A stretch of DNA of 51,352 bases from Gammaproteobacteria bacterium (GTDB lineage Bacteria; Pseudomonadota; Gammaproteobacteria; DSM-19610): positions 1-51,352 of the forward strand of contig JAUXGZ010000003.1 of NCBI GenBank assembly GCA_030621785.1. The letters are read 5' to 3'. Of the stretch, positions 1-51,352 are shown piece by piece (positions within the stretch are counted from its first letter, which is position 1; the number at the start of each line of letters is the position of its first letter). The notes beneath the pieces were generated by a model, which saw nothing but the letters and a program-made list of their open reading frames with translations, was not told the origin of the DNA and ran no database searches. The translations under genes were made by a program, and so were the position numbers.

Positions 1-1
1 C

Positions 2-574
2 GCACAGCAACACACCATCCGCTACAGCCGCCCCGGAACTCGCATCGACCTGGGCGGAATTGCCAAGGGACACGCAGTAGACCGTAGCCTGGCACTGCTG
101 AAACAGATGGGTATCGAACATGCACTGATCACCGCGGGTGGCGACAGCCGGGTAACGGGAGACCGCTGGGGACGCCCCTGGACTATCGGAGTGCGTAACC
201 CGCGCGACAGGGACAAACTGGTAGCAGTCGTTCCCCTGATGGACGTTGCCGTATCGACATCCGGTGACTATGAACGCTTCTTCGAGGAAGACGGCGTGCG
301 CTATCATCATATCATCGACCCGGCGTCGGGCGACTCGGCGCGTGAACTGCGCAGTGTCACTATTATCGGCGCCGACGCCACCACCACCGATGCACTGTCT
401 ACCAGCGTTTTTGTTCTTGGCCTGGAACGCGGCCTGGCACTGGTCAACCGCCTGGCAGATACCGACGCCATTCTGGTCGATGGTAACGGTCGCATGCATT
501 ATTCGGCGGAGCTGGAAAGCGTCAGGGAAACCGGTCAAAACATCAAGCCCCGGTCAGCATCCGGCACGCCCTGA
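2..574 (+). CDS. apbE: FAD:protein FMN transferase (ApbE family), 5' end outside window
   Basis: Frame open from base 2; motifs RIDLGGIAKGHAVD, ALITAGGDSRVTG, HHIIDPASG and ATTTDALSTSVFVLG are typical of ApbE. Confidence 0.9.
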   Translation, partial: AQQHTIRYSRPGTRIDLGGIAKGHAVDRSLALLKQMGIEHALITAGGDSRVTGDRWGRPWTIGVRNPRDRDKLVAVVPLMDVAVSTSGDYERFFEEDGVRYHHIIDPASGDSARELRSVTIIGADATTTDALSTSVFVLGLERGLALVNRLADTDAILVDGNGRMHYSAELESVRETGQNIKPRSASGTP

Positions 575-805
575 CAACAAGCTGACAGCCCTGAACCGCA
601 CCTGGCAGCCTCCATTTCCCGAAATTCCGGCCGACAAGCTCCCTGTATCCCGGAATGGCACAAAGTTTGCGGTTTTTCCGGCAGCCGACAACAGAAATGT
701 GATCGGCTTCATAACCCGCCTGTGACCGGTATGGCAATCACCGTCGCAGTAGCGGGACATACTGCACGTGGGCAGCATTCGTTGTCCGGGACGCCGGGAG
801 GGCGT

Positions 806-1327
806 ATGAAAATTTGTTCCAGAATCGCAGCCGGGCTGCTGCTGTGGCCTCTGCTGTGTAGCGCCGAACCATCCGCGCCGCCGGACCCGGGCTTATCCGA
901 ACAGGTACAGGACCTGAAAAAGCAGGTACTGGAACTCAATCGCGACCTGTTCCTGCTCGAGGAGGAACTGCTGTTTCCCTCCAACACCCAGGTATCGGTA
1001 TTCGTATCCATGGACGTCGGCGAATTCTTCGCACTCGACTCGGTCAAGCTGAAGATCGACGGCAAGGAAGTAGCCGATTACCTGTACACCGAGCGAGAAG
1101 TGAAGGCGCTGGTACGTGGCGGCGTGCAACGTATCCATATCGGCAACCTGCGTACCGGAGAACACGAACTGGTCGCCTTCTTTACCGGCAAGGGTCCGCA
1201 CGGCCGCGACTACAAGCGTGGTGCCACCATGAAGATCACCAAGGCACTGGGCCCAAGCTACGTTGAACTGAAAATCGTCGACAGGACCAGTAACTACCGG
1301 CCCGAATTTGCCATCAAGGAATGGTAG
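806..1327 (+). CDS. Conserved hypothetical secreted protein with N-terminal coiled coil
   Basis: MKICSRIAAGLLLWPLLCSAEP signal peptide, heptad-like region LSEQVQDLKKQVLELNRDLFLLEEELLF; overlaps next CDS. Start at 806 preferred over 722 because of the signal peptide. Confidence 0.7.
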   Translation: MKICSRIAAGLLLWPLLCSAEPSAPPDPGLSEQVQDLKKQVLELNRDLFLLEEELLFPSNTQVSVFVSMDVGEFFALDSVKLKIDGKEVADYLYTEREVKALVRGGVQRIHIGNLRTGEHELVAFFTGKGPHGRDYKRGATMKITKALGPSYVELKIVDRTSNYRPEFAIKEW

Positions 1328-3183
1328 TGTCCAGGCAGCGCTTTTCGATCCCGCTACTTTTATTTCTGTTGGCATGTACGGTCGGCAGCCGGGCGGCGCC
1401 GGAACCGCCACAGCAAGTACGCGACCTGCATTATGGCGAAGTATTGTTTCATTTCTATCAGCAGGACTACTTCACCGCCATCACCCGCCTGATGATGGCC
1501 AGTGAACAGCAGCAGTTACAGCACCACGAAAACGAAGCCGAACTGCTACTGGGTGGCCTGCAGCTTTCCTACGGCATGCTCGATCAGGCCGAGGCACGTT
1601 TCCGCCGGCTGATCGGTCCTGATACCGATCCGGAAACAAAGAGCCGGGCCTGGTTTTACCTCGCCAGGATCGCGTACCAGCGCGGCTTGTTCCGCAAAGC
1701 CCGTAGCGCACTGCAGGAAGCCGGCCTGCCGGATAATCCCGGTCAACGGGCAGAACTGCTGCTGTTGACCGCCAACGTCCGTATGGCACTGGGCGAAAAT
1801 AATGAAGCGGCCGAAGCGCTGTCCGACGCACGGGCACCGGAAGACTGGCACGAATATCTGAGAATCAACCGGGGCATTGCACTATTGCGAGCCGGCCACA
1901 CCAGCGAAGGGCGCGAAGTGCTCGATCAACTGGGCCAGTCCCGCGCCGGCAACGAGGAACTGCGCGCCCTGCGGGATCGCGCTAACACCGGTCTGGGTTA
2001 CGAACTGCTGCGCGCCGGTGAAGCCGGACAGGCCCGTGACTACCTGGGCCGCGTCCGGCTGAGTGGCCCTTATATGCAGGCCGCACTGCTGGGTGCAGGC
2101 TGGGCCGACGCCGACCTGGGACACTACGAAGAAGCGCTGGTACCCTGGCTAAAATTACTCGAACAGAGCAGTTTCGACGCCCCCGTTCAGGAAGCGCAGC
2201 TGGCGGTTCCCTATGCATTTACAAAACTGGGGGATAACCAGCGCGCCATTCATTTCTATGAAGCCGCTATCGCGCACTATGACCGGCAGCAACAGGATCT
2301 GGACACAGCCATCGACAGCGTTCAGTCCGGCGCCATGCTGGCATTGCTGGATCAGGCCGATACCGGCACCTCCGGCGGCTGGCTGCACGCCAACCCCGAG
2401 CTGAAAAATGCACCGGCCGATCGCTACCTCGTCGATGTGTTGTCCGGCAACCGTTTCCAGGAAACCCTGAAAGACTACCGGGACCTTGGCTACCTGAACG
2501 TGCTGCTGGGCGAGTGGCAGGAAAATATCGGCGTTTACTACGACATGGTCGACGCGCGCCGACTGGCCTACCAGCAGCGAGAACCGCTCATCCGCGCACA
2601 ACTGGAACAAAATAGCGCCCGCTCACTGGGCGAACGATGGCAACAATACCGGCAGAAACTCGACCGGCTGCAGGCAGACGATGACCCGCAGGGCCTGGCC
2701 ACCGGCAAGGAACAGCAACAGTGGCAAATGCTTGAACAGCTTCAGGCGCGGCTGGCAGCCATGCCTGGCAACCCTCGCCAGGAAAAAATGCTGGAGCGGG
2801 CCAAATGGCTGCAAGGCGTACTCTACTGGCAGATCCAGGCAGATTACAAAACCCGGCTGTGGAAAATACGCAAACAACTCGGGGCGCTGGAAAGCGGCGT
2901 AGCGGAAGCCACGCAGCGGCACGAGCAGGTCAGCACAGCGCTCAGCAATGTCCGCAACGGTTTCGCCGGTTACGAACAGCGTATCGAGGTACTGCGCAAG
3001 CGCATCTTCGCACTGCAACCGGACATTCGTCAGGCGCGCACCGATGCCAGTGTCGTGTTACGCCAGCTGGCGCTGCAGGAACTCGAACAGCGCAGGCAAC
3101 GCCTGGCCAGTTACCGCAGTCAGGCCCGCTATGCGCTGGCCCGCACCTACGACCAGCTGGCGCATAACGGAGAACCTGGATGA
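1321..3183 (+). CDS. TPR-repeat periplasmic/envelope protein
   Basis: 620 aa, signal peptide, multiple TPR-like repeats (e.g. LSYGMLDQAEARFRRLI, FYLARIAYQRGLFRKARSALQEAG), C-terminal coiled coil. Confidence 0.75.
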   Translation: MVVSRQRFSIPLLLFLLACTVGSRAAPEPPQQVRDLHYGEVLFHFYQQDYFTAITRLMMASEQQQLQHHENEAELLLGGLQLSYGMLDQAEARFRRLIGPDTDPETKSRAWFYLARIAYQRGLFRKARSALQEAGLPDNPGQRAELLLLTANVRMALGENNEAAEALSDARAPEDWHEYLRINRGIALLRAGHTSEGREVLDQLGQSRAGNEELRALRDRANTGLGYELLRAGEAGQARDYLGRVRLSGPYMQAALLGAGWADADLGHYEEALVPWLKLLEQSSFDAPVQEAQLAVPYAFTKLGDNQRAIHFYEAAIAHYDRQQQDLDTAIDSVQSGAMLALLDQADTGTSGGWLHANPELKNAPADRYLVDVLSGNRFQETLKDYRDLGYLNVLLGEWQENIGVYYDMVDARRLAYQQREPLIRAQLEQNSARSLGERWQQYRQKLDRLQADDDPQGLATGKEQQQWQMLEQLQARLAAMPGNPRQEKMLERAKWLQGVLYWQIQADYKTRLWKIRKQLGALESGVAEATQRHEQVSTALSNVRNGFAGYEQRIEVLRKRIFALQPDIRQARTDASVVLRQLALQELEQRRQRLASYRSQARYALARTYDQLAHNGEPG

Positions 3184-5966
3184 AGCACCACGCACGTCTG
3201 CTGGTGCTGACTCTGGGGCTGGCAGCTACCGGCTGCTCTTCCCTGTCAGAACACAATGACGCCACCATCAGTTCGCTCGAAAGTCCGGAACTACCGGAGG
3301 TGACGGCAGCCACGCCGCAGGACAACCGCGCAGCCGCCATGCGTCACTACCAGGCATTTCTTGACGAATCTTCCGATAACCGCTTTGTTCCCGAGGCCAT
3401 GCGCCGACTGGCCGACATCTACCAGGCCGAGGAACAGGAAGCTGTCATGCAGGGTACTTCCCTGCCCGGCAGCACAAATTCGCGCGCCGCAGAACTGTAC
3501 GCAGAACTGCTGCAGCGGTTTCCGCAACACGAGCGCAACGACAGCGCCCTTTATCAGCTGGCCCGCGCCCATGAACAAAGTGGCGACCTGCAGCCCTCCA
3601 TGCTGGCGATGACCCGCTATTCCACCGACTATCCCGGCGCCAACAGGTACGACGAGGTCCAGTTCCGCCGTGGCGAGTACCTGTTCACCCGGCGTGACTA
3701 TGCCGGCGCCGAGCTTGCCTACCTGGCAGTACTCGACCGGGGCACGGATTCCGTATTTCATCGTCAGGCGCTGTACAAGATCGGCTGGGCACGCTTCAAG
3801 CAGGACCACTACGAAACAGCACTGGATGCCTACATACAGTTGCTGGACGAGAGCATTGTCACGCATGCCTCGGCAAGCTTGCCGGATAATCTGGAACGTG
3901 CCGAACAGGAACGCGTCGAGGACACCCTGCGCGCAGTCAGCCTGAGTTTTTCCTACCTTGGTGACAGCACGGAAATCCGCAATTACTTCAGCAACCGCGG
4001 TCCGCGGGAATACGAGCCACTGCTGTACGCAAAACTGGCCGCCCTGTACCTGAGCAAGGAACGCTACACCGATGCCGCCGAAAGCTACCGGCTGTTTGCC
4101 CGGGTACATCCACAGCACCGGGAAGCACCCCTGTTCCAGTCGCGGGTAATCGATGTCTTCAAACAGGCCGGATTCAGTAGTCGGGTACTGGAAGAAAAGC
4201 AGGCCTTCGTGGAACGCTATCAGCCCGCCAGCGATTACTGGAAGGAACGCGACCCGGCGGCGGCCACCGATGTCATGCGCCAGGTACAACGCCACCTTGC
4301 CGATGTAGCGCAGCACTACCATGCCCGGGCGCTGGAAGTGAAAAACACTGCCGGCTGGGATGCAGCCGGGAAATGGTACCGCCTGTACCTGTCATCGTTC
4401 CGCAACAGCGAACGCGCCCCCTACATGAACTTTCTCTACGCAGAGTTGCTGACCAGTGCCGACAGGGATGCACAGGCAGCGGCCGAATACGAACAGACTG
4501 CTTATGCATACGGCAGCTACGACAAGGCGGCGGAAGCAGGCTATGCAGCGGTGCTCGCCTACCGAAAGCACGAGGCCAGGGTGGACGCGCAGCACAGACC
4601 CGATTGGCACCGACGCTCCATTGACAGCAGCCTGCGCTTTGCCGCCGCGTTCCCCACACACGAATATGCGCTTCCGGTGCGCACCCTGGCTGCCCGGCAG
4701 CTGTATGTGCTGGGTGATTATCAGGCCGCGATCGAAGCCGCCCGGCCGGTGAGTATCGATACCCGGGCATCACAGAAACTGCGCACCACAGCCTGGACGG
4801 TTATTGCCCATGCACAATTTGATCTGCATGACTTCGAACAAGCCGAAGCTGCCTATCAGCAGGTACTGGCACAACCCGGCCACAAGAAAAGCGAGTATGC
4901 AAAGCTGCAGGAGAAACTTGCCGCCAGCATTTACAAGCAAGGTGAACAGGCACGCGAGCGGGGCGAGCTGAACATAGCCGCGCAGCACTTCCTGCGTATT
5001 GCCGGCGCGGTACCCGCATCCGGCATCAATACCACCGCCCAGTACGACGCCGCAGCCGCGTATATCGCGCTGAAGAACTGGCCCGATGCAATCCGTATTC
5101 TGGAACGCTGGCGTCAAAACAATCCGCAGCACCAGCTGAATACCGATGTAACCCGCAAGCTCGCAGTCCTCTACCAGGAGAACAAACAGCCGGTGCAGGC
5201 GGCGGCCGAGTTCGGGCGCATCGCTGAGCGCGAAAAGGATCCGGCACTCCGACGCGAAGCCCTGTGGACCATGGCCGGTCTCTACGAACAGGCTCGTATG
5301 GACAGACAGTCCATTACGGCGTGGAAGAACTACATCCGGCAGTTCCCGCAACCGCTGGAGCCATCCCTGGAAGCGCGCTACAAACTGGTATTACTGTACG
5401 GCAAAGCCGGCGTCACCGACAAACAGCGCTACTGGCAAAAACAGATCATCGCAACCGATCGGAACGCCGGGCGGCAACGCTCCGATCGCAGCCGCTTCCT
5501 GGCGGCACACGCGCAGCTTGCCCTGACCGCGGCAGATCTTGCTGCCTACCAGGCAACCCGACTGCGTGAACCCCTGAAGAAAAATCTGGCGCGCAAGCAG
5601 AAATACCTGCAGGCAAGCATCAAGGGTTACAAGGCCGCCGCCGCTTACCAGGTATCGATGGTGACCACACAGGCCACCCATGAAATCGGCACACTGTATC
5701 GTGACTTCGGCAAGGCGCTGATGGAATCCGAGCGGCCGGGCGGGTTAAATGCCGAGGAACTGGAGCAATACGAAATACTCCTGGAAGAACAGGCCTATCC
5801 GTTCGAGGAAAAAGCTATCGCAGTCTACGAAACCAACGCGCAGCGAATCCCCGCCGGCATATACGACAAGTGGGTGCGCAAAAGCATGGCGTCACTGGCC
5901 GAACTGATGCCGGTACGTTACGCCAAACAGGAAAGAGGTGAGAAATTTGTCGCCGTTTTACAATAA
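3180..5966 (+). CDS. Large TPR-repeat lipoprotein
   Basis: 928 aa; lipobox LGLAATGCSS; many TPR-like repeats; ATGA overlap with upstream CDS. Confidence 0.8.
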   Translation: MKHHARLLVLTLGLAATGCSSLSEHNDATISSLESPELPEVTAATPQDNRAAAMRHYQAFLDESSDNRFVPEAMRRLADIYQAEEQEAVMQGTSLPGSTNSRAAELYAELLQRFPQHERNDSALYQLARAHEQSGDLQPSMLAMTRYSTDYPGANRYDEVQFRRGEYLFTRRDYAGAELAYLAVLDRGTDSVFHRQALYKIGWARFKQDHYETALDAYIQLLDESIVTHASASLPDNLERAEQERVEDTLRAVSLSFSYLGDSTEIRNYFSNRGPREYEPLLYAKLAALYLSKERYTDAAESYRLFARVHPQHREAPLFQSRVIDVFKQAGFSSRVLEEKQAFVERYQPASDYWKERDPAAATDVMRQVQRHLADVAQHYHARALEVKNTAGWDAAGKWYRLYLSSFRNSERAPYMNFLYAELLTSADRDAQAAAEYEQTAYAYGSYDKAAEAGYAAVLAYRKHEARVDAQHRPDWHRRSIDSSLRFAAAFPTHEYALPVRTLAARQLYVLGDYQAAIEAARPVSIDTRASQKLRTTAWTVIAHAQFDLHDFEQAEAAYQQVLAQPGHKKSEYAKLQEKLAASIYKQGEQARERGELNIAAQHFLRIAGAVPASGINTTAQYDAAAAYIALKNWPDAIRILERWRQNNPQHQLNTDVTRKLAVLYQENKQPVQAAAEFGRIAEREKDPALRREALWTMAGLYEQARMDRQSITAWKNYIRQFPQPLEPSLEARYKLVLLYGKAGVTDKQRYWQKQIIATDRNAGRQRSDRSRFLAAHAQLALTAADLAAYQATRLREPLKKNLARKQKYLQASIKGYKAAAAYQVSMVTTQATHEIGTLYRDFGKALMESERPGGLNAEELEQYEILLEEQAYPFEEKAIAVYETNAQRIPAGIYDKWVRKSMASLAELMPVRYAKQERGEKFVAVLQ

Positions 5967-6549
5967 ATTCTGCATCGCCGTACTCACTGCCGTGCTACTG
6001 GGTGGATGTACCGGCAGCATGGTAAAACCGGACGCAGGGAGTACGCCACAAGCCGCCACCAAACTGCCGCGCGCATACGAACAGGCACTGGGCCTGATGC
6101 GTACCGGCGACTACCCGGCAGCCATCCCCGCACTGCAGGCCTTCATCGAGGAGCAGCCGGAACTGGCCGGTCCCCGGGTCAATCTCGGCATTGCTTTCCG
6201 CCAGACCGGCCAACATGACAAAGCTCTGCAAGCACTGCACGAAGCCGTGCGACTGAACCCTGACAGTGCCACCGCCCATCATCAGCTGGGTATCGAGTAT
6301 CGCGAACAGGGCCGCTTCGAGTCAGCACAGCAAGCCTATCAACAGGCGCTGACGCTGGATGCGGATTACGCCCTGGCGCACCGCAATATCGGCATCCTGT
6401 ACGACCTGTACCTGCAACAGCCGGTGCTGGCACTCGATCATTACCGCAGCTACCTGGAACTGGAAACTGAACCTGACAAAACCGTCAACCGATGGGTAGT
6501 CGACCTGGAGCGCCGCACCGCCAGTGCGCAGGCGAGTGCCAAACCATGA
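5938..6549 (+). CDS. TPR-repeat lipoprotein
   Basis: GTG start, lipobox VLLGGCTGS, canonical TPRs (ALQALHEAVRLNPDSATAHHQLGIEYREQGRFESAQQAYQQALTLDADYALAHRNIGILY). Confidence 0.85.
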   Translation: MRNLSPFYNKFCIAVLTAVLLGGCTGSMVKPDAGSTPQAATKLPRAYEQALGLMRTGDYPAAIPALQAFIEEQPELAGPRVNLGIAFRQTGQHDKALQALHEAVRLNPDSATAHHQLGIEYREQGRFESAQQAYQQALTLDADYALAHRNIGILYDLYLQQPVLALDHYRSYLELETEPDKTVNRWVVDLERRTASAQASAKP

Positions 6550-6833
6550 AAGCGCGTCAGCACCGGGTATGTGGCTATCTGACTGCACTGCTGCTGTTCT
6601 GCAGTCTTGCCCCGGCAACGGCCACCGAACGCCTGGAGCTCGATGGCATGGCCGTCATCGGTAATCGTGAGCTCCCCAAGGCTCTGTTCATTGTTCCCTG
6701 GAAAGACCCGGGTGCCGCCGAAGCACCCAACCGGCCGGTCAACAGCCTGGTCAATGAGACCCTGCAACCCGTCGATCCGGAAGTTTTCCGCAGAAAACTT
6801 CAATATTTCGACACAGTTCACAAAACAGACTAA
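6546..6833 (+). CDS. Small secreted hypothetical protein
   Basis: 95 aa with signal peptide MKARQHRVCGYLTALLLFCSLAPATA; ATGA overlap with the TPR gene. Confidence 0.6.
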   Translation: MKARQHRVCGYLTALLLFCSLAPATATERLELDGMAVIGNRELPKALFIVPWKDPGAAEAPNRPVNSLVNETLQPVDPEVFRRKLQYFDTVHKTD

Positions 6834-6886
6834 AGCTGCCGGGCTTTGGCCCCGAAAACCCGTACGTTACTCATAAGGAGTTCAGC

Positions 6887-7531
6887 ATGGATATCTATTC
6901 ATCACTCGTTCAGTTCTTCCAGTCCGGCGGACTGTTCATGTACCCCATCGTGGTAGTGCTGGCTCTCGGGGTCGCTATCGCCGTGGAACGCTACGTCTAT
7001 CTGACGGCCGCACGCGCCACCAACCAGCGTGTGTGGAAACAGGTAATGCCGCTGCTGATGGAAGGCAAGTACAGTCAGGCAGTCGCCATCACCGAGAAAT
7101 CCCGGGCAGCGCTGGGACGCATTCTGCGCTACGGACTGAACCGTGCAGATGGCTCACAAAAACGTGACGACGTGGAAGTGGCCATGGAGGAAGGCCTGAT
7201 GGAGACCGTGCCACGGCTTGAGAAACGCACTCATTACCTGGCTACCTTCGCCAATATCGCCACCCTGCTGGGACTGCTCGGCACCATCATGGGACTGATC
7301 CAGGCCTTTACCGCGGTTGCCAATGCCAATCCGGCGGAGAAAGCCGACATGCTGTCTGCCAGTATCTCGGTAGCCATGAACACCACGGCCTTTGGCCTCA
7401 TGGCCGCCATCCCGCTACTGCTGATCTACACTGTGCTGCAGACCAAGACCACCGAGCTGGTCGATAGCCTGGAAATGGCTTCCGTGAAATTCCTCAATAT
7501 CCTGACCGAGCGTAAGGGAACCGCTGCCTGA
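6887..7531 (+). CDS. MotA/TolQ/ExbB proton channel family protein
   Basis: TM motifs FANIATLLGLLGTIMGLIQAF and SISVAMNTTAFGLMAAIPLLLIY. Confidence 0.92.
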   Translation: MDIYSSLVQFFQSGGLFMYPIVVVLALGVAIAVERYVYLTAARATNQRVWKQVMPLLMEGKYSQAVAITEKSRAALGRILRYGLNRADGSQKRDDVEVAMEEGLMETVPRLEKRTHYLATFANIATLLGLLGTIMGLIQAFTAVANANPAEKADMLSASISVAMNTTAFGLMAAIPLLLIYTVLQTKTTELVDSLEMASVKFLNILTERKGTAA

Positions 7532-8061
7532 TGAAACGGCGCTGGCGCAAACAACACACCGGGGCTCCGGCCGAAGTAAATATTACGGCCTTCATGAACC
7601 TGATGGTCATCCTGGTACCGTTCCTGCTGATCACTGCCGTGTTCTCCCGCATCACCGTGCTAGACCTGAACCTGCCGGCGCCCGGAAGCGCACAACCACT
7701 GTCTGCAAGGGACGAACCGGAACTGCAACTGGAAATTACCGTGCGCGAAGAGGCTATCGAAATCGGCGACCGCAAGCGCGGGCTACTGAAGTTTATCCCG
7801 GTAGCAAGCGACGGCAGTCACCTGGTGAAAGTATCAACGATGCTGCAAAGCATCAAGGCACGCTACCCCGACAAGCAGGATGTAACCCTGCTGCTGGAGA
7901 GCGATATCACCTATGAGCGGGTGGTGGAAATGATGGATACCCTGCGCGTCGCACGGGTCGAGCAGGAAGACGGGGCTGTCTTTGCTGAACTGTTCCCTGC
8001 CATTTCCATCGGCGACGCGCCGGTTGTGGATCTGCGCACCGCTAAAAGGAACCGCAAATGA
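7531..8061 (+). CDS. ExbD/TolR family protein (subunit 1, Asn at the expected Asp position)
   Basis: Single N-terminal TM EVNITAFMNLMVILVPFLLITAVF; follows the ExbB gene with 1-nt overlap. Confidence 0.85.
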   Translation: MKRRWRKQHTGAPAEVNITAFMNLMVILVPFLLITAVFSRITVLDLNLPAPGSAQPLSARDEPELQLEITVREEAIEIGDRKRGLLKFIPVASDGSHLVKVSTMLQSIKARYPDKQDVTLLLESDITYERVVEMMDTLRVARVEQEDGAVFAELFPAISIGDAPVVDLRTAKRNRK

Positions 8062-8558
8062 AGCAGTCGCGGCGCGCCAGACGCATGCAGCGTCACCACC
8101 AGCGCAACAAAGGCACACCAGCCTTTAACCTGGTGTCACTGATGGATATCTTTACCATCCTGGTATTTTTTCTGCTGGTCAACTCCGGTGAAGGTGAAGT
8201 GCTGCCGAGCACCAAAAGTGTCGAACTGCCGGAATCTATCTCTGAACAGAAACCCGAACAGAACGTTGTTGTGATGGTCACCAGAAAAGACGTCCTGGTG
8301 CAGGGTACACCGGTAGCCACACTTGCTGCGATCGACAAGCGAGACCGCGCGGCGATCAACTCGCTGCTGGGTGCGCTGCAGGCACAACAAAAGGCCCGCA
8401 TCCTTGGCAACAGCAAGGCCGCGGTGCCTGCCGTCACTATCATGGGCAGCAGGCAGATTCCCTATCACCTGCTGAAATCTGTCATGGCCGCCTGCACCGA
8501 AGCGGGTTACGGCAAGATTTCACTGGCGGTATTGCAGAAACCGGCGCAGGAAAGCTAG
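8058..8558 (+). CDS. ExbD/TolR family protein (subunit 2)
   Basis: FNLVSLMDIFTILVFFLLVNS TM with conserved Asp; ATGA overlap with preceding CDS. Confidence 0.88.
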   Translation: MKQSRRARRMQRHHQRNKGTPAFNLVSLMDIFTILVFFLLVNSGEGEVLPSTKSVELPESISEQKPEQNVVVMVTRKDVLVQGTPVATLAAIDKRDRAAINSLLGALQAQQKARILGNSKAAVPAVTIMGSRQIPYHLLKSVMAACTEAGYGKISLAVLQKPAQES

Positions 8559-8561
8559 CTT

Positions 8562-9518
8562 ATGTCGATGGTCTATTCCCATTCCCTGCTGCTGCCCTGG
8601 TCGGTCTCGTCAGAAGATCAGCGCCGTTTTCGCGGGATACTGGTCGGCATGCTGGTGTTTACGATGGTGCTGGGGATCACCATTCCCCTGTTGCCGGTAT
8701 TCAAGGCAGCCGCACAACAGGAGGTTCAGCTTCCACCGCGGATAGCCAAACTGATTTTCGAGAAACGTACCGAACCGAAACCACCACCGAAGCCCGAGCC
8801 GGTAAAAAAAGCCGAACCCAAAGCGGATAAAAAAGCATCGAAGAAACCTCTGCCGAAAAAGAAAGTGCCGCCGAAAGTAGCAAAGAAACCGGCGCCCAAA
8901 CCAAAAGTGGATGTCGTCGAACAGGCGCGCAAAAAAGCTTCCAGCGCCGGCCTGCTTGCCATGTCGGATGCGCTGGCTGATCTGCGCGACCAGTCTGTCG
9001 ATGAGTTGCAGGGAGGGAAACGCCTGAGCAACAGCGGCACCAAAGCCAACCGCACCGAGCGTTCCCTGCTTAGCTCAAGAGTCGGTTCTGCCAGCAAGGG
9101 CATCAATACCGCTGCCCTGAGCCGTGACACCGGTTCCACACAACTGGCTGGCCGCACCGCGACCCAAGTAAAAAGTTCCATCGATGCGCTATCACCGAAC
9201 CGAAAATCGCAAGGCAACCGTCGCAGTGCTTCGCGTAGCATCGAGGAAATCCAGATCGTGTTCGACAAAAACAAGAGCGCTATCTACAGCATGTACAACC
9301 GCGCGCTGCGCAAGGATTCAACCCTGCAGGGCAAGCTTGTTCTGCAACTAACCATTGCACCGTCCGGCAAGGTTACCGGCATCGAACTGGTTTCCAGCGA
9401 GCTCGGCGATCCGGCACTGGAACGCAAACTGGTGCAACGCATCAAGATGATCAACTTTGGTGCCAAAGCAGTAGGTAGCGTCACACTCACCTATCCCATT
9501 GACTTCCTGCCGGCATAA
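8562..9518 (+). CDS. TonB/TolA-like energy transducer with AgmX/PglI-type C-terminal domain
   Basis: N-terminal TM, Pro/Lys-rich spacer (EPKPPPKPEPVKKAEPKADKK...), C-terminal IEEIQIVFDKNKSAIYSMYNRALRKDSTLQGKLVLQLTIAPSGKVTGIELVSSELGDPALERKLVQRIKMINFG. Confidence 0.85.
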   Translation: MSMVYSHSLLLPWSVSSEDQRRFRGILVGMLVFTMVLGITIPLLPVFKAAAQQEVQLPPRIAKLIFEKRTEPKPPPKPEPVKKAEPKADKKASKKPLPKKKVPPKVAKKPAPKPKVDVVEQARKKASSAGLLAMSDALADLRDQSVDELQGGKRLSNSGTKANRTERSLLSSRVGSASKGINTAALSRDTGSTQLAGRTATQVKSSIDALSPNRKSQGNRRSASRSIEEIQIVFDKNKSAIYSMYNRALRKDSTLQGKLVLQLTIAPSGKVTGIELVSSELGDPALERKLVQRIKMINFGAKAVGSVTLTYPIDFLPA

Positions 9519-9544
9519 GCCCGGCAATACCCGAGGCAAGCATC

Positions 9545-9775
9545 ATGCGTAAGCGCATACGATTACTCACTGCACTCACTATCCTGCTGCTGTTCGGCTG
9601 TTCCGGTGACAACGGAGAGTCCGAGTCTGCTACACGGGCAACGGCACCCGTCAACACCAGCCGCGTATCGACCGAGAATGTGTTCAGCAGCCAGGTACAG
9701 GCCCTCGAACAAGCGGAACAGGTCGACCGGATGGTACTGGAACATAAACGGGCCATTGACGCCCGGCTGCAGTAA
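9545..9775 (+). CDS. Small lipoprotein
   Basis: 76 aa, lipobox LLLFGCSGD; last gene of the operon. Confidence 0.6.
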   Translation: MRKRIRLLTALTILLLFGCSGDNGESESATRATAPVNTSRVSTENVFSSQVQALEQAEQVDRMVLEHKRAIDARLQ

Positions 9776-10042
9776 TTTTCGTCTCGATACGGCAACCGGG
9801 TCTGTTCCGTCCCCGGAAAAAACAGTGCGACCGGCTGCCCGTTTTCGTATACAATGTTTCGCATCAGGCAAATAGCGATCCGTGACCGCTGTCTTGTGAC
9901 GCTCTGGCCTGGACTACAAATTGGTTGCGTATCCTTTAAGTCTACTCAGAAGCTCCATCCGGTATCTCCTGTAATTCACCTTTTTGAGATCTGCAATTAA
10001 TTACGTGTTTATTTTTTATACTATTTTTCGAAGGTAATTTAC

Positions 10043-10249
10043 ATGACTACAGGTACCGTTAAGTGGTTCAATGAAGCCAAGGGCTTCGGCTTTATCTCTC
10101 CGTCTGATGGCAGCGCCGATGTGTTCGTGCATTTCTCTGCCATCCAGGGCGGTGGCTTCAAGTCACTGGCGGAAGGACAGGCGGTCTCGTTTGACGTTGA
10201 AAATGGCCCCAAGGGTCTACAGGCTGCAAACGTTAACCCGACCAGCTGA
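10043..10249 (+). CDS. Cold-shock domain protein (CspA family)
   Basis: [64 protein letters not shown]. Confidence 0.97.
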
Positions 10250-10270
10250 TAATTCCTCAGCAAGCCCCAT

Positions 10271-10303
10271 AAAAAAGAACCCCGCTCGCGGGGTTCTTTT
10301 TTT
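10271..10303 (+). terminator. Rho-independent terminator of the csp gene
   Basis: aaaaaagaaccccgctcgcggggttcttttttt; perfect stem with T tract; also works on the minus strand for the convergent gene. Confidence 0.9.
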
Positions 10304-10317
10304 GACAGGGTGGCCAA

Positions 10318-11877
10318 TCAGGGTGCCTGGCTTGACGGGCCGGGCGGCCCAAAGAACATCTGTTTCTGTATGGCAAGATCGGCAAAGTCCACCCGCTGGT
10401 CGCCATTGAGATCTGCATCCGGATCCGCGGTGAAGAATACGCTCTTCAATTTGGCCAGATCGGCGAAGTCGACCCGCAGATCATTATTCAGGTCCGGGTC
10501 ACAGACGTTGCCATAGCCGTCGTCATCCGTGTCCAATTGACTGTTGCCGCCGGCATCGGGGTTGAGTGGCCCATTGGGTACGAGGATGCAGTTATCTTCG
10601 TTGTCTGAAATACCGTCACCGTCGAAATCCGAGGAGTTGCAGTAATGACTCAGGTCCTCATCGAAAATCACAGTACCTGCGATGTCTACTCGACCTGTAT
10701 TCTCGTAGGTATTCCGGTCGTCATTACAACCCGGTACAACCGTGATACCGGCTGGCGGGCCGGTGAGATCGAGAACCTGGGCGGTAGCGGTATAGGTCCA
10801 TGTTTCACCCGGTGAGAGGATCATATCCCCGTCATCGGTGGCAGTATCCAGTATCGGCGTCACTCCGGGTTGATTGTCTGTGACCGTAAGCTCGGCCTCC
10901 GCAAAAGTGTCTCCACCCGTGTTCATTACTTCATATGCCCACGTAATCGTCGCACCTGGTTCAATACGCGGCACGTCGGGATCATTCGCGCCATCAGCCT
11001 GATTGCCATTGGTGAGTTTCTCGACGCTGATAGCCGCGGAAAGTGGAACAGCTGAGAAATTGACTGCTTCAACATGCGCCAAATCAAATCCCGGTGCAGT
11101 TGGAAAGCCACCATTTTCAAGGCTCAGGACCTTCACTGAACGAACTTGTCCGGTAAAGCCGATACTGGCCAAATCAAAGCTCGTTAAAGTGGCCCCGTCT
11201 GCTACGCCGAGTAAAGTAAAGTCAGACGGGTTTGTCGAAAGCAGAGAACTTACATAAATTTCTGCATTTTCCGCAGCATTACCAACTTCGGAAATTAATA
11301 CGTCATTACCTGGCCCGTCAATGATTACACCATTGACAAAACCAACGGTAACAAATGAACCTTCCGGCAATGACAGGTAATCGGATGTTGGGCCAGCATC
11401 ATCGCCCAACACCACACTGAACGGTACACATCTGGCAGAAGAAGCGGGAGGAGGAAAGGCGCCACCCTGGCCTTCCGGGCATGACAATGATCCGTTTCCA
11501 CTGTCAAAATACTCCACCACGATATCCGCGAACCCGCTTGCGTCGTCAGCATTGAGAAGATCCGTGTCGTGGCGGCGTTCTTCGCAGTCGGTAAGTCCGT
11601 TGGCATCGAGACACAACGATACTGGATCAGGCAAAGCCGATGCAGGAACCACATTCCCGGTTTGCGCCGCAACCGTCACGTCGATGACGCCCGCGGAATC
11701 CGGCGCACACGCTGTCCCGACCGGGTACGGGGACGCACCCGGGGCTACTCTTAACCGATCGTTGCGATCCTCACAGAATGCCGCAGCCGGCTTTGCTACT
11801 GTCGCCGACAGTATAAGCACCACAAGCATGGCCGGTCTGATTATTGCCACATCAACAGGACCCAGTGAATTTTCCAC
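10318..11877 (-). CDS. Secreted protein with thrombospondin type-3-like and dockerin-like Ca-binding repeats
   Basis: Signal-like N-terminus; DFDGDGISDNEDNC; two repeats DLNNDLRVDFADLAKLKSVFF / DLNGDQRVDFADLAIQKQMFF; tail FGPPGPSSQAP. Confidence 0.75.
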   Translation of the reverse strand: MENSLGPVDVAIIRPAMLVVLILSATVAKPAAAFCEDRNDRLRVAPGASPYPVGTACAPDSAGVIDVTVAAQTGNVVPASALPDPVSLCLDANGLTDCEERRHDTDLLNADDASGFADIVVEYFDSGNGSLSCPEGQGGAFPPPASSARCVPFSVVLGDDAGPTSDYLSLPEGSFVTVGFVNGVIIDGPGNDVLISEVGNAAENAEIYVSSLLSTNPSDFTLLGVADGATLTSFDLASIGFTGQVRSVKVLSLENGGFPTAPGFDLAHVEAVNFSAVPLSAAISVEKLTNGNQADGANDPDVPRIEPGATITWAYEVMNTGGDTFAEAELTVTDNQPGVTPILDTATDDGDMILSPGETWTYTATAQVLDLTGPPAGITVVPGCNDDRNTYENTGRVDIAGTVIFDEDLSHYCNSSDFDGDGISDNEDNCILVPNGPLNPDAGGNSQLDTDDDGYGNVCDPDLNNDLRVDFADLAKLKSVFFTADPDADLNGDQRVDFADLAIQKQMFFGPPGPSSQAP

Positions 11878-12285
11878 GTTCGCTCCCCGTAAATCCGGTT
11901 ATCAGAGCCGCGCAAATAAATAATCGTCCAAAGATTGCGATGGACTTTTTATGTGAACCTTGCCGCAACACAAAAGCCGGGCCAAAAGACAAGCAAATTG
12001 GACGATTACTGATTTCCGCAGATCTTACGTGTCCGGCACAGCTTTACAAATCAATATAGGTCAGGATTCGAGAATTATCCACCCGCCTTTTCCGCCAGTA
12101 TTAGTGACAATTGTGTTCTGACCCCGAATTCCGACATGGTTACCAATGAACGCACCACCCTCAGCACTGGTGCGCACCCCGCTGCTGGTACACTCAGTAA
12201 TGCGCAATGCCTCGATCGTCAGTGTATTAGCGAAGGCGCTAATGTACCTTGCCTGCCTGATTTTGGGTTAGCTGGCAAACAGGGC

Positions 12286-13470
12286 TTACAAGTGGCGCAA
12301 GTAAAACAAATACAGTCGCTCGAAGCCGTTTTTGACCGAAATCAGCCTGGATGAGTGTCGTGGAAAAATATTCCAGAACGGCGGCTTGTCGTCACTGGCG
12401 GCGTGTAGCCACAACGCATCGTTTTCCATGTTCAGGATACAGGACAACTCGAAGCGATAGTTGCTATCCGGCGCCTGGCCTTTCAGCGTCGCGCGCATGT
12501 TTTTCGCCGCTGACTCGGCGCGCAGTTGCGCCATATGAGCCTGGTGGGGGACCCAGGGGGGTGGGTCTTCGTGGTTGCCGCAGTCACCAGCGGCAAACAC
12601 CTGCTCCAGACCCTTTACCCGACTGTATTTATCGACATCGATATGCCCGCCGACCGACACCGGCAGGCAGGTCTTGTGTGTCCAGCCTGGCGCGGTAATA
12701 CCGGGGGTAAACAACACCAGGTCCGCCGGCCTGAAGGTGCCATCCTTGTCGACCATGCCACCTTCGACGAATTCCGCCGGTTCGTAGCCATAGTCGAGCA
12801 CAATACCCCGCTCCCGCAGGCTATCGGTAATCATCCCGGCCTCACCCGGCTTGATGTCGGGCGAAAACAGATGGATTTCGAATTGCTCCCGTACACCCCT
12901 CTTTTTCAGGGCATAGTCGAGCAGGCAGGCGCACTCATACATCTGCCCGCCGCGACCGGCGACAAAACCATCACGCTTGTTGAGTTTGAAACCGACGTAG
13001 ATCACACCCCGCTGCAGGTGATCCAGCCTCTCCATGAAGGCATTCATAGCGTCTGGCCCGGCGCAGGGTGAGAAACTATGCTCCCCGGCACCAGGGATGT
13101 CGTCGGTCATAAAGGCCGGGCCGATGCCAATGAACAACGCATCATTGCGGTATGTTCCGTTGGTGGTCACTACCGTTCTGCCGCCATCCCGTATATCGAC
13201 CACCTGGTCATCGACAAACCGAACATTGCGACGCCAGAGATAGCGGCGAATGTCTACGGTGATTCCCTGCCTGGTCTTTTTCCTGGTGATGAACTCGGGA
13301 ATGGCCGGGAAGTAGACAAAATTCCCGTTGCCGATTACGGTGATCTCATAGCGCGAATACAGCCGGCGCAGAAAAAATGCAACTAGCGGATATACCGGCA
13401 GCACCAGCAGGTAGCTGAGAAAAAACAACGAGGCAAATCCATTGCCAATAATGATGATTTTCTTCTTCAT
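12286..13470 (-). CDS. FAD/NAD(P)-dependent oxidoreductase (NDH-2 / sulfide:quinone oxidoreductase-like)
   Basis: N-terminal dinucleotide fold KKKIIIIGNGFASL, VFAAGDCGNHEDPPPWVPHQAHMAQLRAESAAKNM. Confidence 0.8.
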   Translation of the reverse strand: MKKKIIIIGNGFASLFFLSYLLVLPVYPLVAFFLRRLYSRYEITVIGNGNFVYFPAIPEFITRKKTRQGITVDIRRYLWRRNVRFVDDQVVDIRDGGRTVVTTNGTYRNDALFIGIGPAFMTDDIPGAGEHSFSPCAGPDAMNAFMERLDHLQRGVIYVGFKLNKRDGFVAGRGGQMYECACLLDYALKKRGVREQFEIHLFSPDIKPGEAGMITDSLRERGIVLDYGYEPAEFVEGGMVDKDGTFRPADLVLFTPGITAPGWTHKTCLPVSVGGHIDVDKYSRVKGLEQVFAAGDCGNHEDPPPWVPHQAHMAQLRAESAAKNMRATLKGQAPDSNYRFELSCILNMENDALWLHAASDDKPPFWNIFPRHSSRLISVKNGFERLYLFYLRHL

Positions 13471-13580
13471 TAGTATGTTCCTTGGCGAATCGCAGGCCTG
13501 TCAGTGGCCGCCATGAGTCCCACAGCCACTGACCAATGTCGCTTACTTAAGCATAATATCTACAACAGGACATTAATTTC

Positions 13581-13651
13581 GTCATCCCGGTCGGCGTAAC
13601 CGATCCTGCCTTTCCGGAGATTGCTTCACTGCGTTCGCAATGACGGGGATT
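13581..13651. repeat. Intergenic repeat-like element
   Basis: gtcatcccgg...ccggagattgcttcactgcgttcgcaatgacggggat; core resembles the widespread 'CATTGCGAACGCAGTGAAGCAATCTC' intergenic motif. Confidence 0.5.
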
Positions 13652-13713
13652 AGCCATAGCCGGCCGACCACTTGCAGCTTTCGGTCTGCCGGAATCTTTA
13701 TCGGGTTCGGATG

Positions 13714-14505
13714 TTAAGGCTGTGGCGCCGGGACCGGTACGCCGATATCGCCGTCATGCACCGGCCATGCATCTTCAAGGGCGCTCTTGTAGCTGACACC
13801 CTGCAGACCACTGAGGAAGCTGAAGTCCCAGGCCTGACTCGCACCGTACTCCGTACCGGAGCGGTAGAAGCCTGACTGGATATTGCTAAACGGACCGGTA
13901 TTGCGCAGACCAAAACCGGGCTGTTGGGTACACCAGGGCACGCCGGGGTCGCATTGGCCGAGATTGGCCAGATTCACATAGTACATGTGCCCCAGTTCCG
14001 AAACCGGAGCATGAGCATCATCCCGCCAGCCACCGTTCGACCCGTCAGTGGTGGCACCTGAAAAACCATGATCTGTGCTGGCATCCGAGCTTTTGCCGGT
14101 GTCAAAGCTGCTGCCATCAACCGGACTGACCATCGGTAAACGCCAGCCGTTGAACCCCAGGTAGTAAGCTGCATTCATGGCATCGATCCAGTGCAGCACA
14201 CCTGGCCAGTTCATCAGTCCACTGGTATCGATGTAGCCATCCATGCCACTGCTGTCCGCTGGATGCGGACCCAGAGCAACCCTGGTCGGCAAACCAAATG
14301 TATCGGTCGCGGCCAGCTGCGCGTTGGCGAGCCAGGTAATATCCAGCAGCGTATCGTAATACGCATCGATCGTGGTCAAATTGCCGTCAAGATCACGTGG
14401 CTCAAGCGTACTCGCCCAGGTACCCGGCACCGGGCCGGCCTGTACGGTAGTAACAGCCGCCAGAACCAGGGCAGTGGCAAGCAGATATTTCCAGCGTGCT
14501 CGCAT
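13714..14505 (-). CDS. Secreted DUF1566-like protein
   Basis: Signal peptide MRARWKYLLATALVLAAVTTVQA; DITWLANAQLA, GFNGWRLPMVSPVDGSSFDTG, GFYRSGTEYGASQAWDFSFLSGLQG; ORF extends to 14568 but 14505 Met gives the signal peptide. Confidence 0.75.
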   Translation of the reverse strand: MRARWKYLLATALVLAAVTTVQAGPVPGTWASTLEPRDLDGNLTTIDAYYDTLLDITWLANAQLAATDTFGLPTRVALGPHPADSSGMDGYIDTSGLMNWPGVLHWIDAMNAAYYLGFNGWRLPMVSPVDGSSFDTGKSSDASTDHGFSGATTDGSNGGWRDDAHAPVSELGHMYYVNLANLGQCDPGVPWCTQQPGFGLRNTGPFSNIQSGFYRSGTEYGASQAWDFSFLSGLQGVSYKSALEDAWPVHDGDIGVPVPAPQP

Positions 14506-14616
14506 CACCGGTTCCTGACAAGCCCCGCGAACGTTTTCATTGTCTTCATCCTGCCCCTCGTTCAACACCCGGCCTTGCCGCCGGCATCGATCATTAATAC
14601 AGCAAACCCGACACGT

Positions 14617-15537
14617 CTATACTACCGCAAGATCCGCTTCCGGCGACAGGGCCTCAGCCACCAGCGACTGGTAGAAACCGATATGATCAAAGGGTCGCCG
14701 GATGCTTTTTTTCGGCAGCCCGAGGTTCCAGCCGGCCTGCTCCAGGTGATCTGCCCGTATCACGCCCCTGAACGCTCCCCAGCTTGCCGATGCCACGCTG
14801 ACCTGACTGTCGTTGTCACCTGCCTGGCCTTGCAACACGCGGCTTTGGCTACGATACAGCAGCGGCAGTTCCGTCACCGGACGGCAGCCGGCCCAGGAAC
14901 GGTAACAAACGTCCGCGCGATCAGGCGTATCCCGGTTGAATTGTGCACAGGCGTGCGGAGTGAGTTCGAGAATACCGGGGTACAGGAAATGCCGGGCGAA
15001 CGACTGCACCAGCCCACGCGTGTTCTCAACCCAGTGTACCAGCTCCGCACCCTGGTGTGGCGTGCCCACCGTGGTCAGAGAGCGAATCCGGCAAGCCGGA
15101 TCCCGGTTGCTGATCAGATCACGTGCATCCAGTCCGCCCATGCTGTGGGCAATCAGGTGGATGTCCTCAGCCCGGAGTTGATCGATAAACACCTGCAATA
15201 CACCGGCTCGACTGGCGATCGAAGCGGCAGAGGGAACCAGCGGATAATGAAAAGATACCCCTGGCACCTTCAAGCGCGTATCGAGGCCACGAAAGTAGCG
15301 AAACCCGGGCCACCATGAACGTACTGCGTCCGGACCCAGAATACCGTGCAGGAACACCACCGCCCGTTTCGACTCCTGTCTGTCTGCATTCACGTTCGCG
15401 TTACCTCCTCTTCCATTCACACGGCTTTCAATATGGCGTGGCCGCGATGCAACTCCGGCTGACCAGTGCGGCTCCTGAAGATCGAGGGTTATCCAAGTAT
15501 AACGTTCCCGGATCGCCTTACCGTTGAATTTACGCAC
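14617..15537 (-). CDS. Alpha/beta-hydrolase, triacylglycerol lipase-like
   Basis: VVFLHGILGPDAVRSWW, nucleophile elbow LIAHSMGGLDAR, TTVGTPHQGAELVHW; start codon uncertain. Confidence 0.8.
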   Translation of the reverse strand: MRKFNGKAIRERYTWITLDLQEPHWSAGVASRPRHIESRVNGRGGNANVNADRQESKRAVVFLHGILGPDAVRSWWPGFRYFRGLDTRLKVPGVSFHYPLVPSAASIASRAGVLQVFIDQLRAEDIHLIAHSMGGLDARDLISNRDPACRIRSLTTVGTPHQGAELVHWVENTRGLVQSFARHFLYPGILELTPHACAQFNRDTPDRADVCYRSWAGCRPVTELPLLYRSQSRVLQGQAGDNDSQVSVASASWGAFRGVIRADHLEQAGWNLGLPKKSIRRPFDHIGFYQSLVAEALSPEADLAVV

Positions 15538-15732
15538 TATTCAGCTCAGTGAGCGCGGGTCATGCCTCTGACCGAATTGACCGCGCCTTGAAATGGACCG
15601 GCTTTTCAGGAACAAGCCTGCCTTTGTTTAAGCGTAGCGAGTTTAGGCAGGCGCTGAAAAGCCGGTCCATTTCAAGGTGAAAAGCGGTCATTTGAGGGAA
15701 GAGGCATGACCCGCGCTCACTGAGCTGAATAG
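15537..15732. repeat. Long inverted repeat, MITE-like
   Basis: 33-bp perfect outer arms (15537-15569 / 15700-15732) and 24-bp perfect inner arms (15586-15609 / 15654-15677). Confidence 0.9.
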
Positions 15733-15798
15733 TTACGAATTTACTAATCTTTCTCTGGTCAGTTATTTAAGCATTTACTAATAAGCAGGCGCCTTGCT

Positions 15799-15820
15799 AT
15801 TATGAGAACCATTCTCGTTT
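15799..15820 (+). promoter_or_regulatory. Putative Fur box upstream of feoABC
   Basis: attatgagaaccattctcgttt, a GAGAAnnnTTCTC-type palindrome similar to Fur sites, 20-40 bp before feoA. Confidence 0.6.
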
Positions 15821-15841
15821 ATTGGGACGGATAAAAAAAGG

Positions 15842-16072
15842 ATGTCCAGCCACCCCCTCAGTGATACCCCGGTTGGCCAGAAGGTTCGCCTGGTGGCCAT
15901 CAGTGGCGGCAAGCAGCTCACCCGGCGCCTGCTGTCGATGGGCCTGACCGTCGGCTCCGAACTCGAGATCCTGGCCCATCGCGGCCGTGGGGTGGTGGTG
16001 GCGAAACAGGGCAACCGGGTCGCACTGGGCAGGGGCATCGCCGAAAAACTGCACGCGGTAAAACTCGACTGA
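15842..16072 (+). CDS. feoA: Ferrous iron transport protein A
   Basis: FeoA SH3-like domain: LSDTPVGQKVRLVAISGGKQLTRRLLSMGLTVGSELEIL; 1-nt overlap with feoB. Confidence 0.95.
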   Translation: MSSHPLSDTPVGQKVRLVAISGGKQLTRRLLSMGLTVGSELEILAHRGRGVVVAKQGNRVALGRGIAEKLHAVKLD

Positions 16073-18423
16073 TGGCCGGTTGCTGCGAAAACGGCAAACC
16101 CGCACCCGGCAACCGGGCAGCGCTGACCATTGCACTGGCGGGTAACCCCAACTGCGGAAAATCCGCACTGTTCAATGCCTTTACCGGTATTCGCCAGAAA
16201 ACCGGTAACTGGCCCGGCGTAACCGTCGATCGCAAGGAAGGCCGCTTCGAACTGGATGGCCGCGAGGTCGCGGCTATCGACCTGCCCGGCATCTATTCAT
16301 TTGACGCCAGCTCGCTCGATGAAGAAGTCAGCCGTGACTACCTGCTGTCACGCGATGCCGACCTGGTGGTCAACGTCATCGATGCCTCCAATCTGGAACG
16401 CAACCTGTACCTCTCGGTGCAACTGCTGGAAATGGGCGTACCGCTGGTAGTAGCGCTGAACATGATGGACGTGGCGCGCAAACGCGGTATCGAAATCGAT
16501 ACTGAACTACTGTCGCGGGAACTGGGCTGCCCGGTGGTACCGGTAGTAGCGGTCACCCGGGAAGGCCTGAGCGAACTGAAAGCACGCATGCTGGCAGTCG
16601 TCGATAACCGGGAACAGGGCGGTTTTCCACTGGCCCTGGATGAAACCATCGAACAGGCGATTGTCGACCTGGAGCCGTCACTGGCGGAACTACCGGCCGC
16701 CAACCGGCGCTGGCTGACCCTGAAACTGATCGAAAGCGGCGACAGCGGCAATGAACTGGAAACGGCGGTGGGAGAAAAACTGCAATACTGGCGGCGCCAG
16801 ATTGCCGGACGCGCCGGCGAGGACGCCGATATCCTCATCGCCGATTCGCGCTACGGCCACGCCCACACCCTGGCGCGAAGAGTCACGCGCAGCAAAGGTC
16901 TGCTGACCCGTACCCTGAGTGATCGCATCGATCAGATCGTGCTGGGTAAATGGACCGGCATCCCGATGTTCCTCATTATCATGTACCTGATGTTCCTGTT
17001 CACCATGAACATCGGCGGCGCCTTTATCGATTTCTTCGACGGCACGGCCAATGCCCTGTTTGTCAGCGGCTTTGGCGAACTGCTCAGCAGCCTTGGCGCG
17101 CCGGACTGGCTGCGCGTCTTTCTGGCCGACGGTGCCGGTGGCGGCGTACAGATCGTGGCCACCTTCATCCCCATCATCGGGGCGCTGTACCTGTTCCTGT
17201 CGGTGCTGGAAGATTCCGGCTACATGGCACGTGCCGCTTTCGTCATGGATCGCTCCATGCGCGCCATCGGCCTGCCTGGCAAGGCCTTCGTACCGTTAAT
17301 CGTTGGTTTTGGCTGCAACGTGCCGGCAATCATGGCGACCCGCACGCTGGAAAACGAACGTGAACGCAAGCTCACTATTCTGATGAACCCCTTCATGTCC
17401 TGCGGAGCACGCCTGCCGGTATACGCGCTGTTTGCAGCCGCCTTCTTTCCTTCGTCGGGCCAGAACATCGTATTCGCGCTGTACCTTATCGGCATCGCCA
17501 TCGCCATACTCACCGGACTGCTGATGAAAAACACCCTGCTGCCCGGCAAGAGCAGCGGTTTCATGATGGAGCTGCCGCCCTATCACCTGCCGACCCTGAA
17601 GGGCATCTCTCTGCGTGCCTGGGACCGGGTACGCGTGTTCGTAAAAGAGGCCGGCCAGGTCATCATTCTCATGGTGCTGGCGCTGAACCTGCTGAATTCC
17701 ATTGGCACCGATGGTTCCTTCGGTAACGAGGACAGTGAACAATCCGTCCTCAGCGCGACCAGCCGCGCCCTGATCCCGATGTTCGCGCCGATGGGTATCC
17801 AGGAAGACAACTGGCCGGCCGTGGTCGGCGTCGTTTCCGGTGTGCTGGCCAAGGAAGTGGTAGTCGGCACGCTGGACAACCTGTACGCGAGCCTTGCCGA
17901 AGATGGATCCGGTGCGGAAGAAGCCCCGTTCGATCTCTGGCAGCAACTGGGCAATGCTGCCGCTACCATCCCGGCCAATTTTGCAGCACTGGGCGAAGCG
18001 CTGCTGGATCCCATTGGCCTGGACCTGGGTGACCTTTCCGACCGCGGTGCCATTGCGGCGGAACAGGGCGTCAGGCAAACAGTATTCGGCACCATGCAGG
18101 AGCGTTTCGACGGCCAGATCGGTGCCTTCGCCTACCTGCTGTTCGTGCTGCTGTATTTCCCCTGCGTGGCCACCATGGGCGCCATCAAGCGCGAGGCCGG
18201 CCGGCCCTGGGCCATATTCGTGGCCGGCTGGACCACGAGCGTCGCCTACATCACCGCCGTCAGCTTCTACCAGGTTGCCAACTGGAACGCCCACCCGACC
18301 AGCTCCGCGCTGTGGCTGGGCGGACTGTGGGGCGCCTTCGCCATGCTGATCGTGTTCCTGCGTCGCTGGGGACAGCGTGGTCAACAACCGGCTGCGGCTG
18401 CGACCGCGAGCGCCAAGGCATGA
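16072..18423 (+). CDS. feoB: Ferrous iron transporter B
   Basis: G1 motif AGNPNCGKSALFNAFTG, DLPGIYSFDASSLDEEVSRDYLL, permease domain with GFGCNVPAIMATRTLE. Confidence 0.98.
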   Translation: MAGCCENGKPAPGNRAALTIALAGNPNCGKSALFNAFTGIRQKTGNWPGVTVDRKEGRFELDGREVAAIDLPGIYSFDASSLDEEVSRDYLLSRDADLVVNVIDASNLERNLYLSVQLLEMGVPLVVALNMMDVARKRGIEIDTELLSRELGCPVVPVVAVTREGLSELKARMLAVVDNREQGGFPLALDETIEQAIVDLEPSLAELPAANRRWLTLKLIESGDSGNELETAVGEKLQYWRRQIAGRAGEDADILIADSRYGHAHTLARRVTRSKGLLTRTLSDRIDQIVLGKWTGIPMFLIIMYLMFLFTMNIGGAFIDFFDGTANALFVSGFGELLSSLGAPDWLRVFLADGAGGGVQIVATFIPIIGALYLFLSVLEDSGYMARAAFVMDRSMRAIGLPGKAFVPLIVGFGCNVPAIMATRTLENERERKLTILMNPFMSCGARLPVYALFAAAFFPSSGQNIVFALYLIGIAIAILTGLLMKNTLLPGKSSGFMMELPPYHLPTLKGISLRAWDRVRVFVKEAGQVIILMVLALNLLNSIGTDGSFGNEDSEQSVLSATSRALIPMFAPMGIQEDNWPAVVGVVSGVLAKEVVVGTLDNLYASLAEDGSGAEEAPFDLWQQLGNAAATIPANFAALGEALLDPIGLDLGDLSDRGAIAAEQGVRQTVFGTMQERFDGQIGAFAYLLFVLLYFPCVATMGAIKREAGRPWAIFVAGWTTSVAYITAVSFYQVANWNAHPTSSALWLGGLWGAFAMLIVFLRRWGQRGQQPAAAATASAKA

Positions 18424-18429
18424 GCCGGG

Positions 18430-18702
18430 ATGATCCTGTCTGATATCCGCCGTTACCTGGAACAACGCGGCCAGGCTACGCTGGCCGATATCGCCCTGCA
18501 CTTTGACGCCAGCCCGGATGCCGTGCGTGGCATGCTGGAAGTCTGGATGCGCAAGGGCAGGGTTCAGCGCCGAATGGCAACCGGTTCCTGTGGCAGCAGC
18601 TGCAACCAGTGCGCCCCGGCGGCGACCGAGATCTACGTATGGGGAGGCCGCGAAGACGACCCCGACGCGTCGCTACCCGACAGTTGCGGACACCGGGCGT
18701 AG
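18430..18702 (+). CDS. feoC: FeoC-like winged-helix protein with Cys cluster
   Basis: MILSDIRRYLEQRGQATLADIALHFDASPDAVRGMLEVWMRKGRVQ ... CGSSCNQC. Confidence 0.9.
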   Translation: MILSDIRRYLEQRGQATLADIALHFDASPDAVRGMLEVWMRKGRVQRRMATGSCGSSCNQCAPAATEIYVWGGREDDPDASLPDSCGHRA

Positions 18703-18714
18703 GTTGTCCCGTGC

Positions 18715-19572
18715 TTAGCGGGCCAGATAATCCAGCACGATACCGGCAAACACAACGGCACCGAACCAGTTGTTATTCAGAAACGCCTGAAAACAGGCCT
18801 TTGGCTCGCGATCGCGTATCAGGTATTGCTGGTACAGGGCCAGCGCAGCCGCCAGCAGCAAACCAAAAGAGTAATAACTTCCCAGGTCCGCAACCTGCCC
18901 CGCCAGTGACAGTGCACCCAGCACCATCAACTGGATAACAGCGATGATCGCACGGTCGGCATCACCGAACAGGATCGCGGTGGACTTCACCCCGATTTTC
19001 ACATCATCTTCCCGATCCACCATGCCATACATGGTGTCGTAGGCGGTTGCCCACAGGACCGTAGCGATGTACAGCAACCATGCCATCCTCGGCACGCCGC
19101 CGGTCTGCGCGGCGAAGGCCATCGGCACCGCCCATCCGAATGCGGCCCCCAGATAAATCTGGGGCAGGCTGGTATAGCGTTTCATGAAAGGGTAGCTTGC
19201 CGCCAGCACTACGCCCACCAATGACAGGTAGATAGTCAGCCGATTCAACAACAATACCAGCGCAAACGCGGCCAGACACAGAATGGCAAACAGGAGCAGC
19301 GCCTCCACCGGCTGGACACGACCGGCAGCAACGGGACGATCCCTGGTGCGTGCCACGTGGGGGTCGAAACCGCGGTCCGCATAATCATTAATCACGCACC
19401 CGGCCGAACGCATCAGGATTACACCGGCGACAAACACCAGCAGCACCGGCAGATCGGGGTGTCCTTCACTGGCAATCCATAAGGCCCACAGCGTCGGCCA
19501 CAGCAACAGGAGGATGCCGATCGGTCTGTGCAGGCGCATCAGCAACGCGTATTGAACCAGTCTGTCTTTCAT
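18715..19572 (-). CDS. ubiA: 4-hydroxybenzoate octaprenyltransferase
   Basis: [68 protein letters not shown]. Confidence 0.96.
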
Positions 19573-19590
19573 TCCCGCAGTACGCCTTCT

Positions 19591-20151
19591 CTATACGCCC
19601 AGTTCCGGCAGAAATACTTCTGTCACCAGCAAGGGCTTGCCCGCGACGCGAAAAACCGAGCGCCGCCCCCATATGATCGAGGGCTTGCTATCCAGACCAT
19701 AGACCGCGGTCGAGAACATCGCCTGCCCATGGCTGATCCTGGCCAGTTCCACGATGCCCCGTCGCATGCCGGGATCGGCAAACAGGCGGGCACCCAGCGG
19801 GCGATTGCCCAGGTACACCAGACGCCGCTGGGCGCCGGTAAGTGTACCCGCCGGAATAATGGTACGTGCAAACACCCAGGGCCTTTCGTCACACAACAGC
19901 CGCACCTCGCGCACCCAACCAATCGACGATGCGCGCATGTCGAGCACCCTGGATTCGTCCAGGCGTGGTCGGTACCAGCCCTCGTCCAGCACCTGCACAC
20001 GGAAGCGGCCTCCACAGGCGCGTTTCAGCCGGTCAGTCAACGAGGCAGGATCGAGCAACCAGGCACGCAGTTCCGCAGGGATTTTGGTGCGACTCCAGCG
20101 CCGGTGACTGATCCAGGCCGGGGCGGTAATCGTTTTGCGGGCACGTGGCAC
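19591..20151 (-). CDS. ubiC: Chorismate--pyruvate lyase
   Basis: RAWLLDPASLTDRLKRACGGRFRVQVLDEGW, REVRLLCDERPWVFARTIIPAGTL, ARISHGQAMFSTAVYGLDSKPSIIWGRRSVF; adjacent to ubiA. Confidence 0.92.
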   Translation of the reverse strand: MPRARKTITAPAWISHRRWSRTKIPAELRAWLLDPASLTDRLKRACGGRFRVQVLDEGWYRPRLDESRVLDMRASSIGWVREVRLLCDERPWVFARTIIPAGTLTGAQRRLVYLGNRPLGARLFADPGMRRGIVELARISHGQAMFSTAVYGLDSKPSIIWGRRSVFRVAGKPLLVTEVFLPELGV

Positions 20152-20357
20152 AACGGGAATTCTCCGGATACTTCGACAGGAGGATTATCGCAGAAGAACC
20201 GTTGAAATGTGCACCGCCCGGCATGAATCGCATCACAGTTCGGAAAACCGGGCAGCCATCTGCGCCTCGAACAGGACCCGATTCACAGTCTGGCCTTCAT
20301 AAAGGCCGCAGTGGTGCCGCAAACCTGTCACGAGGACTGAATTTGAATGAAATCTGC

Positions 20358-21839
20358 GTGACCACTACCAATCCGGACTGGCTGGGAAACCTTGGCCGTA
20401 GACTGCAAAAACCGCTCGACCGTTCCGAGCGCCTGCGACTGGGCCTGCTTTGTGTTGCCAATGCAATCGGCTGCCTGCTGGTCCTGTCTCCGGCACTTCT
20501 GAGTATGACGGCAAGTGCTGCAGCCCTGTATTTCGGCCAGCATCTGAACGGCCCACTCGACTGGTTTCTGTTTGAGTTACTGGGCGTGTGCGCGCTGTTA
20601 TGCGGCATTGTGGCCGCGGACCTGCTGTTTTCACGCCCGGATTTCGCTAGCGGCGTTCCGCTCACAGAGGCACAGTCTCCCGAGCTGTTCGCCATGCTGA
20701 AACGCCGACTGTCCCATTTCAGGCTGGAGACTGTTAACCAGGTATACCTGGACGACGGCACAGAGTTGCAGATCGATGCTTCTCCGCGCTGGCTGTTGCC
20801 GTTTGTGCACCGGCGGCAACTGCGTATCGGCGCGGCACTGCTGTTCTTCCTTAGCCCGGCACAGTTCCGTCTGGCCCTGGCAGGCACCGTATCGGCACAT
20901 GCAACGACCCGCCACAGCATGCGCGGCTCGCTGGCCCAATCGCGCCGTGACTGGAACAGAATTGCCACGGCCGTCAACCGGCGCAGTTCGATCAGCTCAA
21001 AAATCCTGCGCCGGCCACTCGGCTGGATCGCGGCACTGGTTGATGCGCTTGGCAAGGGACTGGAGCAACACGACAGACAGATGCAATACCGCTGGCTGCG
21101 AAACAATACCGACGAAAGAAGCGCCACCGAACTGCTCGCAGCCCGGACTGTCGCAGCCGAATTTCTCGATAAACAGTACTGGCCGATGATACTGAAAGCG
21201 GCCGATCGCTGTCCGCAACCCGTAGTGCACCCGTTCGGACATTTCGAGTTGCTGCTGCAACGCACACTGCAGGAAGCCGACGTCCGGCGCTGGCTGACGA
21301 ATGTCCGCACTCGCTCTGCAGATCATTGTGACCTGCTCGCCGAGCTGGGCATCGATTTCCTGAAATGGGCCGGCACCCCGACCGACAGTGCATACAACGC
21401 CCTGTTTGCCGCGCCCGCTGTGCTGGACCGGCTGGACCATTACTGGCGTAAACAGATCGAACCCGAATGGAACCAACGCCATCAACACTTTCAGCAAAAA
21501 CAGCAGCGCTTTGAAAGACTGCAGGAACTCGCCACGCAACAGGCCTTGCATGGCCGTTCCGCACTGCGTTATATCAAACTCGCAGCCGACCTGCTGGATC
21601 GAGAACAGGCCATCGAAGCCTGGCAGTCCACCGTTGCAGCCAACTTCAGCGATGCCTCGGTGTGTTTTGCCTGCGGCCGCTCACTGCTGGCGGCAAACGC
21701 CACAGACACGGGACGCGAAGCACTTGAACGCGCCGCCGAACTCAGCCCCTCCCTGACGGGCGGTGTCAAAAAACTACTGAGAGAATACCGGGTGGATGCA
21801 TCAACCGGCGCACAACAGATCGCCTACACCTCACCATAA
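20358..21839 (+). CDS. Membrane protein resembling M48 metallopeptidases but without a HExxH motif
   Basis: Two N-terminal TM segments; LSPAQFRLALAGTVSAHATTRHSM aligns with the M48 'LSPxxLRAVLAHEFGH' region; downstream ATELLAARTVAAEFLDKQYWPMILKAADRCPQP resembles M48 C-terminal part. GTG 20358 preferred over the ORF start at 20145. Confidence 0.6.
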   Translation: MTTTNPDWLGNLGRRLQKPLDRSERLRLGLLCVANAIGCLLVLSPALLSMTASAAALYFGQHLNGPLDWFLFELLGVCALLCGIVAADLLFSRPDFASGVPLTEAQSPELFAMLKRRLSHFRLETVNQVYLDDGTELQIDASPRWLLPFVHRRQLRIGAALLFFLSPAQFRLALAGTVSAHATTRHSMRGSLAQSRRDWNRIATAVNRRSSISSKILRRPLGWIAALVDALGKGLEQHDRQMQYRWLRNNTDERSATELLAARTVAAEFLDKQYWPMILKAADRCPQPVVHPFGHFELLLQRTLQEADVRRWLTNVRTRSADHCDLLAELGIDFLKWAGTPTDSAYNALFAAPAVLDRLDHYWRKQIEPEWNQRHQHFQQKQQRFERLQELATQQALHGRSALRYIKLAADLLDREQAIEAWQSTVAANFSDASVCFACGRSLLAANATDTGREALERAAELSPSLTGGVKKLLREYRVDASTGAQQIAYTSP

Positions 21840-23911
21840 CGCACAGATTTTCCCAACCACCGACGCACAATAGGCTGCACATTCTGCGGCTCGCATTCCA
21901 GCAGATAGCCGGCTGCCTGCTCCACCTTGTCGAGCAAAGCCTGGTCTCGTATCAGGTCGGCAATGCGAAACTGCACCATACCGGTCTGACGTGTCCCGAG
22001 CACCTCACCGGGTCCGCGCAACTCCAGGTCGTGGCGCGCAATTTCGAATCCGTCACCGGTTTCGCGTATGACCGCCAGGCGCTTGCGCGCCATTTGCGAT
22101 AACGGACCGCGGTACATCAACACACAACTACTCTGCAGCGCACCACGCCCGACACGACCGCGCAGCTGGTGTAACTGGGACAGGCCGAGTCGCTCTGCGT
22201 TCTCGATAATCATCAACGAGGCATTTGGCACATCGACACCGACCTCGATGACAGTGGTAGCGACCAGCAAATCAATATCCGCGGCCTTGAAGGCGGCCAT
22301 GCAGTGCGCTTTATCGGCCTCCTTCATGCGACCATGCACCAGCGCCACACGCAGCTCCGGCAACGTTTCGGTCAACAGCCGGGCGGTCTCCTCTGCGGCC
22401 TCGCACTGCAGTGACTCGGATTCCTCGATCAGGGTGCATACCCAGTAGGCCTGCCGACCATCCCGACAGGCATCACGCACCCGCTGAATCACCTCGTCGC
22501 GGCGGCTATCGGGTATCACCACCGTCTGTACCGGTATGCGCCCCGGCGGCAGTTCATCGATAACAGAAGTATCCAGGTCGGCGTACAAGGTCATCGCCAG
22601 GGTACGCGGGATCGGCGTGGCCGTCATAATCAACTGGTGCGGCAACAGAGCACCGGCCCGGCCCTTGTCACGCAGTGCCAGGCGTTGATGCACGCCAAAG
22701 CGGTGCTGCTCGTCGATCACGATCAGCCCCAGCTGGTGGAACACGACATCCTGCTGGAACAACGCGTGGGTTCCCACCACTATTTGCAGGCCGCCCCCGG
22801 CAAGCTCGTCCAGCACCACTGCCCGAGCCTTGCCCTTGACCTTACCGGACAACCAGCCAACCCGTATGCCCAGTGGCTCAAACCAGGCGGTGAAGTTCTG
22901 CAGATGCTGATCGGCCAGTAGCTCCGTAGGAGCCATCACCGCCACCTGGCAACCATTGTCAACGGCGCGCGCGGCGGTCGCAGCGGCTACCACGGTTTTG
23001 CCGGAACCCACGTCGCCCTGGACCAGGCGCATCATGGGGTGTGTCTGTGCCAGATCCTGCAGCAACTCATCGATGACGCGCCGCTGGGCCGTGGTCAAGC
23101 GAAATGGCAAACTGCCGATCAGGCGCTCCGTCAGCTCTCCGCCAGGCCGAAGCGAAACCGCACGCAGGCGGCGGGCACGCTCACGCAGACGACGCAAGCT
23201 AAGGTGATGCGCCAGCAGTTCCTCGAAAGCCAGCCGGCGCTGCGTCGGGTGTACCCCGGCCTCCAGCGCCTCCAGCTGCGCATCGGCTGGCGGTCGGTGT
23301 ACATAGCGCAGCGCAGTGTGCAAATCCACCAGTTGATGGGTGCTCAACAATTCAGCTGAAAGCCACTCGGGCAGACAATCCTGCTCCAGCAATTGCAATG
23401 CCTGGTCGCTGAGCTTGCGCAGGGTAAGCTGGTGTACCCCTTCTGTCGTGGGGTACACGGCGGTCAGCCGGTCCTCGACCTGCGGCGACTCGCCCTCGGC
23501 CAGACGCTGGTATTCCGGGTGTACCATCTCCGGCGTAGCGGGGCCCTTGCGTACTTCGCCGTAAATGCGCAACCGGCACCCGCGCACCATGTTCTGCTGC
23601 TGTGCCTTGCTAAAATGGAAAAAACGCAAGGTCAACGCACCGCTACCGTCGCTCACCCGTACCAGCAGACTGCGGCGTCGGCCGTAAGCGAGCTGCGCCA
23701 GTTCTACCTCGCCTTCGACGACCGCATGGTCACCGAAACGCAGCGCACCGATTGGTGTAACGCGGGTGCGGTCCTCGTAACGCCGTGGCAAATGAAACAA
23801 CACATCCTGGACAGTTTCTATACCCAGTACCGCCAGCCTGGCAGCCGAGCGCGGACCAACACCGCGCAGCGTAATAACCGGCAGTGTGTCCAGCGCAGTG
23901 TCGTTTTTCAA
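21824..23911 (-). CDS. recG: ATP-dependent DNA helicase RecG
   Basis: RLVQGDVGSGKTVVAAATAA, DEQHRFGVHQR, MTATPIPRTLAMTLYADLDTSVIDELPPGR, QLRGRVGRG. Confidence 0.98.
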   Translation of the reverse strand: MKNDTALDTLPVITLRGVGPRSAARLAVLGIETVQDVLFHLPRRYEDRTRVTPIGALRFGDHAVVEGEVELAQLAYGRRRSLLVRVSDGSGALTLRFFHFSKAQQQNMVRGCRLRIYGEVRKGPATPEMVHPEYQRLAEGESPQVEDRLTAVYPTTEGVHQLTLRKLSDQALQLLEQDCLPEWLSAELLSTHQLVDLHTALRYVHRPPADAQLEALEAGVHPTQRRLAFEELLAHHLSLRRLRERARRLRAVSLRPGGELTERLIGSLPFRLTTAQRRVIDELLQDLAQTHPMMRLVQGDVGSGKTVVAAATAARAVDNGCQVAVMAPTELLADQHLQNFTAWFEPLGIRVGWLSGKVKGKARAVVLDELAGGGLQIVVGTHALFQQDVVFHQLGLIVIDEQHRFGVHQRLALRDKGRAGALLPHQLIMTATPIPRTLAMTLYADLDTSVIDELPPGRIPVQTVVIPDSRRDEVIQRVRDACRDGRQAYWVCTLIEESESLQCEAAEETARLLTETLPELRVALVHGRMKEADKAHCMAAFKAADIDLLVATTVIEVGVDVPNASLMIIENAERLGLSQLHQLRGRVGRGALQSSCVLMYRGPLSQMARKRLAVIRETGDGFEIARHDLELRGPGEVLGTRQTGMVQFRIADLIRDQALLDKVEQAAGYLLECEPQNVQPIVRRWLGKSVRYGEV

Positions 23912-23917
23912 CCAGGT

Positions 23918-24301
23918 TCAACCCAGGACCAGAACGGCATCCATTTCCACTGCTACATCCCTGGGCAATGCGGCCACGCCGACGGCCGCGCGGGCCGGGT
24001 AGGGTTCCCGGAAATAGTCCGCCATCACCTGGTTGACCAGGGGGAAATCTGCCAGATCAGTGAGATAGACGTTCAGCTTGGCAATGTTGTCCAGGTGGCC
24101 ACCGGCAGCCTGCGCCACCGCCTGCAAATTATCGAATACCTGCCGGATCATGACTTCCATGTTGCCTTCCACCAGCTCCATGCTTTCCGGTAGCAGCGGA
24201 ATCTGCCCGGAGAGATACACCGTCGTACCGACCTGCACCGCCTGCGAGTAAGTACCGATCGCCTGTGGTGCCTGGTCTGTCTGGATTATCCTGCGTTGCA
24301 T
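23918..24301 (-). CDS. ridA: RidA family enamine/imine deaminase
   Basis: IQTDQAPQAIGTYSQAVQVGTTVYLSGQIPL ... YPARAAVGVAALPRDVAVEMDAVLVLG. Confidence 0.97.
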   Translation of the reverse strand: MQRRIIQTDQAPQAIGTYSQAVQVGTTVYLSGQIPLLPESMELVEGNMEVMIRQVFDNLQAVAQAAGGHLDNIAKLNVYLTDLADFPLVNQVMADYFREPYPARAAVGVAALPRDVAVEMDAVLVLG

Positions 24302-24329
24302 TCCCCGCTCCCTTTCATTGTGTATTCTG

Positions 24330-26495
24330 TTATCCCTTGCTGCGGGTAATACGCAGCACCGACGGCAACTTGCGAATGCAGCGCATGACGCGAGCCAGGT
24401 GCTGCCGATCGTGCACCGTCATGACAAAGACCAGCGAAGTATCCAGCCCGTCGCGCTCTTCGATCGATACGTTTTCGATATTGGATCCGGTTTCGGAAAT
24501 CACAGCGGCTACGGTCGCCAGCACGCCTTTCTGATTATTGACATCGACACGGATTTCAGCCGGGAAATCCCCCTCGATGTCCGACTGCCACTCCACATCC
24601 ACCCACTTGTCAGGGCGGCTTCTATAATCGCCGAGATTACTGCAGGTCTCGGTATGAATAACCAGGCCGCGACCGGTACTGATAAAGCCGACAATCGGGT
24701 CGCCGGGAATGGGACGACAGCAGCGCGCAAAGTGCACCACCATGCCCTCGGTGTCACGGATTGCCAGGGGGCGGCTACGCTGCTCTTCCTGCTGACGGTC
24801 TTCACGCCCCTCATCCACGGGCATCAGTCGTCTCGCCACCAGCATCGCCATGCGATTCCCAAGGCCGATATCGGCATACAGGTCGTCACGATGGTCAAAA
24901 CCACAATCCCGGGTTACCTGTTCGATCATCACGACATTGATGTCCCGCAGACTGGAGTCAATCGTGTACAACGCCTTGTCGAGCATACGCCGACCAAGAT
25001 CGATGGCCTCATCCTTCTGCAGGTTTTTCAGGTAATGACGAATATTGGAACGCGCCTTGGCGGTAGTAACAAAGTTTAGCCAGGCCGGGTTGGGGTGTGC
25101 GCCGCTGGCAGTAATAATTTCCACCGACTGACCGTTGTGCAGCGTGGTGCGCAGCGGCGCCAGGCGCCGGTCAATTTTGGCTGCAATACAGGTATTGCCG
25201 ACATCCGTATGCACAGCATAGGCAAAGTCCACTGCCGCTGCACCGCGCGGCAGGTTGAGAATATCGCCGGCCGGCGTAAATACGTAGACCTGATCTGGAA
25301 ACAGGTCTATCTTGACGTTTTCCAGAAATTCAAGGGAGTTGCCAGCGTTTCGCTGCATTTCAAGAAGCTCCCGCAGCCACAGGCGGGCGCGGGTCTGGGC
25401 ATTGTTGCCACCGCCGGAAGCGTCAGAACTCTTGTACAGCCAGTGCGCCGCAATACCCGATTCGGCAACGCGCTCCATATCCTCGGTGCGAATCTGTACT
25501 TCGATGGGCACACCGTACGGACCGAACAGCACCGTGTGCAGGGACTGGTAACCGTTGGCCTTGGGGATGGCGATGTAGTCCTTGAACTTGCCGGGCACCG
25601 GTTTGTACAGGTTGTGCATCGTACCCAGCACCCGATAGCAGGTATCCACACTGTTGACGATAATGCGGAAAGCATACACATCGAATACTTCGTTGAACGA
25701 GCCGACACGGTCGCGTATTTTTCGGTACAGGCTGTACAGGTGCTTTTGCCGGCTGAGCAGACGACAGTCCGCCTGCTCCTCGTCCAGGCGCTGCTCGATC
25801 GCCGTCTCGATCTTGTTGAGAATTTCCTTGCGATTGCCGCGCGCCTTGCGCACCGCCTCCGACAACACCCGGTGGCGCATCGGGTACATGGCCTCGAACC
25901 CCAGCTCCTCCAGCTCCAGGCGAATCTGGTTCATACCCAGTCGATTGGCGATCGGCGCGTAGATATCCAGTGTTTCGCGCGCAATACGCCGCCGCTTGTC
26001 GGCACGCATCACTCCCAGCGTACGCATGTTGTGCAGGCGGTCGGCAAGCTTGACCAGGATGACACGAATATCGCGTACCATGGCCAGCATCATCTTGCGG
26101 AAGTTCTCTGCGTGCTGTTCGGCCTGGCTTTCAAACCTGATCTGGGTGAGCTTGCTGACGCCGTCCACCAGTTCGGCCACCTGTTCACCGAACTCGGTCC
26201 GCACCACGTCCTTGGGAGTACCGGTATCCTCGATCACATCGTGCAGAATCGCAGCTACGATGCTCTGGTAATCCATGTGCATTTCACCGAGAACGCGCGC
26301 CACGGCAACCGGGTGATAGATGTACGGTTCGCCTGACATCCGGTGCTGGCCTTCGTGCGCCTCGGCACCAAACAGGTAGGCGCGATAGACCTCCTGCACC
26401 TGGTCGCCCGGCATGTAGGTCTCGAGCATTTCCAGCAGGTCGCTGATCAAATACCGTGATGCACCGGCATCGGCGGCATTCGCGGAGGTCGACAT
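24330..26495 (-). CDS. spoT: Bifunctional (p)ppGpp synthetase/hydrolase
   Basis: HD domain LHDVIEDT, synthetase RIIVNSVDTCYRVLGTMHNLYKPVPGKFKDYIAIPKANGYQSLHT, TGS and ACT domains; ORF extends to 26564, start uncertain. Confidence 0.96.
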   Translation of the reverse strand: MSTSANAADAGASRYLISDLLEMLETYMPGDQVQEVYRAYLFGAEAHEGQHRMSGEPYIYHPVAVARVLGEMHMDYQSIVAAILHDVIEDTGTPKDVVRTEFGEQVAELVDGVSKLTQIRFESQAEQHAENFRKMMLAMVRDIRVILVKLADRLHNMRTLGVMRADKRRRIARETLDIYAPIANRLGMNQIRLELEELGFEAMYPMRHRVLSEAVRKARGNRKEILNKIETAIEQRLDEEQADCRLLSRQKHLYSLYRKIRDRVGSFNEVFDVYAFRIIVNSVDTCYRVLGTMHNLYKPVPGKFKDYIAIPKANGYQSLHTVLFGPYGVPIEVQIRTEDMERVAESGIAAHWLYKSSDASGGGNNAQTRARLWLRELLEMQRNAGNSLEFLENVKIDLFPDQVYVFTPAGDILNLPRGAAAVDFAYAVHTDVGNTCIAAKIDRRLAPLRTTLHNGQSVEIITASGAHPNPAWLNFVTTAKARSNIRHYLKNLQKDEAIDLGRRMLDKALYTIDSSLRDINVVMIEQVTRDCGFDHRDDLYADIGLGNRMAMLVARRLMPVDEGREDRQQEEQRSRPLAIRDTEGMVVHFARCCRPIPGDPIVGFISTGRGLVIHTETCSNLGDYRSRPDKWVDVEWQSDIEGDFPAEIRVDVNNQKGVLATVAAVISETGSNIENVSIEERDGLDTSLVFVMTVHDRQHLARVMRCIRKLPSVLRITRSKG

Positions 26496-26590
26496 TACGC
26501 GCTTTCCAGTATGATCATTCATCTGAATGATAGGCGAATTTGGTCCGGGCCGCATTTCCGGCACGCAGGTCGCTCCACGGCCGGAAATTG

Positions 26591-26622
26591 AAAAAGCCCC
26601 TGCAGGTAAACCTGAGGGGCTT
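26591..26622 (-). terminator. Intrinsic terminator/attenuator between rpoZ and spoT
   Basis: Minus strand aagcccctcaggtttacctgcaggggcttttt; hairpin with T tract. Confidence 0.7.
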
Positions 26623-26653
26623 CGCCGACGCCTGCTGCAATGCAGGTAGTCGC

Positions 26654-26962
26654 TTATTTAAACCGGGCGGCAGAGTGATCCCGGATGGCCGGGGCCGCCT
26701 CGCTGACGGATTCGCCAGCCGTGGCCTGTCCCTGCCCGGTATTCTCATCGTCGCTGGCGTTTTCGTCCTGCTCCAGAATAGCGGGACCAATGTGGCTTTC
26801 GGCAATCTCGCGCAGTGCCACCACGGTCGGCTTGTCGTTTTCCCAGTCCAGGAAGGGCTCGGCTCCGCGTGCCAGCTGTCGCGCCCGCTTGGTAGCGACC
26901 AGTACCAGCTGAAAACGGTTATCAACGTGATCGAGACAGTCTTCTACAGTGACACGTGCCAT
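26654..26962 (-). CDS. rpoZ: RNA polymerase omega subunit
   Basis: [30 protein letters not shown]...[14 protein letters not shown]. Confidence 0.97.
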
Positions 26963-27008
26963 ATTCGGTTCGCCAGATTACGATTTCGGACGGGCGAGTG
27001 TACTGGAA

Positions 27009-28534
<1,526 letters not shown>

Positions 28535-28735
28535 CCTCCAGTCAAGTCAGGCTCGCAGATGCCGATGAAACAGCAATGCAACGACCTGTTTTTGTAAAGA
28601 ATTCCACCGGGCAACCACACCACTCGCCAGACCGGTGGACGCGCTGGCGAGCGGCGACAGTGTACCAGAACCCCGGGTCCAGCCAACTATGGCACGGGCT
28701 TCAACAGCTTGCGGGGCTAACCGCAAGGCCAGAGC

Positions 28736-29680
28736 ATGCTACGCAAGAAACTGGATAGCCTGCCCGCCGGCACAGTACTGGACAACTATCGCCTGGAACG
28801 CACCCTCGGTGGTGGCGGTTTCAGCGTGGTCTACCGCGCCCTGGAACTGTCGACCGACCGCCGGGTGGTCATCAAGGAATACATACCCAACAAGCTCGCC
28901 CGCCGGGATCGTAACGGCCAGGTGTGCGCAAGAAGCGAGCAGACCGCCGACCGGTTCAGCCGCGGCCGCAAGCTGTTCTTCCAGGAAGCCAGCACGCTGG
29001 CGACCCTGAAACACCCGAATATCGTCGATGTGTTCAATTTCTTCCAGGCGAACGGGACCGCCTACATGGTGATGGCGTACCGTCATGGAGAGAACCTGCA
29101 GAGCTACCTGCAATCACGCCGCGGCGGCCTGAGCGAGACTTTCCTGCGCACCGTCTTCCCGCAGTTACTGGATGGCCTGGAACTGATCCACAGCAATGAC
29201 CTGCTGCACCTGGATATCAAGCCCGGCAACGTGCATATCTGCCGCGGCGGCCAACCACTACTGCTGGATTTCGGTGCCGTGCACGGTTTCCCGCAAAGCC
29301 GGCAGGAACAGCCGGGGCAGATTATCAGCCCCGGTTTTTCACCCGTCGAACAATACGGCAACGACGGCTATGTCGGCCCCTGGACCGACCTGTACGCCAT
29401 CGGCGCAACCATGCGCACCTGCATCGAGGGTCGGCCACCGCTGAATGCCAGAAGCCGCCACGAGGCCGACAGCCTGCGGCCGGCGCGCGACACTTTCAAT
29501 AAACGTTATTCCGAAAGCCTGCTGCAGGCTATAGACCGGGCCATGGAGGTGGATCCCCTGCTGCGCCCACAGAGCGTGGCTGAATTCCGTGCCGCGCTGT
29601 TGCAGGAATCGCCACCGGCGACCGACGAACCGCGTTCAGCATTCAGTCGGCTGGCGAACAGCTTGCTGGGTCGGAGTTAA
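28736..29680 (+). CDS. Serine/threonine protein kinase
   Basis: YRLERTLGGGGFSVVYRA, VVIKEYIPNKLA, HLDIKPGNVHI catalytic loop, LDFGAV, SPVEQYGNDGYVGPWTDLYAIGATM. Confidence 0.95.
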   Translation: MLRKKLDSLPAGTVLDNYRLERTLGGGGFSVVYRALELSTDRRVVIKEYIPNKLARRDRNGQVCARSEQTADRFSRGRKLFFQEASTLATLKHPNIVDVFNFFQANGTAYMVMAYRHGENLQSYLQSRRGGLSETFLRTVFPQLLDGLELIHSNDLLHLDIKPGNVHICRGGQPLLLDFGAVHGFPQSRQEQPGQIISPGFSPVEQYGNDGYVGPWTDLYAIGATMRTCIEGRPPLNARSRHEADSLRPARDTFNKRYSESLLQAIDRAMEVDPLLRPQSVAEFRAALLQESPPATDEPRSAFSRLANSLLGRS

Positions 29681-29683
29681 AAC

Positions 29684-30553
29684 ATGCCGGAACACCGTAC
29701 GGCATTCACCAACCGCCTGGGCAATCGTTCCAGCAACCAGGATCGTTGTCTGGTGCTGAATCGGTCCGGCCAGACGCTGCTGGTGGTTGCCGACGGCATG
29801 GGTGGCCACGCTCGCGGCGACCTGGCAGCCCAGACTGCGATCGACAGCCTGACCGCCAGCTTCCGCCGTGAGTCGGCCCGGATTGCCGATCCACAGGCAT
29901 TCCTGCTGCATGCGCTGGAAACCGCGCATCTGGATATCGTCGGGGCCGGCAATGCCCAACGGCCACCGGTGGTGCCACGCACCACTTGTGTGGCCTGCCT
30001 GGTAGACGACAACCGGGCCAGCTGGGCACACGTCGGCGACAGCCGGCTATACCTGCTGCGCGAGGGCCAGGTATTCCGGCGCACGCGCGACCACACACCG
30101 CTGGAAGAACTGCTGCGCACCGGCGTCATCAGCGATGACGAAATGCGCAGCCATCCACTGCGCAACAGTGTCAGCCGCTGTTGCGGAGGCTGCGCGCACC
30201 CGCCACAAATCAGCATGGACAGTGCCGAGCTGCAAGCCGGCGACACTCTGCTGCTGTGCTCGGACGGATTGTGGTCCGCACTGCCGGAACAACAATTGAT
30301 CGATCTCGCGGGCAGCGACGACCTCGAGGCCGCCACCAACCAGCTGGCCGCACTGGCTGAAACCACCAGTTATCCGCACAGCGACAATATCAGCCTGGCA
30401 ACCCTGCGCTGTATGTCAGCGGCTACAGACAAGCCGGCGATACCGACAGCCCCAAGCGCCCCCGGAGCATCGCCGGAAGACCCCGTACAACAGGCAATTG
30501 ACGATATTCATCGAGCAATGCTGGACTATGCCTCCGAAATGAAAAAGAATTAG
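29684..30553 (+). CDS. PP2C-family protein phosphatase
   Basis: NQDRCLV, VVADGMGGHARGDLAAQTAI, WAHVGDSRLYLLREG, LLLCSDGLWSAL. Confidence 0.95.
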   Translation: MPEHRTAFTNRLGNRSSNQDRCLVLNRSGQTLLVVADGMGGHARGDLAAQTAIDSLTASFRRESARIADPQAFLLHALETAHLDIVGAGNAQRPPVVPRTTCVACLVDDNRASWAHVGDSRLYLLREGQVFRRTRDHTPLEELLRTGVISDDEMRSHPLRNSVSRCCGGCAHPPQISMDSAELQAGDTLLLCSDGLWSALPEQQLIDLAGSDDLEAATNQLAALAETTSYPHSDNISLATLRCMSAATDKPAIPTAPSAPGASPEDPVQQAIDDIHRAMLDYASEMKKN

Positions 30554-30595
30554 CGGCGTAACATACCCCCTGCCACTCATTTCGAGGAACAAGAT

Positions 30596-31312
30596 ATGCG
30601 CCCCAGTAACCGCGCACCGGACGAGATGCGCCCGGTCACCCTTACCCGTAACTACACCATGCATGCCGAGGGATCAGTACTCGTCGAATTCGGCAATACC
30701 CGGGTTCTCTGCACGGCCAGCATCGAGGATCGAGTGCCCGGATTCCTGCGTGGCAAGGGCCAGGGCTGGGTCACCGCGGAGTATGGCATGCTGCCACGCT
30801 CCACCACGTCGCGCATGGGCCGGGAAGCCGCACGCGGCAAACAGGGTGGGCGCACCATGGAAATCCAGCGCCTCATCGGCCGCTCCCTGCGCGCCATCGT
30901 GGACATGAAGAAACTCGGCGAACGCTCGGTCACCATCGACTGCGACGTCATACAGGCCGACGGCGGCACTCGCACCGCCAGCATCACCGGCGGTTACGTC
31001 GCACTGGCCGATGCCGTCAACAAGCTGCTGAGTGACGGCTCGCTCAAGAAAAACCCCTTGACCGGTTCGGTGGCATCGGTATCGGTGGGTATTTACAAGG
31101 GAACACCGGTACTCGATCTCGACTATCCGGAGGACTCCAACGCCGAAACCGACATGAACGTCGTCATGACCGATGCCGGCCACTTCATCGAGGTGCAGGG
31201 TACCGCCGAAGGCCATCCGTTCACCGAAGACGAGATGCACCGGATGCTGGCACTGGCGAAAAAGGGCATTGCCGAACTCTGCGACCGGCAGCTGGCAGCG
31301 CTGGCGGTATGA
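30596..31312 (+). CDS. rph: Ribonuclease PH
   Basis: [70 protein letters not shown]. Confidence 0.98.
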
Positions 31313-31902
31313 ACCGGCGCATCGTCCTTGCCACCGGCAACCAGGGCAAGGTTCGCGAAATCAACCAGTTGCTGGAAAGCAGCGGACTGGAGACCGCACC
31401 CCAGTCCGACTTCGACGTGCCGGAAATAGAGGAAACCGGGCTGACCTTCATCGAAAATGCCATCCTCAAGGCGCGCAACGCCGCGGCCCACTCCGGGTTG
31501 CCGGCGATCGCCGACGACTCCGGCCTGGAAGTCGATGCCCTGCAGGGCGCTCCCGGCATTTACTCAGCGCGTTACGCCGGTAGCGGTGCTAGCGACCAGG
31601 CCAACCTGGAGAAACTGCTGCGAGACATGAGCGACGTAGCCGAAGCGCAACGCGGGGCGCGTTTCCAGTGCGTTATGGTCTACCTGCGTCACGCCGCCGA
31701 CCCCACTCCGTTGATCTTTCAGGGCACCTGGGAAGGCAGCATTCTGGCTGCACCGCAGGGTGACAACGGCTTTGGTTACGACCCGGTGTTCCATGTCCCC
31801 GGCGAACGCTGTTCCTCGGCCGAACTGGAGGCCGGGGTGAAGAATCGCCTCAGCCACCGCGGCCAGGCACTGCGCAAACTGGTCGGCGCGTTGGCGACGT
31901 AA
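31309..31902 (+). CDS. rdgB: XTP/dITP diphosphatase
   Basis: [63 protein letters not shown] overlap with rph. Confidence 0.97.
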
Positions 31903-31921
31903 ACGCCGGCACCGACCGCGA

Positions 31922-33112
31922 TTGCCTGCCTTGCCCGACTTCCAGACCTTGCCGCCGCTGGCCCTCTACGTTCACATACCCTGGTGTGTGCGGAAATGTC
32001 CATACTGCGACTTCAATTCGCACCCGCTACGCGAGCCGCTGCCAGAGTACGAGTACGTCGCGGCCCTGCTGCGGGATCTGGAACAGGATCTGCCCTCGGT
32101 GTGGGGGCGCACCGTACAGAGCATCTTTATCGGTGGTGGCACACCCAGCCTGTTTTCGTCCGACTCGATTGAACTCCTGCTGAGTGGTATCCGTGCACGC
32201 CTGCCGCTCAAACCCGGCGCCGAGATCACCCTGGAGGCCAATCCCGGCACGGCGGAGCAGGAACGCTTTAGCGGCTACCGCGAGGCCGGGATCAACCGGC
32301 TGTCCATCGGAGTGCAAAGCCTGTCCGATTTTCACCTGCGTGAACTGGGTCGCATTCACAATGCACAGGAAGCCATCAGAGCGGTGGAAACGGCGCGCGC
32401 GGCCGGCTTCGACAACTTCAACCTGGATCTGATGTTCGGCCTGCCGCAGCAAGACCGGCAACAGGCACTCGACGACCTGCGGGCGGTAATTGAACTACAG
32501 CCGACACACCTGTCCTGGTACCAGCTGACGCTGGAGCCCAACACCTTGTTTCATGCCCGTCCTCCACCGTTGCCCGACGACGATCAGCGTGCGGAAATGC
32601 AGGCTGCCGGCGAGTCCCTTTTCGAACAGCACGGCTATACGCAGTACGAGGTGTCTGCCTGGTCACAACCGGGCAAACAGTGCCGACACAACCTCAACTA
32701 CTGGCAATTCGGCGATTACCTGGGCATTGGCGCAGGCGCTCATGCCAAGATCAGCAATGCCGCCAGTGGCCGAATATGCAGAAGCTCGCGGAAACGCCAC
32801 CCGCTGGAATACCTGCAACACGCCGCAACCGGTTCCGCTGTTTCCGAACGGCGCGAACTGGCCGATGCAGATATTGTGTTTGAATTCGCACTAAACCGGC
32901 TGCGCCTGAAACAGGCATTCACGCTGACCGACTTCGAGAGCGCCTGCGGTTTGCCACGTGGCAGCCTCGAAAAACCAATCGCTGCAGCCGTTGTGCAGGG
33001 ACTGCTGGTCCGGGACGGCGAACAGATCCGGCACACTGCACAGGGCTGGTCGTTTCTCAATGACCTGGTGGAACAGTTTCTGCCGGAAGCAATCGAGAGT
33101 GACAATGCTTGA
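31922..33112 (+). CDS. hemW: Heme chaperone HemW (radical SAM)
   Basis: LYVHIPWCVRKCPYCDFNSH, FIGGGTPSLFS, RLSIGVQSLSDFHLRELGRIHNAQEA; TTG start uncertain. Confidence 0.96.
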   Translation: MPALPDFQTLPPLALYVHIPWCVRKCPYCDFNSHPLREPLPEYEYVAALLRDLEQDLPSVWGRTVQSIFIGGGTPSLFSSDSIELLLSGIRARLPLKPGAEITLEANPGTAEQERFSGYREAGINRLSIGVQSLSDFHLRELGRIHNAQEAIRAVETARAAGFDNFNLDLMFGLPQQDRQQALDDLRAVIELQPTHLSWYQLTLEPNTLFHARPPPLPDDDQRAEMQAAGESLFEQHGYTQYEVSAWSQPGKQCRHNLNYWQFGDYLGIGAGAHAKISNAASGRICRSSRKRHPLEYLQHAATGSAVSERRELADADIVFEFALNRLRLKQAFTLTDFESACGLPRGSLEKPIAAAVVQGLLVRDGEQIRHTAQGWSFLNDLVEQFLPEAIESDNA

Positions 33113-33293
33113 CTGCATATGGATAGACTGCCCCTACTGCGGCGAATGCTTCGAAACCAGCGTCGACTGCAGCGCTGGAAACCAGCACTACATAGAGGAC
33201 TGCCAGATTTGCTGTCGACCGATAGAGGTATACGTCAGTACCCATTCGGATGGCAGCCTCGCGGACGTAAGCGCCGGACGAGACGATGACTGA
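33105..33293 (+). CDS. CPXCG-motif cysteine-rich zinc-ribbon protein
   Basis: MLDCIWIDCPYCGECFETSVDCSAGNQHYIEDCQICCRPIEV; overlaps hemW stop. Confidence 0.88.
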   Translation: MLDCIWIDCPYCGECFETSVDCSAGNQHYIEDCQICCRPIEVYVSTHSDGSLADVSAGRDDD

Positions 33294-33622
33294 AATTCCC
33301 GGGAACCCGTCCAGCCCTGCCCCGTCATTTATTTAGCAGAAAAAAACCGGGTGCGATAAGCTATTGAATAAAAGTAGTTAACTTTTTTGACGAAACATGG
33401 ACATTCGGCGTCTTTTTTGTAGGAAATCGTCCATGTTTGCCGCCAAAAGCTGCCCCCTGGCGGGACAGAATTCATAAATTACAATTATAATTCAAGCAGA
33501 TAACAAGCTTTTCGTCGCCGTTTGGGTGCCATGCTCCCATGTGATAGTCTTTTCTCCAGCAACACCAAAAACACCAATAATCGCAGCCACACAGGACTGC
33601 GAATCGCCCGGAGGTAATTGTC

Positions 33623-33991
33623 ATGGCGCAAGTAAAGTCCGCACAGACCGACGCAAGAACCCCACTGATCGATTTCGATCAGTGGGCAAAACTGGCAAAA
33701 TCGGACCCGGAAGCCTTTGAGGCGCAGCGAGAAAAAGCGATCGAGGACATGATCGGACTGCTGCCGGCACACCGCCAGCAACGCATGCGCTGCCTGCAAT
33801 GGAAAATCGACCAGGTGCGTAACCGCGCCGGCACTCCGCTCGCCGCGTGCATCCGCATCAGCGAAATGATGTGGGATTCCCTGACCGGTTCCGGTGGTCT
33901 GCGCGATGTGCTGGGCCAGCTGAGCCAGGAATCCGTGCAACCCCTGCCAAGGGCACCGGTACTGGAAATGCGGCCCTCCCGGCAACCGTAA
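33623..33991 (+). CDS. DUF3135 family protein
   Basis: FDQWAKLAKSDPEAFEAQREKAIEDMI ... RMRCLQWKIDQVRNRAGTPLAACIRISEMMWDSLTGSGGL; RBS cggaggtaattgtc. Confidence 0.8.
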   Translation: MAQVKSAQTDARTPLIDFDQWAKLAKSDPEAFEAQREKAIEDMIGLLPAHRQQRMRCLQWKIDQVRNRAGTPLAACIRISEMMWDSLTGSGGLRDVLGQLSQESVQPLPRAPVLEMRPSRQP

Positions 33992-34120
33992 GCGCCCCGG
34001 CAACCGGCCCTGGGCATTGGGCTTGTCCGCACCGGATGTTTGCAGTATCATTCGCCGCCTTTCGGCAGCTGTGCCATCCGTTCCGGTGCACTGTCAGCAA
34101 TGATTTGAGGTCAGGACCGC

Positions 34121-34333
34121 ATGAAACCGGATATCCATCCCGCATACAGTGACATCAACGTAAGCTGCAGCTGCGGCAACAGCTTCAAGACCCGTTCCAC
34201 CGTGGGCAAGGATCTCAATATTGAAGTCTGTTCACAGTGTCACCCGTTCTACACGGGCAAACAGAAAATGCTGGATACCGGCGGGCGCGTAGACCGCTTC
34301 CGCAAGAAATACGGGATCAACAAATCCTCCTGA
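34121..34333 (+). CDS. rpmE: Ribosomal protein bL31
   Basis: [65 protein letters not shown]. Confidence 0.98.
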
Positions 34334-35133
34334 TGCCGGCAAAATCCTGGGTCAACAAAAAGGCGCCCTGCTCGGGCGTCTTTTTTTTACTGCTGATCTT
34401 CTCGCCCGGAATATACGCCGCCGCCTGCACGCCGCCCGCTTCCGCCGACACGGTAAAGGTCCGTCAGGTGTACGACGGCGACACGCTGACACTCTCCGAC
34501 GGCCGCAGGATACGCCTGATCGGTATCAATACGCCGGAAATGACCAGCAAGAAACACCCCGGCGAGCCGCTGGCGATCGAGGCTCGCAACCGCCTTCGAC
34601 AACTCTTGTTCCAGCATGGCAACCGGGTACAGATAGTGGTCGGCAAGGAGCCGAAGGACCGTTACGGACGCACCCTCGGGCACCTGTGGTTACCGGGCGA
34701 CGAAAGCATCACCGCCACCCTGCTACGCGAAGGCTACGGCTGGGCGATCACCGTGCCTCCCAACCTCGGCTACCTGGACTGTTATCAGTCCGCTGAAAAA
34801 ACCGCCCGTGAGCGTGACAACGGGGTCTGGAAACATTCCCGCTACCAGCCGGTGCAATCCACCGACCTCAAGCTTAGCAGCAGCGGTTTTCAGCGAGTAC
34901 GGGGCGCAATCACCCGTGTGAACCGGGGCGGTGGAGCCCTGTGGATTAACCTCGAAGGACGCTTCGCCATCCGCATCCCGGAAGCCGACCTCGAATGGTT
35001 CCCCGACCCACCGGAACGCTCCTGGATCGGCCGGAAAATCGAGGTGCGCGGCTGGCTGTACAGCGTCAAAGGTGAACTGCGCACCAACGTTCACCACCCG
35101 GCTGCGCTGCAGATCCTGAACCAGGGCCTGTAA
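34333..35133 (+). CDS. Thermonuclease (SNase) domain secreted protein
   Basis: VRQVYDGDTLTLSDGRRIRLIGINTPE, KEPKDRYGRTLGHLWL; ATG shares a base with the rpmE TGA; signal peptide. Confidence 0.88.
   Translation: MPAKSWVNKKAPCSGVFFLLLIFSPGIYAAACTPPASADTVKVRQVYDGDTLTLSDGRRIRLIGINTPEMTSKKHPGEPLAIEARNRLRQLLFQHGNRVQIVVGKEPKDRYGRTLGHLWLPGDESITATLLREGYGWAITVPPNLGYLDCYQSAEKTARERDNGVWKHSRYQPVQSTDLKLSSSGFQRVRGAITRVNRGGGALWINLEGRFAIRIPEADLEWFPDPPERSWIGRKIEVRGWLYSVKGELRTNVHHPAALQILNQGL
34356..34388 (+). terminator. Intrinsic terminator after rpmE, inside the 5' coding region of the nuclease gene
   Basis: GGCGCCC-tgctc-GGGCGTC followed by TTTTTTTT, preceded by A tract. Confidence 0.85.
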
Positions 35134-35234
35134 CGAACAAATTATTCACCTGAGGAAGCGGGGTCAGCGGCACAGGTTGGGCTGAGCCCGCGAAGCCCAG
35201 GCTGTAGAATCCACGTATGGCCGACATCCGGATA

Positions 35235-36686
35235 ATGAAACTCCTGCAGCACCTCCTGCTGATCACTGTGCTGGCTAACCTGGCCGGCTGCGCTACCAAC
35301 CCGGTCACCGGCGACCAGGATTTTGTCCTGATGTCGGAACAGGAAGAAATCAGCCTCGGTCGCAACTACCACAAGCAAATCCTCCAGGAAATGCCGGCCT
35401 ACAAGGACCCGGCACTGACCGCCTACGTGAACCAGGTCGGGCAACGCGTGGCACGTGTCAGCCATCGCGCAGAGCTGGATTTCCACTTTACCGTTGTCGA
35501 CTCCCCGCAGGTGAACGCATTTGCCCTGCCGGGCGGCTACGTCTACGTCAACCGCGGCCTGCTGGCCTATCTCGACTCGGAGGCCGAACTGGCCGCCGTA
35601 CTGGGACACGAAGTTGGCCATGTCACTGCCCGCCATGGCGTCCGCCAGCAGAGTGCCTCGACCGCCGCCGGCGTCGCCGGAGCTATCCTACAGGCCACCA
35701 CCGGAGTACAGGGCTCGCAGGATCTGTTTAACGTATTTGGCAAGGCAATCCTGAGTGGCTACGGCCGCGAGCACGAACTCGAGTCCGACCGGCTCGGAGC
35801 CCAGTACCTGGCCCGGGCAGGATATGATCCGCAGGCCATGCTGGACGTTATCGGCGTGCTCAAGAACCAGGAAATCTGGGCCAAACAACTGGCACGCGAG
35901 AAAGGCACCGCACCAGCCAACTACCATGGCGTGTTTGCCAGCCATCCCGATAATGACCGCCGGCTGCAGGAAGTGGTAGGCGAAGCCAGTCACCTGAAAA
36001 CCAGCAACACACCACGGATCGGTCGACAGGAATACCTGCAACAGATGGAGGGCCTGACCTACGGCCCCGGAGAGGATGAGGGCGTGGTGCGTGGCAACCG
36101 TTTTCTGCACAAACCGCTAAACTTTGGCCTGACCTTCCCCGAAAGATGGAAAATCGCCAACCAGACCGACCGGCTGATCGCCACCGATCCGGGCCAGAAG
36201 GGATTCATCGAAATCACCATCGACCCGCGCCCCGCGAAGCTGACTCCGGCCCGGTTCATGAAGAAAAAGGGCCTGAAAGATCTGCGTGGCGGATCTGCGT
36301 TCAAGGTTGGCAAGTTTAGTGGCTATACGGGCACGGCCCCGGTGAAGATTTCCCAGGGACAACGCCTGGCCCGCTTTACCGTCCTGTTCGATGACAACAA
36401 TGCGTTTCTTTTTAGCGGCGTCAGCATCGATCCACGCCAGCGGCAGAAATTCGACAAACAGTTCCTGGCAATCGCACGCAGCTTCAGGCGTCTGTCCGCC
36501 GCCGAACGCAAGCAGGCCAGCGCCCGACACCTGCACCTGGTCAAGGCCAAAGCCGGCACGCGCATGGCAGACCTGGCGCGCAAATCGCCATTGAGGGAAC
36601 ACGCCGAGGAACAGCTGCGGCTGCTGAACAATCTCTACCCCGAAGGTGAACCGGAAGCCGGCCAGACTCTCAAGCTGGTACGTTGA
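35235..36686 (+). CDS. M48-family metalloprotease lipoprotein
   Basis: Lipobox NLAGCATNPVTG; AAVLGHEVGHVTARHG; HELESDRLGAQYLARAGYDP. ORF extends to 35217. Confidence 0.95.
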   Translation: MKLLQHLLLITVLANLAGCATNPVTGDQDFVLMSEQEEISLGRNYHKQILQEMPAYKDPALTAYVNQVGQRVARVSHRAELDFHFTVVDSPQVNAFALPGGYVYVNRGLLAYLDSEAELAAVLGHEVGHVTARHGVRQQSASTAAGVAGAILQATTGVQGSQDLFNVFGKAILSGYGREHELESDRLGAQYLARAGYDPQAMLDVIGVLKNQEIWAKQLAREKGTAPANYHGVFASHPDNDRRLQEVVGEASHLKTSNTPRIGRQEYLQQMEGLTYGPGEDEGVVRGNRFLHKPLNFGLTFPERWKIANQTDRLIATDPGQKGFIEITIDPRPAKLTPARFMKKKGLKDLRGGSAFKVGKFSGYTGTAPVKISQGQRLARFTVLFDDNNAFLFSGVSIDPRQRQKFDKQFLAIARSFRRLSAAERKQASARHLHLVKAKAGTRMADLARKSPLREHAEEQLRLLNNLYPEGEPEAGQTLKLVR

Positions 36687-36735
36687 ACAATAATACGGTC
36701 AGTACTGCTATGATGTGGCACCGTTGATTCGCTGT

Positions 36736-38007
36736 ATGGCAAAAACCGCTATGTATGAAGATCTGAAACAGAAGACTCTCGATTACCACGAATTTCCCAC
36801 CCCGGGAAAGGTATCGATCAACATCACCAAACCCTGCACCACCCAGGCAGAACTATCGCTGGCCTATACACCCGGTGTCGCCGAGCCGGTGCGTGCCATC
36901 GCCGAAAACATCGACAACGCGTATCGCTACACCAGCAAGGGAAACCTGGTTGCAGTAATCACCGACGGCACTGCGGTACTGGGCCTGGGGAATGTCGGCG
37001 CACTCGCCGGCAAGCCGGTCATGGAAGGCAAGGGCGTACTGTTCAAACGCTTTGCCGATATCGACGTGTTCGATATCGAAGTGGACGCCGACACGCCCGC
37101 ACAGTTCATCGAAACCGTCGCGCGTATAGCCGGTGGCTTCGGCGGCATCAACCTGGAAGACATCGCGGCACCCCACTGTTTCGAGATCGAACGCATACTG
37201 ATAGAACAACTGGACATACCGGTATTTCACGACGACCAGCACGGCACCGCGATCATTATCTGCGCCGGCCTGCTGAATGCACTGGAACTAAAGGGCAAAC
37301 AGCTGGCACAGGCGCAGATCGTCTGCCTGGGTGCCGGTGCTGCCGGTATCGCTTCGATGCGCCTGTTGATAGCGCTGGGCGCACAGCCGGAAAACATTTT
37401 CATGGTCGACCGCAGCGGTATCATCCATAGCGAGCGCACCGGTCTCAATGTCTACAAACAGGAGTTCGCCGTCCATACCGACCGCCGCACGCTGGCAGAC
37501 GCCATGCAGGGCGCAGATGTGTTCATTGGCGTATCCGGCCCCAACCTGGTCAGCGCTGACATGCTCGCCGGCATGTCTGACCACCCCATTGTTTTCGCAC
37601 TCTCCAACCCGGACCCGGAAATCAATCCGCAGCTGGCCCACGAGGTACGTCCGGACATCATCATGGCAACCGGCCGCAGCGACTTTCCCAACCAGGTAAA
37701 CAACGTACTGGGGTTTCCGTTTATCTTTCGCGGTGCACTGGATGTACGGGCAACGGTAATCAACCAGGAAATGCAGATGGCCGCAGTCGAGGGACTGCGT
37801 GCGCTGACACACGAACCGGTACTACCTGAAATTCTCGAAGCCTACCGGCTGGACAAGATGGAATTCGGCCCGAACTACATCATTCCCACACCGTTTGACC
37901 CACGCCTGATGGATTTCGTACCGCCCGCAGTCGCACAGGCTGCGGTGGACTCAGGCGTAGCCCGAACCGGCTTCCCGCCGCACTACAGGCCGGCACCACA
38001 CCTTTAA
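36736..38007 (+). CDS. NAD(P)-dependent malic enzyme (short form)
   Basis: SLAYTPGVAEPVRAIAE, VITDGTAVLGLGNVGALAGKPVMEGKGVLFKRFADIDVFDIEVD, HDDQHGTAIIICAGLLNAL. Confidence 0.96.
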   Translation: MAKTAMYEDLKQKTLDYHEFPTPGKVSINITKPCTTQAELSLAYTPGVAEPVRAIAENIDNAYRYTSKGNLVAVITDGTAVLGLGNVGALAGKPVMEGKGVLFKRFADIDVFDIEVDADTPAQFIETVARIAGGFGGINLEDIAAPHCFEIERILIEQLDIPVFHDDQHGTAIIICAGLLNALELKGKQLAQAQIVCLGAGAAGIASMRLLIALGAQPENIFMVDRSGIIHSERTGLNVYKQEFAVHTDRRTLADAMQGADVFIGVSGPNLVSADMLAGMSDHPIVFALSNPDPEINPQLAHEVRPDIIMATGRSDFPNQVNNVLGFPFIFRGALDVRATVINQEMQMAAVEGLRALTHEPVLPEILEAYRLDKMEFGPNYIIPTPFDPRLMDFVPPAVAQAAVDSGVARTGFPPHYRPAPHL

Positions 38008-38609
38008 CCTTCAAGCAACGCCTCAACTTCCGGGCGGGACGCCCTCACCATGGGCTTTCCATCCACCGGACTGCGTGGCGCCTCACGGCGCCCTTCGACC
38101 GGAAACACCACCACCTCCACCGGGGTTTCGCCGGCCATAAACTGGTAGGCAGGCAACTCACTCCACTCCTCGCGACTGACGCGCAGACGACGGCTGACAG
38201 TCACGAAGGGAACTTTCGCTTCCATCAGGAACAGACCCACGTCTTCGGCGGTATCGGCAAACAGGTGCAAATTGATATCCGCGTGCCGGCCAGCAGTCCC
38301 GCTCAACACCGAACCTACCAGCCGGGGCCGGAAGCTGGTAAAAAAAAGCATGGCCTGAATGGCCGCCTCGCGCAGCGAACGCAGGTGGCTGGCCTGTTCA
38401 TCACTGTGGAACAGGCGTTGGTGTTCGGAGAGTGCCGCTTCGATTTCCTTATTGCGTGGCATATTACGCGTATCGGGTGCCCCGAGGTGCTGGGCTGCCT
38501 TGCGCTTGGCGGCATGAAAATCCTGAATGCCTTCCTCGTCCATCAGTCGGGCCGCTTCCTGGGCAATACGTGCCCGCATTTGCTGGTCTCGTCCTGCAGC
38601 TCTGCCCAT
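38004..38609 (-). CDS. Conserved hypothetical protein, nucleotidyltransferase-like
   Basis: RPRLVGSVLSGTAGRHADINLHLFAD; convergent with the malic enzyme, stops overlap. Confidence 0.65.
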   Translation of the reverse strand: MGRAAGRDQQMRARIAQEAARLMDEEGIQDFHAAKRKAAQHLGAPDTRNMPRNKEIEAALSEHQRLFHSDEQASHLRSLREAAIQAMLFFTSFRPRLVGSVLSGTAGRHADINLHLFADTAEDVGLFLMEAKVPFVTVSRRLRVSREEWSELPAYQFMAGETPVEVVVFPVEGRREAPRSPVDGKPMVRASRPEVEALLEG

Positions 38610-38637
38610 GATCTTCCCGACCTTTAAGAACTATTTG

Positions 38638-41097
38638 TCAGAATAACGGCTCATCCGCGTCATCGGCCTGCTTCGCCAGCCCGCGGGGCTGGGCCGGCTC
38701 GCTGTAGCGCTGCGGCACATGGTCCGGCCGGAAGAGTTCGAACAGGCCACCTGACTGTCCTGCCGGCAACAGAAGACCGGTTTTCGGTTCGATACGCACC
38801 GTCACCAGGTCCGCCGGCTGGGGCAACAGGTGCTCCGGCATATCCTTCAGGGCTTCGCCCATGTAGCTCACCCACATCGGCAAGGCCGCTTTACCGCCGG
38901 TTTCACGGCTACCGAGCGGTGCCACTTTGTCGAAACCAACCCATACGGTAGTCACCAGGTCGGCATTGAAGCCACAGAACCAGGCATCCCGCTGATCATT
39001 GGTAGTCCCCGTTTTGCCCGCCAGATCATTGCGCCCCAGCACCATGGCTTTACGGCCGGTGCCGCGTTTAATGACATCCCGCAACATAGAGGTAATCAGG
39101 TAAACATTATCCGCTTCCACCGTGGATCTGGCATAAGCTTCCACCGTGGATCTGGCATAAACAGGTAGCGGCTCCTGGCGTTCTTCCGCGGCACCGGAAT
39201 CTGCAGCAGCCGGCACCAGGTCAACATCGGTCACCTCTTCCTCACAATCCAGGCAGGCGACCGGTGGATTCACCCGGAACAGTACCCGCTTGCGGGCATC
39301 CTGTATTTCCTGGATGAAATAGGGCTCGACATAAAAGCCTCCATTTGCGAACACACTGTAACCACGTGCCATTTGCAGGGGTGTAACCGAGCCGCTCCCC
39401 AGTGCCAGCGACAGATTTCTCGGAACCTGGCTGGAGGCAAAACCAAAACGCTGAACATACTTGACGGCATAGCGCGGCCCGATGGCCTGCAGCAGCCGGA
39501 TAGAGACCAGATTGCGCGAATTGGTCAGCGCCACGCGCATGCGTGTAGGACCGAAAAACTTGCCACTGTAATTTTCCGGGCGCCAGGTCGTTTCCAGTGA
39601 CGCATCATCAAATACCACCGGCGCATCGTTGAATACACTGGCCACCGTGTAACCCTTGGCCAGCGCAGCCGAATAGATGAACGGCTTGAAGCTGGAGCCG
39701 GGCTGGCGTTGTGCCTGCGTCGCACGATTAAATTTGCTGGTGTAGAAATCGAACCCGCCGACCAGCGCCTGCAAGGCGCCGTCCCCGGGGTATACCGACA
39801 CCAGCGCCCCGGCGACATTCGGGATCTGTGCCAGGCTCCACTTGCCGTCCGCCAGCGCCTCGACGCGAATCAAATCACCCGGCTTCAGCACCTCGCCAGC
39901 CGTTTTCAGTTTCGGTCCCCGGCGGTTGGCACTGCGGTAGGCACGTGCCCAGGAAATACCGTCCCAGTCGAGATCCGCATAGCCGTGGCCGGCAATATAG
40001 ACACGCGCAGCCTTTTCCTGCACCTCGACCACCAGCGCGGCAGGCAATCCGCCCACGCGGCGGAATTTCTTCAGGATAGCCTGCAACTCTTTTTCCGGTG
40101 CTTGCGGTTCCAGCTCGAAATTACGCACGTCGCCGCGGTAACCATGGCGACGGTCATAGGCGAGCAGCGCCGACCTGAGCGCCCGGTTGGCTGCCTGCTG
40201 GCGCCCCCTGTCCAGCGTGGTCATCACCCGGAAGCCGGCGGTATAGGCATCCTTGCCATACTCTCTGAGCATGTGCGCACGAACCATCTCGGCCACATAC
40301 GGAGCCTCTACCTCGATAACCGGGGTATGCAGGCTGGCGTCATCGGGCCGTGCAAGTTCGTCGCGATAGACCTGGGCATCGATAAAACCCAGCACATACA
40401 GTCGCCCGAGCACATAGTCACGCCGTTCCAGTGCGCGCTGCGGGTTGCTGACCGGGTTATTGGTCGATGGCGCTTTCGGCAAACCGGCAATCATGGCGAT
40501 CTGGGCGATATTCAGTTCATCCACGGACAGACCGTAGTACACCTGGGCAGCCGCCCCCACACCGTAGGCACGCTGGCCGAAATAGATCTTGTTCAGGTAC
40601 AACTCGAGGATTTCCTGCTTGGTCAGGTACTGCTCGATTTTTAGCGCCAGAAAGATCTCGGTCAGCTTGCGCAGGTAGGTCTTTTGCCGGGACAGAAAGA
40701 AATTTCGCGCCACCTGCATGGTAATTGTGCTGCCACCCTGACGTTTCTGACCGGTACGAATCAGCTCCACTCCAGCCCGAATGAGCCCCTGATAATCGAC
40801 CCCGGGATGCTCGAAAAAGCGATCATCCTCGGTCGCCAGAAAGGCGTGGACCACCATCGATGGCAGGTCCTCGTAGCGCACCGGAACACGCCGCTGTTCG
40901 CCGAATTCCGCGATCAGGTCATTTTCCCGCGTAAAAATCCTCAGTGGAACCTGAAGTTGCACGTCCTTCAGCCGCTCTATGGGAGGAAGCTGGGGTTCGA
41001 TATAGAAATAGGCAGCGATCGTGATCACTAACCCGGCTACAAACAAGGTAAACCCGGCTGCCAGGAGAAGACGCAGTAAACGTAACAGAATTTTCAT
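38638..41097 (-). CDS. mrcA: Penicillin-binding protein 1A
   Basis: GT51 ATEDDRFFEHPGVDYQGLIRA, GGSTITMQVARNFFLS; transpeptidase RQPGSSFKPFIYSAAL, AGKTGTTNDQRDAWFCGF. Confidence 0.97.
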   Translation of the reverse strand: MKILLRLLRLLLAAGFTLFVAGLVITIAAYFYIEPQLPPIERLKDVQLQVPLRIFTRENDLIAEFGEQRRVPVRYEDLPSMVVHAFLATEDDRFFEHPGVDYQGLIRAGVELIRTGQKRQGGSTITMQVARNFFLSRQKTYLRKLTEIFLALKIEQYLTKQEILELYLNKIYFGQRAYGVGAAAQVYYGLSVDELNIAQIAMIAGLPKAPSTNNPVSNPQRALERRDYVLGRLYVLGFIDAQVYRDELARPDDASLHTPVIEVEAPYVAEMVRAHMLREYGKDAYTAGFRVMTTLDRGRQQAANRALRSALLAYDRRHGYRGDVRNFELEPQAPEKELQAILKKFRRVGGLPAALVVEVQEKAARVYIAGHGYADLDWDGISWARAYRSANRRGPKLKTAGEVLKPGDLIRVEALADGKWSLAQIPNVAGALVSVYPGDGALQALVGGFDFYTSKFNRATQAQRQPGSSFKPFIYSAALAKGYTVASVFNDAPVVFDDASLETTWRPENYSGKFFGPTRMRVALTNSRNLVSIRLLQAIGPRYAVKYVQRFGFASSQVPRNLSLALGSGSVTPLQMARGYSVFANGGFYVEPYFIQEIQDARKRVLFRVNPPVACLDCEEEVTDVDLVPAAADSGAAEERQEPLPVYARSTVEAYARSTVEADNVYLITSMLRDVIKRGTGRKAMVLGRNDLAGKTGTTNDQRDAWFCGFNADLVTTVWVGFDKVAPLGSRETGGKAALPMWVSYMGEALKDMPEHLLPQPADLVTVRIEPKTGLLLPAGQSGGLFELFRPDHVPQRYSEPAQPRGLAKQADDADEPLF
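39113..39160 (-). repeat. Perfect 24-bp tandem duplication inside mrcA
   Basis: gcttccaccgtggatctggcataa x2 (39113-39136, 39137-39160); encodes YARSTVEA twice. Confidence 0.97.
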
Positions 41098-41245
41098 AAA
41101 TGCAGTGGACTGTGACCCAATTCAAACTAAAAACACAAGGATTTCTAAACTTCAGTATAAAGCGTCCGATAATTGGAATCGAACCCGGAACTAAAAGCGC
41201 TCTTTAAATGACAACCGATTACTGGCGCTTTCTGATCCTCAATAG

Positions 41246-42357
<1,112 letters not shown>

Positions 42358-42358
<1 letters not shown>

Positions 42359-42927
42359 TGGCACATATCAATCTGCTGCCCTGGCGCGAGGAACTGCGCA
42401 AGCAGAAACAGCAACAGTTCATTGTCATTTCCGCAGGTACCGCCATTGTCGGCGTACTGCTGGTGCTCATGGTGCACATGCAAATCGACGTACTCATCGA
42501 CCGGCAGGACCAGCGCAACAGTTTCCTGGAAAGCGAGATCAGCGCCCTGGACAAGAAGATAGCCCGGATAAAGGACCTGGAAAAAACCAAAACGGCACTG
42601 CTGGCACGCATGGATATTATCCAGCAACTGCAGCGCAGCCGCCCCCAGAGCGTGCACCTCATGGATGAGCTGGTATACACCCTGCCCGACGGAGCCTACC
42701 TGAGCCGCATTGCCCAGAGTAATACATCACTAACCCTTACCGGCAGGGCACAGTCCAACGCCCGGGTATCTGCCTACATGCGCAATATCGACAGCTCGGA
42801 CTGGATGGGTGGACCGAAGCTGGATGTCATCAAGACCACCGAAGATGGCCGCAGCCGCAACGCCAGCTTTGTGCTGCGGGCAAACCAGCAGACACCGGTC
42901 AGTAAATCTGACGAGGAGCAAGGCTGA
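42358..42927 (+). CDS. pilN: Type IV pilus assembly protein PilN
   Basis: MAHINLLPWREELRKQKQQQF; position. Confidence 0.96.
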
Positions 42928-43520
42928 TGGATCTGTCTGAACTGAATGATCTCGATCTTGGCAATATTGCCAACTGGCCACTACCCGCCCGCATCGTGAT
43001 GGTTGTCATGATTTTCGCGGCCGTACTGGGCCTTGGCTACTGGCTGGATATAAAGGACCAGGGCATACGCCTCGAAACGGTGGAAAAGAAGGAAATCGAG
43101 CTCCGGCAGACCTTCGAAGTCAAGGCCAAGAAAGCTGCCAACCTGGTTGCCTACGAGCAGCAGCTGGAAGAAATCAAGGAATCCTTTGGCGCCATGCTGC
43201 GGCAGCTGCCTAACAAGACAGAAGTCGCAGAGCTGCTGGTGGATATATCCCAGACCGGGCTGGCCAGTGGCCTGGAATTCGAATTATTCAAGCCGCAGAA
43301 CGAGATACCCAAGGAGTTTTATGCCGAATTACCTATCAGCATCAAGGTCAAGGGCAACTATCACGAATTCGGCAACTTCATCAGCGGGGTGGCCGCTCTG
43401 CCCCGCATTGTCACGGTACACAACGTGAACATCAGCAGGGACAAGAATAGTGGCGAACTGGCCATGAACATCCTTGCCAAGACCTATCGATACCTGGATG
43501 AAGAAGGAGGCGCACAATGA
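42927..43520 (+). CDS. pilO: Type IV pilus inner membrane protein PilO
   Basis: LPNKTEVAELLVDISQTGLASGLEFELFKP; position. Confidence 0.96.
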   Translation: MDLSELNDLDLGNIANWPLPARIVMVVMIFAAVLGLGYWLDIKDQGIRLETVEKKEIELRQTFEVKAKKAANLVAYEQQLEEIKESFGAMLRQLPNKTEVAELLVDISQTGLASGLEFELFKPQNEIPKEFYAELPISIKVKGNYHEFGNFISGVAALPRIVTVHNVNISRDKNSGELAMNILAKTYRYLDEEGGAQ

Positions 43521-44053
43521 TTCGCCGGCATCCCGTTGCATACGGTATTGCCGCGGTGCTGGCCGTGACACTCACGGCCTGCAGCGGCAACAACACGGAA
43601 GATCTGCACGCCTATGCGGAGCAAGTCAAGGCGCGGCAGCACGCCAGAGTCGAACCTCTGCCGGAGTTCACGCCGTATGAGACGCACCTGTACCAGGCAC
43701 TGAACGACCGCGACCCGTTCACGGTACCGGTACGTTCACAGCCCCGCTCGACGATCGCCCAGAGTTCCAACAATGGTCTTTCACCTGACTTCAACCGGGC
43801 GCGCGAACCACTGGAAAGTGAGCCACTGGACAGTCTTCGCATGGTCGGAACACTGGAACGCGGCCACATATCCTGGGCTCTGGTACGCATGAGCGACAGC
43901 ACTATTCACCGAGTCCAGCCCGGCAATTACCTGGGCGAGAATCACGGAAAAATCATACGTGTAACCGAATCTGAAGTCGAAGTTTCCGAGATCGTACCGG
44001 ATGGCCTCGGGGGATGGATGGAACGCCAGGCTGCACTGGGACTGAGCGAGTAA
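43517..44053 (+). CDS. pilP: Type IV pilus lipoprotein PilP
   Basis: Lipobox LTACSGN; DSLRMVGTLERGHISWALVRMSDSTIHRVQPGNYLGENHGKI. Confidence 0.96.
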   Translation: MIRRHPVAYGIAAVLAVTLTACSGNNTEDLHAYAEQVKARQHARVEPLPEFTPYETHLYQALNDRDPFTVPVRSQPRSTIAQSSNNGLSPDFNRAREPLESEPLDSLRMVGTLERGHISWALVRMSDSTIHRVQPGNYLGENHGKIIRVTESEVEVSEIVPDGLGGWMERQAALGLSE

Positions 44054-44054
44054 T

Positions 44055-46160
44055 TTGGAGACGAAAATGAACGCTACGATGACATGGAATCAAACGGTGA
44101 AGGGCATTCTGCTCGTTGGAACCCTGCTCCTGAGCTGCGCCTGGCAGCAGGTATCTGCAAGTACACCGCAGATTAACACTCTCAACTCAATTGATTTTGC
44201 GGGGCTGCCCGGTGACCAGGTGCAAATCACCTTCAACCTCAGCCAGCCGGCAAGCAATCCGGCCAGCTTTACCATTGACAACCCGGCACGTATCGCACTC
44301 GACCTGCCTGATACCAGGAGCGCGCTGAAACAACGCTCCCGGGAAATCGGGGTCGGGGCGGCAAAAAGCATCACCACAGTGCAGGTGAAGGACCGAACCC
44401 GGGTGGTGGTCAACCTGTTCGAGATGGTTCCCTACGAAACCCGAACCGATGGCAATCAGCTCATTGTGCTACTCGGCAAGGGCGCCGGCAAGAGCGCACC
44501 GGGCAGTGATACGACACGAGCTGCCAGCTCGAACACCTCCATAACCGATATCGATTTCCGGCGTGGTGATGATGGTGAGGGCCGGGTCATCATTTCTCTG
44601 TCTGATCCATCGATCCCGGTAGACTTGAACCAGCAGGGCGGCAAAGTAGTGATGGACTTCCGCGGTGCGTCACTGCCGGAAGAACTGCAACGCCGTCTGG
44701 ATGTCACCGATTTCGCCACGCCGGTGAAGCTCATCGACACCGAAAGCAGTCGCAACGGCGTGCATATAGAAATCACCTCACTCGGCGAGTACCAGCACCT
44801 GGCCTACCAGTCGGACAACCAGTTTACTGTCGAAATCCGCAAGACCACCAGGGAAGAACAGGAAGCCCGCAAGAAATCCGAATTTGGCTACACCGGCGAA
44901 CGCCTGTCGCTGAACTTCCAGAACATCGAAGTTCGTGCAGTACTGCAGCTGCTGGCGGACTTCACCGGCACCAATATCGTCGTCAGCGACTCGGTTAACG
45001 GCAGCCTCACCCTGCGCATGCAGAACGTACCCTGGGACCAGGCACTGGATATCGTGCTGCGCACCAAGGGCCTGGACAAGCGTCTGAATGGTAACGTAAT
45101 GCTGATTGCACCCAGCGCAGAAATCGCGGCTCGTGAAAAACTGGAACTCGAATCCCAGAAGCAGATCGAGGAACTTGCTCCGCTGTACGCGGATTTTATC
45201 CAGGTCAACTACGCCAAGGCGGCGGAACTGGCTGCACTGCTGAAAAGCGCAGACAGCTCACTGATGTCCAACCGGGGCAAGGTCACCATCGATGAGCGCA
45301 CCAATACCCTGTTGCTGCAGGATACCTCGGAGAAACTGGAGCAGATTCGCCGCATGGTGGCACGTCTGGATATCCCGGTTCGCCAGGTGCTGATCGAGTC
45401 CCGTATCGTGCTGGCCAAGAACGATTTTGCCCGCGACCTGGGCGTCAAATTCGGCTGGAGCCGCGCCAGTAGCTTCGATGACGACAAATTCTTCACCATC
45501 GGCGGCCGGGAAGACGGTGACACCGATTTTGGCGGCGACACGGGCTTTGAAACCCCCGCCGGCTCCGGGTTTGAAGGGCTGATCACCGACCTGCCGGCAC
45601 TCAATCCGTCCGGCTCCATCGGACTGGCCATCGGCCGCATCGGCAGCCACCTGCTGCAGCTGGAACTCAGTGCCATGCAGCTGGAAAACCGTGGCGAAGT
45701 CGTCTCCAGTCCACGGGTCATCACCTCCAACCAGCAGGAAGCGCTGATCCAGCAGGGTGTGGAAATCCCCTACCAGCAGGCCTCCTCAAGTGGCGCCACG
45801 GCCGTGACCTTCAAGGAAGCGGTACTGCAGCTGAAGGTAACACCGCAGATCACACCGGATGACCACATCATCATGGATCTCGATGTCAGCAAGGACAACG
45901 TCGGTGAAGTGTTCAACGGCGTCCCCAGTATCGATACCCGTAACGTCCGGACCAGCGTACTGGTAGACAACGGCGAAACCCTGGTACTGGGCGGGATCTA
46001 CGAGCAGAGCCGTAAAAGAGAAGTCGAACGGGTACCGTTTTTCGGTGAACTGCCAGGCCTCAGCTGGCTGTTCAAGACCGAGCGAAACACGGATGACAAG
46101 AGCGAAATGCTCATCTTCGTCACGCCGAAAATCATAAAGGACGAGATCGCCCTCAACTGA
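44055..46160 (+). CDS. pilQ: Type IV pilus secretin PilQ
   Basis: AMIN domain, STN/N0 domain, secretin domain [25 protein letters not shown]...; start may be 44067. Confidence 0.97.
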
Positions 46161-46195
46161 TACTGCTTGTCTCCGGACACAGTTTCTGGCATACC

Positions 46196-46229
46196 TGCCC
46201 GGCATGAGCAAGCCGGGCAGTTTTTTTTT
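46196..46229 (+). terminator. Intrinsic terminator overlapping the aroK start codon
   Basis: TGCCCGGC-atgagcaa-GCCGGGCA-g-TTTTTTTTT; perfect 8-bp stem; aroK ATG (46204) is in the loop. Confidence 0.85.
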
Positions 46230-46728
46230 GGTGGGCCCCATGGGGGCTGGAAAGTCCACAATCGGGCGCCAGCTTGCGCGCACGCTGCACAAGGACTTCT
46301 ACGACAGCGACCGCGAAATCGAGCTACGCACCGGCGTAGATATCCCGCTGATTTTCGATCTGGAGGGCGAGGCCGGTTTCCGCAAGCGTGAGCACGAAAT
46401 GATCGATACCCTCACCCGCCTGCGCGACATTGTGCTTGCCACCGGCGGCGGTGCCGTGCTGGACCCGGACAACCGGCGCAACCTGGCCGCCCACGGACAG
46501 GTCATCTACCTGCACACTTCGGTCGATCAGCAACTCCAGCGGACGGCCCATGACCGCAACCGCCCGCTGCTGGAAACCCCCGACCCGCGCACCCGTCTGG
46601 AAGAACTGCTGGCCGTACGCGACCCCCTGTACCGCGAAATTGCCGACATCATCATCGATACCGACGGCTGCCGCATCCACGATGTGATTCGCCAGGTCCA
46701 GAAACACTACGATGACAACCGGGAGTGA
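46204..46728 (+). CDS. aroK: Shikimate kinase
   Basis: [58 protein letters not shown]. Confidence 0.97.
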
Positions 46729-46827
46729 ACACTCCACCGGCTAAAAGCCGGATCAATCGGCCATACGGCCGCAGAGTCCGGTTGCAGACACCTATTTCTT
46801 TGGCCTGCGCGCCAGTTTCCATTATCC

Positions 46828-47931
46828 TTGGGCCCCATGAAGAAAATCCTGCACCTGGATCTGGGCGAACGCAGCTACCCCATCCACATCGGCCCCGACC
46901 TGTTATCACTGTCGGAACTCTACCAGCCACACATACGCGGCTTGCAGGTCATGATTGTCAGCAATGAAACCGTCGCCCCCCTGTACCTCGACACGGTGCG
47001 CGACGCACTGGCTGATTTCCAGCTGGAGCAGGTCATTCTTCCCGACGGAGAACAGTACAAGAACCTCGATATTCTCAAGCTTGTCTTCGATGCCCTGCTG
47101 GAAAAGCGCTTCAACCGTACCTGCTGTATTGTAGCGCTCGGCGGCGGAGTAGTGGGTGACATGGCCGGTTTTGCGGCTGCCAGCTACCAGCGTGGCGTGG
47201 ATTTCATTCAGCTTCCGACTACCCTGCTGGCCCAGGTGGATTCCTCCGTCGGCGGTAAAACCGGCGTCAATCACCCGCTGGGCAAAAACATGATTGGTGC
47301 CTTCCACCAGCCACGCTGCGTAATAGCCGACACCAGCACCCTGAACACGCTGGACGACCGCCAGCTATCTGCCGGCATCGCCGAAGTCGTAAAGTACGGC
47401 ATCATCCAGGATGAAAACTTTTTCAGCTGGCTGGAAGACAACATGGAACATCTGCTGCAGCGCGACAGCGAGACGCTCATCCACGCCATCGAACACTCCT
47501 GCCGCTGCAAGGCCGACATCGTGGCGGCTGACGAACGCGAAAGCGGCAAGCGCGCGCTGCTCAACCTCGGCCACACCTTCGGTCACGCCATCGAGACTGC
47601 CACGGGCTACGGCAACTGGTTGCACGGCGAAGCGGTGGCAGCCGGCATGGCCATGGCGATGGACCTGTCGGCCCGGCATGGCTGGCTGGGCGATGAGGAC
47701 GTGGAACGGGTGCGCAGACTGCTTCAGCAAGCGCACCTGCCGGTCGAAGCCCCAGCGGAAATCAGCAGCCAGCAGTTTCTCGACCTCATGGCGATCGACA
47801 AGAAAACTGTAGATGGCGGTATCCGGCTGGTATTGCCGGACAAAATCGGTTCGGCCAGGGTTTGCAGCGACTTCGACCACAGGCTGCTGCTGCAAACCCT
47901 GGAACAGAAACTGCCGTTGGCCGACGCATGA
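46828..47931 (+). CDS. aroB: 3-dehydroquinate synthase
   Basis: [61 protein letters not shown]; start may be 46837. Confidence 0.98.
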
Positions 47932-49109
47932 GTACACCGCTGCAGAATCCGGCCACCGGCAGCAGACTCGCACCGTATGCCGCAACCGATGCTGCCAGCC
48001 GCGGCCGACTCCATCCGGAGCCTGCACCGGACTACCGCAGCGAGTTCCAGCGCGATCGCGACCGCATTATCCATGCGGCTGCGTTCCGGCGCCTTGAATA
48101 CAAAACCCAGGTATTCGTCAACCACGAAGGCGACCTGTTCCGCACCCGCCTCACCCACTCCATCGAAGTCGCCCAGATTGCCCGCTCTATCGCCCGCGCC
48201 ATGCGTCTTAACGAAGACCTGACCGAAGCCGTCGCGCTGGCCCACGACATGGGCCACACACCCTTCGGTCACGCCGGACAGGATGCGCTCAACGAATGCA
48301 TGCAGGACCATGGCGGGTTCGAACATAATCTGCAATCGCTGCGCGTGGTAGACGAACTGGAAGAGAAATATGCCGCATTTTCCGGGCTGAATCTGACCTT
48401 CGAAACCCGCGAGGGCATCCTCAAGCACTGTTCGTTGAAGAATGCCGCCCGGCTCGGCGAACTGGGTGAACGTTTCCTGCAGAAAACGCAGCCCGGCCTG
48501 GAAGCCCAGCTGACCAATCTGGCGGACGAAATCGCCTACAATAGCCACGATGTCGATGATGGCCTGCGAGCCGAATTACTCAGCGTGAAACAGCTCACCG
48601 AAGTTCGCCTGTTCAGGGACCAGTACGAAGAAGTGAAGGCACTCTACCCGGGCCTTTCACGGCGCCGCACCATACACGAAATCGTACGCCGGCTGATCAA
48701 CTGCCAGGTCGTCGATCTGGTGCAGAGCAGTGAAAAACGACTGACCGAACAGCGCCCCGCCGACCTGGATGCAGTACGCAGCCAGGCGGAGCCACTGATC
48801 ACGTTCAGCGACGGCATGCGCGAGCGCAACCTGGAACTTAAACGCTTTTTGCGCCAGAACCTGTACCGCCATTATCGGGTACACCGCATGTCTGCCAAGG
48901 CACTGCGTGTCATTCGCGACCTGTTCAATGCCTTTTTTGACGACCCCCGCCTGCTGCCGGAGGACGCACAGCACAACGTGCAACGACTCCGCGAACAGGA
49001 TAGTGAGCACGGCCAGGCGCGCGCCGTCGCCGACTATATTGCCGGCATGACAGACCGCTACGCGATCACGGAACACGAACGCGTCTATAATCCCGGGAAA
49101 CTTACCTGA
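47928..49109 (+). CDS. dgt: Deoxyguanosinetriphosphate triphosphohydrolase-like protein
   Basis: HD motif: [45 protein letters not shown] overlap with aroB. Confidence 0.95.
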
Positions 49110-49129
49110 GTCGGGTACGAGATGCTGGC

Positions 49130-49402
49130 ATGCGTATCTATATGCAAATACCACCTGGAGACAATCGCCCTCCCCGGTACTACGACCTGCACCTGCAGGA
49201 GGATCTGCTGGGAGGCTGGACACTGGTCCGGGAATGGGGATTTCAGGGCGCCGGAGGCCGTTTGATCCGGGATCACTATGTAGACCGCGAGAGGGCGGAA
49301 CAGGCCATGTTCAAGGTACGCGACACACAACTCACGAAGGGCTACCAGGTCGTATTCATGCAGGCTGACCGGCAGCTACCGGCAGATGGCACACCGGAAT
49401 GA
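49130..49402 (+). CDS. Small WGR-domain-like protein
   Basis: YYDLHLQEDLLGGWTLVREWGFQGAGGRLIRDHYVDRERAEQAMFKVRDTQLTKGYQVVF. Confidence 0.75.
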   Translation: MRIYMQIPPGDNRPPRYYDLHLQEDLLGGWTLVREWGFQGAGGRLIRDHYVDRERAEQAMFKVRDTQLTKGYQVVFMQADRQLPADGTPE

Positions 49403-51099
49403 GTCCTTCACAGACCCGGGCTCGGCAACCGGTTACCTATCTGGATAGCTATGCACTGCAATTCGCCCCCTTCGGCGACCAGGCTGATGAGCGTTTTTTT
49501 TACGCCGGCGGCCCGCTCATGCAACGCCTCGACCTGCTTACCCACCTGACCCGTTTTGGTGACTCGGCAGTGCTCGTTAGCGGGCCGGCGGGCAGCGGAA
49601 AAACCACGCTGCTGAAACACTTCATCGACCAGACCATCCGGCAGTGGAACATCTGCCAGCTGGATGGCGAGCAGTTCGAACAGGCGCCCGGGAAACTGGT
49701 GGCGATCATGGGCGGCCACCGCGACACGGCGCTCGACATCCTGCTCGATGAATGGCAGGTGCATACCGATCCTTCGCAGCTGCTGGTCATCGTGGTAGAC
49801 AACGCCGAGCAACTGCAACCGGATGACCTCAAACAGCTGGGGCTACTACTCAACAGTCCGTATAACGAACGGGTTCGCCTGGTTTTGTTCGGCAGTGACG
49901 AAACCGCAAGCAGGTTCAATGAAATTCGCCAGCAGGGTCTTTTTCCGGAAACCCTGCAGCTACTGGAAATGCCCCGACTGTCTGCGGAGGAAACCTCGTC
50001 CTACCTGATGTATCGCCTGGTGGTTGCCGGTTACAGCGGCGAAAGTCCGTTCTCCGACACCGAGGTACGAGCCATTTGCAAGGCGGCCGACGGGCGACCG
50101 GGAGAAATCAACCGACGCGCCCACGAGTCTCTGCTGGAACGCAAGGCACGTTCAAGATACGGGCGAATACCACCAGCCGGCGCAGGGAAAAAAAGCCGCA
50201 GCCTGGCGTGGATCGTTGCCACTGCGGTCGTTATCCCGGTGGTCGCTTACCTGGGCTGGCAGCGCTACGGCGAAGCTCCATCCTCGACCCTGCGCAGCGC
50301 CGGCGGTACACGGATAACCGAGTTGCCGCTACAGTTACCGGAGCCCGCTACATTGCTGACGCAACCCGCCCCAACGGCAGCACCCGTGATAGCACCTGCC
50401 GACGACTATAATATTCCGGTCGACCAGGCGCCGCTGGAAGTCGTCACTGCAGCACTGCTTCCGGTGGCTCCGACCGACGAACCGGCCGCGGACCAACAAC
50501 CAGTCCCTGAAGATATCTCGCCCGAAAAAACCCTGGCAGAGCTCACTGTACAGGAACAGGACAAAACCGGGACCGAAACCGAAACCGAGACCGAGACCGA
50601 AATGGTTTCGGCTCCAGAGCCCGCCGAAACGCACGTCGTACCACCACTCACTGCCGCCCTGGAACCAGCGCCGGTCAAGGCAGAATCCACACCGGCACCC
50701 GAACAGCCGGCAACGACTCCCGAGCCGCAACCGGCACAACCGAAAACCAGCGGGCCACACCGGGAACCCTGGCTACTGCAACAGCCGGCCTCCTCCTACA
50801 CCCTGCAGCTGCTGGGCTCACGCAGCGAAAAATCGATTAGTGATTTCATCCGCCAGTATCAACTGGATGCCGACAGGAGTGCCTGGTATCGGGGAACCTA
50901 CAAGGGTGCTGACTGGTACGTGCTGGTGTACGGCATCTACGCCGATCGCGTTACCGCCGGCGCCGACCGTGACCGCCTGCCCGCCGGTGTGCGGAAGGGC
51001 AAGCCATGGCTGCGTGATCTCGGTTCGGTACAACAGAGCATTCGGAAAACGTCCTCGCCCCAGGAGCCTGTCGGACTTAGGAACAATCTACTCCGCTGA
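49399..51099 (+). CDS. damX: AAA ATPase with C-terminal SPOR domain (DamX-like)
   Basis: Walker A VSGPAGSGKTTLLKHF, TM segment, Pro/Glu-rich linker, SPOR domain YTLQLLGSRSEKSISDFIRQY...WYVLVYGIYADR. Confidence 0.9.
   Translation: MSPSQTRARQPVTYLDSYALQFAPFGDQADERFFYAGGPLMQRLDLLTHLTRFGDSAVLVSGPAGSGKTTLLKHFIDQTIRQWNICQLDGEQFEQAPGKLVAIMGGHRDTALDILLDEWQVHTDPSQLLVIVVDNAEQLQPDDLKQLGLLLNSPYNERVRLVLFGSDETASRFNEIRQQGLFPETLQLLEMPRLSAEETSSYLMYRLVVAGYSGESPFSDTEVRAICKAADGRPGEINRRAHESLLERKARSRYGRIPPAGAGKKSRSLAWIVATAVVIPVVAYLGWQRYGEAPSSTLRSAGGTRITELPLQLPEPATLLTQPAPTAAPVIAPADDYNIPVDQAPLEVVTAALLPVAPTDEPAADQQPVPEDISPEKTLAELTVQEQDKTGTETETETETEMVSAPEPAETHVVPPLTAALEPAPVKAESTPAPEQPATTPEPQPAQPKTSGPHREPWLLQQPASSYTLQLLGSRSEKSISDFIRQYQLDADRSAWYRGTYKGADWYVLVYGIYADRVTAGADRDRLPAGVRKGKPWLRDLGSVQQSIRKTSSPQEPVGLRNNLLR
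50572..50601 (+). repeat. Hexanucleotide microsatellite (ACCGAR)x5 within damX
   Basis: accgaaaccgaaaccgagaccgagaccgaa, encodes (TE)5. Confidence 0.9.
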
Positions 51100-51240
51100 A
51101 GGGATGTCGCCGGCACAGCGCCGTGTCGGCACGCTGTTCATCCGAGCGATGAAACGCAGTACATGCACTCTTAAGGAAGGTCTGATTAATTCATTGCGAG
51201 CATCCCCACCCCGCTGCGCGGTCACGAATCAGGGAAGAAC

Positions 51241-51322
51241 TGTAGGGTCGAATTCACTTGTGCCCGGCGCTTTATCGGGTATTCGACCGGTCGAGACTGG
51301 CCGAATAAATTCGGCCCTACAG
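51241..51322. repeat. MITE-like element with about 20-bp terminal inverted repeats
   Basis: tgtagggtcgaattcactt ... ccgaataaattcggccctaca; ends pair as TGTAGGGYCGAATTYA. Confidence 0.7.
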
Positions 51323-51352
51323 GTGTAACCTGTTGCCCGGTGTGCCTTCAAA

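Follow-up and report, generated by a model that had tools for sequence, protein, structure and literature searches.

An Agl/Glt-type envelope machinery operon in a gammaproteobacterium and its conserved linkage to outer-membrane barrel and flavin/heme genes

Organization of the operon

The window analyzed in this study, that is, the whole stretch of 51,352 nucleotides at the start of contig JAUXGZ010000003.1, comes from a metagenome-assembled genome (MAG) of 2.15 Mb, 75% complete, which among named relatives is closest to MAGs of Thiogranum and Thiohalobacter. ORF calling revealed ten genes (g1 to g10) on the forward strand between positions 806 and 9775. The initial annotation had described nine genes with overlaps of 1–4 nt; the common orientation and the overlapping arrangement were retained, but the genes number ten and the intergenic distances from g1 to g9 (−7, −4, −29, −4, +53, −1, −4, and +3 nt) include an overlap of 29 nt.

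The first gene, g1 (806–1327), encodes a secreted protein that is a conserved component of the core. Its AlphaFold model (pLDDT 87.5) consisted of a coiled-coil helix plus a beta-sandwich, in agreement with the coiled-coil secreted protein initially described. The comparison of this fold with the PDB gave no significant match; the beta-sandwich structures retrieved were all weak matches (best E 0.0035). It is followed by three genes for TPR proteins. The product of g2 (1321–3183; Pfam TPR_19) is secreted and GltC-like in size, signal peptide and collinear context; that of g3 (3180–5966; Pfam TPR/YfiO and NCBIfam YbgF-type repeats) is a large, GltD-like lipoprotein with zero matches in the plasmid collection; and that of g4 (5938–6549; TPR_11, 5.7e-21) is a small, GltE-like lipoprotein. 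The start codon of g4 is the GTG at 5938, and its lipobox reads LLGGC; a lipobox was present in 75 of 90 sequences, while the score of g4 against the NCBIfam GltE model (58 bits) was under the cut-off. Gene g5 (6546–6833) encodes a small secreted protein with a strikingly conserved motif in the alignment of relatives, GNxExP...(I)VPWK...PxD...R, and its place in the gene order is also kept among them. Neither g1 nor g5 had a relevant family match in Pfam or NCBIfam, though both are conserved, and no family is known there for a small secreted protein bearing the g5 motif.

The channel genes are g6 (6887–7531), for an ExbB/TolQ/AglR-type motor subunit (MotA_ExbB, 1e-30), and g7 (7531–8061) and g8 (8058–8558), both for ExbD/TolR-type proteins (ExbD, 3.2e-14 and 9.9e-16, respectively). 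They are followed by g9 (8562–9518), which encodes a TonB/GltG/GltJ-type transducer with one TM helix, a linker rich in proline and lysine (19 and 26%, respectively) and an AgmX/PglI C-terminal domain (NF033768, 69.5 bits; cut-off 40). The family matches thus bear out the three TPR proteins, the single ExbB/TolQ, the two ExbD/TolR and the TonB-like protein with an AgmX/PglI-type C-terminus read from the sequence at the outset. The last gene, g10 (9545–9775), does encode a small predicted lipoprotein, as had been proposed, but no homologue was found by tblastn in any relative examined. Therefore, it probably lies outside the system.

Conservation of the gene set

The order and orientation of g1 to g9 were kept among relatives down to about 30% protein identity (tblastn). 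Across about 100 other gammaproteobacterial loci, a set that includes some duplicates of one contig, the nine genes were almost always collinear where the contig was long enough; the exceptions were L044, which lacks g5 to g9, and L061, L119 and L134, which lack g1 and g2 or more. The TPR and channel genes were strictly co-conserved, and the neighborhood comparison, named initially as a possible source of evidence against a common machine, thus did not refute it. The conservation of the g1–g9 set is far beyond chance. Among 369 gammaproteobacterial genomes, g1 was present in 84.

Two kinds of core locus could be distinguished (L140–L147, L150–L158), one linked to redox genes and the other standalone. 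The neighbors of the standalone cores look like housekeeping genes (LptD/SurA-like and citrate synthase-like, as judged by eye), and g1 scored lower in these than in the redox-linked cores.

Affiliation with the Agl/Glt core complex

The resemblance to the AglR-AglQ-AglS motor plus Glt proteins that was noted initially is confirmed by the combination of one ExbB, two ExbD, an AgmX/PglI transducer and TPR proteins, and we firmly assign the operon to the AglRQS-GltC/D/E/G family of core complexes. The comparative work on related gammaproteobacterial loci to which the initial annotation had alluded does exist: Luciano et al. (2011; PMC3169522) reported in Gammaproteobacteria a clustered core complex, of unknown function, that combines AglRQS, GltC, GltD, GltE and GltG with one additional gene, and such a core was later named standalone basal transport machinery (Wartel et al., 2013; PMC3858216). 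The present loci share with it the tandem of one ExbB and two ExbD, a TonB-like transducer with an AgmX/PglI-type C-terminus, and TPR proteins in one operon, where g2, g3 and g4 match GltC, GltD and GltE by size and export signal rather than by sequence comparison with Myxococcus xanthus. The published core also includes one extra gene absent from myxobacteria. The loci studied here differ in two extra conserved genes, g1 and g5, and in their upstream linkage to candidate outer-membrane (OM) barrels and a redox module.

The motor, the AgmX/PglI transducer and the TPR proteins are also shared with the Agl-Glt gliding and Agl-Nfs spore-coat machineries of M. xanthus, the former of which has in GltA/GltB a pair of OM beta-barrels similar in size to the pair described below. 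However, g9 is far shorter than M. xanthus GltG and GltJ, and it scored 33 and 46 bits against their models (equivalog cut-offs 650 and 450, respectively). In addition, GltF, GltH, GltI and GltK were not found among the recurrent neighbors of the core in the clustering of neighboring ORFs from about 100 loci. It must be noted that the contig scan for relatives returned gammaproteobacterial-type loci and zero myxobacteria.

The operon belongs to the same motor superfamily as Tol-Pal and TonB-ExbBD, with which it shares 5:2-type motor families and a TonB-like C-terminus, and the closest PDB sequences are TolQ and ExbB. Nevertheless, both the tree and the other genes of this genome already contradict the view that the locus is simply one of these two systems, which we consider almost certainly wrong. 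In an ExbB tree of 38 rows, built without myxobacterial AglR, the 29 operon-type ExbB formed one group (support 80/94) apart from the TolQ, TtpC and ExbB2 of the same genome and from Escherichia coli TolQ and ExbB; the placement of the channel genes inside the Tol-Pal or TonB clades, which the initial annotation had set against its own reading, was not observed. The scores against the TolQ and ExbB equivalog models (69.8 and 52.6 bits) were far under the cut-offs (221 and 206, respectively). The operon differs further in its heterologous ExbD pair and in the absence of tolB, pal and a receptor gene. Moreover, the genome, with seven MotA/ExbB-family matches in total, encodes a Tol operon on contig C33 and a TtpC/ExbB2/ExbD2/TonB2 operon on contig C49, so that the usual Tol and Ton tasks have their own genes outside this operon. 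Membership in Tol-Pal and in TonB-ExbBD was rejected on these grounds. Zorya defense (ZorA/ZorB plus ZorC-E) was also rejected, given that the ZorA matches were only marginal (best 3.8e-05). A second ExbB/ExbD pair was seen near one redox-linked locus (L169:16583–17640, reverse strand), and the tree places it apart from the core-type sequences.

Channel residues of the motor proteins

Both channel threonines of g6, Thr133 and Thr167, were present in 97 of 97 sequences, and the proton-carrying channel Asp of g8 (Asp30) in 91 of 91. The corresponding position of g7, occupied by Asn23 in the window, was Asn in 92 of 94 sequences and Asp in the remaining 2. The same Asn/Asp split between the two ExbD proteins appeared in most standalone cores of other families, one of them with Ser. 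In M. xanthus, in contrast, a channel Asp is predicted for AglQ as well as for AglS (reviewed in PMC9389320). From this residue pattern we infer that the motor would use a g7/g8 heterodimer with a single protonatable site, and the conserved split may offer a natural one-proton-site stator for studies of 5:2 motors.

The upstream locus: outer-membrane barrels and redox genes

The contig is truncated within apbE, so that the window starts in the middle of this gene. The 3′ part of apbE (1–574, forward strand) encodes the end of a FAD:protein FMN transferase (Pfam ApbE, 1e-40 on 107–571), and in loci of the same genus apbE immediately precedes g1. Clustering of ORFs revealed recurrent neighbors upstream of the core on the same strand: ApbE, a TlpA-like thioredoxin, DUF3570, DUF4266 (PF14086) and two small OM proteins, OMPa and OMPb. 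Contig C68 of the same genome (4372 bp) carries them in the order OMPb-OMPa-TlpA-DUF4266-DUF3570-ApbE, including the N-terminal part of apbE, and overlaps the left end of the window by 428 bp with 92.8% identity. Given this identity, C68 represents the missing part as found in a variant strain and not the same molecule. Therefore, while the genes placed initially at 806–9775 are found there, the locus continues past the contig edge, and the context first described for the operon was without the two OM barrels and the flavin/heme module, both of which lie beyond that edge.

The full locus was contiguous in the same-genus loci L160, L161 and L162 and in L163, from another family. One strand carries the genes for a Tat-exported protein, a LamG diheme lipoprotein and a PSD2 heme protein, and the divergent strand those for an HZS-alpha-like (PF18582) diheme lipoprotein, OMPb, OMPa, TlpA, DUF4266, DUF3570, ApbE and g1 to g9. 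In other taxa the same blocks are divergent and about 11–14 kb apart, and in some genomes the core block and the redox block are divergent or separated by 10–29 kb, which weighs against a common function. The signature residues of these proteins were well conserved: two CxxCH in the HZS-like (31/31) and LamG (18/20) proteins, one CxxCH in the PSD2 proteins (20/20), a twin-arginine motif (RRxF) in 22 of 26 Tat proteins, a C-terminal CxC in 48 of 52 DUF4266 proteins, and WCxxC in 67 of 71 TlpA proteins. Hydrazine synthesis was rejected as a function, since the HZS-alpha match spans only some 65–75 residues and such homologues are without the catalytic residues (PMC12758564). The AlphaFold model of the Tat-exported protein, from 8 sequences, had no confident fold (pLDDT 33.9), and the protein had zero sequence relatives in the PDB. 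The LamG diheme lipoprotein, the PSD2 (DUF1585) heme protein and the Tat-exported protein are also found together at L140:4640–9974 (reverse strand), a set reminiscent of planctomycete LamG-cytochrome/DUF1501 pairs.

The barrels have about 220–260 residues, and their C-terminal residue is Phe in 48 of 48 sequences of one and Phe/Tyr in 44 of 44 of the other. OMPa belongs to NCBIfam TIGR04565, "OMP_myx_plus" (153.7 bits; cut-off 60), while OMPb, which has an N-terminal SH3 domain, stays under that cut-off (33.5 bits). The M. xanthus OM barrels GltA and GltB are paralogues and form a complex with GltC, a TPR protein (PMC4488436); Luciano et al. (2011; PMC3169522) assigned their genes to Myxococcales and Bdellovibrionales. 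Judged by size, pairing and context, OMPa and OMPb together with g2 look like GltA/GltB/GltC, which we regard as a lead. The tight linkage of the core to the flavin module, with these candidate barrels, suggests that OM barrels may already have belonged to the ancestral Agl/Glt machine before it came to serve in gliding.

The flavinylation of one DUF3570 protein by ApbE was demonstrated by Meheust et al. (2021; PMC8238504), who also reported clusters of ApbE, DUF3570, thioredoxin and DUF4266 genes of unknown purpose. The same four families stand side by side in C68 and in the same-genus loci; the present loci differ in that no DsbD was seen, in the linkage to an Agl/Glt motor and an HZS-alpha-like lipoprotein, and in the acceptor site. 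The published motif, [ST]GA[ST], was not matched in most of the clade, where the site is mostly SSAS/TSAS, with SGAS in 8 of 51 sequences and TSAS in the copy of this genome. By analogy, the DUF3570 barrel is probably flavinylated by ApbE, although the SSAS/TSAS site weighs against this modification.

Co-occurrence of the core and the redox genes

For the 369 genomes, the presence of g1 was taken to define core-positive genomes (84), the remaining 285 being core-negative. DUF3570 was encoded in 95 genomes, comprising 70 of the 84 core-positive and 25 of the 285 core-negative ones; the Fisher p of this association was 1.4e-39 when genomes were counted and 7e-16 when families were counted, values which are too small because the genomes are related. 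HZS-alpha was found in 56 genomes (49/84 core-positive versus 7/285 core-negative), and TIGR04565 above its cut-off also in 56, all of them core-positive (56/84 versus 0/285). With one weak g1 match left out, which leaves 83 core-positive genomes, DUF3570 immediately preceded g1, within 3 kb and in the same orientation, in 30 genomes. Of the HZS-alpha copies, 44 were 3.0–5.3 kb from DUF3570. Conversely, DUF3570 was encoded without g1 in 25 genomes, and 14 core-positive genomes have no DUF3570; in those examined, the core lies among housekeeping-looking genes. Therefore, the redox module is not obligatory and the core can serve other outputs.

Proposed function and alternative explanations

Gene content, gene order, co-occurrence and key residues, all read directly from the loci, are consistent with a trans-envelope machine of the Agl/Glt type, driven by the proton-motive force (PMF), that most likely assembles, displays or operates an OM redox complex whose genes share its locus. 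We give this reading a probability of about 0.5. By analogy with homologous systems, in which AglR binds GltG (PMC3169522), g6 and the g7/g8 heterodimer would form a proton-driven 5:2 motor. Proton flow through it would move g9, which would carry the force across the periplasm and pull or move the TPR proteins g2 to g4, together with g1 and g5, linking the motor to the OM. There, the two barrels encoded upstream would serve as GltA/GltB-like anchors, and the load may be a flavin/heme complex made up of the DUF3570 barrel, the TlpA and DUF4266 thiol proteins, the HZS-alpha-like and LamG heme lipoproteins and the Tat-exported protein. The redox output is suggested by gene context, since the core shares a conserved locus with OM barrels and flavin/heme genes in many relatives; a conserved neighborhood alone is no proof of a shared mechanism. 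We are more tentative about the narrower form of this proposal, in which the machine has a surface redox output, mechanically assembling, exporting or driving the OM flavin/heme complex with an obligate heterodimeric stator and a single protonatable Asp. If true, mechanical force would be part of extracellular electron transfer.

Several other roles must be considered. The core could be a generic Agl/Glt surface transporter that moves or compacts a surface polymer, such as slime or capsule, the redox genes being co-regulated neighbors with another task. The transport of the Exo polymer by Agl-Nfs in Myxococcus (PMC3858216), the cores without a redox module and a Fibrobacter cluster up on cellulose (FSU_2396-2403; PMC6851124), which is likened by its gene types only, agree with such a role; however, the recurrent neighbors in about 100 loci were redox and OM genes instead of genes for polysaccharide synthesis or export, and we consider it rather unlikely. 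Less probable still is an export role, in which the PMF-driven motor would move folded heme lipoproteins and the Tat-exported protein through the OM, much as GldLM drives the type IX secretion system. These candidate substrates adjoin the motor, TPR and barrel genes in the locus, but the barrels identified are small and the locus encodes no pore of SprA size. As for gliding, homology to Agl/Glt and now the candidate GltA/GltB-like barrels would speak for it; according to Luciano et al. (2011; PMC3169522), however, most carriers have no documented gliding and the core does not suffice for it, and with GltF, H, I and K not recurring around the core, gliding seems a quite improbable role in these bacteria.

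With regard to the redox-linked machine that we favor, the uncharacterized core itself was already known, while no report was found that places it together with OM barrels and flavin/heme genes. The text of Luciano et al. (2011) does not mention OM barrels and a redox module as neighbors of the core, and that of Meheust et al. (2021) contains no ExbB, TolQ, gliding or hydrazine; the linkage is thus absent from both texts, and no paper linking the two was found among the full texts searched. The gammaproteobacterial core, described in 2011, and the DUF3570/DUF4266 flavin module, described in 2021, have each been awaiting a function, and their tight linkage provides each of them with a testable partner.

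Downstream region of the window

A small protein resembling cold-shock proteins is encoded shortly downstream of the operon (10043–10249, forward strand). Further on, at 18718–19572 (reverse strand), lies the gene for a 285-residue protein of UbiA-like sequence (cf. L047:15643–16527, reverse strand), whose start closely resembles the gene directly after g9 in several same-genus loci. Given that it is situated about 9 kb further downstream in the window, an insertion or rearrangement between 9.5 and 18.7 kb seems likely. Finally, a run of pilMNOPQ-like type IV pili genes, followed by shikimate-pathway genes, was recognized by eye at 41288–46157 (forward strand).
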